Shown one piece after another: positions 1-64,000 of a stretch of 64,000 nt of DNA. Positions within the stretch are counted from its first letter, which is position 1; each line of letters begins with the position of its first letter. The stretch covers positions 62,001 to 126,000 of the forward strand of contig PHEB01000003.1 in assembly GCA_002842735.1 (NCBI GenBank), given 5' to 3'. A program made the translations under genes and the position numbers. The notes beneath the pieces are model-generated. The model worked only from the letters and a program-made list of their open reading frames with translations. It did not search any database and was not told the DNA's origin. The DNA is from Alphaproteobacteria bacterium HGW-Alphaproteobacteria-7. Lineage in GTDB: Bacteria > Pseudomonadota > Alphaproteobacteria > Sphingomonadales > Sphingomonadaceae.

Positions 1-1377
1 CGCGATCCGCTCTGCCCGGTCAAGCAGTTTCAAGGGGCGGGTGTGGAACGCGAGCAGCCCTTGGCTGGGTGGCACGGGTTCCAGCGGCGCCTGCCAGCCT
101 TGCGCGCGTTCGGGAATGTGGCTGGCGCGCGCAACCGGACGGGTGATCGCCTTTGGGCCAAGCCGCACGCTCAGTCGATCGATGCAAGCGGCAAGTCCAG
201 TGCCATGTTGCTCCGCCGCCGCATCCAGATCGGCCTGCGACAGGCTGAGCGGTTCGCTCCAGCTGGCGCGCAGTTGCACCGCCTCGATCCCGAACCCGGC
301 GGCGACATCATCGAGCCGTGCGGCGAACAGGCGGGTGATATGCGATGCCTCACGCGTGGCGGCGGCAAGTTCGATCCGCCGCAGCAACACTTCGCCATCA
401 ACCCGCCACAGCCCGAGTTCGAGCCGCCGCGCGCCTTCGCCCCGCGCTTCGAGCGTGCGCACCATGTCGAGTGCAAGATCGCTCACCACCCGGTCAAGCA
501 GATCGCGGTGACGGATCGGCTCGATCAAGCGACGCTGCGCCATCGGCATGGGCCGCGCGATCACCGGCAGCAGCGGTTCGGGCACCCGGCTGAGCAATTG
601 GTCGAGCCGGATCAGCGGATTGGCAGCGGGTGAGCGGCGGTTGCGGAACCGGCGGGCAAGCGCATCACGCGCGGCAGCCTGTGCGGCAGGGTAGTCCCCC
701 TCCCCGCTGACCCCGGCGAGATCGCTGAGCCGCTTGACCCCCAACCGCCGCAGCACGGCAAGCACATCATCATCGAGTCTGAGCGCCGCCACCGGCAAAC
801 CGCCAAGCAGGCGTAACGGGTCATCACCAGGGCCAAGGATGGCAGCAGGCGGGCCGAAATGCGCAAGCGCCCAGGCTGCCCCTGCGGTGGGCGCAAGCGC
901 GGCGCGTGCGGTCAGCCCGCGTGCGGCACAGGCGGCGGCAACATCGGCGAGCAGGCGCTCCTCTCCGCCCCACAAATGCGCCGCGCCGGTGGTATCCACC
1001 AACAGGCCATCGGGCGGATCAAGCGCACTCCACGGCCCCCAGCGCTGCGCCCACAGAGCGAGCTTTTCCAGCAACGCAAGATCGCCCGCCGGATCGGCTG
1101 GCACCGCCGCCAGCTGTGGGCACAGCGCGCGCGCATCAGCCAGCAGCATTCCGGGCCGCGCACCTGCACCGCGGCCTGCGTCATTCGCTGCGGTAATGCG
1201 CGGGCCGTGCGCGGTTTCGGCAATCAGCGCAGTCGGCGCTGTATCGGCAGCAGCGCGTTCGTCAGGCGCGAGCGCGAGCCGCCAGCGATCGACCGACAGT
1301 CGGGCGAACCAGATCGCCAAAATCCGGCGCGGCGGCGGCGCGCTTGTCAGGTTCGGGGCGGAGGTGCAGGTGTCCAT
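1..1377 (-). CDS. imuB: ImuB, Y-family-like SOS mutagenesis protein (3' end off window)
   Basis: ImuB is a Y-family polymerase homologue that acts with ImuA and DnaE2 in SOS mutagenesis. Reading the minus strand from the ATG at 1377 gives one open frame of 459 codons to the window edge, so the C-terminus is missing. The N-terminus carries the ImuB-type opening RRILAIWFARLSVDRWR near residues 17-33, then LLADARALCPQL and LDPPDGLLVDTTGAAHLW, the palm-like region. The start overlaps the last 116 nt of imuA, which suggests translational coupling. The identity is good; the start is less sure, because a TTG in the opening block is an alternative. dnaE2 is expected next but lies outside the window. 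Confidence 0.85.
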   Translation of the reverse strand, partial: MDTCTSAPNLTSAPPPRRILAIWFARLSVDRWRLALAPDERAAADTAPTALIAETAHGPRITAANDAGRGAGARPGMLLADARALCPQLAAVPADPAGDLALLEKLALWAQRWGPWSALDPPDGLLVDTTGAAHLWGGEERLLADVAAACAARGLTARAALAPTAGAAWALAHFGPPAAILGPGDDPLRLLGGLPVAALRLDDDVLAVLRRLGVKRLSDLAGVSGEGDYPAAQAAARDALARRFRNRRSPAANPLIRLDQLLSRVPEPLLPVIARPMPMAQRRLIEPIRHRDLLDRVVSDLALDMVRTLEARGEGARRLELGLWRVDGEVLLRRIELAAATREASHITRLFAARLDDVAAGFGIEAVQLRASWSEPLSLSQADLDAAAEQHGTGLAACIDRLSVRLGPKAITRPVARASHIPERAQGWQAPLEPVPPSQGLLAFHTRPLKLLDRAERIA

Positions 1378-2035
1378 TCTCATCACTCAACATCCATTCG
1401 CCCGGAGCATGGCGGCGCGCGCGGAACAGTTCGGCGTGCCAGGTTGCGGTGCCGGGCGCAGTCGGGTTCCAGCGGGGGGGCGGTGATGGGGCCGCCCGCG
1501 CCTGCCAGCGCATCCGGGCGGAGGACAGATCCGGCGCAGCATCCAGTCGCACCAGCCACAACCGCACACCGTGGCGTTCCGCCGTGAGGCTGAGGCGGCG
1601 CGAGGTGGTAAAGGTCAGCGCGCGCGGATTGCCCGCAATCTCCCCGATCACACAGGCAAAATCGCGGCATTTGAGCCCTTCCTCCAGCGCAAACAGCGCA
1701 TCTTCGGGCGTGGCGGCGGCGACATGGATCAGGCGGTGGCGAAGATCGGGCGGCAGGCCCTGCACGCAAGGACGCCCGCCCAGTTGCATGGCCTTGCGAT
1801 CCTGCACCCACAGGACGTGGCGCGCATCCTCCTCGGCCCCGCCCTCACCCTGTGACGTCAAGGCATCCCGCGCCAACGCCAAGGCCAGGCCCGCCGCGCT
1901 CGCTTCATCACCCGATGCAAAGATTTCGGAATGAAACGGTTGATCGGCCAACCCCGGTCGCCAGCGCGATTCATGGCGCGCGCGCGACAGTGCGCGGGCA
2001 AATGAAAGGTGTGAGGACATAGCTGAACGACTCAT
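1262..2035 (-). CDS. imuA: ImuA, RecA-like SOS mutagenesis protein
   Basis: This 257-residue protein matches the alphaproteobacterial ImuA family (RecA-like fold), the first gene of imuA-imuB-dnaE2 SOS cassettes. Recognisable blocks are EIFASGDEASAAGLALALARD, HVLWVQDRKAMQLGGRPC and LTFTTSRRLSLTAERHGVRLWLV, followed by ARMRWQARAAPS. A perfect alphaproteobacterial LexA box lies just upstream at 2038-2052. Two ATGs are possible, at 2035 (MSRSAMSS) and 2020 (MSSHLSF). The 2020 start leaves more room for the operator and a ribosome site, but neither has a clear Shine-Dalgarno. The 3' end overlaps imuB by 116 nt in another frame. Confidence 0.85.
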   Translation of the reverse strand: MSRSAMSSHLSFARALSRARHESRWRPGLADQPFHSEIFASGDEASAAGLALALARDALTSQGEGGAEEDARHVLWVQDRKAMQLGGRPCVQGLPPDLRHRLIHVAAATPEDALFALEEGLKCRDFACVIGEIAGNPRALTFTTSRRLSLTAERHGVRLWLVRLDAAPDLSSARMRWQARAAPSPPPRWNPTAPGTATWHAELFRARRHAPGEWMLSDENGHLHLRPEPDKRAAAAPDFGDLVRPTVGRSLAARARA

Positions 2036-2037
2036 AT

Positions 2038-2052
2038 GTTCATATTATGTTC
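2038..2052 (-). promoter_or_regulatory. LexA box controlling imuA-imuB
   Basis: GTTC-ATATTAT-GTTC is an exact match to the alphaproteobacterial SOS operator GTTC-N7-GTTC. It sits immediately upstream of imuA, as expected for damage-inducible mutasome cassettes. Confidence 0.8.
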
Positions 2053-2087
2053 CATTTACGAGCTTGGCAATCGCTTCGTCAGCAAAC

Positions 2088-2117
2088 AAAAAAGGGGCGC
2101 CTGAAACAGGCACCCCT
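2088..2117 (-). terminator. Rho-independent terminator of the APC permease gene
   Basis: On the minus strand an 11-bp stem (AGGGGTGCCTG paired with CAGGCGCCCCT, one G-T pair) closes a 3-nt loop and is followed directly by a T run. It lies 36 nt beyond the permease stop codon. Confidence 0.85.
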
Positions 2118-2152
2118 CTAATTGCCTCAAACGGCTTTGGTCAGGCACCGGA

Positions 2153-3712
2153 TTAGCCCTTAGGCAGGAGTGTTTCCTCACCCAGCACATCATCAACCAC
2201 TTCAACGACCCCCCGTCCCAGATGACTGCGGCTGCGGCCATAGGCGACATACATGAGCACCCCGGCCACAGTCCATACCGGCAATACGATCATTGCTTCG
2301 AACGGCAGATTGAAGAACAGGAACAGACAGCCTGCCATCGCCGCAGGGGCAATGACCCACAAGCCCATGACCCGGAATGGCCGCTTCACATCAGGCCGCT
2401 TACGCCGCAGCACCATCACCGCCAGCGCGACCATCGCAAAGGCGTACAGCGTTCCGGCATTGGCAATGTCAGCCAGCTTGCCCACCGGCAGGAACGCGGC
2501 ACCAACCGCCACCGCCGCGCCGGTGATCATCGTCACCACATGCGGGGTCTGCCACTTGGGGTGCACCCGGCTGAGCACATCGGGAAGCAATCCGTCACGG
2601 CTCATCACGAAGAAGATGCGGGTCTGCGCAAACAGCAGCACCAGGATCACCGATGGCAGGGCAATGAACGCGGCATAGCCCAGCGCACTGCCGATCCACG
2701 AATAGCCGATCCGCCGCAGCACATGGGCCAACGCTTCGTTCGAACACACCAGCGCATCGGCATATAGCGGCAAGGCGCATTGCCGCGCGAGTTCTTCCGA
2801 ACCGGCCGGGAACGGAACGCCGCCCGGGCCCATGATCGGCTGACCACCAATCGTGCCAATCGCCCCGGCTGCCACCAGAATGTAGAACACCGTACAGAAC
2901 AACAGCGAACCGATCAGCCCGATCGGCACGTTGCGCTGCGGGTTCTTGGTTTCTTCAGCTGCGGTCGAAACCGCATCGAAACCGACATAGGCGAAAAAGA
3001 TCGTCGCCGCCGCACCGACCGCGCCGACACCCGTGCCCCAACCGCCAAAAACGCCGGCAGGCAGGAACGGGTTGAACTTATCGGCATCCACTTCGGGCAG
3101 GGTCAGCACGATAAAGACCGTAAGCGCTGTCACCTTGATCGCCACCAGCACTGCATTGACCTTGGCGCTTTCGCTGGTGCCGATCAGCAGCAACCAGGTA
3201 ACCAGCAGCGCGATCACGAACGCAGGAAGGTTGATAATACCTCCCTCGACCCCGCCAAACGCCAGCGGCCCGCCCGAAAGCGCGGCTGGTAGGTGTATCC
3301 CGAATGTCTCGTTAAGGATTGTGCCGACGAAATAGCCTGACCAACCCACAGAAACGGCGCTCGCCGCGATGGCGTATTCCAGCACCAACGCCCAGCCCAC
3401 TGTCCAGGCGAGAAATTCACCCATCGTGGCATAGGTGTAGGTATAGGCCGAGCCCGACACCGGAATGGTCGAGGCAATTTCCGCGTAGCACAAGGCCGCG
3501 ACGATACAGATCAGCCCCGCAATGGCGAAGGCCAGCATCAGACCCGGCCCGGCTTTCTGCGCCCCCGCAGATGTCAGCACGAATATCCCGGTGCCGATGA
3601 TACTGCCGATGCCGAACAGCATCAGTTGCAATCCGCCGAGTGTGCGTTTGAGCGATTTCTTTTCCGCCGCGGCGAGGATCGCATCAAGCGGCTTTACCCT
3701 GTCTAGAAACAT
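2153..3712 (-). CDS. APC-family amino acid permease (cationic amino acid transporter type)
   Basis: This is an inner-membrane amino acid permease of about 519 residues. The first membrane helix carries the APC signature FGIGSIIGTGIFVLTSAGAQKAGPG; SGSAYTYTYATMGE and FFAYVGFDAVSTAAEETKNPQRNVP follow, the latter typical of the CAT/YfnA branch. About 12 hydrophobic segments are visible. I chose the ATG at 3712 (MFLDRVKPLD) with GGGAG 11 nt upstream. A longer reading would need a TTG at 3739. The gene stands alone and ends in a strong terminator. Substrate preference cannot be read from the sequence. Confidence 0.85.
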   Translation of the reverse strand: MFLDRVKPLDAILAAAEKKSLKRTLGGLQLMLFGIGSIIGTGIFVLTSAGAQKAGPGLMLAFAIAGLICIVAALCYAEIASTIPVSGSAYTYTYATMGEFLAWTVGWALVLEYAIAASAVSVGWSGYFVGTILNETFGIHLPAALSGGPLAFGGVEGGIINLPAFVIALLVTWLLLIGTSESAKVNAVLVAIKVTALTVFIVLTLPEVDADKFNPFLPAGVFGGWGTGVGAVGAAATIFFAYVGFDAVSTAAEETKNPQRNVPIGLIGSLLFCTVFYILVAAGAIGTIGGQPIMGPGGVPFPAGSEELARQCALPLYADALVCSNEALAHVLRRIGYSWIGSALGYAAFIALPSVILVLLFAQTRIFFVMSRDGLLPDVLSRVHPKWQTPHVVTMITGAAVAVGAAFLPVGKLADIANAGTLYAFAMVALAVMVLRRKRPDVKRPFRVMGLWVIAPAAMAGCLFLFFNLPFEAMIVLPVWTVAGVLMYVAYGRSRSHLGRGVVEVVDDVLGEETLLPKG

Positions 3713-3851
3713 CTGGAATAAATCTCCCACTGATCGCAAGCAGATCCCCCGCGCGATCGTCGGGGACGGAAGCTAGCGTAACACCGGCGCAACACAAGTC
3801 GAAAGCGCGCTCTTTCCCCAAGCGCAGACAATCGCTAGACGCGGGGACATC

Positions 3852-4724
3852 ATGTCAACGACCTTCCAGCTCGATACCAGCACCAGCCGTGCCAACCCCA
3901 CCCCGCAGCCGATGCGGCGGTTGACCGTTCCCGGCATCCGCAACCGCAAACAGGATGGGGTGACGGCCGAGCCGCTGGTGATGCTCACCGCTTATACGGC
4001 GCGGCAGGCGCAATTGCTTGATGCGCATTGCGATCTGCTGCTGGTCGGGGATTCGCTGGGGCAGGTGATTTATGGCCTGCCCTCGACCATTCCGGTGACG
4101 CTGGAGATGATGGCAAACCACGGCGCAGCGGTGGTGCGCGGTTCCTATCATGCGGTGGTGGTCATCGACATGCCGTTCGGCTCTTACGAAAGCTCCCCGC
4201 AGCAAGCCTTTAAAAGCGCAGCTTTCCTGCTCAAACAGACCGGTGCGGCTGCGGTGAAGCTTGAAGGCGGAGCGGCGATGGCGCCCACCATCGCGTTCCT
4301 CAACCAGCGCGGCATCCCGGTGATGGGCCATGTCGGCCTGACCCCGCAGGCGGTCAATGTGCTCGGCGGATACGGCGCGCGCGGGCGTTCCGATGCCGAG
4401 GCCGAGAAGATCGTCAGCGACGCCAAGGCGCTCGACGACGCGGGGGCCTTCGCCATCGTAATCGAAGGCGTAGTTGAACCAATCGCGATTGCCGCAACCA
4501 AGGCGGTATCCTGCCCCACCATCGGCATTGGCGCTTCGGCGCAGTGCGATGGGCAGGTGTTGGTGACTGAAGACATGCTCGGCATGTTTGAACGCGTGCC
4601 GCGCTTCGTGAAACGCTACGAAGACATCGCCGGATTGATCGACCGCACCGTTGCCCGCTATGCCGATGAAGTGCGCAGCCGCGCTTTCCCCGGCGAAGAA
4701 CAGACCTATCAGCCCAAGGGCTGA
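3852..4724 (+). CDS. panB: 3-methyl-2-oxobutanoate hydroxymethyltransferase
   Basis: PanB makes ketopantoate from 3-methyl-2-oxobutanoate and 5,10-methylene-THF, the first committed step to pantothenate and CoA. The 290-residue protein shows the metal ligands D67 (VGDSLG) and D106 (DMPFGSY), the [11 protein letters not shown] block and the catalytic-type glutamate at E205 in [28 protein letters not shown] is a family hallmark. The N-terminus is about 25 residues longer than in E. coli and looks unstructured. The start is ATG. The neighbours are unrelated, and no panC is visible nearby. Confidence 0.95.
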
Positions 4725-4753
4725 CCCTCTCCTATTCAAGGCCTCTTTCTGTC

Positions 4754-5833
4754 ATGCAGACTTTGCTGCGTTTCTACACATTTTCGCTCGGCTTCACGGC
4801 TGTCTGCTTTGCGCTGGCAGCCTATTATGGCTGGGTCAGCAGTGGCAATCTTGCGGGGATGCTTTCGGTTCTATGGATCGTGTTTGTCCTCTCGATCCTC
4901 GAAATCTCGCTCAGCTTCGATAATGCGGTGGTCAACGCCACGGTGCTGCGTGAAATGGACCCCGTATGGCAGCAACGCTTTCTGACTATCGGCATCCTGA
5001 TTGCGGTGTTCGGAATGCGGATCGTGTTTCCGATCGCGATTGTTTCAATCGCGGCGCAGATCGGCCCTTGGGACGCGATCCAGCTTTCGCTGGGCAATCC
5101 GCAGGAATATGAGCGTATCGTTTCAAGCGCACATATCGGCATTGCCGGGTTTGGCGGCGCGTTCCTTGCGATGGTCGGCCTCAGCTTCTTCTTCGATTCA
5201 GACAAGGAAGTGCACTGGATCGCGTCGGTCGAACGGGCGATCAACCGCTTCTCGAACGTCCCGGCGGTGGAAATCGGATTGGTGCTGTCACTTGTCTATG
5301 GCGTTTCGACAATGCTTGCCCCCGATGATGCGAACACTTTTCTCACCGCAGGCATCCTTGGCCTTGTCACCTATATCGGGGTGAATGCGCTGGGGGCGAT
5401 CATCGAACAGCGTGAAGCCGCCAAAAAGGCCAGCGGCGCTATCGTGCGGTCAGGGTTAGGCGGGTTTCTGTATCTCGAAGTGCTCGACGCCAGCTTCAGC
5501 TTTGACGGCGTGATCGGGGCCTTTGCGCTGTCAAACAACATGATCGTGATCGCCATTGGCCTTTCGGTAGGCGCGATGTTCGTGCGCTCAATGACGATCC
5601 ATCTCGTCAAAGCCGGAACGCTGGCGCAATATCGCTATCTTGAACACGGCGCGTTCTGGGCGATCATCGTGCTGGGCGGGATCATGCTGATATCGGCGCG
5701 GTATCATATTCCTGAAACCTTCACCGGATTGATTGGCGCGACCCTGATCGGACTGTCGCTGGGGTGGTCAATCCGCCACAACCGGGCGGAACGCCGGGCC
5801 GAAGCTATTGGCCAGTCCGCGCCAGACGCGTAG
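4754..5833 (+). CDS. TerC/DUF475-family integral membrane protein
   Basis: This 359-residue polytopic membrane protein belongs to the TerC-like superfamily, DUF475 branch. It has about nine hydrophobic segments. Two repeated acidic motifs lie in helices: LEISLSFDNAVVNATVL near residues 49-65 and LEVLDASFSFDGVIGAFAL in the second half, the paired E/D motifs typical of TerC and thought to contact metal ions. It follows panB by 29 nt on the same strand. The family is linked to metal or tellurite handling, but the substrate here is unknown. Its 3' end overlaps the next, convergent gene by 29 nt. Confidence 0.8.
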   Translation: MQTLLRFYTFSLGFTAVCFALAAYYGWVSSGNLAGMLSVLWIVFVLSILEISLSFDNAVVNATVLREMDPVWQQRFLTIGILIAVFGMRIVFPIAIVSIAAQIGPWDAIQLSLGNPQEYERIVSSAHIGIAGFGGAFLAMVGLSFFFDSDKEVHWIASVERAINRFSNVPAVEIGLVLSLVYGVSTMLAPDDANTFLTAGILGLVTYIGVNALGAIIEQREAAKKASGAIVRSGLGGFLYLEVLDASFSFDGVIGAFALSNNMIVIAIGLSVGAMFVRSMTIHLVKAGTLAQYRYLEHGAFWAIIVLGGIMLISARYHIPETFTGLIGATLIGLSLGWSIRHNRAERRAEAIGQSAPDA

Positions 5834-6785
5834 CCAGCGGCGCAGCCACCACCAGTTGCGCAAGGTGATAGAGTAGCAGCGGGGCAATCACGAACCCGGC
5901 GCTGGCAGGCGGAAACAGAATCGCAGCGAGCGGTGCGCCGATAGCGACGCTTTTCTGCGACCCTGCGAACAGAAATGCGATCCGGTCAGCGCGCGGCAGG
6001 CCCAGCGCGCCGCCGCTGCCCCATGCCCCGGCCAGCGCCATCCCCAGCATCGCCAGCACCAGCGCGAACAGCACCAGCCAATCGGCAGGCGCAAACATCG
6101 CGCCCAGCCCGTGCTCGACCGCGCCGGAGAACGCGACATACACCGCCATTCCGATCACCGCCCGGTCAAGCCACACGATGCGCGCGCGGTGGGCGGTGAT
6201 CCGATCGATCACGCGATCCTGCATCACCTGTCCGATCACGAACGGCAATATCAGGATCAACCCGATGCGGAGTATCGCCTCGCCGCCGATCTCGCCCGCG
6301 CTTCCGCCGCCCAGCAGTGCGAACAACGGCGCGCTGATGAACACCCCCGTGATATTGATCAGCGCCGCGCCGACCACCGCCAGCGCCACATTGCCATGCG
6401 CCAAACTGGTATAGGACGTCGCCGATTGCACCGTTGATGGCAGGCAGCCGAGATAGACAAACCCCAGCGCCACCAGCGGCGGCAAGGCTGTTCCGGCTAG
6501 GCTGGCAAACCCCACCCCCGCCAACGCCATCGCGCCGAACACGAACAGCATCAGCGGCGCGAAATAGCGCCAATTGGCCAGCCCGCGCGCGATCTCGCCG
6601 CGCCGGATGCGCATTCCGTTGACGAGGAACAGCACGAATATCCCGCCATTGGAAACGGCACTCGCAAAGCCGCGCGCTTCTCCGGTGGCGGGCAGCAACA
6701 GCGCCAGCGTGGTCGCCGCCAGCAGCACGGCGACCATCGGATCGCTGAATAATGGCAGGCGCAGGAGGGATCGAGGTTGGGACAT
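5805..6785 (-). CDS. Bile acid:sodium symporter-like transporter (SBF-like)
   Basis: This 326-residue inner-membrane protein has about ten hydrophobic helices. It fits the SBF-like (BASS/YocS) family: FLVNGMRIRRGEIARGLANWR, GCLPSTVQSATSYTSLAHGNVALAVVGAALINITGVF and FAGSQKSVAIGAPLAAILFP are characteristic. The ATG at 6785 is preferred to a TTG at 6791. It is convergent with the TerC-like gene, overlapping by 29 nt. The transported anion is not known. Confidence 0.8.
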   Translation of the reverse strand: MSQPRSLLRLPLFSDPMVAVLLAATTLALLLPATGEARGFASAVSNGGIFVLFLVNGMRIRRGEIARGLANWRYFAPLMLFVFGAMALAGVGFASLAGTALPPLVALGFVYLGCLPSTVQSATSYTSLAHGNVALAVVGAALINITGVFISAPLFALLGGGSAGEIGGEAILRIGLILILPFVIGQVMQDRVIDRITAHRARIVWLDRAVIGMAVYVAFSGAVEHGLGAMFAPADWLVLFALVLAMLGMALAGAWGSGGALGLPRADRIAFLFAGSQKSVAIGAPLAAILFPPASAGFVIAPLLLYHLAQLVVAAPLATRLARTGQ

Positions 6786-6831
6786 TGGCAAGCCGCCCTG
6801 CCCCGCGCTTGCCCTCTTGTCGAGCCTGTCG

Positions 6832-8316
6832 CTAATGCTGCGTCAAGGTGCCCGGCCTGGTGTGAGCCAGCAACCGGGCGAAATGCTGCGCATCGGCGGG
6901 CCGGTTCAGCGCCCGCGCGGCCTCCACGCGCAAGCTCAGCAGCGCAGGATCATGCCCCCCGCCCAGCCTGATCGCATGGTCGAGCAACATCGCAACCCGC
7001 GCCCAGTCCCCCCGTTGGGCCTGGACAACAGCCAATTCGACCAGCCCGCTTATCGCCAATGGCTCGCCCGCAACATGACGCGCCAGCAAGGCATCGCCTG
7101 CCGCCGCGTCTCCGACCATGCGTGAGGCAAACGCGATCTTGCGGGTCATCGGCCAAGGGCGTCTTACCCCCGCGGCCAGCGCATAGACGGCAAGCGCGGC
7201 ACGAATATCTCCCGCGCCATAGCTGGTATCACCGGCAAGGCTCGCCACATCTGCCGAAGCTGCAAAGCGAACGCGCAAATCCTGCGCCTGCGCCTGTGCG
7301 CCTTCCCAGTTGCCATCTGACGCATCCGCACGCATCGAAGCGGTTGGCGACGGCAGTCCGGGGCGATCTGCGAGTGCGATCGGTGTGCGCCGCGCACCGC
7401 CATAGGCACGCGCCAGCAGCGGCGCCGCGCTAACCCGGTCGCCCACTCCTTCATGCGCCCGCGCCACCAGCATGATGAGATAGGGCGAGGCTTCTGCCAG
7501 CTGTGCTTCGGCACTGAAACGCGCAACCAGATCCGCCTCGCGCCCAGCCAGCAGCAAGGCTCTGGCGAGCAATTCGCGCGCACGGGCATTGCCCGGTTGG
7601 CGCGCGGTCAGCGTTTCAAGCGTCGCCGCTGCGCTATCGTAATTGCCGCTGGCAAGGCTCAGCACCGCGTCAAGCTGCATCGCCGCAGGCACCTCGCGCG
7701 CGGTCAGCCCGCTACGCTGCAACAGGCTGCGGGCAAGCGCGGGGTTATCGCCGCGCGCGGCCAGCACGGCTTGCAAATAAAATACCCGCGCATCATCGGG
7801 CGCAATCTCTGCCAGCCTGCGAACCGCCCGCAGCATTGCCCGGTTGCGCCCGCTATCGCCAAGCGTCGCCGCGTATTCGGCCCATACGTCGGCATTATGC
7901 GGATCAGCTGCCAGCGCCGCCTCGAACCACACCAACGCCTTTGCTGGCCCATGCGCATCGCGCACCATCAGCGCGCGCATCAGCAGTGCAGGCGCGTGAC
8001 GGGGGCCAAGTTCCAGCGCACGGTCTGCCGCTTCGAGTGCGGTGAAATGTTCGCCGCCACGAAACCGCAGCCGGGCAATCGCAACCCACAGATCAGGATC
8101 ATCGGGCGCAAGCACGCGCGCTGCGTCAAGCCTGCTGCCCGCTTCGGCCAATGCGCCCTGCGCCAGCGCCGCATCGGCCTCGGCCAGCAGGATCACAACC
8201 GCCGGATCGCGCAGCGTGGTTGGGTCTGGCGCACCCGTGTCACCCTCCGCCGCACAGCCCGTCAGCGTCAGGATCAGAGCGGCCAGCGCAACACGGGTTT
8301 CACGCCTGCAAATCAT
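6832..8316 (-). CDS. prsT: TPR-repeat lipoprotein, PrsT-like (XrtA/PEP-CTERM system)
   Basis: This predicted outer-membrane or periplasmic lipoprotein has 494 residues. From the ATG at 8316 the N-terminus is a short signal peptide ending in the lipobox LTGC near residue 20. The rest is alanine-rich helical repeats of TPR type (for example ALLMRALMVRDAHGPAKALVWFEAALAADPHNADVWAEYA). The position after prsK and prsR, overlapping prsR by 17 nt, matches the TPR protein PrsT of PEP-CTERM/XrtA loci. The longer frame to 8400 merely runs inside prsR. The exact role is unknown; PrsT-type proteins are thought to serve exopolysaccharide export. Confidence 0.75.
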   Translation of the reverse strand: MICRRETRVALAALILTLTGCAAEGDTGAPDPTTLRDPAVVILLAEADAALAQGALAEAGSRLDAARVLAPDDPDLWVAIARLRFRGGEHFTALEAADRALELGPRHAPALLMRALMVRDAHGPAKALVWFEAALAADPHNADVWAEYAATLGDSGRNRAMLRAVRRLAEIAPDDARVFYLQAVLAARGDNPALARSLLQRSGLTAREVPAAMQLDAVLSLASGNYDSAAATLETLTARQPGNARARELLARALLLAGREADLVARFSAEAQLAEASPYLIMLVARAHEGVGDRVSAAPLLARAYGGARRTPIALADRPGLPSPTASMRADASDGNWEGAQAQAQDLRVRFAASADVASLAGDTSYGAGDIRAALAVYALAAGVRRPWPMTRKIAFASRMVGDAAAGDALLARHVAGEPLAISGLVELAVVQAQRGDWARVAMLLDHAIRLGGGHDPALLSLRVEAARALNRPADAQHFARLLAHTRPGTLTQH

Positions 8317-9661
8317 ACTGCTTGAGCAGGTCATAAAGCGTCGGGCGGCTGACCCCGAGCAGCTTGGCGGTGCTGGAGATATTGCCTTCACTGCGCGCAA
8401 GCGCGTGGCGGATCACCCGGCGATCCGCTGCCTCGCGCGCGGCTTTGAGGTTGAGGACATTGGCGTCTTCCTCCTCCGTGCCGAAATCGAGGTCATCGGC
8501 ATTGATCAGCTTGCCATCGGCCATGATCACCGCCCGTTTCACCCGGTTTTCCAGCTCGCGGACATTGCCCGGCCAGTCATGCGCATCAATCGCGGCAAGG
8601 GCATCGGGGGCAAAGCCGGTGACGCCGGGGTTCATTTCGGCGGCGAAGCGTTTGAGGAACACCTTGGCCAGCAGCACCGGATCGCCGTGGCGTTCGGCAA
8701 GGCCGGGAATGCGCACCACGATTTCGGCCAGCCGGTAAAACAGGTCTTCGCGGAAAGCCCCCTGCTGGATCATGCTTTCAAGATCCTGATGGGTGGCGCA
8801 CGCGATCCGGGTGTTGACCGCAATCGCCTTGCGCCCGCCGACGCGTTCGATGGTGCGTTCCTGCAGGAACCGCAGCAGCTTGACCTGAAGGGGGAGCGGA
8901 ATGTCGCCAACCTCGTCCAGAAACAACGTGCCACCATTGGCGCTTTCGATCTTGCCTTCGGTGGTCTTGATCGCCCCGGTGAACGCGCCCTTTTCATGCC
9001 CGAACAGCTCGCTTTCGAGCAGGTTTTCAGGGATAGCCGCGCAGTTAATCGCGACAAACGGCCCGTCAGCGCGGTCGCTGACATCGTGCAGGCCCTGGGC
9101 AAGCAATTCCTTGCCCGTTCCGCTGGCACCCAGCAACATCACCGAAACGCTGGTTTTGGCGACACGTTCGATGGTACGCGCGACCTTGACCATTTCGGGC
9201 GCGGCGGTGATCAGGCGGCCCAGCACGGTCTTGTCGGCGCTGCTGCTGGCGATCAGCCTGCGGTTTTCCTGTTCGATTGCGCGCAGGTTAAACGCGCGCC
9301 GCACGATCAGGCCAAGCGTCGCGATATCAATCGGCTTCTGGTAAAAATCATAGGCCCCGCGCGCGATCGCTTCCAACGCACTTTCGCGCGCGCCGTGGCC
9401 GCTGGCGACGATCACCTTGGTGTCGGGTTTCAGCGCCATGATCGCATCGAGCACCGCAAAGCCTTCGCTGGTGCCATCAGGGTCGGGCGGCAAGCCGAGA
9501 TCGAGCGTGACCACCCCCGGAGCCTCCGCCCGCAAGGCCGCAAGCGCGCTGTCACGGTCACCCGCTATCACGACCTCGAAATCGTCATAGGCCCATTTCA
9601 GCTGGGCCTGCAGGCCGGGATCATCCTCAATCACCAACAGCACGGGTTTCTTGTCAGACAT
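8300..9661 (-). CDS. prsR: Sigma-54-dependent response regulator PrsR
   Basis: This 453-residue NtrC-type activator is the PEP-CTERM-box response regulator. Domains in order are: receiver (1-125) with phospho-acceptor Asp in VVTLDLGLP; AAA+ sigma-54 domain with Walker A GASGTGKE, the sigma-54 contact loop GAFTGA and Walker B FLDEVGD; and a Fis-type HTH (TAKLLGVSRPTLYDLLKQY) at the C-terminus. Its ATG overlaps the prsK stop as TGATG. With PrsK it should activate sigma-54 promoters of PEP-CTERM and exopolysaccharide genes. Confidence 0.9.
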   Translation of the reverse strand: MSDKKPVLLVIEDDPGLQAQLKWAYDDFEVVIAGDRDSALAALRAEAPGVVTLDLGLPPDPDGTSEGFAVLDAIMALKPDTKVIVASGHGARESALEAIARGAYDFYQKPIDIATLGLIVRRAFNLRAIEQENRRLIASSSADKTVLGRLITAAPEMVKVARTIERVAKTSVSVMLLGASGTGKELLAQGLHDVSDRADGPFVAINCAAIPENLLESELFGHEKGAFTGAIKTTEGKIESANGGTLFLDEVGDIPLPLQVKLLRFLQERTIERVGGRKAIAVNTRIACATHQDLESMIQQGAFREDLFYRLAEIVVRIPGLAERHGDPVLLAKVFLKRFAAEMNPGVTGFAPDALAAIDAHDWPGNVRELENRVKRAVIMADGKLINADDLDFGTEEEDANVLNLKAAREAADRRVIRHALARSEGNISSTAKLLGVSRPTLYDLLKQYDLQA

Positions 9662-11781
9662 CAGGCGACCTCTTGTGATGGTGGTTCAGGCGCAGTTTGG
9701 CCGGCCAGCAGCCGCGCAGCCTCGGCAATCGGCAGCGTCACGGTGAAGCGCGTGCCCAGCCCTTCGCGCGATTCCACCGCAACCCGCCCGCCCATCGCCT
9801 TGACGAGTTCGCGGGCTTCAAACGCGCCGATGCCGAACCCGCCCTGTTTCGATGATGTGAAGGGTTTGAACAGGCCGGTGCGGACGAATTCGGGGGTCAT
9901 GCCTTCGCCAGTATCAACCACTTCGATAATGCCATGCAGCCCATCACCAGCAACATCGAGGAACACCGGCGCGCCCGCTTCACTCGCATCAATCGCGTTC
10001 TGAACCAGGTGAATCAGCGCTTGTTCCAGACCTTCGCGGTTTCCCATCACCTCTACTGGCGTCTCTCGGGTCAGCATTACCGGGTGCACCGTGCGGAACC
10101 GCTCGGCAATCGCGCGAGCAAGCGCGGCAAGATCAATCGGCGCAAGATCGTGCACCTGCCCCGATCCATAGCGGCCCAGCCGAGCGAGCAAAGCCGAAAG
10201 CTTATCCGCCGAATTGCGCAGCGTGACGAGCATATCGGCGCGGAACGCAGGGTTATCGGCGTGCTTTTCGGCATTGGCCGCCAGCAGCGACAACTGGCTG
10301 ACAAGATTCTTGATATCGTGCATCACAAACGCGATGCGGCGGTTGAATTCATCGAACCGGCTGGCATCCATCAAGGCCTGTTGCCCGGCCTGTTCGGCCA
10401 GATAACTGGCAAGCTGCTGCCCTGCGACGCGCAGCAGATCGAAATCTTCCCAGTCGAGCTGGCGTTCAATCCGCGGCCGCGCGAGCACAATCGCACCCAC
10501 CAAGCGATCAAAATGGAGCAACGGCACCAGCGCCCACGCATCCTCGGCCTCCATCAGCCAAGCAGGCACCAGCGGCAGTTCCCCGTGATGATCGATACCC
10601 CGGCGCGCCTCATCAAAGGCCAGCACCAGGTTATGCTGTTCGATCAGGCCCGAAAACCCATAATCTGCCGCCGCAGCCGGAACCGCAATCGTCGGCCAGT
10701 TCCAGCGCGCGGTCAGTTCCAGCTGCGCTTCTTCGTTAGGCATCAACAACAACCCTGCCGGGCTTTCGGTAATGTCAGCCAATGCCTTGATCGCACGTTC
10801 GTGCAAACTTGCGGTGCCTGCCCCGGCGTGGCCGATGGTGCGGGTGAAGCGCAGCCATTCTTCGCGGTAATCGTAACGGTGCTGGAACAGATGCTTGGTC
10901 GCCATGACCCGCAGCCATCCCCTGACCCGCGCCGATGGCAGCGCGATTCCCGCGCCGACAATCGCCAGCACCACAAACATGACCTGACTCGCCCGGGCGA
11001 TGTCTCCGCCGATCAGCGCCAGTGATTTGGTCACCAGCACCATCAGCGCGAAGTAACCGCCGATCAGCAACAACGAGAGTGTGCGAAAGGTCACCGCGCG
11101 CGACGGATTAAACTGCACCCGCGGCCCTGAAGCGTTCATGCCAAGTGCAAACAGCCCCGCCATGATCCCGGCAAACAATCCGCGCATATCCGTAAGCCCA
11201 GCCGGATTTTGCCCGCTGAGATAGCTGATCGTACTGAGATTGAGATCATAGGCAAAAATGCCGGCCAGCGCGATTCCTGTCCAGCGCAGGATCGGGCGCA
11301 GGTTGTTTGCCGCCCCGGCATAGAGATTGTGGAGCAACATCAATGCCCCAATCGACACCAGCATATCGATGACGACGCGCACTTCGAACGCCGCGCGGGC
11401 GATTTCGGGAACTTCGCTCGCCCGCCACTGGAACAACAGCACCACGGGTTGCAACAGCTGCACCAGCACCAGCGCAATGATCACCGGGCGGATAGGTTTG
11501 AGGCTGTCGGCTCGTCCATCAGCAGAAAACAGGCAGAATATCGCCGCGATCAACGCCAGATTGCGGGCCATTGCCGCAGTGATTGCAGCACCGTGGTCTG
11601 GCCCAAGCCCGGCTGTCAGCGAGCACCACACGGCGCTGCACCCAGCCGCCGCCAGCAACGCGCCGCGATCCGGCCGCGCACGCTCACCATGCTGCCACAA
11701 CCACAGCATTGCGCCCGCGCTCAACACCGCGCCTGCCAGCCATGCCAGCGATGTCGCCAACGGCATGGGGGTGCCAGCCAT
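9661..11781 (-). CDS. prsK: Sensor histidine kinase PrsK (XrtA/PEP-CTERM system)
   Basis: This membrane histidine kinase has about 706 residues. The N-terminal third has about nine hydrophobic helices, followed by a GAF-like region (ESPAGLLLMPNEE to LASYLAEQAGQQAL). The H-box is FVMHDIKNLVSQLSLLAANAEKH, and the ATPase boxes are LVQNAIDASEAG, VDTGEGMTPEFV and GGFGIGAFEARELVKAMGG. This architecture is specific to PrsK. The ATG at 11781 lies 3 nt past the preceding glycosyltransferase stop, with GGTGA before it. A GTG at 11805 is less likely. It is coupled to prsR. Confidence 0.9.
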   Translation of the reverse strand: MAGTPMPLATSLAWLAGAVLSAGAMLWLWQHGERARPDRGALLAAAGCSAVWCSLTAGLGPDHGAAITAAMARNLALIAAIFCLFSADGRADSLKPIRPVIIALVLVQLLQPVVLLFQWRASEVPEIARAAFEVRVVIDMLVSIGALMLLHNLYAGAANNLRPILRWTGIALAGIFAYDLNLSTISYLSGQNPAGLTDMRGLFAGIMAGLFALGMNASGPRVQFNPSRAVTFRTLSLLLIGGYFALMVLVTKSLALIGGDIARASQVMFVVLAIVGAGIALPSARVRGWLRVMATKHLFQHRYDYREEWLRFTRTIGHAGAGTASLHERAIKALADITESPAGLLLMPNEEAQLELTARWNWPTIAVPAAAADYGFSGLIEQHNLVLAFDEARRGIDHHGELPLVPAWLMEAEDAWALVPLLHFDRLVGAIVLARPRIERQLDWEDFDLLRVAGQQLASYLAEQAGQQALMDASRFDEFNRRIAFVMHDIKNLVSQLSLLAANAEKHADNPAFRADMLVTLRNSADKLSALLARLGRYGSGQVHDLAPIDLAALARAIAERFRTVHPVMLTRETPVEVMGNREGLEQALIHLVQNAIDASEAGAPVFLDVAGDGLHGIIEVVDTGEGMTPEFVRTGLFKPFTSSKQGGFGIGAFEARELVKAMGGRVAVESREGLGTRFTVTLPIAEAARLLAGQTAPEPPSQEVA

Positions 11782-11783
11782 GA

Positions 11784-13169
11784 TCACCGTGCACCCTCCG
11801 GCCACAGGATCACGCGAATGGTCTGCAACAGGATCACGAAATCGAGGAAGGGCGTATAATTCTTGGCGTAATACAGATCATATTCCAGCTTGCAGCGGCT
11901 ATCTTCTACTGACGCGCCATAGGGGTAATTGATCTGCGCCCAGCCGGTGATCCCGGGTTTGACCATGTGCCGTTCGCCATAGAACGGGATTTCCTCTTCA
12001 AGACTTTCGACGAAAGACGGCACTTCGGGGCGCGGGCCGACGAAACTCATCTGGCCTTTAAGCACGCTCCACGTCTGCGGCAGTTCATCGATCCTGACCT
12101 TGCGGATAAACCGGCCCAGCCGGGTGATGCGCGGATCGTTTTCCTCGGCCCACTTGGCCCCGTCCTTCTCGGCATCGGTGCGCATTGACCGCAGTTTGAT
12201 CAGCGTGAACGTCTGGCCAAACAGGCCGACGCGCTGCTGACGGAAAAACGCCGGGCCTTTGCTGTCAAGCTTCACCAGAGCCGCAAACAGCGCGATAAGC
12301 GGGAGCGTCAGCGCGAGCAGGATGACGCTCGCGGTGATATCGAACACACGCTTGACCGCGCTCGAAAACATCCGCCCGCTGGAAAACCCGTCAGAAAAAA
12401 TCAGCCAGCTGGGATTGATGGTGTCGAGATCGACGCGCCCCGTTTCGCGTTCGATAAAGCTGGAAAAATCATTGACGTGGATACCCTTGGTCTTGATCCG
12501 CAGCAGGTCTTTCAGCGGCAGGGCATTGCGGCGTTCCTGCAAGGCGAGCACCACTTCGCTCACGCCGAGATTTTCGACGAACCGGCCCAGATCGTGGATC
12601 GCCGACCGCGGAATCGCTTCTTCGACAACACGCGTGTCGTCGCTCATCGCGATATAGGCGACAATCGCGAAGCCGGTTTCAGGCTTTTCGGCCAATTCGC
12701 GCAACCGCTGCGCCCGGTCGCCCGCGCCCAGCACCATTACGCGGCGGCGAAAGGCGGAAGAGCCGAGGAAGCTGTTGAGTAGCAAACGATCCACCACCAG
12801 CACGAAGATGGCGAAGCCCATCGTGTAAAGCAGGGTTGAACGCCAGAACAGGTCGCTCGGGATGATAAAGTCGATCACCGCCAGCGTGATGATTCCCAGG
12901 CTGATTGCCACCAGCACCCGCGCGCCCGCAAAACGCAAACTGCGCAGCGCATTAGGGCCGTAAACACCGACCGAAATCATCGCGAGCCAGATCACCGCCG
13001 CAGTCCCGATCAACGCAATCCAGCGATCGGCAAGGCTGCCGACATCCATGCCGATCTGATGCGCGCGCAGTTGCCACGCCGCTTCGCTCGCCAATATCAG
13101 CAAGCCGAGATCAAGCAGACCGAGCAGCAGCACGGCGTGAGGGATATAATGCTTGAACAGGCGGATCAT
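11784..13169 (-). CDS. XrtA/PEP-CTERM system sugar transferase (EpsB-like polyprenyl glycosylphosphotransferase)
   Basis: This 461-residue enzyme would start exopolysaccharide repeat-unit assembly by moving a sugar phosphate to undecaprenyl phosphate at the inner membrane. It has four or five N-terminal helices, a CoA-binding-like middle (RRRVMVLGAGDRAQRLRELAEKP) and the bacterial sugar transferase domain from about residue 265: KRVFDITASVILL, FFRQQRVGLFGQTFTLIKLRSM, DELPQTWSVLKGQMSFVGPRPE and MVKPGITGWAQINYPYG. The gene heads the prsK-prsR-prsT operon, which supports assignment to the PEP-CTERM-specific TIGR03013 type. No exosortase gene lies in the window. Confidence 0.88.
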   Translation of the reverse strand: MIRLFKHYIPHAVLLLGLLDLGLLILASEAAWQLRAHQIGMDVGSLADRWIALIGTAAVIWLAMISVGVYGPNALRSLRFAGARVLVAISLGIITLAVIDFIIPSDLFWRSTLLYTMGFAIFVLVVDRLLLNSFLGSSAFRRRVMVLGAGDRAQRLRELAEKPETGFAIVAYIAMSDDTRVVEEAIPRSAIHDLGRFVENLGVSEVVLALQERRNALPLKDLLRIKTKGIHVNDFSSFIERETGRVDLDTINPSWLIFSDGFSSGRMFSSAVKRVFDITASVILLALTLPLIALFAALVKLDSKGPAFFRQQRVGLFGQTFTLIKLRSMRTDAEKDGAKWAEENDPRITRLGRFIRKVRIDELPQTWSVLKGQMSFVGPRPEVPSFVESLEEEIPFYGERHMVKPGITGWAQINYPYGASVEDSRCKLEYDLYYAKNYTPFLDFVILLQTIRVILWPEGAR

Positions 13170-13230
13170 GACAGGGCGGGCCTTTGGTGCTTGGCTGCGC
13201 CGTGTTTTAACGCTGAGACCTTAAGTGTCG

Positions 13231-13241
13231 GTAAACTTTAC
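13231..13241. promoter_or_regulatory. GTAAACTTTAC inverted motif before the PEP-CTERM operon
   Basis: GTAAA-C-TTTAC is a perfect short inverted repeat 62 nt upstream of the EpsB-like start. The same half-sites occur upstream of isocitrate lyase at 14657-14670. It could be an operator for the adjacent ScfR/RamB-type regulator, or part of a promoter. No protein-binding evidence is available. Confidence 0.3.
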
Positions 13242-13291
13242 ACCGCCCACTGACTCGCGGTTTTCTGCTGCATATGACGGTTAATACCGCG

Positions 13292-14647
13292 TCAGGAACC
13301 GGGTCGCAGTCGTGGCAACACGCTCGCCAAGCGTGCCGGTGCGGGCGTCAGGCATTCCGTCCGCCCACAACGCAGGCAAGGCGTGCCCAGCGGCACCGCA
13401 TCCGCGCGGTCCAGCGAAATCCCGCGCGCGTGGGCCAGATCGCCCGCAAAGCGCGCTTCGATCGCCAGCACCACAGCGCTGCGGCCCGCACACATCACCC
13501 CGTCGCCATCGACCGTGCGGGTGATGGTGAACCAGTGCCGCGCAGTGCCTTCGCCTTCCCCGAAAGTCACTGCCTGCGTCAGCACTGTGCCGGGCCGTTC
13601 AAAAGCCGCGAATGGCACCCATGCTGGCCAGAGCGCGCCTTCGAGCGGGTAAATCGCGCCGCTGCCGCCCGCCGTGAAGTGGGTCAACCGTCCGGCGCGA
13701 TCAATCGTTGCGGTGAAGAACGGCAGCCCGCGCTCTCCCACCCGGCCCAATGTGGTCAGGCGCTGTGCCACCTGATCAAAGCTGACAGCAAAGCGGCGTT
13801 GCAGCACTGCCAGATCATATCCGGTCGCCTCGCAAGCCCGCATAAACCGGCGGTAAGGCAGCAGCAGCGCGCCCGCCAGGTAATCGCTGATGTGCTCACG
13901 CAAATGGTCGCGCGCTTCGGTCGATGCGAGGTTCGCACCTGCTACCAGCGCTTCAATCGCCTCACGCATTTCGAGCGTGCCGACCTGCCGCGCAATCTGG
14001 AAACGGCGTGCCGCGCCCGGCAGCATCTCGGACAATTGCAATTGGCGCGCATGCAGGTCGAGCCGGTGCACCTGCCCCGGCATCACCTCGGCCGGAAGGA
14101 TGCGCACCGACAGTTGGTGCTTTTCGCGCAGCCGCTCGCTCAGCGCGGCGCTGATTTCCCCGCGCGACAGGCGCAGTTCATCAGCAAGGGCTTCGGCGGC
14201 GTGATCGAGATCAGCAAAATGGTTTTGCCAGCGTTCGATCACGCGGCGCGCGGCGGCGGTGGCATCTTCGGCCTCGGCCCGCCCACCACTTCCACTACTG
14301 TCATAAAGACGCGCAAATGCTGCTGCAATCTGGGGAGCGGCGGACAGGAATTCCTGCACTTCCTCGCGGTCGATCCCCAGATCGGAAAAACGTTTATCCG
14401 CCATCCGCCGGATCAGCCCGTCGATCCCGCCAATCGCATCGTCCTCACGCAGGGAACGCGGGTCAAAATCGAACCGTTCGATCACCCGCACCAGCACCTT
14501 GGCCGATAGCGGGCGCTGATTGCGTTCGATAAGATTGAGATAGGACGGAGAGATGCCCAGCGCTGATGCCATCGCGGCCTGGGTAAAGCCTTCGCGCTTG
14601 CGCAAGCGGCGCAGCGCCGGGCCAGCGAGGAGATTGGTGTCGGACAT
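13292..14647 (-). CDS. XRE-family short-chain acyl-responsive regulator (ScfR/RamB type)
   Basis: This cytoplasmic regulator has 451 residues. The N-terminal HTH is RLRKREGFTQAAMASALGISPSYLNLIERNQRPLS (residues 13-47). An IrrE/ImmA-like central region follows (ARDHLREHISDYLAGALLLPYRRFM), then a DUF2083-type C-terminus with the paired cysteines TPCLRCGRTEC. This architecture is that of ScfR/RamB/MccR-type regulators, which respond to acyl-CoA or acetate status and control glyoxylate or propionate genes. It is divergent from aceA with 179 nt between, so it probably controls aceA. The ligand is inferred only. Confidence 0.85.
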   Translation of the reverse strand: MSDTNLLAGPALRRLRKREGFTQAAMASALGISPSYLNLIERNQRPLSAKVLVRVIERFDFDPRSLREDDAIGGIDGLIRRMADKRFSDLGIDREEVQEFLSAAPQIAAAFARLYDSSGSGGRAEAEDATAAARRVIERWQNHFADLDHAAEALADELRLSRGEISAALSERLREKHQLSVRILPAEVMPGQVHRLDLHARQLQLSEMLPGAARRFQIARQVGTLEMREAIEALVAGANLASTEARDHLREHISDYLAGALLLPYRRFMRACEATGYDLAVLQRRFAVSFDQVAQRLTTLGRVGERGLPFFTATIDRAGRLTHFTAGGSGAIYPLEGALWPAWVPFAAFERPGTVLTQAVTFGEGEGTARHWFTITRTVDGDGVMCAGRSAVVLAIEARFAGDLAHARGISLDRADAVPLGTPCLRCGRTECLTPAPARLASVLPRLRPGS

Positions 14648-14656
14648 GGCTGCTTT

Positions 14657-14680
14657 GTAAATAACTTTACTGCTTTACAC
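14657..14680. promoter_or_regulatory. Candidate operator between the ScfR-type regulator and aceA
   Basis: GTAAATAACTTTAC (14657-14670) is an inverted repeat of GTAAA around 4 nt. Another CTTTACAC half-site follows at 14673-14680. The arrangement recalls the AAAGTTTGCAAA-like sites of RamB. It overlaps the likely promoter of the regulator and lies 147 nt before aceA. Confidence 0.4.
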
Positions 14681-14826
14681 AAGATCAGAGCCAAAAGTCT
14701 GCATAGCCACACGATTTTCTGTAAGTTTTCCTGTTATGCTGCGCCGCACCATGGCACGGCCTGCTCATCCGAAGGTGCAATTCCTACCAGACCTGCACCA
14801 CTGCCCAGAACGGACAGGAGAAGCAT

Positions 14827-16425
14827 ATGACCTACCACAACACCATCACCCACATGCGCGACATCGTTGCCGCCAATGGGCCAAGCTGGGCCGCAATCGA
14901 TCCCGAAAGCGCCGCGCGCATGGCGACCCAGAACCGTTTCGCCACCGGGCTCGACATCGCCAAATACACCGCGAAGATCATGCGCGCCGATATGGCGGCC
15001 TATGATGCCGACCCGGCGCAATACACCCAGTCGCTCGGCTGCTGGCACGGTTTCATCGCGCAGCAGAAAATGATCGCGATCAAAAAGCATTTCGGCACGA
15101 CCAAGCAGCGTTACCTGTATCTGTCGGGCTGGATGATCGCCGCGCTGCGCAGCGAATTCGGCCCGCTGCCCGATCAGTCGATGCACGAGAAAACCTCGGT
15201 GCCTGCGCTGATTGCCGAACTCTACACCTTCCTCAAGCAGGCTGATGCACGCGAGCTCGGCGGGATGTTCCGTTCGCTCGACGCGGCCCGCGCGGCGGGT
15301 GACGCGGTCGAAGCCAAACGGCTCGAAAACGCCATCGACAATTACGAAACCCACGTCGTGCCGATCATCGCCGATATCGACGCAGGCTTCGGCAATGCCG
15401 AGGCGACCTACCTGCTCGCCAAGAAGATGATCGAGGCAGGCGCCTGCGCTCTCCAGATCGAAAATCAGGTGTCGGACGAAAAACAGTGTGGCCACCAGGA
15501 CGGCAAAGTCACCGTGCCGCACGAGGATTTCCTCCAGAAAATCCGTGCCTGCCGCCATGCCTTCCTGGAACTGGGCGTGGACGACGGGATCATCGTTGCC
15601 CGTACTGATTCGCTCGGCGCTGGCCTGACCAAGCAGATCGCGTTCTCGAAAGAGCCCGGCGATCTGGGCGACCAGTACAACGCCTTCCTCGATGCCGATG
15701 AAGTTGACCCTGCCAACATAACCAATGGTCAGGTGTTCATCAGCCGCGATGGCAAGCTGCTCGCGCCCAAGCGTCTGCCGTCGAACCTTTACCAGTTCCG
15801 CCCCGGCACCGGGGTTGACCGGGTGGTGCTCGACTGCATCACCTCGCTCCAGAACGGCGCTGACCTGCTGTGGATTGAAACCGAAAAGCCGCATGTCGAA
15901 CAGATCGCCGAAATGGTTGATCGCATCCGCGAAGTCGTGCCGAACGCGAAGCTCGTCTACAACAACTCGCCGAGCTTCAACTGGACGCTCAACTTCCGTC
16001 AGCAGGTGTTCGATGCCTGGGTCGAAGCAGGCAAGGACGTGTCGGCCTATGACCGCGCCAAGCTGATGAGTGTCGATTATGACACCACTGAACTGGCCGC
16101 CGAAGCCGACGAGAAGATCCGCACCTTCCAGCGCGATGGCGCGGCGCGGGCGGGGATTTTCCACCACCTCATCACCCTGCCGACCTATCACACCGCGGCG
16201 CTCAGCACCGACAATCTCGCCCGCGAATATTTCGGCGAGCAGGCAATGCTCGGCTACGTAAAGAACGTGCAGCGCGAGGAAATCCGTCAGGGCATCGCCT
16301 GTGTGAAGCACCAGAACATGTCGGGCAGCGACATTGGCGATGATCACAAGGAATACTTCGCCGGTGAGGCCGCCTTAAAGGCTGGCGGCGCGCACAATAC
16401 GATGAACCAGTTCGAGGCAGCATAA
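14827..16425 (+). CDS. aceA: Isocitrate lyase
   Basis: This is the glyoxylate-shunt enzyme, cleaving isocitrate to glyoxylate and succinate. At 532 residues it matches the long Pseudomonas-type isocitrate lyase, not the 430-residue E. coli type. The catalytic signature is KQCGHQ with C221. Other markers are IADIDAGFGNAEATYLLAKKMIEAGACALQIENQ and the C-terminal QFEAA. AGGAGA lies before the ATG. It is divergent from an ScfR/RamB-type regulator and followed by a hairpin at 16497-16537. Expression on C2 or fatty acid substrates is expected from the family. Confidence 0.95.
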   Translation: MTYHNTITHMRDIVAANGPSWAAIDPESAARMATQNRFATGLDIAKYTAKIMRADMAAYDADPAQYTQSLGCWHGFIAQQKMIAIKKHFGTTKQRYLYLSGWMIAALRSEFGPLPDQSMHEKTSVPALIAELYTFLKQADARELGGMFRSLDAARAAGDAVEAKRLENAIDNYETHVVPIIADIDAGFGNAEATYLLAKKMIEAGACALQIENQVSDEKQCGHQDGKVTVPHEDFLQKIRACRHAFLELGVDDGIIVARTDSLGAGLTKQIAFSKEPGDLGDQYNAFLDADEVDPANITNGQVFISRDGKLLAPKRLPSNLYQFRPGTGVDRVVLDCITSLQNGADLLWIETEKPHVEQIAEMVDRIREVVPNAKLVYNNSPSFNWTLNFRQQVFDAWVEAGKDVSAYDRAKLMSVDYDTTELAAEADEKIRTFQRDGAARAGIFHHLITLPTYHTAALSTDNLAREYFGEQAMLGYVKNVQREEIRQGIACVKHQNMSGSDIGDDHKEYFAGEAALKAGGAHNTMNQFEAA

Positions 16426-16496
16426 ACGCAGCCTCACCGCAGGTGGGATGCTGCATGGCCGCGGATGACGGTCAGCAGCAAGAGGATGCCACATGA

Positions 16497-16537
16497 CAGC
16501 CAACCGGAAATCGCGCTTGCCGCCTTCCGGTTGGCTG
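16497..16537 (+). terminator. 13-bp perfect hairpin downstream of aceA
   Basis: CAGCCAACCGGAA (16497-16509) and its exact reverse complement (16525-16537) flank a 15-nt loop. No T run follows, so this could be a weak terminator, a 3' stability element or an attenuator before the small downstream ORF. Confidence 0.5.
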
Positions 16538-16583
16538 CCGAAACGCCTAAGCGCGCAAGGGTGCAAGCCGCCCGAGGAGACTG

Positions 16584-16772
16584 ATGATGAGCGATACTGA
16601 TACCCCCAAGACCGAGCCCGCCCGCGCCCGCGCGCTGCTGTCGACCGCCGACATGAAGCTGCTGCGCCGCGCGCTGGAAAGCCACGCCCGCGCGACCGAA
16701 GACCGCGAGGAGCTGGCGAAGATCAACGCGCTGCACCACCGGCTCGGCACCTACGTGCCGGATTCGGAATAA
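16584..16772 (+). CDS. Small conserved hypothetical protein
   Basis: This is a charged, helical 62-residue protein of unknown function. It contains STADMKLLRRALESHARATEDREELAKINALHHRLGTYV, which looks like one or two amphipathic helices. A strong GAGGAG site precedes tandem ATGs at 16584 and 16587. It lies 158 nt after aceA and is followed by a clear terminator, so it may be co-transcribed with aceA. I recognise no family. Confidence 0.65.
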   Translation: MMSDTDTPKTEPARARALLSTADMKLLRRALESHARATEDREELAKINALHHRLGTYVPDSE

Positions 16773-16806
16773 CCCCGTTCAACAATTCTCCTGGGGAGGA
16801 GAAACG

Positions 16807-16853
16807 GCCGCCGGAATGCTCCTTTACCGGGGCGATCCGGCGGCTGAATTTTT
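16807..16853 (+). terminator. Rho-independent terminator after the aceA/small-ORF unit
   Basis: A 9-bp stem, GCCGCCGGA (16807-16815) with TCCGGCGGC (16836-16844), is followed by TGAATTTTT. It lies 34 nt beyond the small ORF. Confidence 0.8.
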
Positions 16854-16994
16854 AAATGTGCCGATGCCTACGCCCTGAAGCCCAATCGGTTGCGCAGCAA
16901 CCGCAAGGCCGACCGGCCGCCCGCAGCGATGCGACCATCAGGTCGCGTGAGCGAGGATTTCGCATCGCGGACGCGATGCGGAACACAAAAACTC

Positions 16995-18320
16995 CTAGCC
17001 GCCAACCTTCGCCATCAGATCGAGTGTGGTCGCCGTCAACGCCTCCGTCGCAGTCGCGATCACCACGGGGGCGTCGGGTGCCCAGAATGGCGAGTGGAGC
17101 GACGGAAGTTCGATCTCGCCGCGCTCCGATTTCGCCCATTCGCTCGGCCGCACCCCACCAACCCAGAAAATCAACGATTGGACGTTGTCAGGATCAGCGC
17201 GGCGGAACTGGCTGAAATCCTCACCCCCCATCACGCTCGGCGCTTCAAACACGCGGCCTTCGAACCGGGTTTTCAGCCCTGCCATGACCTGATCGGTGAA
17301 TTCGGGGTTGTTGTATGTCGCCGGGGTATAGGGGTCTGACACAGTCACCTTGGGCAGCTTGTCCTCGGGCATTCCGGCGGCCAGCGCCTCTCCCTTGGCG
17401 ATCCGGGCGATGCCGTCGAGCAGCTGCTTGCGCGCCTCGTCGGTGTAGCTGCGCACGGTGATTTGCAGCCGTGCTTCATCGGGAATGATGTTGTGCTTTG
17501 ACCCGGCCTGAAAGCTGCCGACTGTCACCACCCCCGGTTCAAGCGGGTTCAATTCACGGCTCACCAGCGTTTGCAACCGGCTGACGATGCTGGCGGCGAC
17601 CACGATCGGGTCTTTGGCGGTATGCGGATAGGCTCCGTGTCCGCCGACGCCGGGAACCACCACATCGACGCTGTCGACATTCGCCAGCGCAAAGCCTTTC
17701 GAATAGGCGATCACCCCAGCAGGGGCCTGCGCTGCATCGTGAAAGGCCAGCACGTAATCAGGCTTGGGGAAACGGGTGTAAAGTCCGTCTTCGATCATCG
17801 CGAGTGCGCCTTCGCCGATCTCCTCAGCCGGTTGCAGGATCATCACCAGCGTGCCCGACCATTGATCGCGGCGTTCGGAAAGCAATTGCGCGGTGCCGAT
17901 CCAGGCCGCCATGTGGGTATCATGGCCGCAGGCGTGCATCACCCCGGTTTCGATCCCGGTGGCAGGCACCGCGCGGCGGGTTGAGGCATAGGGCAGCCCG
18001 GTCTGTTCGATCACCGGCAATCCGTCCATATCGGCGCGCAGCATGACGGTGGGGCCTTCGCCGTTTTTCATCACCGCAACCACGCCAGTTTTGCCGACCC
18101 CTTCGGTTACGTCAAACCCCAGCGCTCGGGCGCGGGCGGCGAGTTTCTTGGCGGTTTCAAACTCCTGGAACGACAGTTCGGGATTGGCGTGCAAATCCTG
18201 ATAGAGTTCGACCAGAGCGGGCAAATCAGCCGCCACCGCTTCGCGCAGATCGTCAGCCTGCGCCGGTGCCGCCAACAGCGCCAGCGCGCTTGCCCCGGCT
18301 AGGATTGTCTTTAACCGCAT
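16995..18320 (-). CDS. Secreted M20-family amidohydrolase/peptidase
   Basis: This 441-residue M20D-type metal-dependent amidohydrolase (N-acyl-amino-acid or aminoacylase-like) has a signal peptide, MRLKTILAGASALALLAAPAQA, so it acts outside the cytoplasm. Metal-site motifs include HANPELSFQE, MLRADMDGLPV, HACGHDTHMA (metal ligands) and the catalytic-type LQPAEEIGEGA; GGHGAYPHTAKDPI belongs to the dimerisation domain and MGGEDFSQF is near the C-terminus. The ATG at 18320 has GAGGGGAACGTT before it. The substrate is unknown. Confidence 0.9.
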   Translation of the reverse strand: MRLKTILAGASALALLAAPAQADDLREAVAADLPALVELYQDLHANPELSFQEFETAKKLAARARALGFDVTEGVGKTGVVAVMKNGEGPTVMLRADMDGLPVIEQTGLPYASTRRAVPATGIETGVMHACGHDTHMAAWIGTAQLLSERRDQWSGTLVMILQPAEEIGEGALAMIEDGLYTRFPKPDYVLAFHDAAQAPAGVIAYSKGFALANVDSVDVVVPGVGGHGAYPHTAKDPIVVAASIVSRLQTLVSRELNPLEPGVVTVGSFQAGSKHNIIPDEARLQITVRSYTDEARKQLLDGIARIAKGEALAAGMPEDKLPKVTVSDPYTPATYNNPEFTDQVMAGLKTRFEGRVFEAPSVMGGEDFSQFRRADPDNVQSLIFWVGGVRPSEWAKSERGEIELPSLHSPFWAPDAPVVIATATEALTATTLDLMAKVGG

Positions 18321-18415
18321 AACGTTCCCCTCAATGACAGGGCTCGAACGTGTCCCTTGGCGAAGGCTACCCAATTTCGTGGGGCCTGCACAAGCGGTTT
18401 ATGGGAAAGCGGCGG

Positions 18416-18473
18416 TGGTGCCCCTGGCCAGACTCGAACTGGCACTTCTTTCGAAACTCGATTTTGAGTGGGG
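18416..18473 (-). pseudogene. 3' half of split tRNA-Leu(CAA), left element junction
   Basis: On the minus strand this reads from the anticodon loop CTCAAAA through TCGAG, the variable arm, the T arm AGTTCGAGTCT and the acceptor strand CAGGGGC plus encoded CCA. CAGGGGC pairs with GCCCCTG of the 5' half at 25797-25838, so both halves came from one tRNA-Leu. The gene is interrupted by the integrative element at the anticodon loop. Confidence 0.85.
18459..18473. repeat. att core, left copy
   Basis: CGATTTTGAGTGGGG is identical to 25797-25811. The match ends at both sides (T and T here, G and C at the other copy), so the core is exactly 15 bp. Confidence 0.85.
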
Positions 18474-18528
18474 TGAGGCTATATTAAGTATATGATTTAG
18501 AAAGATATTTTTTTGAAAATCGAATTTT

Positions 18529-18567
18529 TGTGTAAGGATTTGTGTAAGTGTGTAAGACTTGTGTAAG
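18529..18567 (+). repeat. Four TGTGTAAG arm-type integrase repeats (left arm)
   Basis: TGTGTAAG occurs at 18529-18536, 18541-18548, 18549-18556 and 18560-18567, all in one orientation. Two more lie by the right end at 25704 and 25715. The last pair here has the same TGTGTAAG-ACT-TGTGTAAG spacing as the right-arm pair. Integrase arm sites show this pattern. Confidence 0.65.
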
Positions 18568-18694
18568 GCTTTCCCACAAATAGTAGGGCGCGCCTAAGTC
18601 CATATTTCGCCTTTCGCAGAACTCCTCTCCTCTGTCCAGAAATGATCGCTGATTGATCTGCACCGAAGCCCGGCTGCCGGTTGCTTCGATGCAG

Positions 18695-19759
18695 TCAGAC
18701 ACGGCTATACCATGTCGCCTTGCCGCTACCGTGCCGGACAAGATGGTTGGCCGATACCAGCATCTGCAAATGCTTCTTCACCGTGTTTCGGTTTGCGCCG
18801 GTCACATCGACGACCTGGGCGTTAGTGATCCGCCCATGCGCTTTCGTCAGCTCAAGAATCTGGACTGCGAGTTCGGGCAACCGCTCGACCATCAACCGTT
18901 CGCGGGCGATCTTCGCCTCAAGCCGCGTCTTTTGCTGCCGGAGTGACTGGAGGAAATAGACGATCCACGGCTGCCATGCGGGCGCTTCGCTGCGGATTGT
19001 GCCCTGCGTCCGCCGCAACCCCAGATAATAGCCCTCCTTGCTCGCCTCGATGACGCTTTCGAGCGAGGAGTAAGGCACATAGGCATAACCGCTGCGCAGC
19101 AAGAGCAAGGTGGTCAGCACCCGCGACAAACGGCCATTGCCATCCTGAAACGGATGGATTTCGAGAAAGACGACGGTGAAGATCGCTATAACAAGCAGCG
19201 GATGAAGATGCTTGCTATCCAGTGCCTCATTCAGCCATTCGACCAGTTCGGCCATCAGACGCGGTGTGTCGAACGGCGTCGCTGTCTCGAACACCACGCC
19301 CACCTCCTTGCCGTCAGCATCGAAGGCGACGACGTGGTTGGTATTGGTCTTGTAGTTGCCGCGATGCCGCGCATCCTTGTTGCTGTGCGCGAGCAAGTCA
19401 CGGTGCAACTGCCGGATATGGTTTTCGGTCGGCGTAATCGCGCCGAACGATGCGAAGATCGTTTCCATCACATCGGCATAGCCCGCCACTTCCTGCTCGT
19501 CGCGGGTGGCGAAGTGGCGCACCTCGATGTTGGAAAGCAGCCGCTCGACATCGCTGTCGGACAGCTTGCTCCCCTCGATCCGTGTCGAGGAGCCTATGCT
19601 TTCAATCGTCGCCACGCGCCGCAGCGCTGACAGGCGATCAGGCGCGAGCGTTCCCAGCGCGCGCCAAGCACCTTTGAACTCGTCGATCTCGGCGATCAGC
19701 GAGAGTATTTGCGGCGTGATGGTCAGCGAGTCCGTAACGATGGGCATACCCGCATTCAT
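18695..19759 (-). CDS. Fic-domain protein 1 (class II, with C-terminal winged helix)
   Basis: Fic enzymes transfer AMP or related groups to target proteins. This 354-residue protein has the active motif HPFQDGNGRLSR and an N-terminal inhibitory-type motif, SSTRIEGS, which makes it class II (self-inhibited). The C-terminus ITNAQVVDVTGANRNTVKKHLQMLVSANHLVRHGSGKATWY is a winged-helix DNA-binding region. ATGs at 19759 and 19747 are both possible; the second is favoured if the repeat at 19760-19776 is an operator. It is in the integrative element, and no separate antitoxin gene is adjacent. The target is unknown. Confidence 0.88.
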   Translation of the reverse strand: MNAGMPIVTDSLTITPQILSLIAEIDEFKGAWRALGTLAPDRLSALRRVATIESIGSSTRIEGSKLSDSDVERLLSNIEVRHFATRDEQEVAGYADVMETIFASFGAITPTENHIRQLHRDLLAHSNKDARHRGNYKTNTNHVVAFDADGKEVGVVFETATPFDTPRLMAELVEWLNEALDSKHLHPLLVIAIFTVVFLEIHPFQDGNGRLSRVLTTLLLLRSGYAYVPYSSLESVIEASKEGYYLGLRRTQGTIRSEAPAWQPWIVYFLQSLRQQKTRLEAKIARERLMVERLPELAVQILELTKAHGRITNAQVVDVTGANRNTVKKHLQMLVSANHLVRHGSGKATWYSRV

Positions 19760-19816
19760 ACCCACAAATATCCATAAATGCAACCATGGCCGCAAGCCGA
19801 CCCATAAATACCCATA
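19760..19816. promoter_or_regulatory. Two 17-bp near-identical direct repeats upstream of Fic 1
   Basis: ACCCACAAATATCCATA (19760-19776) and ACCCATAAATACCCATA (19800-19816) differ at two positions and are 40 bp apart start to start. They lie at the Fic 1 promoter/start. They could bind the Fic protein's own winged helix or another regulator. Confidence 0.45.
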
Positions 19817-19840
19817 GGCCTCTGCTCATTGGGGGCCGAA

Positions 19841-20302
19841 CTATAGTTTGGGCAGCCGTCGCACGACTGTAGAAAATTGAACGATGGCCGTGTCGGTCGA
19901 TGCGAACGGCGAAAAGCGATCAACCACGGTTTCAAGTGCTTGCACGTCGCAAGCGACTACTTTTGCCAGAAAGCAATCTTCGCCGGTGACGTGATCGGCT
20001 TCGACAACCTCCGGCGTATCGATAAGCATTTGCGCCAACCGTTTTACTTCGCCGGGTCTGGCGTGCATCCGAACATATGCAGCGATGCCGAGACCAAAGA
20101 CTTTGGGATCGACCAATACTGTATAACCCCGGATTGCACCCGCATCCTCCAGCTTGTGAATCCGCTCGGTCACGCTGGGGCTGGACATTCCGATCTTGTC
20201 GGCAAGGTCGCGGATCGTCATGCGGCCGTCTTCGGTTAGCGCCGCAATTATATCTCGATCTATAGCATCGAGGCGCCGGGTTACATAACGGCTTCGGTTC
20301 AT
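19841..20302 (-). CDS. Lrp/AsnC-family transcriptional regulator
   Basis: This 153-residue protein looks complete. The N-terminal HTH reads LDAIDRDIIAALTEDGRMTIRDLADKIGMSSPSVTERIHKLEDAGAIRGYTVLVDP, and the RAM-type ligand domain runs to about residue 145 (VVEADHVTGEDCFLAKVVACDVQALETVVDRF). Such proteins act as octamers and sense amino acids. It lies inside the integrative element between Fic 1 and the VirB4 fragment and has no obvious partner gene, so its target is unknown. Confidence 0.88.
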   Translation of the reverse strand: MNRSRYVTRRLDAIDRDIIAALTEDGRMTIRDLADKIGMSSPSVTERIHKLEDAGAIRGYTVLVDPKVFGLGIAAYVRMHARPGEVKRLAQMLIDTPEVVEADHVTGEDCFLAKVVACDVQALETVVDRFSPFASTDTAIVQFSTVVRRLPKL

Positions 20303-20515
20303 AATTAGCCCCTAGCTGGATGACACCAGCGGGGCCTTGTGATTGCGAAGGCAAATGTTGGTTTTCGCCTTATTTCCGTGAACTTGCCTCAAGAATCGAC
20401 TGTCAGCGAACCCACCCAGCGACGCGATGAACCCAGTCCGCAGGATCAAGATTAAAGGTCAAAGTTCGGTAGCGGCTTCGATTGGCAAGTCGAAACGGCG
20501 GCAACGCCTTTCTGA
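20303..20515. other. Intergenic stretch in the element, no gene seen
   Basis: I see no open frame with recognisable protein between the Lrp/AsnC start and the VirB4 fragment. It probably holds the promoter of the regulator and deletion-junction sequence. Confidence 0.4.
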
Positions 20516-21018
20516 ATCCATAACCGCGCGGTCAGTCAGGCCGATGCGCTGATTGATGCTTGCGATGACCTGATGTCGAACCGCTTTGTGCTAGGCGATC
20601 ACCACTTCACGCTCGCGGTCTATGCCGACAGCATGAAGGGCTTGCGCGATCATATGTCGGTCGCACGGGCGGCACTTGCCGATACCGGCATGGTGGCAGC
20701 GCGCGAAGGGGCGGCTCTTGAAGCAGCCTATTGGTCGCAGCTCGTCGGCAATTTTGCATGGCGCGCCCGGCCTGCACCCATCACCTCGCTCAACTTTGCC
20801 GCCTTCTCACCTTTCCATACATTCCCGGCAGGAAGTGCCAGCGGTAATCATTGGGGCGATGCCATCGCGTTGCTCAAGACCAACGCCCGAAGCCCCTATT
20901 TCTTCAATTTTCACAAAGGCGATTTGGGCCATACCCTCATCATCGGCCCGTCGGGCGGCGGCAAGACAGTGTTGCTCAACTTCCTGATGGCGCAGACAGA
21001 AAAGACCGGCGCACGGCA
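20516..21018 (+). pseudogene. Internal fragment of a VirB4/TrbE-type conjugation ATPase
   Basis: The frame VSQADALIDACDDLMSNRFVLGDHHFTLAVY through SPYFFNFHKGDLGHTLIIGPSGGGKTVLLNFLMAQTEKTGA is the middle of a type IV secretion ATPase (TrbE/VirB4), including Walker A GPSGGGKT. Both ends are missing: a stop lies upstream at 20513 and the homology stops near 21018, where a helicase fragment begins on the other strand. The open frame continues but encodes antisense of that fragment. This is a relic of a conjugative element. Confidence 0.8.
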
Positions 21019-21019
21019 G

Positions 21020-22160
21020 ATAAGGCAGGCGCAGACCGCGCCCGATGCTCTGCTCGATCAGCGTTCGCGCATTGGCGGCGCGGAGCGGAATGATCGTGTA
21101 AAGGTTGGTGACGTCCCAACCTTCCTTGAGCATGTTGACGTGGATGACGATCTCGACCGGATTGTCATTCTGTTCCACCGTCAACAGCTTTTCGACCGTC
21201 TCCTCTTCCTTCACACTGGAGTCGACCTGGATCACCTTGTCGGCATAGCGGCCTTCAAAGAAGGCGTCGGACTGGATCAACCGGGTCAGCTCCGCCGCGT
21301 GGGTAGTATCGCGCGCGATCACCAGAACGAAAGGCTTGACGATACGCTCGCCATTCTCGCGAGCATAGGTTTCCAGATCGACCTTGACGCTTTCGTGCAG
21401 GCGAACGCCATCTTCCAGCTTCATCGTCTGGATCGCTTCGGGCGATTTGCCTGCCGGATTGAAATCCTTGCGGGTGACGACCGCTGGCTCCTTGACGAAG
21501 CCATCCTCCATCGCACGGGCAAGAGGGTAGTCGAGGATGACATTCTTGAACGCGACCGGACCGCGCGTGCTTTCAACAAATGGAGTCGCGGTCAACTCCA
21601 AGCCAAGCACCGGCTTCAATTCGTTGATCGCGCGCATCCCGGCCGTTGCGCGGTAGCGGTGCGATTCGTCCATCAACAGCACCAGATCTGGCAGGCTCGC
21701 CAGATAGTCGAAATAGCTCTCGCCGATTTCTTCACGGAACGAGCGAATGCGCGGGCTTCGCCCGCCCCGCACTTCCGACGAGATTTTGGCGATATTGAAA
21801 ATGTTGATCGTGGTGGGGAACAGATTGCCGCCCGAGGCAATCTGCCGCTCATAGGTTTCGCCGGTGGTCAGCACCGGCGGCGAGATGGCAAACTCGGCAA
21901 TGCCCTTGAACACGTATTTTCCGGTGTTCGGCGTGAAGTCGGCGATCAGCTTGTTGTAGATCGTCAGGTTCGGCGCGAGGACGAAGAAATTATTGATGCC
22001 GTGGGCAATCTTCAAATAGGCGATGAACGCGCCCATCAGCCGTGTTTTGCCGACGCCGGTGGCCAGGGCGAAGCACAGCGACGGAAAATCACGCTCGAAA
22101 TCGACAACGCCGGGATACTCGCTGGCGATGATGTCCATCGCGGCAGAAAGATCGGTCGAA
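21020..22160 (-). pseudogene. Fragment of a DEAD/DEAH (type III restriction Res-like) helicase
   Basis: About 380 residues are recognisable. They show Walker A CFALATGVGKTRLMGAFIAYL, the DEAH-like box LLMDESHRYRA, motif III LTATPF, and motifs V-VI (VNMLKEGWDVTNLYTIIPLRAANARTLIEQSIGRGLRLPY). The upstream N-terminal region and all sequence after LRLPY, including any nuclease domain, are absent. The left end abuts the VirB4 fragment on the opposite strand and the right end abuts an SNF2 fragment. It is broken at both ends and unlikely to work. Confidence 0.75.
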
Positions 22161-22164
22161 CGGG

Positions 22165-22865
22165 TCGGCGTTGCGCATCTTGAGCTTCTCGCGCACCTCG
22201 TCATCAAAATTTTCGAGCAGTTTGCGCCGCGCGTGGGTCATTGCCTCGTTGATCTCAAGGGTGAGTTCGAGCTGGAGTTCATCGAAAGCGGACTTGATCT
22301 CGGCAGTCTGGCGGCATTGTTGGTAGATACCGGCAATCCGTTTCTCAAAATCGACGCCAGATTCAATGGCTCCAAGCACCTCGTCGCTCGCTCCGAAAAC
22401 GCCCTCGAAAAGCTCGAATTTCTCGGACAGCAACTGATAAACTCGCTGGTCGGCTTCGTTCTTCCGATTGAGGAAATTGACGACGACGACATCATGCTTC
22501 TGGCCGTAGCGATGGCAACGCCCGATGCGCTGCTCGATACGCTGCGGATTCCAGGGCAGGTCATAGTTCACGACCATTGAGCAGAATTGGAGATTGATGC
22601 CCTCGGCTCCGGCCTCAGTGGCGATCATAATCCTGCCCTGCTCGCGAAAATAATCGACCAAGGCAGACCGCATATCTGCGGTTCTCGATCCGGTGACGCG
22701 ATCCGAACCTTCGTGGCGGGACACCCATTCGCGGTAAATCGCCTTCGATTGATCGTCGGTGTTGGTGCCGTTGAACAGGACTACGGCCAACTTGTCACTG
22801 CTGTCTGATGATCGACGCCGCATAAGATCGCTAGCCAAGTATTTTGAGTGATAATCTGTAATCAT
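22165..22865 (-). pseudogene. C-terminal fragment of an SNF2-family helicase
   Basis: The helicase C-terminal lobe is present: VVLFNGTNTDDQSKAIYREWVSRHEGSDRVTGS, MIATEAGAEGINLQFCSMVVNYDLPWNPQRIEQRIGRCHRYGQ, then LLENFDDEVREKLKMR. The N-terminal SNF2 ATPase lobe with Walker A and the DEAH box is missing, and the C-terminus is cut near 22165. An ATG at 22865 follows the Fic 2 stop by 1 nt, so the fragment may be translated. Full homologues often belong to defence-type helicase loci; this copy looks inactive. Confidence 0.75.
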
Positions 22866-22866
22866 T

Positions 22867-24000
22867 TCATTCTTCACTTGCACTGTGATCGGCCGTTATT
22901 CTAGCGGCAAGTCGATACCGCGCGTAGCGACGTTCGCCGGTGCGAATGAGCGCCTCTTTTTCAACAAGATCGGCCAGATCGCGCGTCGTAGTGGCAAGAC
23001 TGGCATCTGTGATCGTCCGATAATTCTCGGCGCTCAACCCGCCCGCAAACCCGTCCGGACCTTCCCGGAACATGCGAAGCAAAGCCTTTTCCTGACGTTC
23101 GTTGATCTCGCCGCGCAAACGATCGAGTAGCCGCGTCTTGTCGATCAGGAAGCGGATGCGGGTGATCGTTCGCGCCTGCGCCTCAATGACAATATCGGCA
23201 AACCATGTCAGCCAGGCATCGATTTCGTTGCTCTGGCTGCCAAGCTGAAGCGCGGCGTAATAGGCTTTGCGATGCCGATGGATCGTTTCCGCGAGTGCTG
23301 TCAGCGTCGGGGCCGCAAGGCTTTGAGCCAATGCCTTTTCAGCAATCGCGCGACCGATCCGACCATTGCCGTCCTCAAAGGGATGGATGCTCTCGAACCA
23401 CAAGTGCGAGATTGCGGCCCGAGTGATTGCGGGCAGCGGGTTCGGCATCGTCGGCGCACTGTCGTTGAACCACTCGATGAAGCGGGACATTTCCATCGGA
23501 ACGGTATCCGACGGCGGTGCCTCGAAATGCACACGTGGCGCATGGAGTGCGCCCGAAACGATCTGCATCGCATCTTCGTGCGTCCGGTAGCGCCCGACAT
23601 CGGCAATGTCGCGACGCCCGTTCATCAGCATTGCGTGCCACGCGAACAGGGTCAAATCGTCGAGCGGCGCGGCATGGTTACGATAGACATCGGCCATGAG
23701 TTCGGCCGCGCCCGCCTCTGCCGCGCTTGCGCGGCGCTGGTCGGCGGCAAAGCCCAGATGCCGTGCGAGCGATGACTGGACGCTGGCACGGTCAAGGATT
23801 TCGCCCTCAATGGCAGAGCTATCGACAACTTCCTGCGAGATCAGTTCGATAGTAAGGCCATCGCGCTCATCGGAGTCGAGGTGGTGGAGCGCGCCAATGA
23901 CGACGCCAGAGCCTTTCAGGAATTGCTCTTCTGACGCGCGGATGCGATCCGCGTCGAAGTGGAAATCAGGCCAGTCGGGAAGTTGCCAATTCCAGCGCAT
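22867..24000 (-). CDS. Fic-domain protein 2 (DUF4172-type, class II)
   Basis: This is a 377-residue Fic protein. The N-terminal DUF4172-like segment opens MRWNWQLPDWPDFHFDADRI. The inhibitory-type helix has SSAIEGE near residue 65, and the active motif is HPFEDGNGRIGR near residue 210. A C-terminal winged-helix-like part follows (GLSAENYRTITDASLATTTRDLADLVEKEALIRTGERRYARYRL). All motif residues (H, F, D/E, GNG, R) are intact, so it should be able to modify a target. A three-site operator-like array lies just upstream. It is in the integrative element beside an SNF2 remnant. Confidence 0.88.
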   Translation of the reverse strand: MRWNWQLPDWPDFHFDADRIRASEEQFLKGSGVVIGALHHLDSDERDGLTIELISQEVVDSSAIEGEILDRASVQSSLARHLGFAADQRRASAAEAGAAELMADVYRNHAAPLDDLTLFAWHAMLMNGRRDIADVGRYRTHEDAMQIVSGALHAPRVHFEAPPSDTVPMEMSRFIEWFNDSAPTMPNPLPAITRAAISHLWFESIHPFEDGNGRIGRAIAEKALAQSLAAPTLTALAETIHRHRKAYYAALQLGSQSNEIDAWLTWFADIVIEAQARTITRIRFLIDKTRLLDRLRGEINERQEKALLRMFREGPDGFAGGLSAENYRTITDASLATTTRDLADLVEKEALIRTGERRYARYRLAARITADHSASEE

Positions 24001-24019
24001 GATCGATAAGACACCTTTC

Positions 24020-24073
24020 TATCAATCACGATGTAGCCCAATTATGATTGATAAAGCGATAGCCAATCAATCA
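24020..24073. promoter_or_regulatory. Three ATCAATCA/TGATTGAT sites upstream of Fic 2
   Basis: ATCAATCA at 24021-24028, TGATTGAT at 24045-24052 and ATCAATCA at 24066-24073. The first two form a perfect 9-bp inverted repeat (TATCAATCA ... TGATTGATA). Centre spacings are 24 and 21 bp, about two helical turns. The array starts 20 nt upstream of the Fic 2 ATG and is a likely operator. Confidence 0.55.
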
Positions 24074-24270
24074 CCAAAGGCACATTGTCGCTTCGCGTGG
24101 TCAATTTGTGGCGATGGCCGCACCCCGGATGGGCTGCCAAGTGCCAGCATGACAATGCCGTTCGATTGTCATTTCGCGCAGCGGAGCGCGGGACGTGCGA
24201 CCCCAGGCGATCCGCTGATGCAGGCTCCTGTCCCCCGTGCGGTGGACTTTACAGAGCCTGCTATCTTAGA

Positions 24271-24355
24271 TGGTGCGGGCGGTGGGAATCGAACCCACAC
24301 TCCTTGCGGAACGGGATTTTGAATCCCGCGCGTCTACCAATTCCACCACGCCCGC
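24271..24355 (-). tRNA. tRNA-Leu(CAA), intact, inside the integrative element
   Basis: A complete 85-nt class II tRNA: acceptor strands GCGGGCG/CGCCCGC, D arm GTGGTGGAATTGGTAGAC, anticodon stem CGGGA/TCCCG with loop TTCAAAA (anticodon CAA), long variable arm, T loop GTTCGATTC and encoded CCA. It has the same anticodon as the split host tRNA. It lies 12 nt past the integrase stop on the same strand. Confidence 0.93.
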
Positions 24356-24366
24356 GTTGCGACATG

Positions 24367-24394
24367 CCTATAGCGTCGCCACCAAAACACGCAA
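24367..24394 (-). promoter_or_regulatory. Candidate promoter for the intact tRNA-Leu(CAA)
   Basis: On the minus strand TTGCGT (24389-24394), a 16-nt spacer and TATAGG (24367-24372) form a sigma-70-like promoter. The -10 ends 11 nt before the mature tRNA. It overlaps the 3' end of the integrase gene. This is visual matching only. Confidence 0.35.
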
Positions 24395-25687
24395 CGGCAA
24401 ACATAAACAAGGCAGCCTATGTTGTTGCCTTCGCGGCCTTCTTTCGGGCCGCGCCTTACGAACATTGACGGCGGATGCGTCGATGTTGTTCTTCAAATGC
24501 CGCCCGTAAAACTTCTCGATCATCTCGACACTGGTGCGGCAGTTCTTGGCGACCTGATAAATGTCCGCGCCTTCGAGCAATCGCAGGCAGATATAGGTAT
24601 GGCGCAGGCTGTAGCAGGTGCGGATGTGGCCATCGCGGTCGAACTTCAGATTCAGCTCGTCGAGGACCGTATTCATCAACTCGCGCGGCGACTTCCCGAA
24701 TATCCGGTCGGTCGGTTTGAGCTGCTTGCGCTTGCGGACTCGCTCGAAGGGCAGGATCGCACCGGGCATCGACTTGCAGAAACCGACCCCGCGCTTGCCG
24801 CGCACCTCGATCTCCAGGATGCGCTCGCCGGTCGATTCGTCATTCACGATCTTGACGTCCCGGAGCTCAAGCCGTGCGGACTCGTCGGGACGAAGCCCCG
24901 TGTTGCCCATGAACAAAACATAATCGTGGAAGGTCTCGCAAACTTCACGCCAGCGCGGCTTTGGCGGGTTCTTCGCCCGCTCGCGCGTAGCCTCATAAAG
25001 CATCTTGTATTCCTCGGGCGAGAACCACGCGCGATGCTCGACCTTGCCGGAAGTCTTATACGGCGCGGACATATCGGGCAGCGCCGCGATCCAGCCCTTG
25101 CGGTTGGCGGTTTTCAACACCTGACGGAGCGTGACGATTTCGTGATGCAGGGTGGCACGGGCAGGCTTCTTCGGCTTGCCGGTCTTTGGATCGAGCCGCG
25201 ATGTTTGACGGTGCGCCCGATACTCCTGCACTTTGCCAGCGGTAATGTCCTCAAGGGCCGTGTTACCAAAGAACGGCAACAGATGGACGCGGATTATGTC
25301 GGACTTCGACGCCACATACCCCGCATTGCGCTCGCCCAACGTGATAACCTCGAACTCGCTGGTGAACGCTTTAGCGGCATCCTCGAAGCTGGGGCCGGTT
25401 GGCGTTCGCCTTCGCCGCCCATCGGTCGGCGCGCCGGGTCCGGCGATAAGAGGCTGGACGGGGACGTCCAGCAAGGGAAGGCCGCCGCGTCGGCGTTGGC
25501 GATCTTCGACGCATCGCTCCATATACCAATCGCGGGCAAAATCCTTGGCCGCGGCAAGGCTCGTCTCCTTGGTCGTCTGCCGGTGGTTGCGACTTCCCAG
25601 GTAGGTTGCGCATTGCCAGTAGCGGCTGCCCTCACGCCGGTAAACGTGGAGCGCACCATCCATTAGCTCATGGGTTTCAAATGGCAT
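24368..25687 (-). CDS. int: Tyrosine recombinase/integrase of the element
   Basis: This site-specific integrase of about 439 residues should catalyse integration at the tRNA-Leu core. The N-terminal part is an AP2-like/SAM-like DNA-binding region (YWQCATYLGSRNHRQTTKETSLAAAKDFARDWYMERC). The catalytic domain shows GNTGLRPDESARLELRDV (first Arg), YSLRHTYICLRLLEG (box II) and the Tyr in VEMIEKFYGRHL. I chose the ATG at 25687 (MPFETHEL). The longer TTG start at 25750 would translate the arm repeats. The gene begins 109 bp inside the right core, the usual place for int. Confidence 0.9.
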   Translation of the reverse strand: MPFETHELMDGALHVYRREGSRYWQCATYLGSRNHRQTTKETSLAAAKDFARDWYMERCVEDRQRRRGGLPLLDVPVQPLIAGPGAPTDGRRRRTPTGPSFEDAAKAFTSEFEVITLGERNAGYVASKSDIIRVHLLPFFGNTALEDITAGKVQEYRAHRQTSRLDPKTGKPKKPARATLHHEIVTLRQVLKTANRKGWIAALPDMSAPYKTSGKVEHRAWFSPEEYKMLYEATRERAKNPPKPRWREVCETFHDYVLFMGNTGLRPDESARLELRDVKIVNDESTGERILEIEVRGKRGVGFCKSMPGAILPFERVRKRKQLKPTDRIFGKSPRELMNTVLDELNLKFDRDGHIRTCYSLRHTYICLRLLEGADIYQVAKNCRTSVEMIEKFYGRHLKNNIDASAVNVRKARPERRPRRQQHRLPCLCLPLRVLVATL

Positions 25688-25703
25688 TCCGAAGTCCCCA
25701 AAA

Positions 25704-25722
25704 TGTGTAAGACTTGTGTAAG
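25704..25722 (+). repeat. Two TGTGTAAG arm-type integrase repeats (right arm)
   Basis: TGTGTAAG at 25704-25711 and 25715-25722, same orientation and sequence as the four left-arm copies. They lie between the integrase start and the right core, where binding could also repress int. Confidence 0.65.
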
Positions 25723-25796
25723 TCTTTTTGGAAACCTCGTCCTTGCTCAAATTGTTGGTTTTACAGGGTTTTTGGCTTAGATTTTTAGGCTAACCG

Positions 25797-25811
25797 CGAT
25801 TTTGAGTGGGG
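25797..25811. repeat. att core, right copy
   Basis: CGATTTTGAGTGGGG, identical to 18459-18473, in the same orientation. Confidence 0.85.
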
Positions 25812-25838
25812 CGCGTCTACCAATTCCACCACAGGGGC
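25797..25838 (-). pseudogene. 5' half of split tRNA-Leu(CAA), right element junction
   Basis: The minus strand reads GCCCCTG, then the D arm TGGTGGAATTGGTAGACGCG, then CCCCA and the anticodon loop CTCAAAA, and then enters the element. GCCCCTG complements the acceptor strand of the 3' half at 18416. The 5' anticodon-stem strand CCCCA does not pair with TCGAG of the 3' half. Confidence 0.85.
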
Positions 25839-25856
25839 GCCTGCGCGGGAGCGGGC

Positions 25857-25885
25857 CTGTTAGCGAGGTGTGCGATCCCTATCAA
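25857..25885 (-). promoter_or_regulatory. Promoter of the interrupted tRNA-Leu
   Basis: On the minus strand TTGATA (25880-25885), 17 nt, TAACAG (25857-25862), then 18 nt to the 5' end of the tRNA half. It resembles a sigma-70 promoter, so the truncated 5' half is probably still transcribed into the element end. Confidence 0.4.
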
Positions 25886-25899
25886 GCGCCAAGCGGCAT

Positions 25900-25915
25900 T
25901 GTTTCACGTGAAACA
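25900..25915. promoter_or_regulatory. parS: parS centromere site (ParB binding)
   Basis: TGTTTCACGTGAAACA is a perfect 16-bp palindrome identical to the conserved bacterial parS consensus. ParB loads here for chromosome segregation. It is intergenic, between the tRNA-Leu promoter and the end of suhB. parS sites usually cluster near the replication origin; parAB are not in the window. Confidence 0.9.
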
Positions 25916-25971
25916 TTGGCCTGGATGGGGTCTAGCAGGGGTCTAGGCAGGGTCTGGAGCGTTCTGCGACC

Positions 25972-26790
25972 TTACCGCAAAGCCCCTGCCAACAACTTAT
26001 GCAGCCGTGAATGCAGCACGTCATTGGCCGCCAACACCTGATCAGCATGGATCGGTGCCGAGCGCCCGCGGAAATCGGATACGAACCCGCCCGCCTCGCG
26101 CACCAACAGGCATCCGGCTGCGGTGTCCCATTCCGACAGGCCGCTTTCCCAGAACCCGTCAAACCGGCCCTGCGCGACGTAAGCCAGATCAAGCGAGGCG
26201 GCGCCGAACCGGCGGATACCCGCAACCTCCGGGCCAATCGCGCCGAAAATCCGGCTCCATTCGGCAAAATCACCATGCCCGAAGAACGGCACCCCGGTGG
26301 CCACCAGCGAATCGGCCAGCCGGGAACGGGCCGAGACCCGCAGCCGCGCGTCCTGCAACCACGCACCGCGCGATTTTTCGGCCCAGAAGGTCTGATCGGT
26401 GATCGGCTGATAGACCACGCCCGCCACCACATCGCCCCAGCCGCTGCCATCGGGCTTGGGTTCCTGCGCGGCGATGGAAATGGCGAAATGCGGGATGCCG
26501 TGGAGGAAATTGGTGGTGCCATCAAGCGGATCGACGATCCAGCGCGGCATTCCGGGATCGCCTTCGATCACGCCTGCTTCCTCCATCACGAAGCCCCAGC
26601 CGGGCCGCGCGGTGAGCAGTTCGTCATACAGCGTGCGTTCGGCGCGGATATCCGCCTTGCTGACGAAATCAGCCGGGCCTTTGCGGCTCGCCTGCAAATG
26701 TTCGACTTCGCCGAAATCGCGCCGCAAACGCCCGCCCGCCTTGCGCGCGGCGCGTTCCATTACGCGGATCAGGCCGGAAATAGCTGCCAT
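25972..26790 (-). CDS. suhB: Inositol monophosphatase family protein (SuhB-like)
   Basis: A 272-residue Mg-dependent phosphatase of the IMPase superfamily. Metal-site motifs are E70/E71 in VMEEAG, DPLDGTTNF (D87, D90) and the C-terminal WDTAAGCLLVREAGG. It may hydrolyse inositol-1-phosphate or a related sugar phosphate, or play the SuhB role in rRNA antitermination; the sequence cannot decide. The start is 9 nt after the efp stop, so efp-suhB is probably one operon. Confidence 0.88.
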   Translation of the reverse strand: MAAISGLIRVMERAARKAGGRLRRDFGEVEHLQASRKGPADFVSKADIRAERTLYDELLTARPGWGFVMEEAGVIEGDPGMPRWIVDPLDGTTNFLHGIPHFAISIAAQEPKPDGSGWGDVVAGVVYQPITDQTFWAEKSRGAWLQDARLRVSARSRLADSLVATGVPFFGHGDFAEWSRIFGAIGPEVAGIRRFGAASLDLAYVAQGRFDGFWESGLSEWDTAAGCLLVREAGGFVSDFRGRSAPIHADQVLAANDVLHSRLHKLLAGALR

Positions 26791-26799
26791 CAGTTTTGC

Positions 26800-27363
26800 T
26801 CAGTTCGCCTTGCCGACATAGGCCTGTTCATAGACATCGACGATGATCCGCGTGCCGCTGCCGATATGCGGCGGCACCATGATCCGCACGCCGTTATCGA
26901 GGATCGCGGGCTTGTAGCTGGAAGAGGCGGTTTGCCCCTTCACCACCGCGTCCGCGTCGACAATAGTTGCTTCGATCTGCGCGGGCAGTTCGACCGAGAT
27001 CGGCTTTTCGTCCCACAGCTCCAGGTTCACCTGCATCCCGTCCTGCAAAAACGGGCGCGCATCGCCGAGCAGATCGCCGGGCAGCGTGATCTGTTCGAAG
27101 GTGTCATTGTCCATGAACACCAGCATCTCACCCTCGGCATAAAGGAACTGGAATTCCTTGGTGTCGAGCCGCACGCGTTCGATCGTATCAGCGCTGCGGA
27201 ACCGCACGTTGGTTTTGCGGCCATCCTGCAGGTTCTTCATTTCGACCTGCATATAGGCCCCGCCCTTGCCCGGCTGGGTATGCTGGATCTTGGCGACCTT
27301 CCAGATGCCTTTTTCATATTCAAGGATATTGCCGGGGCGAATATCGACGCCGCTGATCTTCAT
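26800..27363 (-). CDS. efp: Elongation factor P
   Basis: EF-P (187 residues) enters the ribosomal E-site region and relieves stalling at proline runs. The N-terminus [19 protein letters not shown] and loop QPGKGGA with K33, the site modified by EpmA-type lysylation in many bacteria, are typical. The C-terminal OB domains end [23 protein letters not shown]. The ATG at 27363 is the family start; upstream open frame to 27687 is spurious. It precedes suhB in the same transcription unit. Confidence 0.96.
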
Positions 27364-27534
27364 GGGGCTATTGGCCTTTGTGCAAGGAAGTGGTGAGAGC
27401 GCACCGCGCCGAAACGCAAGCGCCCGAAAATGATGCGCGCCCATAGCCGAGCCTGCCCGTCCCGGCAAGCGCGGGCAGAAGCCTGCTGAAAGGCTTGGCC
27501 TTCGCCGCTGCTGGCTGATAGAGGCGAACCCATC

Positions 27535-27957
27535 ATGAAGACCCGTTACATTTTCCTGCTGATCATCAGCGCCGCTGCCGCCGCCGCCTTCCTGCCGGGA
27601 AGCGGCTACGGACAGGACCGTGCAAAATCGCTCCCGCCTAACCGCGACGACAGGCCTTCGTCCGGGGTGCTCGGTATTCTCCAGCATGGGAACTATGAAT
27701 GCGCGCTGCCGGGTGACGCCGGCAGTGTAGCCTTTGATGTCGTGGCCGAAGAAGGCTTTCGCATCGGCGCCGCGTCAAGCTACGTCAACGCCGAAGGCAA
27801 CGGGATTTACCTGATGCGCGGGGATGAAGTGCTGTTCACCCGCGGACCCAAGAAAGATCAGCGTTTCCGGCGGCTTGGCGATAACACCTTGCAAAAATTA
27901 AATGCCGACGGGAGTCTGAGCAAGCTGATCTGCACCCGGCTCGGATCAACGTTTTAA
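27535..27957 (+). CDS. Secreted hypothetical protein
   Basis: A 140-residue protein with a signal peptide ([26 protein letters not shown]). The mature part contains [69 protein letters not shown], with two cysteines that could pair. It is likely periplasmic. I do not recognise a named function. It is divergent from efp (171 nt between) and convergent with thiE. Confidence 0.75.
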
Positions 27958-27966
27958 CGAGCCGTT

Positions 27967-28614
27967 TCAACGCGATTCGGCGATTGCCTTGGCGAAGGCT
28001 TGCACAGCAGCAACTTCGTCCCCGCCCCATACCGCGCCCGACACAGCGAGAAAATCCGCGCCTGCCTCTATCAGCGGGGCGCAATTGTCGGGGGTGATCC
28101 CGCCAATCGCGACGCAGGGGATTTCGAAGATTTGGCTCCACCATTGCAGCAGTTCAAGGTCAGGCCGCTCAGCGTCCGGCCCTTTATCCTTGGTGGTAGA
28201 GGGATAGAACGCGCCGAATGCGACATAATCGGCCCCCGCCTCGCCCGCATCCATCGCCTTGTGGCGGCTGGCATGGCAGGTCACGCCAATCTGCGCCTCA
28301 CGCCCCAGTTCTTCGCGCGCTTCGCGGGGTGATCCATCGTCCTGCCCCAGATGCACACCGTCCGCCTTCAACCGCTTGGCCAATGCTACCGAATCGTTGA
28401 CGATAAAGGCGACATCATGCGCGGCGCAGATCGCCTGCAATGGTTCGGCGAGCGCGGCGGCTTCGTGGTTGTCGACGCCCTTCACCCGGAATTGGAACGC
28501 GGTGACAAGCTGGCTTTTCGGCCCCTTGCCCGCCGCCAGCGCGCGTTCGAGCCGTTCGGGAAAGTCGCCGGTCACATCAAGCGGCGAAATGAGATAAAGC
28601 TGAGTTTCGGTCAT
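27967..28614 (-). CDS. thiE: Thiamine phosphate synthase
   Basis: ThiE joins HMP-PP and the thiazole phosphate to make thiamine phosphate. This 215-residue TIM-barrel protein has QFRVKG (family Q-x-R-x-K), FIVNDSVALAKRLKADGVHLGQDD, VTCHASRHKAMDAGEAGADYVAFGAFYPSTTKDK and VAIGGITPDN with the C-terminal phosphate site. The ATG at 28614 (MTETQLYL) was chosen over upstream in-frame codons. It lies 40 nt downstream of fda and probably ends the glycolytic transcription unit. No TPP riboswitch is apparent. Confidence 0.93.
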   Translation of the reverse strand: MTETQLYLISPLDVTGDFPERLERALAAGKGPKSQLVTAFQFRVKGVDNHEAAALAEPLQAICAAHDVAFIVNDSVALAKRLKADGVHLGQDDGSPREAREELGREAQIGVTCHASRHKAMDAGEAGADYVAFGAFYPSTTKDKGPDAERPDLELLQWWSQIFEIPCVAIGGITPDNCAPLIEAGADFLAVSGAVWGGDEVAAVQAFAKAIAESR

Positions 28615-28654
28615 GCCATGCGCGCTAATCGCTCGCGCGGCATCTGTCACCTGT

Positions 28655-29545
28655 TCAACCGGCGACGCTGGCGTTGGCGATCTGGTCGATAGCCTTGCCC
28701 AGCACCGCGTCGAATTCCTCGTCCGACTGATCTTTTCGCAGATCCTGCAACAGCCCACGGCTGAAGCTGGCAATCATGCCGGGGTTCCGCGCCAGCTGCG
28801 AACAGGCATCATCGGTCGAAAACCCGCCCGACAGCGCGACCACGCGCAGCACCTTGGGATGCTGCGTCAGCGGAGTGTAAAGGCCTGCGGTCGCCGGGAT
28901 CGACAGCTTGAGCATCACCTGCTGACCATCGGGCAGTGCATCAAGCTGGCGTGTGATTTCGGCCAGCAGCATCACCTCTCCGGCGGGGCGATCGGCGGCG
29001 GTTATGTCATATTCCGGCTCGATAATCGGCATCAGCCCAGCGGCAATGATCTGCCTTGCGACGTCGAATTGCTGCGCCACGATAGCGGCGATCCCGGCCG
29101 GATTGGCGGATTTGATGACCGACCGCATCTTGGTGCCGAACATCCCGGCTGCGAGGGATTTTTCGAGCAGTTCTGGCAGTTTGGTCAGCGGCTTCATCAA
29201 CTGCACGCCGTCAGCCTCATCCGAAAGGCCTTGATCCACTTTGATAAACGGCACGATCCCGCGCGCTTTCAGGGCATCGCCGGTCGATACCCCGTCAACC
29301 ACACCGTCCATCGTTTTTTCGAACAGAATCGCGCCGATCACCTTGCCGCTGCCGAAACAGGGCGATGTGATAACGCGCGCGCGCATCGCGTGGATCTGCG
29401 CGAACATTTCATCTTCGCTCGACCAATCGCCATCCGCGACACCGTAGCCAAGCAGCGCCTTGGGGGTGGAACCACCCGACTGATCGAGCGCGGCGATAAA
29501 GCCCTGCGCTGAGGCAATACGATCAGTCATGGTTTGCAGGTTCAT
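28655..29545 (-). CDS. fda: Class I fructose-bisphosphate aldolase
   Basis: A 296-residue Schiff-base aldolase interconverting fructose-1,6-bisphosphate and triose phosphates. Visible motifs: ALDQSGGSTPKAL, FEKTMDG, FIKVDQG, PIIEPEYDI, the Schiff-base Lys in VMLKLSIP and LSGGFSTDDA. The ATG at 29545 (MNLQTMTDRI) was chosen. It follows pgk and two small genes on the same strand, part of the tkt-gap-pgk-fda block. Confidence 0.93.
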   Translation of the reverse strand: MNLQTMTDRIASAQGFIAALDQSGGSTPKALLGYGVADGDWSSEDEMFAQIHAMRARVITSPCFGSGKVIGAILFEKTMDGVVDGVSTGDALKARGIVPFIKVDQGLSDEADGVQLMKPLTKLPELLEKSLAAGMFGTKMRSVIKSANPAGIAAIVAQQFDVARQIIAAGLMPIIEPEYDITAADRPAGEVMLLAEITRQLDALPDGQQVMLKLSIPATAGLYTPLTQHPKVLRVVALSGGFSTDDACSQLARNPGMIASFSRGLLQDLRKDQSDEEFDAVLGKAIDQIANASVAG

Positions 29546-29712
29546 TGCGGCGTTCTCCGATGACGCAACTGGGTGGGCGGGGCTTGTTTTCGAGGTTTCT
29601 GCATACCTATGCATAATTCTCGTTAGCGCCTTTAGCGACGCGATCGACGCGCTGCAATATCAATGCTGCATCTGCACACAGGTGGATTGCATCCCGCGCT
29701 ATGCCGGGAGGT

Positions 29713-30165
29713 TTACCGCCGCGACAAGCGCCTGATAATTCCGGTAAAGCTGAGCGCAGGCTGACCATCGCCTGTCACCATTCCGCGCACAAAGATGGTC
29801 TTTCCCCCGCCGCGCGTTACCTCGCCGCGCGCCTCTACCAGCGCGCCGGGGTTGACCGAACCGAGGAAATCGCCCGCGAGGTTGAGCGTAACGGCATGAT
29901 CGCCGGCCAGTTCATCGGTGGCGATGGCGAACAACGCGAAATCGGCAAAGGTCAGCAGGCAGCCGCCGTGCATGAACCCGCCGCCGTTCATGTGCCGCGC
30001 TTCGGCACGGAAGGCGCTGAGGTAGGAACCATCAGCCTCGCGCTTCATGAAGAACGGGCCGGAACGGGTCTCGAACGGATCGCCTTGCCAATATCGCCAC
30101 CCGGCAAATTCGCCCGATTCCACCGTCGTCAGCGTGCCGTAGCTGGTTTCAACTGCTTCGCTCAT
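29713..30165 (-). CDS. Hotdog-fold thioesterase (PaaI-like)
   Basis: About 150 residues with the PaaI/YbgC-type hotdog signature: EARHMNGGGFMHGGCLLTFADFALFAIATDE, where N, G and the HGG helix form the acyl-CoA site. The C-terminal strands are TIFVRGMVTGDGQPALSFTGIIRR. Probably an acyl-CoA thioesterase of unknown specificity. Its ATG overlaps the stop of the preceding gene as ATGA, so the two are translationally coupled. Confidence 0.82.
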   Translation of the reverse strand: MSEAVETSYGTLTTVESGEFAGWRYWQGDPFETRSGPFFMKREADGSYLSAFRAEARHMNGGGFMHGGCLLTFADFALFAIATDELAGDHAVTLNLAGDFLGSVNPGALVEARGEVTRGGGKTIFVRGMVTGDGQPALSFTGIIRRLSRR

Positions 30166-30596
30166 GCCTGTTTCCACAATTGCAGGCCGCGCACTGCATC
30201 GGCCAGGCGGTCGCCCTCTTCCAGCCGCGCGAGGCTCATGTCGCTAAGGTTCCAGTTGCGCGCAATACTGCCGCGCCGCCAAAGGGCGGACAAAAGGAAA
30301 GGCCCCGTCCACACCTTCCCGCCAAGTCGCAATTCGAGCTCCGCTCCGGCGATGAACCATGCGCTCTTGCCATGCTGGCGAACAAACACTTCGCGAAAGG
30401 CGAATTTGGTGCAGGCAAAGCCGCGCTCCATCGCGGCGATAAAGCTCGGCCGGTCGAGCAATTGCGGTGGTAGCGTGCCGACCATGAACATGAAATCACG
30501 CGCGGTCAGCTTTTTCATCGCCTTGACATCGCCCGCCACCCAGGCGCGCATCGCGCCCAGCGCCAACGCCTCGATTTCCGCGGAAGTATCGGCCAC
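30162..30596 (-). CDS. NTF2-like/SnoaL-like protein
   Basis: About 144 residues with the NTF2-like cone fold pattern: EIEALALGAMRAWVAGDVKAMKKLTARDFMFMVGTLPPQLLDRPSFIAAMERGF, then alternating strands ending NWNLSDMSLARLEEGDRL. It may be a small-molecule binding protein or enzyme; function unknown. I chose the GTG at 30596: it follows the pgk TGA directly, with GGAGG 6 nt before it. The longer frame to 30728 overlaps pgk and is unlikely. Confidence 0.75.
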   Translation of the reverse strand: MADTSAEIEALALGAMRAWVAGDVKAMKKLTARDFMFMVGTLPPQLLDRPSFIAAMERGFACTKFAFREVFVRQHGKSAWFIAGAELELRLGGKVWTGPFLLSALWRRGSIARNWNLSDMSLARLEEGDRLADAVRGLQLWKQA

Positions 30597-30597
30597 C

Positions 30598-31800
30598 TCA
30601 GCCCTCCAGCGCGGCAACGCCGGGTAGGACGCGGCCTTCCATCCATTCGAGGAATGCCCCGCCAGCGGTTGAAACATATGTGAAATTATCGCCAGCGCCC
30701 GCTTGCGCCAGCGCCGCAACAGTATCACCGCCGCCCGCCACGCTGATCAGCGATCCTTCGAGCGTCAGCGCCGCCGCAGTCCGCGCCAGCGCCACGGTGG
30801 CCGTGTCAAACGGTTCGGTTTCAAACGCGCCCAGCGGCCCGTTCCACACCAGCGTGCGGCAGGTCTTGAGCACATCGGCGAGCGCTTCTGTCGCCTGCGG
30901 GCCAAGGTCGAGGATCATCTCGTCATCGGCGACTTCATGGACGTTGCAGGTGCGCAAGGAAGCCGGGTTGGCGGTGAATTCCTTCGCTACGACAACATCA
31001 TAGGGCAGGTGGACGGTGCAGCCGGCATGATCGGCTTCGTCCATGATCCGGGTGACGGTGGCGGCCAGATCATGTTCGCACAGGCTTTTGCCGACATTAA
31101 CCCCGCGCGCGGCGAGGAAGGTGTTGGCCATGCCTCCGCCGATGATCAGGTGCTGCACCTTGCCCACCAGATGTTCGAGCACGGCAAGCTTGGTCGAAAC
31201 CTTGGCTCCGCCGACCACTGCCGCAACCGGCGTTTCGGGATTGCCAAGCGCGGCATCCAATGCCTTCAATTCGGCCTCCATTGACCGCCCGGCATAGGCG
31301 GGCAGGTGGTGCGCCAGCCCTTCGGTGGTGGCATGGGCGCGGTGTGCGGCGCTGAAGGCGTCGTTGACATAGAGCGTGCCGTGCGCGGCAATCGCCTGCG
31401 CCAGCGCCGGATCATTGGCCTCTTCCCCCGGCCAGAAGCGGGTGTTTTCGAGCAAGCCGATATCGCCGCTGCGCAGAATACCGATCGATTGTTCCACCAC
31501 CGGCCCGGTGATTTCGGGAATGAACATCACCTCCTTGCCCAGCACATCCTCGACATCGCCCACCACCATGCTGGTTGACAGCACCGAGGACCGCTGACCG
31601 CCCGGACGCCCGAAATGCGCAAGCAAAAGCACCTTCGCGCCCTTGCCCGCGAGTTCGAGGATGGTCGGCTTTACCGCCACGACCCGCGTCAGATCGGTGG
31701 CCGATCCATCCTTCATCGGCAGGTTGAGATCAACGCGCACCAGCGCGACCTCTCCGGTCAGGTCGGCGGGCAGATCATCGAGAGTCTTGAACTTGGCCAT
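30598..31800 (-). CDS. pgk: Phosphoglycerate kinase
   Basis: A 400-residue two-domain kinase making ATP from 1,3-bisphosphoglycerate. Motifs: [82 protein letters not shown] and the nucleotide loop [11 protein letters not shown]. The ATG at 31800 (MAKFKTL) fits the family; a GTG/ATG further up is not needed. It lies between gap, with a palindromic repeat in the gap between them, and the NTF2-like gene. Confidence 0.96.
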
Positions 31801-31810
31801 CTTATTCACC

Positions 31811-31890
31811 CGTCATTCCGGCGTAGGCCGGAACCCAGAGGCACCGGCCACGCTCATTCGCTCTGGGCCCCGGCCTGCGCCGGGGTGACG
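31811..31890. repeat. Palindromic repeat, CGTCATTCCGG family, between pgk and gap
   Basis: An 80-bp element with long imperfect inverted arms (CGTCATTCCGGCGTAGGCCG near the left end, its counterpart at the right end CGGGGTGACG). A related 82-bp copy lies at 43853-43934. It could fold as a hairpin between gap and pgk transcripts. Confidence 0.7.
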
Positions 31891-31898
31891 AAGCTCGC

Positions 31899-32906
31899 TT
31901 ACAGAAACTTCGCCATCACCCCGGCGGTGTCGACCATCCGGTTGGAAAAGCCCCATTCATTGTCATACCAGCTGACCACGCGGGCCAGTTTGCCGTCCAT
32001 CACGCTGGTTTCGAGGCTGTCGACCGTCGAACTGGCAGGATAGTGGTTGAAATCCGAGGACACCAGCGGCTGATCGGTGAAATCCAGCACGCCCTTCATC
32101 GGGCCATCGGCCGCCGCCTTCAGCACCGCGTTGATTTCATCAACGCTGGTATCGCGGCTTGGCATAAATGCCAGATCGACCATGCTGACATTCGGCGTCG
32201 GCACGCGCACCGACGATCCATCCAGCTTGCCCTTCAGTTCAGGCAGCACCAGGCCCACCGCGCGCGCGGCGCCGGTGGTGGTCGGGATCATGTTTTGCGC
32301 CCCGGCACGTGCGCGGCGCATATCCTTGTGGATTTGGTCGAGCATCTTCTGATCGTTGGTGTAGGAATGGATCGTGGTCATGAACCCGCGTTCAATCCCG
32401 ATCGCATCATTCAGCACCTTCGCCACCGGAGCGAGGCAGTTGGTGGTGCAGCTGGCGTTGGAGATGATCACGTCATCGCCCGTCAGCGTGTCATGATTGA
32501 CCCCGAAAACAATAGTCTTGGACACCCCGGTCGCGGGCGCGGAAATCAGCACGCGTTTGGCACCGGCAGTGATGTGCGGGCGGCTGGCTTCTTCCGACTG
32601 GAAAAACCCGGTGCATTCGAGCACGATGTCAACGCCCATCGCGGCGTGCGGCAGTTTGCCCGGATCACGCTCTGCGGTGACGGCGATACGTTTGCCATTG
32701 ACGATGATCGCATCGCCATCGGCGGTCACTTCGCCAGCGAAGCGCCCATGCACTGTATCATAAGCGAACAGCAGCGCATTGGACTTGGCATCGGCCAGAT
32801 CATTGATCGACACCAGATCGAGATCATGGTCATCGCGTTCGAGGATCGCGCGCGCAACCAGACGTCCGATGCGACCAAAGCCGTTGATGGCAACTTTTGT
32901 AGCCAT
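31899..32906 (-). CDS. gap: Glyceraldehyde-3-phosphate dehydrogenase (type I)
   Basis: A 335-residue NAD(P)-dependent enzyme. Motifs: VAINGFGRIGRLVARA (Rossmann), the active site SNASCTTNCLAPVAKVL, TIHSYTNDQKMLDQIHKDMRRARA, and WYDNEWGFSNRMVD at the C-terminus. The ATG at 32906 was taken. Only 15 nt separate it from tkt upstream. It is part of the central carbon cluster. Confidence 0.97.
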   Translation of the reverse strand: MATKVAINGFGRIGRLVARAILERDDHDLDLVSINDLADAKSNALLFAYDTVHGRFAGEVTADGDAIIVNGKRIAVTAERDPGKLPHAAMGVDIVLECTGFFQSEEASRPHITAGAKRVLISAPATGVSKTIVFGVNHDTLTGDDVIISNASCTTNCLAPVAKVLNDAIGIERGFMTTIHSYTNDQKMLDQIHKDMRRARAGAQNMIPTTTGAARAVGLVLPELKGKLDGSSVRVPTPNVSMVDLAFMPSRDTSVDEINAVLKAAADGPMKGVLDFTDQPLVSSDFNHYPASSTVDSLETSVMDGKLARVVSWYDNEWGFSNRMVDTAGVMAKFL

Positions 32907-32921
32907 GATAAAAACTCCTGC

Positions 32922-34898
32922 TTAGTTGTTCAGTTTATTCTGGATTTGCGGAACAATTGTGTCAGCGGTGAGGCCGAAATGGGCAAACAGATCGCCCGCC
33001 GGGGCCGAAGCGCCAAAGCTGTCGATCCCGATATTCAGCCCATCGCGCCCGGTGTAACGCTGCCAGCCAAAAGTGCTCGCCGCCTCAATCGAGACGATCA
33101 GCGCATCATCGGGCAGGATATCGGCGCGGTAGGCTGCGCTTTGTTGGTCGAACAATTCGGTGCAGACCATCGACACGACATCCGTACCCACGCCCGCCGC
33201 TTCAAGCTGCGCGGCGCATTCGACCGCCAGTGAAACTTCCGATCCGGTAGCAATGATGACCACCTTGCGCGGGGCAGCCGCCGATTGGATCCGGTATCCG
33301 CCGCGCGCCGACAGGTTCTCACCCGGCTCAAGCCGCAATTGCGGCAGGTTCTGACGGGTCAGCGCCAGCACCGTCGGGCGGTCTTTCTGCGCCAGCGCGA
33401 TTCCCCAGCACTCGGCAGTTTCCACCGCATCAGCCGGACGCATCACCAACAGGTTCGGCATCGCTCGCAGCGACGCGAGGTGTTCAATCGGCTGGTGCGT
33501 CGGCCCGTCTTCACCCAGCCCGATGCTGTCATGCGTCATCACGTAAATCACGCGGCAATGCTGCAACGCCGAAAGCCGGATCGCCCCGCGTGCATAGTCG
33601 GTGAACACCAGGAACGTGCCGCCATAGGGGATCACGCCGCCGTGCAGCGCCATCCCGTTCATCGCCGCGGCCATGCCAAATTCGCGGATGCCGTAATTGA
33701 CATAGCGGCCCGCGTAATTGTCACGGTTGAAGGTAACGATCCCACCCGCCAGCGTGTTGTTCGATCCGGTCAGATCGGCGCTGCCGCCGATGGTATCGGC
33801 CAGCGCCGGGTTGATCGCACCCAGCGCTATTTCGGACGCCTTGCGGGTGGCGATTTTCTGCGGGGCAGCGATCAGGCCCGCGATGTGGTCATCAAGGCTG
33901 AAAGCTTCGGGCAGGTCGCCCGCCATCCGGCGTTCAAAATCCGCCCGCAGCGGGGATGCCGACAGCCGCCCTGCCCATGCCCCATGCGCCGCGCGGCCCG
34001 GTTCGGCTGCCCGGTGCCAATCGGCGGCGATATTGCCGGGGATCACGAAAGGTTCAGCCGTCCAGCCCAATTCGGCGCGCGCAGCGGCAACCTCTGCCGC
34101 GCCCAACGCCGCGCCGTGGGTGGCGCTGGTGCCCTGCTTGTTCGGTGCGCCCTTGCCGATCACCGTGCGGCACGCGACCAGCGATGGGCGCGGATCGGCC
34201 TTGGCCTCGTTCAGTGCGCGGTCGATATCGGCAAAGTCATGCCCGTCGCACTCCGTCACGTGCCATCCGGTCGCAGCATAGCGTGCCTTGATGTCCTCGG
34301 ACGTGGAAAGGTCGGTCGCGCCGTCGATGGTGATGCGGTTATCGTCCCACAGCACGTTCAGCCGCCCCAGCCCAAGGTGGCCGGCCAGCCCGATCGCTTC
34401 GTGGTTGATGCCTTCCATCAGGCAGCCATCGCCCGCGATCACCCAGGTGCGGTGATCGACGAGAGCGTCGCCATAAACTGCGTTCAGGTGCCGCTCGGCC
34501 ATCGCCATGCCCACCGCCATCGCCACGCCCTGCCCCAGCGGCCCGGTGGTGCATTCCACCCCATTGAGCAGGAAGTTTTCCGGATGGCCAGCACACGGAC
34601 TGCCCAGCGTCCGGAAATTGCGGATGTCATCAATGGTCGGCGCGGCGTAGCCTGACAGGTGCAGCAGGCTGTAAATCAGCATTGAACCATGGCCCGCCGA
34701 CAGCACGAAACGATCGCGGTCGGCCCAGTGCGGCGCGGCGGGATCGAACTTCAAATGCCCCGTCCACAGCACGGTGGCGACATCGGCCATGCCCATCGGC
34801 ATTCCGGGGTGGCCCGAATTGGCGGCCTCTACCGCATCCATCGACAGGGCGCGGATGGCATTGGCCATGGGTTGAAGGCGGGCGACGTCGATGCTCAT
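32922..34898 (-). CDS. tkt: Transketolase
   Basis: A 658-residue TPP enzyme of the pentose phosphate pathway. N-terminal SGHPGMPMGMADVATVLW, the TPP motif GDGCLMEGINHEAIGLAGHLGLGRLNVLWDDN, and the second domain FLVFTDYARGAIRLSALQHCRVIYVMTHDSIGLGEDGPTHQPIEHLASLRAMPN are diagnostic. The ATG at 34898 (MSIDVARL) was preferred over the longer frame. It heads tkt-gap-pgk. Confidence 0.96.
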   Translation of the reverse strand: MSIDVARLQPMANAIRALSMDAVEAANSGHPGMPMGMADVATVLWTGHLKFDPAAPHWADRDRFVLSAGHGSMLIYSLLHLSGYAAPTIDDIRNFRTLGSPCAGHPENFLLNGVECTTGPLGQGVAMAVGMAMAERHLNAVYGDALVDHRTWVIAGDGCLMEGINHEAIGLAGHLGLGRLNVLWDDNRITIDGATDLSTSEDIKARYAATGWHVTECDGHDFADIDRALNEAKADPRPSLVACRTVIGKGAPNKQGTSATHGAALGAAEVAAARAELGWTAEPFVIPGNIAADWHRAAEPGRAAHGAWAGRLSASPLRADFERRMAGDLPEAFSLDDHIAGLIAAPQKIATRKASEIALGAINPALADTIGGSADLTGSNNTLAGGIVTFNRDNYAGRYVNYGIREFGMAAAMNGMALHGGVIPYGGTFLVFTDYARGAIRLSALQHCRVIYVMTHDSIGLGEDGPTHQPIEHLASLRAMPNLLVMRPADAVETAECWGIALAQKDRPTVLALTRQNLPQLRLEPGENLSARGGYRIQSAAAPRKVVIIATGSEVSLAVECAAQLEAAGVGTDVVSMVCTELFDQQSAAYRADILPDDALIVSIEAASTFGWQRYTGRDGLNIGIDSFGASAPAGDLFAHFGLTADTIVPQIQNKLNN

Positions 34899-35151
34899 GA
34901 GCGCAAAATTCTCCTGCTGCGGTGCCGCAAGCTGATGCGGCACGGCCCGTTGCCCGCCCGGGGACAAATCTTGCAGTGCAGCGCGATTCGATGCCGGGAG
35001 GTGGTCGCCGTGCCATTGCCGAGCCGCCGGGGTAGGTCAACCTTGCGTCGCTATACCGTGATTGCCGCCCGCGCGCGCCAATCGCGCCCACTTATCAACA
35101 GCCCCGCCCAAACCTTTGCGTGGCCTTCGCTATCTTGGTAATGTCATTTAT

Positions 35152-35367
35152 ATGACCGCCGATCGTATCGCGACCGCCATTACGCGTATCGAGGCTGCAA
35201 TGCAGCGGATCGACGCCGCGCGCGAAGCGGGGGCGAAGTCGGGTGCGGCGGCTGGTGCTGGCTCAGCCCGGGTGGTCGAACTGGTCAACAGCCATGAAAA
35301 ACTGCGTGAACACGTCGCGGAAAGCCTTCGCGAACTTGACGATCTTCTGGGCAAGCTGGAGGAATAA
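35152..35367 (+). CDS. Small coiled-coil protein (DUF4164-like) upstream of zapA
   Basis: A 71-residue helical protein: MTADRIATAITRIEAAMQRIDAA, a short Gly/Ala linker, then LVNSHEKLREHVAESLRELDDLLGKLEE with heptad spacing. Small coiled-coil genes of the DUF4164 type often precede zapA in alphaproteobacteria, so a division-related role is plausible but unproven. It ends 6 nt before zapA and is divergent from tkt. Confidence 0.65.
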   Translation: MTADRIATAITRIEAAMQRIDAAREAGAKSGAAAGAGSARVVELVNSHEKLREHVAESLRELDDLLGKLEE

Positions 35368-35373
35368 CACGCG

Positions 35374-35829
35374 ATGAGCACCGTCACGCTCACCATCGGC
35401 CCCAAAAGCTACACCATCGCCTGTGCTGAGGGTGAGGAAGCGCATATTTCAGCGCTGGGCGCGATTATTGCGGAAAAATATGCACAATTGGGGGCTGCGC
35501 GCGCGCCTCTGGAGGCGCAAAATCTGCTGTTTGCCGCGCTGTTCCTTGCCGATGAACTGGCCGAGGTTCGGAAAGGCAACGGCCCCGCGCAGGAATCCGC
35601 ACCCCCTCCCGCACCCGCGCCTGACCAGCAAGCGATCGAAGCCCTGCGCGCGGCGATTGCCCAACTTGAAGATGATCTTGCCGCCACGCGCGCTGCTGCG
35701 GATGCGGCAGATGCCGACCTGTCCGGAGGCCCTGACGCGTCCGATGCGCTTGCCCAGCAACTCGAAGCGCTGGCAACCCGAGCCGAAGCCACGGCAAGCG
35801 CGCTTGAAGCAGCGGCTGGGAACGCCTAG
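35374..35829 (+). CDS. zapA: Cell division protein ZapA
   Basis: A 151-residue protein with the ZapA head domain (TLTIGPKSYTIACAEGEEAHISALGAIIAEKY, then LLFAALFLADELAEVR) and an alanine-rich coiled-coil tail. ZapA crosslinks FtsZ filaments. The tail is longer than in E. coli and has a Pro-rich break near residue 75. The locus order zapA - 6S RNA - 5-FTHF cyclo-ligase is the conserved proteobacterial one and supports the call. Confidence 0.85.
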   Translation: MSTVTLTIGPKSYTIACAEGEEAHISALGAIIAEKYAQLGAARAPLEAQNLLFAALFLADELAEVRKGNGPAQESAPPPAPAPDQQAIEALRAAIAQLEDDLAATRAAADAADADLSGGPDASDALAQQLEALATRAEATASALEAAAGNA

Positions 35830-35835
35830 ATACTA

Positions 35836-35998
35836 ATATGGCGGGACTGCCCGGCACGAGCCGATTGAATATCCCTGAGGCTATAAGCAATCCAATGGGA
35901 ACTGTCCCTGCCCTTGCCTACTGGTTCGTCCGGGAGGTTTGGGCATACGGCGCCCACCTGACGTAAGACGCGTCAGAGGATTTCTAGCGCAAACGACC
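35836..35998 (+). ncRNA. ssrS: 6S RNA
   Basis: The region between zapA and the 5-FTHF cyclo-ligase gene is the standard ssrS position. It contains 6S-like elements: CCCTGAGGCTAT, a long interrupted-helix layout and GCGCCCACCTGACG near the 3' side. 6S RNA binds sigma-70 RNA polymerase. Ends are approximate; a hairpin followed by a T run lies at 36001-36021. Confidence 0.75.
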
Positions 35999-36000
35999 CA

Positions 36001-36021
36001 TGGTGGTTCCGCCACGTTTTT
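36001..36021 (+). terminator. Short hairpin and T run after 6S RNA
   Basis: TGGTG-GTTC-CGCCA (36001-36014) followed by CGTTTTTG. A short but plausible terminator for the 6S transcript. Confidence 0.5.
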
Positions 36022-36154
36022 GTTCAGCCTCAAGCGCCGGCGCGCGCATCCGCGCGCTTGGCTTTCCTGCGGGGGCCCGGCCCCTTTGGGGCCACCCCTT
36101 CGGGCGGGCAGTCGCCCTTGCGGGCCGCTGGCCCGAGGGCTACCGCTGCGGCGC

Positions 36155-36739
36155 ATGATTGATCCAAACAAACCCGACCTCCGCCGCCAATTGCGCGCCG
36201 CACGCCGTGCGCACGTTGCTGCGCAGCCGGACGCGATCCGCGCGTTGTTGTTCCACCGGCCACCCGCTCCGGTTGTTGCGCAAATCGCGCCTGATGCGGC
36301 GATCGGTCTGTATCATGCCGGGCCGGACGAGGCCCCGGCGCATGGCTATGCCCGGTTCTTCCACGATGCGGGCCACACCATCGCCCTGCCGCACTTCACC
36401 GCGCGCGATGCCGCGATGACCTTTCGCCGTCACAGCGACCCTTACGGCGAAAGCGACCTTGCCCCTGGCCCGTTCGGTATGATGCAACCCGGTGCGGAGG
36501 CGGAGTCGCTCACCCCCGACGTGCTGTTCGTGCCGTTGATCGGCTTTACCGCCGCGCTTGATCGGTTGGGCCAAGGTGGCGGGCATTATGATCGCTGGCT
36601 GGCAGAACATCCCGGCGTCCAAGCGATCGGGCTGGCATGGGACGCGCAAGCTTGCGACACCCTGCCGACCGAGCCGCACGACCGGCGGCTGACTGCGGTG
36701 ATAACTCCCACCCGAATCTATGGCCTGAAACTTGGATAG
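36155..36739 (+). CDS. 5-formyltetrahydrofolate cyclo-ligase
   Basis: A 194-residue folate enzyme converting 5-formyl-THF to 5,10-methenyl-THF with ATP. N-terminal DPNKPDLRRQLRAARRAH and the loop LGQGGGHYDRWLA are typical; TEPHDRRLTAVITPTRIY ends the protein. In the loop, H replaces the usual Y. The ATG at 36155 was chosen; the longer frame to 35939 crosses the 6S RNA. It is also known as ygfA/fau; I leave the symbol open. Confidence 0.9.
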   Translation: MIDPNKPDLRRQLRAARRAHVAAQPDAIRALLFHRPPAPVVAQIAPDAAIGLYHAGPDEAPAHGYARFFHDAGHTIALPHFTARDAAMTFRRHSDPYGESDLAPGPFGMMQPGAEAESLTPDVLFVPLIGFTAALDRLGQGGGHYDRWLAEHPGVQAIGLAWDAQACDTLPTEPHDRRLTAVITPTRIYGLKLG

Positions 36740-36744
36740 CACTG

Positions 36745-36996
36745 ATGCGCGAAACCCCGACCTGGCGAATTCCGTTTGGCATCATCGGCCTGTTTATCGC
36801 GCTGATCACCTACGCCGTGATCATCGCGCGCTATGCGCCGGGTCTGATCGGGCGGTGGAATGGCCTTGCCCAAACGGTGGTCTATGTGGTGCTCGGCCTG
36901 ATCTGGCTGTTGCCACTCAGGCGGTTTCTGATCTGGATGGAAACCGGGCGGTGGAGCGCGCCGCCGGTGGCTCAGGCAAAAGAAAAGGCGGACTGA
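36745..36996 (+). CDS. DUF2842 membrane protein
   Basis: An 83-residue protein with two membrane helices (IIGLFIALITYAVIIARYAP and TVVYVVLGLIWLLPLRRFLIWM). The pattern, with P and W at the end of helix 2, fits the alphaproteobacterial DUF2842 family of unknown function. It starts 5 nt after the preceding gene, so the two are co-transcribed. Confidence 0.75.
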   Translation: MRETPTWRIPFGIIGLFIALITYAVIIARYAPGLIGRWNGLAQTVVYVVLGLIWLLPLRRFLIWMETGRWSAPPVAQAKEKAD

Positions 36997-37063
36997 CGCA
37001 CGCCCTATTCAATGTTCTGCTCGATGTCTTGATGCGAAGCCACTTGACCCTCTGCGAGGAAAG

Positions 37064-37140
<77 letters not shown>

Positions 37141-37257
37141 GTATTTCATTCCGTTGAGCGTTCAGGCGGTGCCATCCCGTTCGTTGGAGCAGCGCCATTA
37201 GGGCTGGCTTCGAAAGCTGTCAACGCTCTCGTCACCTGCCTTGCTGCGAATTTTTCA

Positions 37258-38541
37258 TCAATCCACCAGCAGCAGCGCCGGAGTTTCGATCAGCCGCTTG
37301 ATCCCCTGAATAAAGCTGGCGGCATCGTGCCCATCGACCACCCGGTGATCGCAGGAAATCGAGATGTTCATCAGCTTGCGCTTGGCGATTCGTTCCCCGC
37401 CCATTCCATCAGGCACGAACATCGGGCGTTCGACGATGCGGTTGGGGCCGATGATTGCCACTTCGGGCCGGTTGATCACCGGCGTGGTCGCCACCCCTCC
37501 CAATGGGCCGAGCGATGTAATCGTGAGCGTTGATCCCGACAGTTCTTCGGACGTTGCCTTGCCGGTGCGTGCGGCTTCGGCCAGGCGGCCAATTTCGCGC
37601 ACCAATTGCCACAGATTGCGGCTTTGCGCGTCACGAATCACTGGCACCATCAGGCCATTATCGGTCTGCGCCGCCATGCCCAGATGCACGCTGCCATAAC
37701 GCGTCACCACGCCCGCTTCGTCATCATAGCGCGCGTTGATCATCGGGAAGTCCGGCACCACCTTGCAGATCGCGGCAATCAGCAGCGGTAGCATGGTCAG
37801 CTTGGGCCGATCCCCGCGCGCGGCATTCAGTTGCGCGCGCAAGGTTTCCAGATCGGTGACGTCGCATTCCTCGACATAGGTGAAATGCGGAATGTTGCGC
37901 TTGGCTGCGGCCATGTTCTGGGCGATGCGTTTGCGCAGGCCGATGACCTTGATCGCCTCATCACTGCGCGTCCGGCCCGCCGGGGCGAAGCCGCTGCCGG
38001 CGTTGTAGGCGAGAAAGGCATCCAGATCGCCGTGGCGCACGCGGCCATCCTCGGCGGGTTTTACTTGGCGCAAATCAACACCAAGGTCGCGCGCGCGCTG
38101 GCGCACCGCGGGGGAGGCGAGGACTTTGTGCGAAACCTCCGTTCGCCCTGAGCTTGTCGAAGGGCTGCTTTTTTCTTCCGGCGTTGGTTCCGGAGTAAAG
38201 GACGGTGCTTCGACAGGCTCAGCACTAACGGGTTCATGGCCTTTTTCTGCAACCTCAACCTCGGCCTCAGCCTCCGACTCAGCCTCCTCCGCAGCCTCAC
38301 CCTCAACCTCGATCACCAGCAGCATCGCGCCGATGGCGATCACATCGCCAGCTTCGCCTGCAACCTCAGTCACAACCCCCGCCACTGGGCTTTCAATGTC
38401 GATGGTCGCCTTGTCGGTCATCACGTCGACAAGGTGCTGATCCTCCTCGACCCGGTCGCCGACCTTTACCTGCCATTCGACGACCTCCGCCTCGGCAACG
38501 CCTTCGCCCACATCGGGCATGTTGAATGTGAACTTCGCCAT
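37258..38541 (-). CDS. bkdB: Branched-chain 2-oxoacid dehydrogenase E2 (dihydrolipoyl acyltransferase)
   Basis: A 427-residue E2. It has an N-terminal lipoyl domain with K44 in VMTDKATIDIESP, an acidic linker (80-135), a peripheral subunit-binding domain (LASPAVRQRARDLGVDLRQVKPAEDGRVRHGDLDAFL) and a catalytic domain ending ISISCDHRVVDGHDAASF. E1 genes of BCKDH type lie directly upstream, which points to valine/leucine/isoleucine breakdown over pyruvate. Linker residues about 103-135 (PVSAEPVEAP ... SPSTSSGRTE) are coded by an inserted palindromic repeat. It is separated from bkdA2 by another repeat. Confidence 0.88.
   Translation of the reverse strand: MAKFTFNMPDVGEGVAEAEVVEWQVKVGDRVEEDQHLVDVMTDKATIDIESPVAGVVTEVAGEAGDVIAIGAMLLVIEVEGEAAEEAESEAEAEVEVAEKGHEPVSAEPVEAPSFTPEPTPEEKSSPSTSSGRTEVSHKVLASPAVRQRARDLGVDLRQVKPAEDGRVRHGDLDAFLAYNAGSGFAPAGRTRSDEAIKVIGLRKRIAQNMAAAKRNIPHFTYVEECDVTDLETLRAQLNAARGDRPKLTMLPLLIAAICKVVPDFPMINARYDDEAGVVTRYGSVHLGMAAQTDNGLMVPVIRDAQSRNLWQLVREIGRLAEAARTGKATSEELSGSTLTITSLGPLGGVATTPVINRPEVAIIGPNRIVERPMFVPDGMGGERIAKRKLMNISISCDHRVVDGHDAASFIQGIKRLIETPALLLVD
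38139..38232. repeat. Palindromic repeat inserted in frame in the bkdB linker
   Basis: Arms GTTCGCCCTGAGCTTGTCGA near the left end and GGTGCTTCGACAGGCTCAGC near the right end are imperfect reverse complements. The 94-bp segment keeps the frame open and adds about 30 residues to the E2 linker. Confidence 0.75.
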
Positions 38542-38564
38542 GAAGAAGACCGTCCCTTATTTTT

Positions 38565-38673
38565 CGTCATTGCGAGGAGCCCCGAAGGGGCACCGCGGCA
38601 ATCCATGAACTGAACTCGTCCCCGTCCGTACCGCCGGGCCATGGATTGCTTCGCCTGCGGCTCGCAATGACGA
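38565..38673. repeat. CGTCATTGCGAG palindromic repeat, copy 1
   Basis: The left end CGTCATTGCGAGGAGC and right end GCTCGCAATGACGA are inverted, with GGCAATCCATG ... CATGGATTGC inside. A second copy is at 48259-48372. It separates bkdA2 from bkdB. Confidence 0.75.
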
Positions 38674-38689
38674 GGATAATGACATTAGC

Positions 38690-39754
38690 TTACTCGCTCA
38701 AAAGCTTGTCGATGGCCTCGCCAATGCGGACGGGGCCGGGGAAATAGGCCCATTCGAGGCTGTGGGGATAGGGCGTATCAAATCCGGTCACACGTTCGAC
38801 CGGGGCTTCGAGATGGTAGAAACAGCGTTCCGTCACCAGCGCCGACAATTCCGCGCCGAAACCGCTTGTGCGGGTCGCCTCGTGCACGATCAGGCAGCGT
38901 CCGGTTTTTTCGACCGAAGCCTCGATCGCCTGAATGTCGAGCGGCACCAGCGTGCGCAAGTCGAGGATATCGGCATCAATGCCCTTGGCCTTGCAGACTG
39001 CCTCGGTAACGTGAACCATCGTGCCATAGGCGAGCACGGTCAACGCCTCACCTTCGCGCACGTGCCGCACCTTGCCCAGCGGGATTTTGTAATAGCCTTC
39101 GGGCACCACGCTATCGGGGTGTTTCTTCCACGGTTCGACCGGCTTGTCATAATAGCCGGAGAACGGGCCGTTATAGATCCGCTTTGGCTCAAAGAAGATC
39201 ACCGGATCATTGTCTTCGATGGCCGCAATCAGCAGTCCCTTGGCATCATAGGGGGTCGATGGGATCACGGTTTTCAGGCCCGACACATGGGTAAACAACG
39301 CCTCAGGGCTTTGGCTGTGGGTCTGCCCGCCAAAAATCCCGCCACCGAACGGCGAACGCACCGTCAGCGGCGCGATATAATCACCCGCCGAACGATAACG
39401 CAGCCGCGCGGCCTCGGAAATCAGCTGATCGAGGCCGGGATAGATATAGTCGGCGAACTGGATTTCCGGCACCGGGCGCAGGCCATAGGCCCCCATCCCC
39501 ACCGCCGCGCCGATAATCCCGCATTCGCTGATCGGGGTATCGAACACGCGGGTTTTGCCGTGCTTGGCCTGCAAGCCTGCCGTGGCACGGAACACCCCGC
39601 CGAAATAGCCGACATCTTCGCCCATGATGATCACATCGGGATCGCGCGTGAGCATGATGTCGAGCGCTTCGTTGATCGCCTCGATCATGTTGATCCGGCG
39701 TTCAGGCAGATTGGCTGCGGTCGCTTCGGTCATGGTGTCAGGGCTCTCGTTCAT
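38690..39754 (-). CDS. bkdA2: Branched-chain 2-oxoacid dehydrogenase E1 beta
   Basis: A 354-residue E1 beta. Features: NMIEAINEALDIMLTRDPDVIIMGEDVGYFGGVFRAT, RVFDTPISECGIIGAAVGMGAYGLRPVPEIQFADYIYPGLDQLISEAARLRYRS and PFGGGIFGGQTHSQSPEALF, all BCKDH-type. The ATG at 39754 overlaps the bkdA1 stop as ATGA. It forms the alpha2-beta2 E1 with BkdA1. Confidence 0.92.
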   Translation of the reverse strand: MNESPDTMTEATAANLPERRINMIEAINEALDIMLTRDPDVIIMGEDVGYFGGVFRATAGLQAKHGKTRVFDTPISECGIIGAAVGMGAYGLRPVPEIQFADYIYPGLDQLISEAARLRYRSAGDYIAPLTVRSPFGGGIFGGQTHSQSPEALFTHVSGLKTVIPSTPYDAKGLLIAAIEDNDPVIFFEPKRIYNGPFSGYYDKPVEPWKKHPDSVVPEGYYKIPLGKVRHVREGEALTVLAYGTMVHVTEAVCKAKGIDADILDLRTLVPLDIQAIEASVEKTGRCLIVHEATRTSGFGAELSALVTERCFYHLEAPVERVTGFDTPYPHSLEWAYFPGPVRIGEAIDKLLSE

Positions 39755-41046
39755 CCGAAGGGCCTTTCGCTGCCGAATTTGGTGATACGTTCGCGGATCG
39801 CCTGATCGGCCTGTTCTTCCAGGTGCCAGGGCAATTCCTCGAACACATCTTCGAACATGGTGTGGAACGGGTGGTGCAGGCCGTGGCCGAGGATGCCGTT
39901 CTTTTCGGCTTCCTTGGTGGTTGCCTTGACCAGCTCGGCGCATTCGACGTCCATCGCCGCCTGACGATCCAAATCCCATTCACCAATCGCAATCAGGTGC
40001 TTTTTCAACCGCATCACCGGATCGCCCAACGGCCATTCTTCACGTTCCTGCGCGCTGCGATAACCGCTGGGGTCGTCCGAGGTGGAGTGCCCTTCGGCGC
40101 GGTAGGTGAAGTATTCGATCAGTGTTGGGCCATGATTGCCACGCGCGCGGTTGGCGGCCCATTGCGCAGCGGCATAACAGGCAAGCGCATCATTGCCGTC
40201 CACCCGCAGCGCGGCGATGCCATAACCCAGCCCGCGCGCGGCAAAGGTGGTGCGCTCACCCCCGGCAAACCCGCTGAAGCTGGAAATTGCCCACTGGTTG
40301 TTGATCACGTTGAGGATCACCGGCGCATTATAAACGGCGGCAAAGGTGCAGGCGGCGTGGAAATCGCCCTCTGCGGTGCTGCCCTCACCCACCCATGTGG
40401 CAGCGATGCGGCTGTCGCCCTTGATCGCGCTCGCCATCGCCCAGCCGACCGCCTGCGGGGTCTGCGTGGCGAGGTTGCCCGAAATGCTGAAAAAGCTGTG
40501 TTCGCGGCTTGAATACATGATCGGCAGCTGGCGGCCTTTCAACTTGTCAGCGCGGTTGGAATAGATCTGGTTGATCATGTCCAGCATCGGATATCCGCGC
40601 GCGATCAGGATGCCCTGCTGGCGATAGCTGGGGAACACCATGTCATCGCTCGCCAGCGCCATTGACGAGGCGATCGAGGTCGCCTCTTCGCCGGTGCATT
40701 TCATGTAGAAGCTGGTTTTGCCCTGCCGCTGCCCGCGAAACATCCGTTCATCAAAGGCGCGCACCATCGCCATGTGGCCGAGCATCGTGCGCAGGGTTTC
40801 GGGATCAAGCCGGGGGTTCCAAGGGCCGTGCGCCTGATGATCATCGCCCAGCACCCGCACCAGACCATAGGCCAGATCGGCCATCTGCGACGGGTGGCAG
40901 CTTTCATCCGGGCGCGGCTGCGCGCCGGGGCTACCCACGTCGATATGCGAAAAATCGGCCTTGTCGCCGGGGCGATATTTCGGTTCGGGAACGTGCAGCG
41001 CGAGCGCCGGGCGGTTGGTGTCAGCCGGGTTTGCAGGTTCAGCCAT
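39751..41046 (-). CDS. bkdA1: Branched-chain 2-oxoacid dehydrogenase E1 alpha
   Basis: A 431-residue E1 alpha. The TPP region is GEGSTAEGDFHAACTFAAVYNAPVILNVINNQWAIS, and the phosphorylation-loop equivalent TYRAEGHSTSDDPSGYR is specific to the branched-chain family. The N-terminal about 70 residues (YRPGDKADFSHIDVGSPGA) match bacterial BkdA1. It is first gene of bkdA1-bkdA2-bkdB. No E3 or BkdR-like regulator is in the window. Confidence 0.92.
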   Translation of the reverse strand: MAEPANPADTNRPALALHVPEPKYRPGDKADFSHIDVGSPGAQPRPDESCHPSQMADLAYGLVRVLGDDHQAHGPWNPRLDPETLRTMLGHMAMVRAFDERMFRGQRQGKTSFYMKCTGEEATSIASSMALASDDMVFPSYRQQGILIARGYPMLDMINQIYSNRADKLKGRQLPIMYSSREHSFFSISGNLATQTPQAVGWAMASAIKGDSRIAATWVGEGSTAEGDFHAACTFAAVYNAPVILNVINNQWAISSFSGFAGGERTTFAARGLGYGIAALRVDGNDALACYAAAQWAANRARGNHGPTLIEYFTYRAEGHSTSDDPSGYRSAQEREEWPLGDPVMRLKKHLIAIGEWDLDRQAAMDVECAELVKATTKEAEKNGILGHGLHHPFHTMFEDVFEELPWHLEEQADQAIRERITKFGSERPFG

Positions 41047-41159
41047 CGGGCGCTCTCCTCCTTGCCTGGCACCGCGCCCAAAGCCGGTGCAATCATTGCT
41101 AGGAAGTGTATTTTTATTTCAACGCCGGGGAGCGGTCAAGCGCGGTGCATCATCCCGCC

Positions 41160-42107
41160 TCATACCGCAACAGGGGCACTGATCGGGGACATCGGCGCGT
41201 AATCATGCACCACGAAATCATCGATTGCGTAGCTGAATATTGTTTCGGGGGTGCGGGTGATTTCCATCGTCGGGTGGCCCTGCGGCTGCCGGGCAAGCTG
41301 CTCCGCGATGAGATGCGCGTGGTTGAGATACAAATGCACATCGCCGCCCATCCACACCAGCTCACCGGGAAGCATCCCCACCTGCTGCGCGATCATCCGC
41401 GTCAGCAACGCGGCCGACCACAGGTTGAACGGCAGGCCCAGCGCGACATCGCAGCTGCGCTGGTAAAGCAGGCAATTGAGCCGGGCCGCGCTTCCTTCTT
41501 GGGTGCCCTCACCCGCGACATGAAACTGATAGGTCTTGTGGCACGGGGGCAGTGCCATGCGGTCAAGCTCGGCCACGTTCCAGCCTTCGATGATATGGCG
41601 GCGGCTGCCGGGGCTGGTGCGCAGGCTTTCGATCACGGCCGCAACCTGATTGATGCCCTCACCCTGTTCATACAGCCCATCGGCGCGGTAACGATAGGTC
41701 GGCCAATCGACCCACTGCTTACCATAGACCGGGCCAAGTTCGCCCCAGCGCAGCGCGAAGGCTTCGTCAGCGGCGACACGCGCGACAAAATCATCAAGGC
41801 TGATCGCATCGCCAGTCTCTTTAACGTAATGCGCGTGCGGCCATTCGTTCCAGATTTTCACCCCTTGCAGCACCAGCGGGCGGATATTGGTGCTGCCGGT
41901 CAGGAACCACAGCAATTCGCGAGTCGCGGTTTTCCAATAGACCCGCTTGGTGGTCAGCAGCGGCATCGCACCATTCGCCAGATCGAACCGCAGCACCGCC
42001 CCGCACACCGACCGCGTGCCGATACCGGTGCGATCAATGCGCTGGCTGCCGGTTTCCCAGATGGTGCGCATCAGATCGAGATATTGCTGTTCGGGATGGT
42101 CAATCAT
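41160..42107 (-). CDS. thyA: Thymidylate synthase
   Basis: A 315-residue ThyA making dTMP from dUMP and methylene-THF. The catalytic C189 lies in ALPPCHKTYQFHV; the phosphate-binding RRH lies at 169-171 and the folate/dUMP segment is RSCDVALGLPFNLWSAALLTRMIAQQ. It is longer than the E. coli enzyme (264) by inserts near residues 90-150 and 196-206 (AGEGTQEGSAA). The start is ATG. It stands between bkd and tRNA-Pro. Confidence 0.96.
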   Translation of the reverse strand: MIDHPEQQYLDLMRTIWETGSQRIDRTGIGTRSVCGAVLRFDLANGAMPLLTTKRVYWKTATRELLWFLTGSTNIRPLVLQGVKIWNEWPHAHYVKETGDAISLDDFVARVAADEAFALRWGELGPVYGKQWVDWPTYRYRADGLYEQGEGINQVAAVIESLRTSPGSRRHIIEGWNVAELDRMALPPCHKTYQFHVAGEGTQEGSAARLNCLLYQRSCDVALGLPFNLWSAALLTRMIAQQVGMLPGELVWMGGDVHLYLNHAHLIAEQLARQPQGHPTMEITRTPETIFSYAIDDFVVHDYAPMSPISAPVAV

Positions 42108-42218
42108 AACCTGTGCCTAGCGCGAAATTGCCCGCTTGCCACCCCGCTCATCCACACCTATAGGGCGCGCCTTGCCTCGACCTGCGTGGGGCAATTTTCC
42201 GCGCAGGGTCGACACGGT

Positions 42219-42295
42219 CGGGGAGTAGCTCAGCCTGGTAGAGCACTGTCTTCGGGAGGCAGGGGCCGGAGGTTCGAATCCTCTCTCCCCGACCA
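42219..42295 (+). tRNA. tRNA-Pro(CGG)
   Basis: A 77-nt cloverleaf: acceptor CGGGGAG/CTCCCCG, D arm TAGCTCAGCCTGGTAGAGCA, anticodon stem CTGTC/GGCAG with loop TTCGGGA (CGG), T arm GAGGTTCGAATCCTC and encoded CCA. The convergent gene on the minus strand reads through it. Confidence 0.93.
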
Positions 42296-43639
42296 ATTAT
42301 CCTTCATCGCGTTGAAAGATAGCCTTGCGCATCCGCGCAGGGTGGTGCGCAGCACTGCGGCCGAATTGACGAGCGATGCCTCCCCTTCAAGGCGACCATT
42401 GATACGCAGCATCACAGTCCCGCTTTGCTGCATCACAAGCGGGATAAGCTGCGTGCCTGTCAAACTGCCGATCCATTGTGTGCCACCCGCATTGGCGCGC
42501 CGCAGGGGGATATTGACCAGCCTGCCGGAAAAGTTCCACGTCATCGTCAACGCGTTGTCGCGTGCGGGTTTGTTGAGCAACATCGCCATGAACGGCTTGC
42601 CGCCTTCGCAATACAGGCTGAGAGATTCGATGTTCGGCGATCCCGCCGCGCTCACATAGGCAATCGGCGCACGCCCCTGCACCGGAACGATTTCCCAAGG
42701 CGTTCCGGGCAGCGGCACTGCCGTTTCCGGCGGGCTGTTGTCCAACATCGTTTTGATCTCTGGCGCGACCGGCATTCGCCTGCCCGTGGCAGGGGGATAG
42801 ACAGTCAGCTTGCCCCGCTCCCAAAGGCCCACCTGCACTTCCCGGCGGGCCGGGTCGATCATGACATAGGCCTGTTCTTCGCCGCCTTGATGCGGCGCGT
42901 TGCCTGACAGGTAAAAATAGTTCCCGGCGCGCTGCAATGGCGAAACGACTGACAGGTTTTTCCGCAGTGCAGCCATTTTCGGGCCCATCCGCGATTTCAA
43001 GGCGGCGGCCACGGCGCCCTTTTCAAACAGGTCGATATTATCCTTGGCGTAGCTGCCCGGATATTTGCCGACGAGGCTGACGAGGTTGTTCCATTCCGCA
43101 GGGGTGCCTTGCACGGCAACCGCCACTTCCGGCTGCGGCGGCGCTGGCGTGCCCGCAGGAGCGCTGCCCTGACACAGAGTGAACAACCCGCCGCCGGTGA
43201 ATGACGCATGGAACGGATCGGGGCGCTGGCCCGGCGCAAGGTCGGGCTCAAAGCGGATGACCCCCGGCTTCTCGTCGTAGTTGACGAACATAAGCACGCG
43301 GCCAAAGTCATTATTGCTTACCGGAAAGGGGAAGAAAACGGACATGATGCCGTCATAGCGCTGACCCATATAGGTAAGCGCATATTCCACCCGCGGGGGC
43401 TTTACCTCGCGGCCATTGGCGCGGAACGTCATGCCCTTTTCATCAATGGTCACGCGCGGTTCTTTTGCGCAGTCACCGCGCGGGGCGTAGCTTCCAAAAA
43501 TATGGTCGACGCCCTGATCTTTGAAACTCGTCAGCGGGAGCGCCTGAACACTTGCGGCGGCAAATGCGCCCACTGCACAAACGCCAAGAGCCGCGCTGAC
43601 CCGACCAATCGTGGATGGTGTGAAAGGATGCCAATCCAT
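42230..43639 (-). CDS. Secreted protein of unknown function, 3' end antisense to tRNA-Pro
   Basis: About 469 residues from the ATG at 43639 (GGGGGG 8 nt before it). A signal peptide, SAALGVCAVGAFAAASVQA, precedes a mature part with PRVEYALTYMGQRYDGIMSVFFPFP and paired cysteines. Probably periplasmic. The last 23 or so codons (ending REDSNLRPLPPEDSALPG) are antisense to tRNA-Pro; there is no earlier stop in frame. The natural C-terminus may be this accidental tail. No function recognised. Confidence 0.7.
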   Translation of the reverse strand: MDWHPFTPSTIGRVSAALGVCAVGAFAAASVQALPLTSFKDQGVDHIFGSYAPRGDCAKEPRVTIDEKGMTFRANGREVKPPRVEYALTYMGQRYDGIMSVFFPFPVSNNDFGRVLMFVNYDEKPGVIRFEPDLAPGQRPDPFHASFTGGGLFTLCQGSAPAGTPAPPQPEVAVAVQGTPAEWNNLVSLVGKYPGSYAKDNIDLFEKGAVAAALKSRMGPKMAALRKNLSVVSPLQRAGNYFYLSGNAPHQGGEEQAYVMIDPARREVQVGLWERGKLTVYPPATGRRMPVAPEIKTMLDNSPPETAVPLPGTPWEIVPVQGRAPIAYVSAAGSPNIESLSLYCEGGKPFMAMLLNKPARDNALTMTWNFSGRLVNIPLRRANAGGTQWIGSLTGTQLIPLVMQQSGTVMLRINGRLEGEASLVNSAAVLRTTLRGCARLSFNAMKDNWSGREDSNLRPLPPEDSALPG

Positions 43640-44030
43640 GCCAATTCCCCCCGGAACAGAAGCTTTCCCAAGAGCCTGCCGACTCAGAGACTGCACCAGT
43701 GCGATAACGCAAGCGCCCCATTTTGTCGCGCCTGTTTTCGGCCTCGGCGCTCACCGCGTCCGCGCTCGCGCGGAGCCAGGGGTTTGGGTGCGCGATCAAC
43801 TCGCAAGCGATCTAGGCGGATAATGGGCGGGAAACTGCCAAACCGCGCACATCGTCACCCCAGCGAAAACTGGGGCCCAGGGCTTTCAAGCGCCGTGTTT
43901 GCCGCCTGAGATCCCAGCTTGCGCTGGGATGACGATATGGGAAGGTCAGATCTGAGGTCGCAACCCCGCCGACAGCTTTTAGCGGCGGGTAATGTTAAAG
44001 CAGCCATCCCGCAGCGCGGAACGGCATCCC
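43640..44030. other. Intergenic region of about 390 bp
   Basis: It holds the promoter side of the secreted protein and a palindromic repeat at 43853-43934. No gene is evident in the remainder. Confidence 0.5.
43853..43934. repeat. Palindromic repeat, CGTCACCCCAGCG family
   Basis: An 82-bp element with ends CGTCACCCCAGCG and CGCTGGGATGACG, inverted. Related to the copy between pgk and gap. Confidence 0.7.
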
Positions 44031-45281
44031 TTACCGCAAGCTCACCACGTTATCGCTGGCTTCGCGCACGCGGGTGCCGTTGAACAGGCTCATCATCGGC
44101 TCGTCGGTCACGGTCACCACCTGCGCCGCGCCATAGCCGTTGAAGCCGGTTTTCATCGCCGCGCCATAGGCGCCGATCATGCCGACTTCGATGTAATCGC
44201 CCGCCTGAATGTCGGCCGGCAGCGCGAAGGGGCCTTTCATGTAATCGGCATCGTCGCAGGTCGGGCCGTAGAAGGCGAAATCCGCGTCGGCTTCGATCAG
44301 ATCATCCTCAAGCGCGCGCACCGGGAAGCGCCACGCGACGTGCGCGGCGTCATACAGCGCGCCGTAGGCACCGTCGTTGATGTAGAGTTCTTCGCCGCGC
44401 CGCTTGTTCACCTGCACGATCATCGAACTATATTCCGCGCTCAGCGCCCGGCCGGGTTCGCACCACAGTTCGGCGTTATAGGCGATCGGCAGCGCCTCGA
44501 AGTGCTTGGCGATGATCGCGAAGTAATCTTCCATCGGCGGCGGTTCGAGGCCGGGATAGGCGCTGGGAAAGCCCCCGCCCACGTCGATCATGTCGATCAC
44601 CACCGATGCTTCTGCAATCGCGGCGCGGGTGCGGTCGAGCGCCTGCACGAAGGCGAACGGCGTCATCGCCTGGCTGCCGACATGGAAGCACACGCCCAGC
44701 CAGTCGCAATGCTGACGGGCCTGCTGGAGCAGCCCGGGCGCTTCGATCAGGTCGCAGCCGAACTTGCTGGCCAGCGAAAGCTCCGAATACTCGGACGACA
44801 CCCGCAGCCGCACGCACAGGCGCAGGTCGCGCGGCGCTTCGCCGGTTTCGGGATGGCGGCAGGCGTCGACGATCTTTTCCAGTTCCTCGACCGAATCGAG
44901 GCTGAAGGTGCGCACGCCGTGCTGGAAATAGGCTTCGCTGATCGCCGCCGGGGTCTTTACCGGATGCATGAAGCACAGCACCGCCTGCGGCAGAATCCCG
45001 CGCACCAGCCGCACTTCGGCAATCGAAGCAACATCGTAATGGGTCACGCCCGCATCCCACAGCACGTTGATCAAATCAGGCGCGGGGTTGGCTTTCACCG
45101 CATAGAGCACCTTGCCCGGAAACTTCTCGACGAAGAAACGGGCGGCGCGCCGCGCGGCGTGCGGGCGGTTGAGAATTACGGGCTCGTCCGGCGAAAGCGC
45201 GCGAACTACAGCCTGAGCGTCGGGATAGATGTGCAACTCAAGGGACCCCCGAAACGGTTTGTGAAAACCATAAAACGACAA
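44031..45281 (-). CDS. Ornithine (lysine/ornithine) decarboxylase, fold type III
   Basis: A PLP enzyme giving putrescine. Numbered from the TTG at 45281, the PLP Lys is K63 in YAVKANP; HVGSQ (200-204), DVGGGFP (233-239), CEPGRAL (274-280) and the catalytic Cys in GPTCDDADY (C342) follow. No ATG precedes the conserved block. The TTG at 45281 or the one at 45236 (just before HIYPDAQAVV) must serve, so the start is uncertain. With the two downstream carboxy(nor)spermidine enzymes it supplies polyamines. Confidence 0.88.
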   Translation of the reverse strand: MSFYGFHKPFRGSLELHIYPDAQAVVRALSPDEPVILNRPHAARRAARFFVEKFPGKVLYAVKANPAPDLINVLWDAGVTHYDVASIAEVRLVRGILPQAVLCFMHPVKTPAAISEAYFQHGVRTFSLDSVEELEKIVDACRHPETGEAPRDLRLCVRLRVSSEYSELSLASKFGCDLIEAPGLLQQARQHCDWLGVCFHVGSQAMTPFAFVQALDRTRAAIAEASVVIDMIDVGGGFPSAYPGLEPPPMEDYFAIIAKHFEALPIAYNAELWCEPGRALSAEYSSMIVQVNKRRGEELYINDGAYGALYDAAHVAWRFPVRALEDDLIEADADFAFYGPTCDDADYMKGPFALPADIQAGDYIEVGMIGAYGAAMKTGFNGYGAAQVVTVTDEPMMSLFNGTRVREASDNVVSLR

Positions 45282-45460
45282 GCTGCCTTGCGGTTAGGAA
45301 GTCCCCTTGGGGCAGCGGGAACGGGGCAAATAGGGCTTGCGGTCCGAATTGCAATCGAAAAATGGGCCGCACCGGGGCGGAATGTTGCTTTTCTGAGGCA
45401 GCCCTACAAACACGACCGGAATGTGACTCAAGCGCGCGGATTTTGCAGTTTCCCGCGCGT

Positions 45461-46018
45461 TCAGAAGGTTACGCGCGGCACCTGATCGACGCTACCCTGT
45501 TCGCTGTCATCGAGCCGGTGGAAATCCGCCTCGGCGAAACCAAGCGCGCCGGCAAACAACACCGCCGGGAACGATTCGCGCGCGCTGTTGAACCGCGCCA
45601 CGGCAGCATTCAGCGCCCTGCGTGCAGCTGCGAGCTTATCCTCGACATCGCCGAGTTCGGTCTGGAGCGACTGGAAATTCGCGCTCGCCTTGAGATCGGG
45701 ATAGGCCTCCCCCAAAGCCAGCAGGTTATCGAGCGCGACGCGCAGCTTTTGCTCGCTGCCCGAAGAAGGCTCGCTATCTGCCGCCGCATTGCGCGCCGCG
45801 ATCACCGCTTCCAGCGTCGATGCCTCATGCCCGGCATAGCCTTTGACCGCCTCAACCAGATTGGGGATCAGATCATGCCGCTGGCGCAGCTGCGCATCGA
45901 TATCGCCGATGCCTTGCCGCACGCTCTGCCGCAGACCGACGAGATTGTTGTAAATCCCGATCACCACCACCGCGGCCGCCACAGCGACCGACAGCATGAC
46001 CCAGAACATGATATCCAT
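45461..46018 (-). CDS. lemA: LemA family protein
   Basis: A 185-residue membrane-anchored protein: one N-terminal helix (MFWVMLSVAVAAAVVVIGIYNNLV), then the LemA helical bundle with RQGIGDIDAQLRQRHDLIPNLVEAVKGYAGHE and LKASANFQSLQTELGDVEDKLAAARRALNAAVARFN. Function not settled; a cell-envelope role is usual. It is divergent from a DUF3137 gene, a recurrent pairing. GGGGG precedes the ATG. Confidence 0.9.
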   Translation of the reverse strand: MDIMFWVMLSVAVAAAVVVIGIYNNLVGLRQSVRQGIGDIDAQLRQRHDLIPNLVEAVKGYAGHEASTLEAVIAARNAAADSEPSSGSEQKLRVALDNLLALGEAYPDLKASANFQSLQTELGDVEDKLAAARRALNAAVARFNSARESFPAVLFAGALGFAEADFHRLDDSEQGSVDQVPRVTF

Positions 46019-46086
46019 TGTTACCCCCTTTACCCGAAACCAGCTATTGTGGAGTACACTGGTTAAAGATTCGCGCCGGAGACGCA

Positions 46087-47055
46087 ATGCGCACCAACAT
46101 TGATACCCTGATGCAAGGTCAGCTGGGCGAATGGCTTGCCTCGCAGGCAGAGATGCGCGCTTCGGCAAAGGCAAAGGCCAGCGCGCGCTGGTTGTGGGGC
46201 GCGGTGATCCTGCTGCCCGCGCTCGCGTTCCTGTGGTTTGCGCCCGTCCTTTCGGGCGGATTCAAGGCAATGCTGAGTTTCGGCGGGATCATGGTGGTTT
46301 CGGTCTGGGGCTATCAGCCGATTGTCGAAGCGAAAAAGGCGATCAAGATCGGGATCAATTCGGCCATCGCGGAAAGTTTCGGCGTTTCTTACGACCATGA
46401 AGTTGAGCCGGGCGCGGAGTTTGAGGCTGCCAAGACCTATGGCTTGGTTCCCGATTTTGACCGTTCCGGTTTCGAGGACCGCTGGCATGGCACGCTCGAA
46501 GGGCACAGCTTCGGCCTTTATGAAGCGCACCTCGAAGAGCGCCGGGGATCGGGCAAGAACCGCCGCTGGGTAACAGTGTTTCGCGGAGTGATCATCCAGA
46601 TGGGGTTTGGCCGGCCGTTCCGTTCAACCACCTTACTGCAACGAGCAGGCAAGCATCGCAAATGGCTCGGGCTTGGTGGGGCGAGTGACCATGTGAGCTT
46701 TGATGGTCATCGGCTGGACAAGGTGGATCAGGTGCACCCAGCCTTTGGCGAGGTGTTTGCACTGTTCAGCGATGATCAGGTTGAGGCGCGCGTGCTGGTG
46801 CACCCCGGCTATGTCGAACACCTGTTGCGGCTGGAGAGCGCATTTGGCGCGAAGGAGCTGCGCGCCTTGTTTCGTGCAGGCGAGGTTATCATCGCGGTTG
46901 AAGGGCGCAACCTGTTCGAAAGCGGCGCGATTGACGCCAGCGGCGATCATGCCCGCGCCGAAGAAGCTGCGCGCCAGTTCAGCGCGCTGGCGGGGCTGGC
47001 GCTGGCAATCAACCAGAACGAGCGCGGACGGGTGCTGAAACCCGGCTCTAGCTGA
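46087..47055 (+). CDS. DUF3137 membrane protein
   Basis: A 322-residue protein with two N-terminal helices (WLWGAVILLPALAFLWFAPVL and GIMVVSVWGYQPIV) and a soluble part containing VPDFDRSGFEDRWHGTLEGHSFGLYEAHLE and TVFRGVIIQMGFGRPFRSTTLL, the DUF3137 pattern. Divergent from lemA with 68 nt between, likely shared regulation. Its end overlaps the convergent nspC-like gene by 8 nt. Confidence 0.8.
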   Translation: MRTNIDTLMQGQLGEWLASQAEMRASAKAKASARWLWGAVILLPALAFLWFAPVLSGGFKAMLSFGGIMVVSVWGYQPIVEAKKAIKIGINSAIAESFGVSYDHEVEPGAEFEAAKTYGLVPDFDRSGFEDRWHGTLEGHSFGLYEAHLEERRGSGKNRRWVTVFRGVIIQMGFGRPFRSTTLLQRAGKHRKWLGLGGASDHVSFDGHRLDKVDQVHPAFGEVFALFSDDQVEARVLVHPGYVEHLLRLESAFGAKELRALFRAGEVIIAVEGRNLFESGAIDASGDHARAEEAARQFSALAGLALAINQNERGRVLKPGSS

Positions 47056-48241
47056 GGCGGCCCCTGAAATCAGCGTAATCGAACCGCTTGATGCAGTCGA
47101 GCGCGTCGCTTTCGCTGTCCCACATCCAGATGCTCGGCAATTGCACCCCGTTGAAGGTGTTGGTCTTGACCATCGAATAATGCGCCTGATCGAGAAACGC
47201 GAAACGCGCGCCGGGTTCGGCAGGCACTGGCAGGCGGTAATCGCCGATCACGTCACCTGCGAGGCAGGATGGCCCGCCGAGCCGGATCGGGATCAGGTCG
47301 GGATCAGCGATTTCGCCCAGCATGGCGGGGCGATAGGGTGCTTCCAGCACATCTGGCATATGGCAGGTGGCCGAAATATCGGTGATCCCCACGGGGACTT
47401 CATTGAACATCGTATCGAGCAGCGTGCCAACCAGAATCCCCGCGTCGAGCGCGACTGCCTCGCCCGGTTCTAGGATGATCTGGCAGCCGGTATCCTCAGC
47501 GGCGTCTTTCAGGAACTCGACCAATTCCTCGCGCTGGTAATCGGCCCGCGTGATGTGGTGCCCGCCGCCCATGTTGATCCATTTAAGCTGGCCGAAATAC
47601 GGTTCGATCACGTCGAACACCCGGTCCCAGGTGGCTTTGAGCGGTTCAAAATCCTGTTCGCACAGGTTGTGGAAGTGGATGCCCTCCACGCCCTCCATGT
47701 GTTCTTCGGTCAGCTGGTCGAGCGGGAAGCCGAGGCGTGATCCCGGCGCGCTGGGGTCATATTTGGCGACCTCGCCGGTGGGCACCTGCGGATTGATGCG
47801 CAGGCCGATGCTGACGCCCGCTCCGTTGGCAGCGGCGTGGTCAAGGATCAGCCGCGCGCGATCATGCTGGCCGGGGGAGTTGAAGATCACGTGATCCGAC
47901 AGGCGGCAGATTTCCTCCAGCTCTTCCGGCTTGAATGCAGCGGAATAGGTGGCGATTTCACCGTCGTAAAATTCGGACGCGAGCCGCGCTTCCCACAGGC
48001 CCGAGGTGGATACGCCGTCGAGATATTCGCCGATGATCGGTGCGGCCGACCACATCGAAAACGCCTTCAGCGCGGCAAACACCTTGATATCCGCGCCATC
48101 AGCCGCCGCCGTATCGCGCACGTCCGCCAGCACCCGGCAATTGGCACGCAATTTGGCCGCGTCCACGACGAAAGCGGGGCTATCGACGCGGGCAATGTCG
48201 AAATGGGCAAAGGCCCCGGGGTTTCCTGCTTTGGTTTCCAT
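47048..48241 (-). CDS. nspC: Carboxynorspermidine/carboxyspermidine decarboxylase
   Basis: A PLP fold-III decarboxylase of about 397 residues that makes spermidine (or norspermidine) from its carboxy form. The PLP Lys lies in VFAALKAFSMW; HFHNLCEQ, INMGGGHHIT, LEPGEAVAL, CHMPDVLEAPYRP and GPSCLAGD are specific to NspC. The ATG at 48241 was chosen over a GTG at 48247. It works with the dehydrogenase at 48642-49868. Confidence 0.93.
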   Translation of the reverse strand: METKAGNPGAFAHFDIARVDSPAFVVDAAKLRANCRVLADVRDTAAADGADIKVFAALKAFSMWSAAPIIGEYLDGVSTSGLWEARLASEFYDGEIATYSAAFKPEELEEICRLSDHVIFNSPGQHDRARLILDHAAANGAGVSIGLRINPQVPTGEVAKYDPSAPGSRLGFPLDQLTEEHMEGVEGIHFHNLCEQDFEPLKATWDRVFDVIEPYFGQLKWINMGGGHHITRADYQREELVEFLKDAAEDTGCQIILEPGEAVALDAGILVGTLLDTMFNEVPVGITDISATCHMPDVLEAPYRPAMLGEIADPDLIPIRLGGPSCLAGDVIGDYRLPVPAEPGARFAFLDQAHYSMVKTNTFNGVQLPSIWMWDSESDALDCIKRFDYADFRGRLS

Positions 48242-48258
48242 TTTCACTCACTCTCGTT

Positions 48259-48372
48259 CGTCATTGCGAGGAGTCCCGAACTCGTTTCGGGGCGACGCGG
48301 CAATCCATTGTCTGATGCTGCAATCACGCGAGATGCCCGAAGCTGGATTGCTTCGCTACGCTCGCAATGACG
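48259..48372. repeat. CGTCATTGCGAG palindromic repeat, copy 2
   Basis: Ends CGTCATTGCGAGGAG and CTCGCAATGACG inverted, with GGCAATCCA ... TGGATTGC inside, as in copy 1 at 38565. It separates nspC from the XRE gene and abuts the stop of that gene. Confidence 0.75.
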
Positions 48373-48374
48373 AA

Positions 48375-48602
48375 TCAACCTTTAGGATTATCCCGGGCAG
48401 AAAGCAGTGTTGCCGTCGGTACACCAAAAACTTTAGCGATCATTCTCAAGTTCGAGAGGTTGATGTCACGACGCCCCAATTCCAAATGCCCGATATTGAC
48501 AGCCGACATGCCCACAACATCAGCAAGTTGTTGCTGAGTCATATCATTGGCCAGTCGAAATTCGCGAATACGATTCGGGTATTCTTCTAGTCGCTTTGCC
48601 AT
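48375..48602 (-). CDS. Small XRE-family HTH regulator
   Basis: A 75-residue protein that is one HTH_3 domain: NRIREFRLANDMTQQQLADVVGMSAVNIGHLELGRRDINLSNLRMIAKVFGVPTATLL. ATG start at 48602. It lies between the two carboxy(nor)spermidine genes; whether it controls them is not known. Confidence 0.85.
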   Translation of the reverse strand: MAKRLEEYPNRIREFRLANDMTQQQLADVVGMSAVNIGHLELGRRDINLSNLRMIAKVFGVPTATLLSARDNPKG

Positions 48603-48641
48603 ATCAGACCTCCGCCAACCTTGATAACGGAGCGTTAGATA

Positions 48642-49868
48642 TCAGAACCCAACCGGCCCGTCCATCTCCTCGACCGCCCACGGCAACCCGTGCGCGTTCA
48701 GCATGTCCATGAACGGATCCGGGTCCATTTGTTCCATGTTGAACACGCCCTCACCCTGCCAGTCACCACGCACCATCATCGCCGCGCCGATCATCGCGGG
48801 GACGCCGGTGGTGTAGCTGACTGCTTGGTTGCCGGTTTCCTCATAGGCCGCCTCATGCGAGCAGATATTCTTGATGTAGAACGTCTTCTCGCCCGAACCG
48901 TCCAGTGCTTCGCCCGTGGCGATCACGCCGATGTTGGTGTTGCCTTTGGTCGTTTCGCCCAGCGATTCGGGCTTGGGCAGCACCGCAGCAAGGAATTGCA
49001 GCGGGATGATGTCCTTGCCCTGATACTTCACCGGATCAATCCGCGTCATCCCGACATTTTGCAACACGGTGAGGTGGGTGATGTATTGATCGCCAAAGGT
49101 CATCCAGAACCGCGCACGCTCCAGTTCGGGGACGAACCTGGCGAGGCTTTCCAGCTCCTCGTGATACATCAGGTAGGCGTTCTTTGTGCCCACCGCTTCG
49201 AAATCGAATTCGGTTTTGACCTGCATCGCCGGGGTTTCCACCCACGCCCCATTCTCCCAGTGACGCGCAGGGGCGGTCACTTCGCGGATGTTGATTTCGG
49301 GGTTGAAGTTAGTGGCAAAATGCTGGCCGTGATCGCCGCCATTGCAATCGAGAATATCGAGCTGGCGGATGGTCTTGAGCTTGTGTTTCTTGAGCCACAT
49401 GGTGAACACAGACGTCACGCCCGGATCAAAGCCCGACCCCAGCAGCGCCATCAGGCCCGCATCCTTGTACCGATCATGATAGGCCCACTGCCAGTGATAC
49501 TCGAACTTGGCCTCGTCCTTGGGCTCGTAATTGGCGGTGTCGAGATAATCCACGCCCGCCTCAAGGCAGGCGTCCATGATCGGCAGATCCTGATAAGGCA
49601 GCGCGAGGTTGACGACTAACCCTGCGCCGGTCTTGCGGATCAGGTTGACCATCGCCGGGACTTCCTCGGCATCGATCTCATAAGTCGCCACGTCGCGTCC
49701 GCAGCGTTCCTTAACTGACGCGGCAATCGCGTCGCATTTGGATTTGGTGCGGCTGGCAAGGTGGATTTCTGGGAAGACGTCCGGGTTGAAGGCCATTTTG
49801 TGGACGCAGACCGAGCTCACCCCGCCCGCGCCGATAACAAGAACCGTGCTGGACTTAGCTGCCGACAT
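48642..49868 (-). CDS. Carboxy(nor)spermidine dehydrogenase (saccharopine dehydrogenase family)
   Basis: A 408-residue NADPH enzyme condensing putrescine (or diaminopropane) with aspartate semialdehyde. The Rossmann motif is VLVIGAGGVSSVCVHKMA; ANYEPKDEAKFEYHWQWAYHDRYKDAGLMALLGSGFDPGVT and DCNGGDHGQHFATNFNPEINIRE are characteristic of Lys1-like CASDH. The ATG at 49868 (MSAAKSS) was chosen. It completes the ODC-CASDH-CASDC spermidine route. Confidence 0.9.
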   Translation of the reverse strand: MSAAKSSTVLVIGAGGVSSVCVHKMAFNPDVFPEIHLASRTKSKCDAIAASVKERCGRDVATYEIDAEEVPAMVNLIRKTGAGLVVNLALPYQDLPIMDACLEAGVDYLDTANYEPKDEAKFEYHWQWAYHDRYKDAGLMALLGSGFDPGVTSVFTMWLKKHKLKTIRQLDILDCNGGDHGQHFATNFNPEINIREVTAPARHWENGAWVETPAMQVKTEFDFEAVGTKNAYLMYHEELESLARFVPELERARFWMTFGDQYITHLTVLQNVGMTRIDPVKYQGKDIIPLQFLAAVLPKPESLGETTKGNTNIGVIATGEALDGSGEKTFYIKNICSHEAAYEETGNQAVSYTTGVPAMIGAAMMVRGDWQGEGVFNMEQMDPDPFMDMLNAHGLPWAVEEMDGPVGF

Positions 49869-49931
49869 GATAGGAACCTTTCGTAATGCGAATCTTGCGC
49901 TGCGCTTACGCGAATGAATGGATGGGGACAA

Positions 49932-50909
49932 ATGATCCAGGCTGATGTCAGAATACCGACCGGCGAAGGGGTTGTCGCCGCCGCCGATGCGATTGCGGCG
50001 ATCCTGCCGCCGACGCCGCTGTTGCCGGTGGATATCAATGGCGTGCACGCTTGGGCCAAGGCGGAAGTGCTGCAACCCGTCGGCGCGTTCAAGATCAGGG
50101 GCGCGTGGTGGCGGTTGATCAACCTCTCCCCCGAAGAACGCGCGGCAGGCGTGGTGGCGGTATCATCGGGCAATCATGCGCAGGGCGTGGCGTGGGCGGC
50201 CCGGCGGTTGGGTATCCGCGCGGCCATCGTGATGCCGCATGATGCCCCGCAGGTGAAGCTCGACAATACGAAGGCGCTTGGAGCAGAGGTCGTGCTGTAT
50301 CAGCGCGCTCCCAAGGAACAGGGGGGCGAAGATCGCGATGAAGTGGCCGCCAATTTGATCGAACAACGTGGCGGCACGCTGGTTCACGCATTCGCTGATC
50401 CGTGGGTGATCGAGGGGCAAGGCAGCGCCGCGATTGAGGCCGCTGCGCAACTTGGCCGCGCGCCCAGCCGTATCATTACCTGTTGCGGCGGGGGCGGGTT
50501 GGCAGCAGGTCTCGTTTTGGGTGCACCGGATAGCGCGATTCACCCTGTCGAACCCGTCGGCTGGGACATGGTCGGTCAGTCGATGGCGGCGGGCGCAATT
50601 GTCCACGCCGCGCCCGATGCGCCCAAAACCATCTGCGACGCGCTGCAACCCAATGCCACCAAACCGCTCAACCTCAGCCTGCTGCAAGGCCGGGCCGAGC
50701 CAGGGGTGGCCGTGACCGATGCCGAAGTGCGCGATGCGCAGCGCTTTGCCTTCGCCCATCTGCGGCTGGTGGTCGAACCCGGCGGCGCGGCGGCGCTGGC
50801 AGCGGCGCTGGCGGGCAAGGTGCCGGTGGACGATAGCACCGTCATCATGCTGACCGGCGGCAATGCCGATCCGGCGGCTTTCGCCCGCACCCTTGCCGGG
50901 GCTGGCTAG
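49932..50909 (+). CDS. Threonine/serine dehydratase (PLP fold type II)
   Basis: A 325-residue enzyme deaminating serine or threonine. PLP Lys in PVGAFKIRGAWW, the substrate loop VSSGNHAQGVAWAAR, and the glycine loop TCCGGGGLAAGL. The C-terminus lacks an ACT domain, so it is likely the catabolic or serine-racemase-like type rather than biosynthetic IlvA. The ATG at 49932 has GGGG before it; 49914 is also possible. Confidence 0.88.
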   Translation: MIQADVRIPTGEGVVAAADAIAAILPPTPLLPVDINGVHAWAKAEVLQPVGAFKIRGAWWRLINLSPEERAAGVVAVSSGNHAQGVAWAARRLGIRAAIVMPHDAPQVKLDNTKALGAEVVLYQRAPKEQGGEDRDEVAANLIEQRGGTLVHAFADPWVIEGQGSAAIEAAAQLGRAPSRIITCCGGGGLAAGLVLGAPDSAIHPVEPVGWDMVGQSMAAGAIVHAAPDAPKTICDALQPNATKPLNLSLLQGRAEPGVAVTDAEVRDAQRFAFAHLRLVVEPGGAAALAAALAGKVPVDDSTVIMLTGGNADPAAFARTLAGAG

Positions 50910-50984
50910 CTGTGGATGCCGTCACATTGCCGACACGCGGGCAAAATATGGCAGGGGTCTCACGTGACACAGGAACCAGACCAC

Positions 50985-52199
50985 ATGGCCATACAGGCAA
51001 AGCGCATCATCGAAGACGCGGTGATCCGCAAGGATGCAAGAATGGGCGATAGGCTGTTAGACAAGGCATTTGCGCTGGCCTTCAACGGCCTCGTCTATGC
51101 CCAGATCTGGGAAGACCCGGTGGTGGACATGGAAGGCCTCGCCATCCAGCCTGACAGCCGGGTGATGTGCATTGCCAGCGGCAGTTGCAACGCATTGTCC
51201 TATCTCACCGCGAACCCCGAAAGCGTGACCGCGGTTGATCTGAACCACGCGCACGTGGCGCTGGGGCGGCTCAAGATCGCGGCGATCAGGCATCTGCCCA
51301 ATTACGAACGCTTCCACCGTTTCTTCGCCCATGCCGATCATAAGGAAAACAGCGCGGTCTATAAAACCATGATCGCCCCGCACCTGGACGCGGAAAGCCG
51401 CGCCTATTGGGAAAAGCGCGACATTCGCGGGCAAAGGCGCATTTCGTATTTCACCAAGGGCATCTACAAAAAGGGCTTGCTCGGCAATTTCATCGGCCTC
51501 GCCCATGTGTTTGCCAAACTCTACAAGATCGATCTGGGCAAGGTGCTCGAAGCGCAAACGCTCGAAGAACAGCGCGACGTGTTTGAACGCGAGTTGGCCC
51601 CGTTGTTCGAAAAGAAGTTCATCCGCTGGCTGACCGATCAGCCCGCCTCGCTGTTCGGGCTCGGCATCCCGCCCGCGCAATTCGAGCACCTCGCAGGCGA
51701 TCAACGCATGGCCGAAGTGCTGCGCCGGCGGCTGGAAAAGCTCGCCTGCGATTTCGAGGTGAAGGATAATTACTTCGCCTGGCAGGCATTCGGGCGCGGA
51801 TATAGCCGGGCCGAGGGCGCGCCGCTGCCGCCCTATCTGCAGCGCGCCAATTGGGAGGTGATGCGCGAACGGATCGGGCAGATCGACGTCACCCGCGCCA
51901 ATATGGTCGACTGGATCGGTGAGCGGGGCGAGGCCAGCATGGATCGATTTGTGCTGCTGGATGCGCAGGACTGGATGAACAACGCCCAGCTTGACGGGTT
52001 GTGGAGCCGGATCACCCGCGCCAGCCGCCCCGGTGCGCGGGTGTTGTTCCGCACGGCTGCCGAACCCAGCCTGCTGCCCGGACGGCTGAACGATGCGATC
52101 TTGTCGCGGTGGCGTTATCTTGAGGAAACCTCCGCCGATCTGACCCGCCGCGATCGTTCGTCGATCTATGGCGGCGTGCACGTTTACGAGCTGGCCTGA
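50985..52199 (+). CDS. btaA: BtaA, SAM:diacylglycerol 3-amino-3-carboxypropyltransferase (DUF3419)
   Basis: A 404-residue DUF3419 protein. It has ALAFNGLVYAQIWEDPVVDMEGLAIQPDSRVMCIASGSCNALSYLTANP (SAM site) and a C-terminal region SRITRASRPGARVLFRTAAEPSLLPGRL. BtaA transfers the aminocarboxypropyl group of SAM to diacylglycerol, the first step to the betaine lipid DGTS. TGATG overlap with btaB shows coupling, and the pair supports the call. Confidence 0.9.
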   Translation: MAIQAKRIIEDAVIRKDARMGDRLLDKAFALAFNGLVYAQIWEDPVVDMEGLAIQPDSRVMCIASGSCNALSYLTANPESVTAVDLNHAHVALGRLKIAAIRHLPNYERFHRFFAHADHKENSAVYKTMIAPHLDAESRAYWEKRDIRGQRRISYFTKGIYKKGLLGNFIGLAHVFAKLYKIDLGKVLEAQTLEEQRDVFERELAPLFEKKFIRWLTDQPASLFGLGIPPAQFEHLAGDQRMAEVLRRRLEKLACDFEVKDNYFAWQAFGRGYSRAEGAPLPPYLQRANWEVMRERIGQIDVTRANMVDWIGERGEASMDRFVLLDAQDWMNNAQLDGLWSRITRASRPGARVLFRTAAEPSLLPGRLNDAILSRWRYLEETSADLTRRDRSSIYGGVHVYELA

Positions 52200-52846
52200 T
52201 GGCGAACGCAGGCGCGCCTTCGGGTCATGCGGCGTTGATGGACGAGGTTTATCGCGGGCAGCGGCATATTTATGATTTCACGCGCAAATATTACCTGTTC
52301 GGGCGTGATACGCTGATCAACGGGCTGGAGGCGCAGCCGGGGATGCGCGTGCTCGAAATGGCCTGCGGCACCGGGCGTAACCTTGCGAAAATCGGCACGG
52401 CATGGCCGGGGGTGCGGCTCTACGGCCTCGATATTTCGGCGGAAATGCTCAAAAGCGCGCGCGCCGCCTTGGGAGCCGAAGCACGGCTGGGCGAAGGCGA
52501 TGCTTGTTCGTTTGACGCAGCGGCGCTGCTGGGCGAACCGCTGTTTGACCGGATCGTGCTGTCCTATTCGCTATCGATGATCCCCGATTGGCAAGGGCCG
52601 CTGGATCACGCCGCAAGCCTGCTGGCACCGGGCGGCACGTTGCACGTGGTGGATTTTGGCGACCTAGCGGGCCTGCCGCGTCCCCTCGCCGGATTGCTGA
52701 GGGCATGGCTCGGCAAATTCCACGTCGCACCGCGCGATGACATGGGCGCGGTTGCGGGCCGCATCGCCGCCGCACGCGGTCTGCGGCTCACCAGCACGCG
52801 CGGCCCGCTCGGCTATTTTCAGCTGCACGTTCTGGCCGCGCAATAG
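52199..52846 (+). CDS. btaB: BtaB, betaine lipid N-methyltransferase
   Basis: A 215-residue class I SAM methyltransferase: motif I VLEMACGTGRNLAKIG, YGLDISAEMLKSAR, and VLSYSLSMIPDWQGPLDHAASLLAPGGTLHVVDFGDL. The N-terminus DEVYRGQRHIYDFTRKYYLFGRDTLI is typical of BtaB. It would methylate diacylglyceryl homoserine three times to DGTS. Confidence 0.9.
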   Translation: MANAGAPSGHAALMDEVYRGQRHIYDFTRKYYLFGRDTLINGLEAQPGMRVLEMACGTGRNLAKIGTAWPGVRLYGLDISAEMLKSARAALGAEARLGEGDACSFDAAALLGEPLFDRIVLSYSLSMIPDWQGPLDHAASLLAPGGTLHVVDFGDLAGLPRPLAGLLRAWLGKFHVAPRDDMGAVAGRIAAARGLRLTSTRGPLGYFQLHVLAAQ

Positions 52847-52913
52847 GTGCAATTGACAATCGTTCGCCGCGCTCGCAGGTAACGGCTTGGAACTTTTGAG
52901 AGGGGATCCGACG

Positions 52914-53369
52914 ATGCAAGCGCAAATGCTCGCGCCCGCTGCCGTGCTGGTGGTGTGGACTTTGATAGTATTGTTGTGGATCATTCCCACGCGGTTCGGG
53001 GCGATTGCCAAGATCGAAGATAAATCACTTGTCGCCGCCAAACCCGGTGCGCGCGGCAGTGATCTGGAAGGCGTCATCCCTGACAAAGCCAACTGGCCCG
53101 CGCATAATCACACCCACCTGCACGAACAGCCGACGTTGTTTTATGCGACGGTGCTGATCTTGGCGGTGATGGGGCCGGACGCACTCGATGTGACGCTGGC
53201 ATGGGTGTATGTCGCGCTGCGGATCGTGCATTCGCTGTGGCAGAACCTCGTCAACGCGGTGCCGGTGCGGTTTGCGCTGTTTCTGGCCAGCACCATCGCG
53301 CTTATGGCACTGGCAGTGCGCGCGGTGATGGCGACGCTGCTGGCTGACCCATCCGCATTGCCGGTTTAA
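52914..53369 (+). CDS. MAPEG family membrane protein 1
   Basis: A 151-residue protein with four hydrophobic segments and the MAPEG-type NHTHLHEQPTLFYATVLILAVMG and LAWVYVALRIVHSLWQ. Related eukaryotic proteins are eicosanoid/glutathione enzymes; the bacterial role is unknown. GAGAGGGG precedes the ATG. It lies 67 nt after btaB and 10 nt before a paralogue. Confidence 0.82.
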   Translation: MQAQMLAPAAVLVVWTLIVLLWIIPTRFGAIAKIEDKSLVAAKPGARGSDLEGVIPDKANWPAHNHTHLHEQPTLFYATVLILAVMGPDALDVTLAWVYVALRIVHSLWQNLVNAVPVRFALFLASTIALMALAVRAVMATLLADPSALPV

Positions 53370-53379
53370 GGAAAACACT

Positions 53380-53808
53380 ATGATCGGAATGGATATCTTG
53401 CAGCCCGTCGTCGCGCTGCTGGCGTGGACGATGGTGATGTGGCTGTGGATGTATGCCACCCGCATCCCGGCGATGAACGCCGCCGGGATCGACTCCAAGA
53501 ACCTGATTGGCGGCGACGGGGTGAGCCTGCGCGCCAAATTGCCCGATACGGTCAGCTGGAAGGCGGACAATTACAACCACCTGCACGAAGCGCCAACGCT
53601 GTTTTACGCGGTGGCAATCGTGCTGGCGATCATCGGACAGGGCGACGGGTTCAACACCATGCTCGCGTGGGCCTATGTTGGCCTGCGGGTGGCGCACAGC
53701 ATTGTGCAGGCGACAGTGAACCGCGTGATCGTGCGGTTTGCGCTGTTCGCGCTGTCATCGCTGGTGCTGATCGCGCTGATCCTGCACGCCGCAATCGCGG
53801 TGTTCTGA
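53380..53808 (+). CDS. MAPEG family membrane protein 2
   Basis: A 142-residue paralogue of the preceding protein: same four-helix layout and NYNHLHEAPTLFYAVAIVLAIIG ... LAWAYVGLRVAHSIVQATVN. AAGGA lies before the ATG. A tandem duplication is likely. Function unknown. Confidence 0.82.
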   Translation: MIGMDILQPVVALLAWTMVMWLWMYATRIPAMNAAGIDSKNLIGGDGVSLRAKLPDTVSWKADNYNHLHEAPTLFYAVAIVLAIIGQGDGFNTMLAWAYVGLRVAHSIVQATVNRVIVRFALFALSSLVLIALILHAAIAVF

Positions 53809-53839
53809 CCTTGGGGGTGAGCCCCCGCGCAGGCAGGGG

Positions 53840-54814
53840 CTACTCCGCCGCCTCGACCGCCGCCTTGGAAGCATGGCTGCGCGCGGCAAGATAGCGCTCA
53901 CCGTCGAGCGCCGCCATGCAACCCATCCCTGCTGCGGTGACCGCCTGTCGGTAGACATGATCGGTCACGTCCCCGGCTGCAAACACGCCGGGGATCACCG
54001 TTTTGGGGTTGCCGGGTTCGGTCAGCAGATAGCCACCTTCATCCATTGGCAGTTTGCCTTTGAACAGTTCGGTCGCAGGCGCATGGCCGATGGCGACGAA
54101 TGCGCCGTCCACTTCAATGGTGGACGTCTCACCCGTCGCCGTATCTTTGAGCGCGAGGTGGTGAAGCATACCATTATCGCCCGCCACAAAGCTTTCTACC
54201 GCCTTGTTCCACAACACTTTAATCTTGGGATTGGCGAACAGGCGTTCCTGCAGGATCTTTTCCGACCGCAGGCTGTCACGGCGGTGGATCAGGGTTACGT
54301 CGTCGGAATGGTTGGTGAGATACAGCGCTTCTTCCACCGCCGTATTGCCGCCGCCGATCACCGCCACCTTCTTGCCGCGATAGAAGAACCCGTCACACGT
54401 CGCGCAGGCGGATACGCCTTTGCCGCCCAGCTCCATTTCGCCCGGAACGCCGAGCCACTTGGCCTGCGCACCGGTGCAGATCACCAGCGTTTCGCCAATA
54501 TATTCGTCGCCGCTGTCGCCAATCGCGCGGAATGGCGGGCCGCTTTCGAGGTCAACCGAAACGATCGTGTCCCACATCATCCGCGTGCCGACGTGTTCGG
54601 CCTGCGCCTTCATTTCCTCCATCAGCCACGGGCCTTGCACCACCTCGCGAAAGCCGGGGTAATTTTCGACATCGGTGGTGATGGTAAGCTGGCCTCCGGG
54701 CTGAAGTCCCTGAACAACAATGGGTTCCAGCATCGCGCGGGCGGCATAGATCGCGGCGGAATAGCCCGCCGGGCCGGAACCGATGATCAGCATTTTGGTG
54801 TGGTGGGTGGCCAT
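53840..54814 (-). CDS. trxB: Thioredoxin-disulfide reductase
   Basis: A 324-residue FAD/NADPH enzyme. FAD site MLIIGSGPAGYSAAIYAARA, redox pair C137-A-T-C140 in SACATCDGFF, NADPH site VAVIGGGNTAVEEALYL and the C-terminal FAAGDVTDHVYRQAVTAAGMGCMAALDGERYL. Typical low-molecular-weight TrxB. ATG at 54814. Its own start lies 59 nt after the phosphatase stop. Confidence 0.96.
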   Translation of the reverse strand: MATHHTKMLIIGSGPAGYSAAIYAARAMLEPIVVQGLQPGGQLTITTDVENYPGFREVVQGPWLMEEMKAQAEHVGTRMMWDTIVSVDLESGPPFRAIGDSGDEYIGETLVICTGAQAKWLGVPGEMELGGKGVSACATCDGFFYRGKKVAVIGGGNTAVEEALYLTNHSDDVTLIHRRDSLRSEKILQERLFANPKIKVLWNKAVESFVAGDNGMLHHLALKDTATGETSTIEVDGAFVAIGHAPATELFKGKLPMDEGGYLLTEPGNPKTVIPGVFAAGDVTDHVYRQAVTAAGMGCMAALDGERYLAARSHASKAAVEAAE

Positions 54815-54872
54815 TATGATTTGCCTTCCAGTAATTTTCCGACACGGGATATGGGAGAACGCGGCGCGATTG

Positions 54873-55688
54873 TCACGCCACCAGCTTTGCTCTGAGGCGC
54901 TGTTTTCTTGCCTCATCCACACCTAATTTTTGCGTGAGATAGGTATCGAGCGAACCGTGATCGCGCGTTATCTCTGCGAAATAAGTATCTATATATTCAG
55001 GTAAAACGCCCATCAGATTGTGCAACGCCTCTGGCTCGATGGTGCCATAATGCGCCTCCATCCGGGGGAGCGACTGGCGTTCGAGCACATCGCGGGTGGG
55101 GGCATCATTGGTGCGCAGAAATTCGGCCACCACATCATCGCGGTGGACGCCGAGCGCGTGGAGCAGCAGGCTGGCGGCAATCCCGGTGCGGTCTTTCCCG
55201 GCAAAGCAATTCACCAAAGATCCGCCTTCACGTTCATCCAAAGCATTGAAATAGCGTGTAAACATCGCGATCATCGCAGGGTTGACCGGCATCCGCCTAT
55301 ACACCGCCAGCATCCGTTGCCGCGCCTTTTCGGGGGTCATCACCACCTGCCCGCCGCCGCCTTCGTGGGGCGGAGAATTGCTGGTTTCACCATCAAATGC
55401 AATCACTTGTGCGGTGAAGCTGGGATGGCGTCGGCACGGGAATCCCTCCCGCTCGCTCACCCCGCGCAGGTCGATCACCGTGCGAATATCGAGCGCGTGG
55501 ATCAGCGCAAGATCGGCGTCGCTCGCCTCCATATGCTGGCCCGACCGGAACAGCACCCCGCTGCGCACCCGCCCCCCACCGGGCACTGCATAGCCGCCAT
55601 AATCCCTAAAATTATGAATGCCTTGCGTGATATAAAAAAGGCCGGATCGGGCAATGTTGGGCGGATCGTCAAGGTTTTCACGAATCAT
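54873..55688 (-). CDS. Tyrosine-specific protein phosphatase (Y_phosphatase3 type)
   Basis: A 271-residue phosphatase with the P-loop C161-FAGKD-R167 (CX5R) and an N-terminal NFRDYGGY plus LFRSGQHMEASDADLALIHALDIRTVIDLRG, as in the MptpB-like family. The C-terminal region is helical. Residues 104-113 (NSPPHEGGGG) look like a short inserted low-complexity loop. The ATG at 55688 (MIREN) was chosen. Substrate unknown. Confidence 0.85.
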   Translation of the reverse strand: MIRENLDDPPNIARSGLFYITQGIHNFRDYGGYAVPGGGRVRSGVLFRSGQHMEASDADLALIHALDIRTVIDLRGVSEREGFPCRRHPSFTAQVIAFDGETSNSPPHEGGGGQVVMTPEKARQRMLAVYRRMPVNPAMIAMFTRYFNALDEREGGSLVNCFAGKDRTGIAASLLLHALGVHRDDVVAEFLRTNDAPTRDVLERQSLPRMEAHYGTIEPEALHNLMGVLPEYIDTYFAEITRDHGSLDTYLTQKLGVDEARKQRLRAKLVA

Positions 55689-55810
55689 CACCCCGACACT
55701 GACAGGGTGCCTGGACGGGGGCAAGGCCGGTCTAAGAGGGGTCGAGGTGGGGTCAAGCCAGGGTCTAGGGAACTCTACGAGGGGTCAAGCCAAGCCCGCC
55801 GGAACCCGCC

Positions 55811-56311
55811 ATGGTTAATGATGCATTTTCCAACACACCCGCTTCACAAAAGCCCCAACCTATGGCCCGAATCCTGATTGCCGATGATGATGAACTGATC
55901 GCCGAACTCGCCAGCGAAGCGCTGATCGATTCCGGCCATGCCTGCGGCTGGGTGACCAGCGCCGAGGCGGCGTGGGACTGCGTGCATCGCAAGCGGCCCG
56001 ATGTCCTGCTGCTCGATCAGGCGATGCCGGGCGAATCGGGCTTGTCGCTGCTGCGCCGTTTGCGCATTTCGCCGTTATTGTATGATTTGCCGGTGGTGAT
56101 GTTCACCACCATCAGCGGCGAGGAGGATGAGGCGCAGGCGATTTATGCCGGCGCGCAGGATTTCCTGACAAAACCGTTCGATCCGTTCGTGCTGGTCACG
56201 CGGATCAACCGGCTGCTGAAGCGCCGGGGGGATCGCCCGCGCCATGTTGATCTTGTCCACGCGGTGCTGGCCCAGCCGGTCACAACCCAGCCGTTACGGC
56301 GCGCGATTTAA
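55811..56311 (+). CDS. Single-domain response regulator (receiver)
   Basis: A 166-residue receiver protein: ILIADDDELIAELASEALIDSGH, phospho-acceptor Asp in VLLLDQAMPGESG, T in VVMFTTISGEEDE and K in DFLTKPFDPFVLV. No output domain. ATGs at 55811 and 55862 are both possible. No kinase is adjacent. Confidence 0.82.
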   Translation: MVNDAFSNTPASQKPQPMARILIADDDELIAELASEALIDSGHACGWVTSAEAAWDCVHRKRPDVLLLDQAMPGESGLSLLRRLRISPLLYDLPVVMFTTISGEEDEAQAIYAGAQDFLTKPFDPFVLVTRINRLLKRRGDRPRHVDLVHAVLAQPVTTQPLRRAI

Positions 56312-56325
56312 GGCGCCCCCTCCCG

Positions 56326-57969
56326 CTATTGTTGGCCGCCCAACAGGCCGCGGCCGATCACCTGCGCCTGAATCTCTGCCGCGCCTTCGAAGATGTTGAG
56401 TATCCGCGCATCGCACAGCACCCGGCTGATCGGGTATTCCAGCGCATAGCCATTGCCGCCGTGGATCTGCACCGCATTATCCGCCGCGCTCCATGCCACC
56501 CGCGCGCCGAGCAGTTTGGCCATCCCCGCTTCGATATCGCAGCGCGCACCGCTATCCTTGGCCCGCGCGGCATAGTAGGTCAGTTCGCGCGCCATCACGA
56601 TTTCCGCCGCCATCAATGCCAGCTTGTCCGACACACGCGGAAACTGCGTCAGCGCCGCGCCGAACTGCTTGCGCCCCTGCGCATAATCGAGCGCCAGATC
56701 AAACGCGTTCCACGCCACACCGATGGCGCGCGCGGCGGTTTGAATGCGCGCGCCTTCAAAGGTGCGCATCAGCTGTTTGAAACCCTGCCCTTCCGCCCCG
56801 CCCAGCAGGCCATCCGCCGCAACCGCAAAGCCATCAAACCCCAGCGCATATTCCTTCATCCCGCGATAGCCGAGCACTGCAATCTCGCTGCCGTCGATCC
56901 CTGCATCGGGGAACGGCGCGGCGGCGCTGCCACGCGTCTTTTCCGCCAGCAGCATCGAAAGGCCCGCATAACCGGGGCGCGAAGGATCGCTGCGCACCAG
57001 CATCGTCATCAGATCGGCGCGCGCGGCGTGGGTGATCCAGGTTTTCGCCCCCGTCACCCGCCAGCTGCCATCGGCCTGCCGATCGGCGCGGGTGCGCACG
57101 CTGGCAAGATCGCTGCCGGTATCGGGTTCGGTGAAGACGGCGGTGGGCAGGCACGATCCATCGGCAATGCGCGGCAGAAACCGCGCCTTTTGCTGCGGCG
57201 TGCCATTGGCCGCGATCAATTCTCCCGCGATTTCGGATCGCGTGCCGAGCGACCCGGCGCAAATCCACCCGCGCGACAATTCTTCGGACACCACCGCCAT
57301 CGCCAGCTTGCCCAGCCCCAGCCCGCCGTGGTCTTCGGGGATGCAGATGCCGAACACGCCGAGCGCGGCCATTTCGGCGATCACCGCATCGGGGATCAGC
57401 GCATCGGCAAGGTGCCACTGATGCGCGAAGGGCGTGATTTGCTGCGCGGTAAAGCCACGAAATTGCTGGCGAATCAAATCGAGCGTTGCGTCCCCCAATC
57501 CCTCATCCGGGCGCACGCCATCGGCCAGCAATGCAGTAAGCGCGGCGCGGGTATCGGGCGTGCTGCCATCGGCCAGCAGGCGCGCGACTGCCGGATGCGC
57601 TGACAGCGCGCGCGCCTCAGCCCCGGTGCCGAACGCCGACGGGCGCACCACCTCGCTCGCGCTCATCGGCAATCCGCTGGCAATCTGCGCGAGGTATTCG
57701 CCAAACCCGATCCGCAGCGTCAGTTCTTCGGCCCCGCCAAACTGCCCCGCGGCATCGGCCCGCACGGCCCAATCGAGCGTCGCCTCCAACGCAGCGATGC
57801 TTGCCGCGATCCACGCAAAGCCGTGCACGCTGTGCTGTTCGCGCGCCATTAGCGCAGGCTGCGGCGCGCCGTCAGGGGCAACCGCGCGCAACACCGCCGC
57901 CCGCACCGCCTCGGCATAATCGCGCGCCGCGCCAAGGCTTGCGCGGGCTGTATCAATCCATTCGCTCAT
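56326..57969 (-). CDS. Acyl-CoA dehydrogenase with N-terminal extension, methylsuccinyl-CoA dehydrogenase-like
   Basis: A 547-residue ACAD. The first 150 residues are an extra domain with [28 protein letters not shown] and [27 protein letters not shown], similar in layout to (2S)-methylsuccinyl-CoA dehydrogenase of the ethylmalonyl-CoA pathway. The core ACAD has [30 protein letters not shown] and [36 protein letters not shown] second ACAD is upstream, 7 nt away. The substrate needs testing. Confidence 0.75.
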
Positions 57970-57976
57970 GCCCGGA

Positions 57977-59143
57977 TCATTCCCGCGTGCCCAGCAATTG
58001 GCGCGCCACCACCCAGTTATGCACCTCGCTCGGCCCGTCATAGATGCGCATGGTGCGCAGTTTGTTGGACATGAGGTAAAGCGGCAATTCGCGGGTCATC
58101 CCCATCGCGCCGAACATCTGCATCGCGTGATCGACTATCTCGTAAGCGCTTTCGATGCAGAAGCTCTTGATCATCGAGATTTCACTGCGGGTATCGCGGC
58201 CTTCGTCGATCTTCCATGCGCAGTCATAGGTCATCAACCGCATCGCGTGGATTTTGGTCGCGGTGTCGCTGATCCAGTTCTGCACCGTCTGGCGCGCCGA
58301 TAATGGCTTGCCAAAGGTGGTGCGCTGCGGCGCATAATCCACCATCATGTCGAGCGCGCGGCCCGCCATGCCGATCGCCCATGATGCCATCTCGATCCGC
58401 CGCGTGCCCAGCCGCACCTGCATCGGCGCAAACCCCTGCCCGCGCGTGCCGAGCAGTTTCCACCCCGGCACCCGGCAATCCTCCAGCACGATTTCATAGG
58501 TCGCGGTGCCATCGATCATCGGGATTTTGCGCAGCACGTTGAAGCCGGGGGTGTCGCGGTCCACCAGAAAGGCCGACATCCCGTTGCGGCCATTGGGATT
58601 CTTGTCGGTCACGGCCATCAGGATGGTGAAATCCGCCTCTGCCCCGCGGGTGATCCAGATTTTGCGGCCATTGATGATCCAGTCATCGCCGTCCTCAACC
58701 GCCAAGGTGGTCATGCCCGCCGGATCGGTCCCGGCGCCGGGTTCGGAAATGCCGATGGCAGAGATGGTCTCGCCGCGCACATAGGGTTCCAGATAGGCGG
58801 CGCGCTGGCGTTCATCGGCGGCGACCATCAGCATCCGCAGATTGGGGGAATCGGGCGGCAGGGTATAGGGCACAGCGGTGCGGCCCAATTCCTCGTTCAC
58901 GCCGACCATCGCCACCATCGGCAGGTTCATGCCGCCGACCTCCTCGGGCGCGTCGAGCCCCCACAGGCCCAATTCGCGCGACACCGCATCAACCGCAGCG
59001 GTTTCTTGTGGGGTGAGGTAGCTGCCCTGCCCGGCGGATTCGCGCGCCAGCACGCTGGTTTCAAGCGGCAGCAACTGGTCGCGCACAAACTTGCCGACCA
59101 GATCTTTCAACATGGTGTGTTCGTGGCTGAGCTCAAAATTCAT
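57977..59143 (-). CDS. Acyl-CoA dehydrogenase
   Basis: A 388-residue flavoprotein. [61 protein letters not shown] and the C-terminal [43 protein letters not shown] are typical. ATG at 59143. It forms a two-gene unit with the Mcd-like ACAD. Confidence 0.88.
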
Positions 59144-59375
59144 CTGCGGTGTGTCCCCGGCTGCGGTTGGGTGCCCTGCCCCCTGACAACACACAATCGG
59201 GCGCGTGTCACCCGCAGGATTGCGCGGCGGGGGAGGAAATTGGGGTGTGCGGCGGGTAGTCGATTATCAAAGACCCTTCATCATCAACCGGTGCAATGCT
59301 TGTGCATTGGGCGCGGCATAGCTATCGGCGCTGCGACTGTGCACAAACGGGCGCAACCGGGCCGAGGCGAACAAC

Positions 59376-60791
59376 GTGAACACCAATCCGCTAGATATCT
59401 ATGGCGCATGGATTGCGGATGTGCCGGATCGCTGGCCTGACGATGCGCGCGACTGGGCGCACCGCGAATTTGTCGATACGCTGGCGGTGATGGTGCCCGG
59501 CGCGGCGCAGCCGGTGGCGCACAAGCTGTTCGCCACCCTCGCCCCATGGGGCAGCGGGCCTTGCACCGTGATCGGTCAGCCGCAGATGCTGGCTGCACCG
59601 TGGGCGGCGATGGTCAATGGCACAATCGCCCACGTGCTCGATTTCGATGACAATTTCGATCCGCCCAAGGCCCACCCCACCACCGTGCTGCTGCCTGCGA
59701 TCATGGCGATTGCCGAGCAGGAACGCCTGCCGGGCGCGGCCTGTATTGATGCCTATATTGTCGGGCTGCAAATCCTTGGGCGGATCGGACAGGGGCTGAA
59801 CCCGGCGCACCGCAATCGCGGCTGGCACGCCACCGCCACCGTCGGGGTGATGGGGGCCACAGCGGCGGTAGCGCGGTTGATGAAGCTTGACGCTGCCGCC
59901 TGCGCGCGCGCGCTTTCGATTGCCACCAGTATGTCGGCGGGGTTCATGAGCCAGTTCGGCACCGAGATGAAGCCGGTTCACGCCGGGCTGGCGGCCAAGG
60001 GCGGGATCATGGCGGCGAGCATGGCGCGCGCCGGGATCACCGCCGGGCGCAATACGCTGGACGGGCGCACCGGGATGAACCGGCTGATGGTGGGGCCGGA
60101 TTACGAAGAATTGCGCGATACCATCACCCATATCGAACACGGTCAGAACCTGCGGTTTGAACTGGGTAATGTGGGCGATCCGCTGCTGATTACCGCGCAC
60201 AAATTCCGGGTGAAGCGGTTCCCCACCTGCGGCGCGATCCACCGCGCGATGGACGGGGTGCAGCACCTGATGCAGGCGCACGGGTTCGGCGCTGATGCGG
60301 TCGCCAGCGTCGATCTGCATATGCCGCGCGTGCATTTCAACAATGTCTTCTACACCGATCCGCAAACCCCGCTGGAGGCGAAGTTTTCCGCCGAATATGC
60401 GGTCGGCTGCATCCTTGCGCGCGGAGATTGCACGCTGGCGGATTTCACGCCTGAACGGGTGATGGGCAATGATGTGCGCGGCCTGTTCGCGATCATCCAC
60501 CGCCATCCGGTAGACAAGCTGGAGGGCGAATTTCCAACCGAGGTGCACATTACCCTCAAGGATGGGCGGCGCTTCACCTCGGTGCATGAATGGCCGCTGG
60601 GCAGCAAGGCCGCGCCGTTTACCTGGGCGCAATATTGGGCCAAGTTTGACGCCTGCTGCGCCGGGGTGATCGCCCCGCAGGCCCGCGATTCTCTGCGCGC
60701 CGCTCTCGAACAATTCCCCGCCCTTGCCGACGCGGGCGAAGTGATGCGCCGCGCCGGGCAGGCCTTCGCCCCGCCCGCTGCCAACGGATAA
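59376..60791 (+). CDS. MmgE/PrpD family protein
   Basis: A 471-residue member of the MmgE/PrpD fold (2-methylcitrate dehydratase, itaconate-type decarboxylases). FVDTLAVMVPGAAQPVAHKLF, GTIAHVLDFDDNFDPPKAHPTTVLLPAI, GWHATATVGVMGATAAVARLMKLD and MSQFGTEMKPVHAGLAAKGGIMAA are typical. The start is a GTG with GAGG before it. It is divergent from the ACAD pair. Its exact substrate is not evident. Confidence 0.85.
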   Translation: MNTNPLDIYGAWIADVPDRWPDDARDWAHREFVDTLAVMVPGAAQPVAHKLFATLAPWGSGPCTVIGQPQMLAAPWAAMVNGTIAHVLDFDDNFDPPKAHPTTVLLPAIMAIAEQERLPGAACIDAYIVGLQILGRIGQGLNPAHRNRGWHATATVGVMGATAAVARLMKLDAAACARALSIATSMSAGFMSQFGTEMKPVHAGLAAKGGIMAASMARAGITAGRNTLDGRTGMNRLMVGPDYEELRDTITHIEHGQNLRFELGNVGDPLLITAHKFRVKRFPTCGAIHRAMDGVQHLMQAHGFGADAVASVDLHMPRVHFNNVFYTDPQTPLEAKFSAEYAVGCILARGDCTLADFTPERVMGNDVRGLFAIIHRHPVDKLEGEFPTEVHITLKDGRRFTSVHEWPLGSKAAPFTWAQYWAKFDACCAGVIAPQARDSLRAALEQFPALADAGEVMRRAGQAFAPPAANG

Positions 60792-60804
60792 GACAGGACA
60801 GATC

Positions 60805-61653
60805 ATGCCAAGCCAGACAGTTACGCACCCCCAAGCCGCCGGGCAAAAGCCAGCCGTGCTGGTGATGGCCGCCAGCCGCCGGGGGGTGGATGATCCGGTC
60901 GCGAAATTGCAGGGCAAGGCGCACAAATGCCTCGTCGAAATTGACGGGCAGGTGATGCTCGAACGGGTGCTGGAAGCGCTGATCGACAGCGATTGTTTTG
61001 ATCGCATCCACGTCTCGCTCGACACGCCCGATGTGCTGGAGGCGACCCCGCGGATGCAGGCATGGGCGGCGGCGGGCACCACCATTTTCGTCGCCGCGCG
61101 CGGCAATCTGGCGGACAGCGTGATCGCGGCGGTGGACGAAATCGACAATCCGCTACCACTGGTCATCACTACCGGCGACAACGCGCTGCACACGCCCGAA
61201 CTGGTGCGCGATTTCGTGAACGGGTTTCTGGAATGCAGCGAAGACGTGGCGCTCGGCCTGTCGAGCGAGGAAGTGGTGCTGCGCGAATTCGCCAATTCGG
61301 GGCTGGCGTTTCACCAGCTCAAGGACGGGGGATCATCATCGTGCAACCTTTATGGCCTGCGCAATGCCCGCGCGCTGACGGCGGTGAAGGTGTTTGAAGG
61401 CGGCGGCCAGTTCGGCAAGCGGCATATGCGCATCCTGAAGGCATTCGGGGTGTGGCCGTTTGTGCTCTACAAGCTGAAACTGACCACGATGCGCGGGCTG
61501 ATTGACGCCATCGGTCGGCGGTTGGGGGTGACAATGGCCCCGGTGATGCTCGATTATCCGTTCGGGCCGATCGATGTCGACCACAAGCATTCGTTCGAGA
61601 TTACCGAGGCCGCGCTGATCCGCCGCCGCATGGCCGCTGAAAAGGCGCTATAA
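60805..61653 (+). CDS. Nucleotidyltransferase (MobA-like NTP transferase) family protein
   Basis: A 282-residue protein with a MobA-like NTP transferase pattern: VLVMAASRRGVDDPVAKLQGKAHKCLVEIDGQVMLERVLEAL, a GDNALHTPELV loop and DYPFGPIDVDHKHSFEITEAAL near the C-terminus. It may activate a sugar or polyol phosphate for surface polysaccharide. Starts 14 nt after the MmgE/PrpD stop and is convergent with the UDP-sugar dehydrogenase, overlapping by 6 nt. Confidence 0.75.
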   Translation: MPSQTVTHPQAAGQKPAVLVMAASRRGVDDPVAKLQGKAHKCLVEIDGQVMLERVLEALIDSDCFDRIHVSLDTPDVLEATPRMQAWAAAGTTIFVAARGNLADSVIAAVDEIDNPLPLVITTGDNALHTPELVRDFVNGFLECSEDVALGLSSEEVVLREFANSGLAFHQLKDGGSSSCNLYGLRNARALTAVKVFEGGGQFGKRHMRILKAFGVWPFVLYKLKLTTMRGLIDAIGRRLGVTMAPVMLDYPFGPIDVDHKHSFEITEAALIRRRMAAEKAL

Positions 61654-62952
61654 GCGCTGATCAGCCGCGCCCTTCGGCAGCGCGGCTTTGACATCATACA
61701 GCGCCGCCCCCGGCTTACCCAGCGCGCGAATGGCCTCTGCCCCCATCGCGACAATATCGCTGTGCGCCACCGCAAGGATGATCCCGTCATATTTGCCGGG
61801 TTCCAGCGTAGTCAGCGGGCGGATGCCATATTCGCGCTCGCATTCATCGCCATCAACCCAGGTGTCATAGACATCGGCGGCAATGTCGAATTCGCGCAGG
61901 TGTTCCACGATGCTCGCCACTTTGGTGTTGCGGTGATCGGGGCAGTCTTCCTTGAAGGCAAAGCCCAGCACCAGCACCCGCAGATTATCGCGCAGCAACC
62001 CCTTGCGCCCCATCAGGCGGACGAACTGGTTGACCACATATTTGCCCACGCGGTCGTTGATCCGGCGCCCGGCGAGGATGACTTCGGGGTGGTGGCCGAT
62101 TTCTTCGGCCTTGTGCGTCAGGTAATAGGGATCAACCCCGATGCAGTGCCCGCCAACCAGTCCGGGGCGCACCGCCATGAAGTTCCACTTGGTGCCCGCC
62201 GCCTCCAGCACTTCGGTGGTGTCGATGTCGAGCAGGTTGCAGATCATCGCCAATTCGTTGGCGAGCGCGATGTTGAGATCGCGCTGGGTATTTTCCATCA
62301 CCTTGGCCGCTTCCGCCACGCGGATCGAGCTGGCCCGGTGGGTGCCCGCCGTCACCACGCTGCGATACAGCGCATCGACAAAATCGGCGGCAGCCGGGTT
62401 CGATCCGCTGGTGATCTTGAGGATATCAGGCAGCTTGCGCAGTTTATCGCCGGGGTTGATCCGTTCGGGGCTGTAACCGCAGAAAAAGTCGCGATTATAA
62501 GTCAGGCCTGACAGTTCTTCCAAAATCGGCACGCAAAATTCATCGGTGCAGCCGGGATAGACCGTGCTTTCATAAATCACCACGTCGCCGCGTTTCAGCA
62601 CCTTGCCGATCGCGCGGGTGGCGCTTTCCAGCGGGAACAGATCGGGGTGGTTGTGGCTGTTGAGCGGGGTCGGAACGGTGACGATGAACACGTTGCACGC
62701 CGCCATGCCGGCCCAGTCGAGCGTGAAATCAAGCTGCGTCGCGGCGGCCAGTTCTTCGGGCGTGGCTTCGCGGGTTTCATCATGCCCGGCGCGCAGATTT
62801 TCAATCCGTCCGGGGCGAATATCGATCCCGACTGTCGGATATTTCTGCCCGAAGGCGACCGCCACGGGCAGGCCGACATAGCCGAGGCCGACCACCCCGA
62901 TCCGCGCTGCGTCCAGCGTCAGCGGAAACCCTTGCGATTCGTGCTGGCTCAT
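61648..62952 (-). CDS. UDP-N-acetyl-hexosamine/nucleotide-sugar 6-dehydrogenase (TviB/WbpO type)
   Basis: A 434-residue UDP-sugar dehydrogenase. RIGVVGLGYVGLPVAVAFGQK (NAD site), VTVPTPL, STVYPGCTDEFC, the catalytic C270 in LVGGHCIGVDPYYLTHKAEEIGHHPEVILAGRRIND, and FKEDCPDHRNTKVASI. The type resembles TviB/WbpO, making UDP-N-acetylhexosaminuronate for surface polysaccharide. ATG at 62952. Confidence 0.9.
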   Translation of the reverse strand: MSQHESQGFPLTLDAARIGVVGLGYVGLPVAVAFGQKYPTVGIDIRPGRIENLRAGHDETREATPEELAAATQLDFTLDWAGMAACNVFIVTVPTPLNSHNHPDLFPLESATRAIGKVLKRGDVVIYESTVYPGCTDEFCVPILEELSGLTYNRDFFCGYSPERINPGDKLRKLPDILKITSGSNPAAADFVDALYRSVVTAGTHRASSIRVAEAAKVMENTQRDLNIALANELAMICNLLDIDTTEVLEAAGTKWNFMAVRPGLVGGHCIGVDPYYLTHKAEEIGHHPEVILAGRRINDRVGKYVVNQFVRLMGRKGLLRDNLRVLVLGFAFKEDCPDHRNTKVASIVEHLREFDIAADVYDTWVDGDECEREYGIRPLTTLEPGKYDGIILAVAHSDIVAMGAEAIRALGKPGAALYDVKAALPKGAADQRL

Positions 62953-62959
62953 CGGCGTG

Positions 62960-63730
62960 TCAGCGTTCGGTGGTTTGCAGCGGCCAATAGCCGGACAGGA
63001 TGCGTTCACCACCCTCCCCGCGCTCAACCTCGGCGATCACGCGCTTACCAATGCCCGACAGATTGCCTTCGTGCATCCGGTAGGAAAACAGCGGTTCGGG
63101 GATATGCAGCCCCTTCCAGCCATTGGCGATGATGCGTTTCCACTTGTGGTGTTTCGTCCCCTTGCGGATGGTTTCATCATAGGGGGCGGTTTCCATCACA
63201 GGGGCGGCCAGACACATCGCCGGTTCGGGAATGAAGGAATAGCGTTCAATCAGCGCCGGATCGAACGCGGTCGAACGGCCCCGGTCAAGCACTTCGCCGG
63301 TCTGCGAAATCAGCGTGCAATCGGAATAGACGATGGCAATGGCGGGGTCTTGCGCCCGCGCAGCTTCGAGTTCGGCTATCATCCGTTCTGCATAGCCGGG
63401 GCTGAGCAGATCGTCGGAATCATGGATCACGAAATAATGCCCGCGCGCGTGGGGCATCCCGCGATTGAGCGCGCCCAGCTTACCGACATTTTCGGGCAGC
63501 GCGATCAGCTTGGTCGAAAACAGCCGGTCTGCCGCCGCATCAAGCGCGGCGCGGATGACCTCCACCGAATTATCGGTGCTGGCATCGTCCACCACGATCA
63601 GTTCGATCGGGGCATAGGTCTGATCGGCAATGCTGGCGATGGATTCGCTGACAAAGCGGGCATAATTGTAATTCGGGATGACGACGCTCAGCAGGCCGTC
63701 GGGGAGAGTTTCGGTCAATGGGTGTTCCAC
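62960..63730 (-). CDS. Family 2 glycosyltransferase
   Basis: A 256-residue GT2: LLSVVIPNYNYARFVSESIASIADQTYAPIELIVVDDASTDNS (N-terminal nucleotide site with DD) and ARGHYFVIHDSDDLLSPGY (DSD). The start is a GTG at 63730 since no ATG precedes the fold. It ends 7 nt before the dehydrogenase start, so the two form an operon for surface polysaccharide. Acceptor and donor unknown. Confidence 0.88.
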   Translation of the reverse strand: MEHPLTETLPDGLLSVVIPNYNYARFVSESIASIADQTYAPIELIVVDDASTDNSVEVIRAALDAAADRLFSTKLIALPENVGKLGALNRGMPHARGHYFVIHDSDDLLSPGYAERMIAELEAARAQDPAIAIVYSDCTLISQTGEVLDRGRSTAFDPALIERYSFIPEPAMCLAAPVMETAPYDETIRKGTKHHKWKRIIANGWKGLHIPEPLFSYRMHEGNLSGIGKRVIAEVERGEGGERILSGYWPLQTTER

Positions 63731-63782
63731 TTGTCACTGGGGCCGCGTGGCGCGATGGCGCGCTTTAGCCCGATTACGGCGA

Positions 63783-64000
63783 TTATGCCAAGGCCTGCGC
63801 GCGCGGAAAGAGATTTGCGGGCGATGAATCGAGCTGCGCCAGCGCATCGCCGCAGATTTCCGCCACGCGCCGCCGGTCTGCTTCGGAAATGGACGCACGC
63901 TTTTGCGCGCTGTCCGATGTGAACTGCTGCTTGTTGTTATCGTCTTTGGAATGGAAGTTGAACTGTTCAAGCATCAGCGCAAGCTGGTCTGCATCGGGCC
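63783..64000 (-). CDS. C-terminal part of an unidentified protein (5' end off window)
   Basis: The frame is open to the right edge, reading PDADQLALMLEQFNFHSKDDNNKQQFTSDSAQKRASISEADRRRVAEICGDALAQLDSSPANLFPRAQALA. The SDE-like DADQLALMLEQFNF tail resembles the end of methyl-accepting chemotaxis proteins, but too little is present to decide. An internal ATG is at 63974. Confidence 0.5.
   Translation of the reverse strand, partial: PDADQLALMLEQFNFHSKDDNNKQQFTSDSAQKRASISEADRRRVAEICGDALAQLDSSPANLFPRAQALA

Follow-up and report, generated by a model that had tools for sequence, protein, structure and literature searches.

The locus described here raises the question of how a host decodes a leucine codon once an integrative element has cut the cognate tRNA gene and rebuilt it at neither end. 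In the portions of the literature drawn on here, integration into tRNA genes leaves a working tRNA through attP restoration (PMC8371274, PMC4383910). In Islander islands, for example, the tRNA is made whole again by a fragment in attP, and the far end is recognizable by one displaced fragment (PMC4383910, as far as that portion goes). In the window (the whole 64,000-nucleotide stretch of DNA that was analysed) the native tRNA-Leu(CAA) is cut in its anticodon loop by a 7.4-kb element, and what the locus holds is both fragments, neither of them functional, and a complete tRNA independent of them (Table 1). The data presented below make it highly probable (roughly 0.87) that integrative elements of this family supply a substitute for the tRNA gene that they enter and do not restore it, often with a target-proofed allele, and that the host is probably left dependent on them.

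Table 1. Features of the element and of the tRNA gene that it splits (window coordinates)
Feature	Position	Strand	Basis or remark
3' half of native tRNA-Leu(CAA)	18416..18473	-	G007 has the intact tRNA here, flanks 91% identical
attR copy of 15-bp repeat CCCCACTCAAAATCG	18459..18473	-	exact repeat
Second Fic-domain protein, C-terminal winged helix (cargo)	18695..19795	-	
Lrp/AsnC-type regulator (cargo)	19841..20302	-	
ORF, first ~66 aa match the end of CagE/TrbE/VirB4; conjugation-gene remnant	20573..22183	+	
ORF, ResIII helicase domain (cargo, apparently a fragment)	20807..22207	-	
ORF, helicase C-terminal domain (cargo, apparently a fragment)	22089..22883	-	
Fic-domain protein with DUF4172 (cargo)	22867..24000	-	
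Intact replacement tRNA-Leu(CAA), loop TTCAAAA	24271..24355	-	ARAGORN; Rfam tRNA 57.8 bits
Tyrosine integrase ORF	24368..25750	-	PHROG, Pfam, predicted fold, conserved residues
attL copy of 15-bp repeat CCCCACTCAAAATCG	25797..25811	-	exact repeat
5' half of native tRNA-Leu(CAA), cut in anticodon arm (attL)	25797..25838	-	pairs with 3' half

The first-pass annotation had taken the two fragments for halves of one tRNA-Leu. Their location is confirmed and, when joined in silico, they are called as tRNA-Leu(CAA) by ARAGORN with acceptor stem pairing of 7/7, but the anticodon stem pairs at only three of five positions (CCCCA/UCGAG), a point on which that annotation needs correcting. The stem in close relatives is CTCGA/TCGAG; conversion of the altered 5' side to the attP arm is our guess. 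As judged from these sequences, precise excision from the window would leave a mispaired anticodon stem. The insertion into a tRNA gene and the exact 15-bp repeat common to both halves conform to a tRNA-targeted island in the Islander sense, but the combination of one tDNA and one fragment, with the tRNA restored by attP, does not occur here. A half able to rebuild the native gene was found at neither end of the element, as had been claimed. Element-free relatives of the host hold the native tRNA, not the element's version. A full-length match to the native gene is present in 35 of 36 same-genus genomes and, in G007, the intact gene occupies the exact empty site between flanks 91% identical to those of the window. 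The empty-site comparison proposed at the outset thus bears out the split of a native gene, and the opposite finding that had been allowed for, the element's tRNA at this place in relatives lacking the element, was not made.

The complete tRNA-Leu with a CAA anticodon that had been annotated behind int was located by both ARAGORN and Rfam, 12 nt beyond the stop codon of the integrase ORF. Over 64 bases it shares only 80% identity with the native tRNA, and an identical copy of its sequence occurs in 13 of 80 related loci. An Rfam tRNA search of the window's own genome returned 40 matches, and the nine tRNAs of class-II length comprise Leu CAA (from the element), UAA, UAG, CAG and GAG, three Ser and one Tyr. 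When the 5' and 3' sides of tRNA-Leu(CAA) were searched for with a pattern each, nothing matched but the element tRNA and the two broken halves; neither these patterns nor the Rfam and ARAGORN searches found a second intact tRNA-Leu(CAA) in this genome. The genome-wide count that had been suggested therefore leaves the element copy as the sole intact one found. UUG is probably also readable by tRNA-Leu(UAA) through wobble and, as the genome holds that tRNA, the broken gene may not be strictly essential; in Leu(UAA)-targeting relatives the broken tRNA should be essential. The candidate promoter once proposed for the element tRNA is unsupported by a promoter scan, which found no sigma-70-like site in 24200-26000.

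The integrase ORF opens at TTG 25750, and a start at ATG ~25687 fits the alignment with relatives. The protein matches a PHROG integrase family (E 6.6e-23) and Pfam Phage_int_SAM_3 (above cut-off); neither an NCBIfam model nor a PDB sequence matched at 0.001. Its AlphaFold2 model (mean pLDDT 77.9, pTM 0.46) resembles, among the 50 matches listed, XerA, XerH, Tn1549 Int, Cre, lambda Int, and integron and other integrases, at E 1e-8 to 1e-4 and TM 0.2-0.6 with large rmsd; the predicted fold agrees with that of a tyrosine recombinase catalytic domain. Residues R264, K296, R360, H361 and Y392, which we take to be the catalytic Arg/Lys/Arg/Tyr-type positions, are invariant across 32 aligned integrases (L099 excluded). 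Among the scanned ORFs of the element no working conjugation genes were found, only the TrbE/VirB4 fragment, and the element does not qualify as an integrative and conjugative element. The window element is a decayed member of its family.

The arrangement recurs among relatives of the integrase, of which 80 were kept from 534 reported. The survey includes near-duplicates (L131-L133; L140 and L143; L160, L162 and L163), so that locus counts do not represent independent events. In 69 of the 80 loci the sequence upstream of int contains the 5' half of a class-II tRNA, severed within the anticodon loop, and in 47 of these 69 an intact tRNA is located within 400 nt downstream of int. Broken and carried isoacceptors (Leu CAA, Leu UAA, Ser UGA and Ser CGA) agree in 47/47, in L151 only once an intron is removed; no mismatch was found among these loci. 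Two integrase trees were built, both quick and without bootstrap (L138, with an early stop in int, omitted from both; L226, which repeats L084, from the second). On the first, the target isoacceptor switched at least nine times and the carried isoacceptor at least six, the cargo agreeing with the target throughout. Relatives whose carried tRNA and integrase target change isoacceptor together strengthen the view, already taken in the first-pass annotation, that the element brings a replacement. In the 22 loci with a 5' half and no replacement within 400 nt, three run off the contig, 15 have a same-strand tRNA of matching isoacceptor at a distance of 0.6 to ~13 kb from int, and four are without a usable replacement in the data: none occurs within 10 kb in L122 and L158, that of L171 is degenerate and that of L173 is on the opposite strand. 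The tRNA of L172 lies ~1.2 kb from int, and several kb separate int from the intact tRNA in some Phenylobacterium loci. The pattern detected no 5' half in 11 of the 80 loci, two of which (L130, L152) have one visible by eye. Loci L153 and L157 carry Leu(UAG), with no recognised half.

Sole-copy status and 3' halves were assessed in the pattern-searched genomes only. The 5'-side pattern matched exactly the half and the replacement in 17 of 19 CAA genomes and in 10 of 12 UAA genomes. A strict 3'-half pattern requiring GGTTCGA matched 4/14 genomes (0/12 in its UAA version) and missed the window's own half; a relaxed pattern detected a fitting 3' half, and hence both native halves, in 30 of 31 genomes. 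When paired, the halves have acceptor stems of 7/7 in 30/30 and anticodon stems of 5/5 in 29/30. The notion of Phenylobacterium loci devoid of a 3' half was rejected on the relaxed pattern; in four Phenylobacterium and Brevundimonas genomes, doubtful at first, the 3' half is farther away or on another contig. In G062 it lies 697 kb from the 5' half on one contig.

Three alternative accounts were rejected on this family-wide sequence evidence. The genome is in 39 contigs, which might suggest that the native tRNA is intact and its split a misassembly, but other assemblies repeat the arrangement, some of them in contigs as long as 4.19 Mb (G059) and 4.81 Mb (G074), and the recurrence of complementary halves reduces this possibility to a negligible one. 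tRNA genes are common on mobile elements and are carried by many phages, and the carried tRNA could be ordinary phage-like cargo for codon supply that matches the broken gene by coincidence. This is very unlikely in view of an agreement without exception that held through the isoacceptor changes of both cargo and target, the position of the tRNA right behind int, and the genomes in which the half and the replacement are all that the pattern finds. Classical restoration, in which attP rebuilt the tRNA at one end and a later rearrangement shifted it inward, would accommodate both the distant homologues that adjoin an intact tRNA-Met or tRNA-Arg at their int-proximal end and the Phenylobacterium loci whose intact tRNA is several kb from int. 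It is opposed by the existence, in 30 of 31 genomes, of a distinct 3' half able to pair with the 5' half, which means that the intact tRNA used neither native half, by the sequence divergence of the window replacement from the native tRNA, and by the four doubtful genomes that proved to hold a 3' half; we consider it slightly more improbable still than coincidence.

The remaining alternative, that the tRNA is kept mainly because the host becomes addicted to the element, compensation being a side effect, is unlikely as formulated. The sole-copy status of the carried tRNA argues for it, as do the persistence of an intact tRNA beside an int with an early stop (L138) and within the decayed window element, and the mispairing expected after excision from the window. 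Against it, matched halves would give a well-paired native tRNA after precise excision, and addiction would thus hold only against imprecise loss. Addiction and compensation are inseparable by sequence.

Replacement, rather than restoration, appears often to involve an allele altered at the integration site itself. The integrase target core is CT-Y-R-AAA (CTCAAAA in the window), and most Leu(CAA) replacements have U32 in place of C32. The native gene split by Leu(UAA)-targeting elements is intronless, and nearly all Leu(UAA) replacements seen have an intron between U34 and A35, within the integrase target; for the intron-bearing tRNAs near int, ARAGORN called Leu(UAA) in 14/14 once the intron was removed. 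In a scan of nine loci (L123, L127, L129, L139 and L144 being outside it), two reached the gathering score of 50 for Rfam RF00028 (L175, 56.0 bits; L151, 52.1 bits). L125 (39.4 bits) and L134 (38.4 bits) fell under that score at E ~1e-8, and L124, L130, L148, L149 and L152 were under the cut-off in the one scan made of them. The target loop is kept by six Leu(CAA) replacements and all seven near Ser replacements, TTCAAAA is common to host tRNA and replacement in G059, in L101 the cut lies in the loop of a replacement-type tRNA, and U32 is common in native tRNAs of other families (7/8 legible sequences from 11 loci). We propose tentatively, at somewhat under even odds, that the elements spread a target-proofed allele, destroying the susceptible gene and installing one that is uncuttable through U32 or a group I intron. 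An integrase that installs an allele beyond its own cutting would move element, resistant tRNA and intron as one unit. If this is correct, it would explain the scattered intron-bearing tRNA-Leu(UAA) genes of proteobacteria, the intron being the element's shield, and the host would need intron splicing to read UUA. The group I intron of tRNA-Leu(UAA) is known from cyanobacteria. The introns described here share its U34/A35 position, and their group I assignment by Rfam concerns L175, L151, L125 and L134; unlike the cyanobacterial intron, they reside in a tRNA borne by an integrative element, and the native gene which that element splits has no intron.

In the mechanism that we envisage, recombination by the tyrosine integrase would join attP of the element to the anticodon loop of a class-II tRNA gene, so that the inserted element is flanked by a dead half of that gene on either side, the 5' half on one and the 3' half on the other. 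The complete tRNA of the same isoacceptor travelling behind int would then take over decoding, usually from a gene devoid of the integrase's usual target because of U32 or the intron. The sequences themselves show that the native gene is split, that only one intact copy is found, that broken and carried isoacceptors match, and that the intron is present. The replacement tRNA is presumably expressed and functional, it may be protected from the integrase, and the host probably depends on keeping the element. A widespread lineage breaks a tRNA gene, by pattern the sole native copy in most genomes tested, and substitutes its own allele. This makes it possible to test the ways in which elements may bind hosts to themselves, the joint switching of an integrase's target and its antidote tRNA, and the possible spread of tRNA group I introns among bacteria.

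Islander-type islands, as characterized in the portion drawn on here (PMC4383910), share with these elements a tyrosine integrase, an anticodon-loop site, a direct repeat at both ends and an int beside one end. The elements described here differ from them: neither fragment works any longer, and a complete tRNA is brought along separately. Methods that pair one tDNA with one fragment could join the wrong pieces, a possible annotation trap. Archaeal integrases such as the pTN3-like ones likewise target tRNA genes, and an intact tRNA is restored or reconstituted upon integration; a separate replacement tRNA is not described for them in the part of that source drawn on here, which also mentions the suggestion that tRNA introns are spread by elements through an intron-bearing attP (PMC8371274). 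Ten more distant homologues of the integrase (L224, L225, L227-L229 and L231-L235; 57-62% identity in the matched part) adjoin an intact tRNA-Met(CAT) or tRNA-Arg(ACG). In contrast to the family described here, the tRNA is directly upstream of int, as restoration predicts, and no tRNA was found downstream within the stretch fetched. Four plasmid-borne integrases have no tRNA nearby. Relatives on viral contigs are few (four), and one of them has int followed by tRNA-Leu(CAA).

The window element carries on the minus strand, in order, a tyrosine integrase gene (int), an intact tRNA-Leu(CAA), the first of two different Fic-domain proteins, helicase fragments, a remnant of VirB4/TrbE (opposite strand), a regulator of the Lrp/AsnC type and the second Fic-domain protein. 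Its boundaries are the two halves of the native tRNA-Leu(CAA), 7.3 kb apart, and an exact 15-bp repeat bounds the interval. The G+C content is 57% versus 62% in the flanks, and the cargo is decayed in part; the reading frame of int is open and the carried tRNA is complete. The first-pass annotation of a split tRNA-Leu(CAA), with an intact tRNA of the same anticodon behind int, is borne out; the candidate promoter that it noted for the carried tRNA was not recognised by a promoter scan.

Positions of the tRNA halves, replacements and related features (window numbering unless a locus is named)
Feature	Position or loci	Strand	Remark
Native tRNA-Leu(CAA) 5' half	25838-25797	minus	one boundary of element
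Native tRNA-Leu(CAA) 3' half	18473-18416	minus	opposite boundary of element
Fic-domain protein	18695-19795
Fic-domain protein	22867-24000
Cut replacement-type tRNA	L101:5107-6180
Intact tRNA-Leu(CAA)	L173:11347-11431	opposite to int	behind int
Intron-bearing tRNA-Leu(UAA)	L123-L125, L127, L129, L130, L134, L139, L144, L148, L149, L151, L152, L175		downstream of int
tRNA-Met(CAT)/tRNA-Arg(ACG)-adjacent homologues	L224, L225, L227-L229, L231-L235

When the joined halves were compared with 60 relatives, a full-length match was present in 35 of the 36 same-genus genomes (84-98% identity; the exception was 72% complete), and ARAGORN, applied to six of the same-genus genomes, called the tRNA-Leu(CAA) intact in every one. 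The sole difference between the joined sequence and seven loci (L024-L029, L031) is two 5' anticodon-stem bases, CTCGA for CCCCA. No tRNA like that of the element was found in same-genus genomes, the best match per genome being 76-82% identical among the matches listed. One relative, G007, has both window flanks (91% identity) with exactly one intact tRNA between them. Consistent with the proposal that the element broke a resident gene and brought a substitute, this tRNA is the native one and not that of the element. In the window's genome 40 tRNA matches were obtained, nine with class-II length; all nine were identified, and their Leu anticodons are CAA (the element's), UAA, UAG, CAG and GAG. 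The 5'-side and 3'-side patterns for tRNA-Leu(CAA) matched the broken halves and the element copy only. By both approaches the element's copy is the sole intact tRNA-Leu(CAA) found. That a further copy was overlooked is unlikely, though, as the genome (listed as 100% complete) lies in 39 contigs, not impossible.

Six aligned integrases served as the query in a scan of genome contigs for relatives, and 80 of the 534 reported loci were kept. At 69 of these, int is preceded by the 5' half of a class-II tRNA broken within its anticodon loop, usually 100-155 nt ahead of the integrase match; the broken genes are Leu(CAA) (43), Leu(UAA) (20), Ser(UGA) (5) and Ser(CGA) (1). An intact same-strand tRNA follows int within 400 nt at 47 of the 69 loci, and its isoacceptor equals that of the broken gene in every case, including L151, whose replacement was initially misnamed by ARAGORN because of its intron and reads Leu(UAA) after intron removal. 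Among the 22 loci lacking such a near replacement, three run off the contig, and at 15 a gene for the broken isoacceptor lies farther from int (0.6 to about 13 kb) on the same strand; the copy at L171 is degenerate, L173 has an intact tRNA-Leu(CAA) on the opposite strand, and no replacement was found within 10 kb at L122 and L158. Six of the 11 loci without a half by pattern nonetheless have a tRNA behind int, and at two of the six (L130, L152) the half is visible by eye. At 13 loci the carried tRNA is identical to the window's over 85 bases, the integrases being 86-97% identical. L153 (Planctomycetaceae) and L157 (a Verrucomicrobia MAG) carry tRNA-Leu(UAG), with no recognised split half upstream of int, and L107, L121 and L155 have an att-like core upstream of int without a tRNA half, perhaps reflecting tandem elements or non-tRNA sites.

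The 5'-side pattern detects exactly one half and one replacement in most genomes (Leu(CAA), 17 of 19; Leu(UAA), 10 of 12), exact patterns being liable to overlook divergent copies. The exceptions are G062 (an extra intact copy), G069 (an extra degenerate copy), and G081 and G088, with a single match each because the replacement or half deviates from the pattern. A 3'-half pattern, applied to 31 genomes, identified a 3' half fitting the 5' half in 30; none was found by pattern in G063. This was the single host-loop match besides the replacement in each genome except G081, where identical 3'-half sequence occupies two contig ends. ARAGORN found no intact tRNA at the 30 places. In the joined halves the acceptor stems pair 7/7 in 30/30 and the anticodon stems 5/5 in 29/30 (G-U allowed), the window alone having a damaged anticodon stem. 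Of the pairs, 19 share a contig and strand at a spacing of 7.4 to 90 kb, ten are split between contigs, and in G062 the halves are 697 kb apart on one contig. At the level of sequence, these data show that the element is inserted in an anticodon loop next to a tyrosine integrase, that the native gene is lost and that the element has a gene for the same isoacceptor.

tRNA-Leu(UAA) is the sole reader of UUA, and can also read UUG. As no other tRNA reads UUA, breakage of tRNA-Leu(UAA) without replacement should be lethal; the Leu(CAA) members may bind the host less tightly, since tRNA-Leu(UAA) can also read UUG. The replacement is presumably transcribed, matured and charged, perhaps being transcribed together with int, as no promoter was recognised for it. 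The window's 5' anticodon stem, CCCCA, agrees with CACCCCA, the arm adjacent to the 3' half, and not with the CTCGA of close relatives; attL may have been converted by sequence from attR or attP. As a consequence of CCCCA, precise excision would leave a tRNA with two of five anticodon-stem pairs mismatched.

The replacement might be proofed against the integrase, an idea that is strongest for the intron-bearing group. A pattern permitting T as well as C at position 32 gave the host loop CTCAAAA in 43/43 Leu(CAA) halves and CTTAAAA in 20/20 Leu(UAA) halves; the 30 near Leu(CAA) replacements have TTCAAAA (26) or CTCAAAA (4). A 205-224-nt intron interrupts all 14 Leu(UAA) replacements within 400 nt of int, which come from Caulobacterales, Hyphomonas, gammaproteobacterial and other records, and six more distant ones; the single intronless one, L174, has the loop TTTAAAA. 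Rfam assigned the intron to group I at gathering score in two of nine loci, and two of the remaining seven, when rescored, matched group I below that score (E about 1e-8); group I class for the remaining loci is an extrapolation. The intron hides a sequence otherwise matching the integrase core, since CTTAAAA reappears in 14/14 when it is taken out between U34 and A35. Several observations, however, speak against target-proofing. The seven near Ser replacements still have CTTGAAA or CTCGAAA; their anticodon stem starts with A in 6/7, compared with C in the six host halves. C32 is retained in six Leu(CAA) replacements (L120, L135, L141, L142, L156, L222), and in G059 TTCAAAA is common to the host and replacement tRNAs. 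At L101 one tRNA of the replacement type is broken in its turn, the cut following GATTCAAAATC, which resembles insertion of another element into it, and U32 is frequent as well in native tRNAs of other families (7/8 legible sequences).

Among the open-licence papers listed, as represented by titles and the starts of abstracts, we found neither a description of a split tRNA replaced by a whole carried copy, though an earlier one may exist, nor a link between the carried tRNA-Leu(UAA) intron and such elements. The texts consulted were PMC8371274, PMC4383910, PMC9897764 and PMC3706429; Williams 2002 and a 2020 mapping paper are relevant works cited in PMC9897764.

A quick integrase tree requires at least nine changes of target isoacceptor and, among loci with both half and replacement, at least six of the replacement's, with carried and target isoacceptors in agreement throughout. 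When 296 genomes of the order were scanned, 17, including the window's own, had integrase homologues, at 20 loci: eight of the replacing type, two without a tRNA (L230, L236) and ten more distant ones immediately preceded by an intact tRNA, which is tRNA-Met(CAT) at nine and tRNA-Arg(ACG) at one. No tRNA was found downstream of these ten within the fetched stretch; judged from this stretch and the upstream tRNA, their arrangement is as would be expected of restoration, in which attP rebuilds the tRNA. A single change suffices on the tree between the replacing and tRNA-Met/Arg types, the deepest split being weakly supported (28); SH-aLRT support is 100% for an 83-row clade that includes the window, in which none of the classified members is of the tRNA-Met/Arg type. 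One genome contains three homologues (G059:C1, at 2798597, 3451228 and 4042477): one replacing, one beside tRNA-Met(CAT) and one with no recognised adjacent tRNA.
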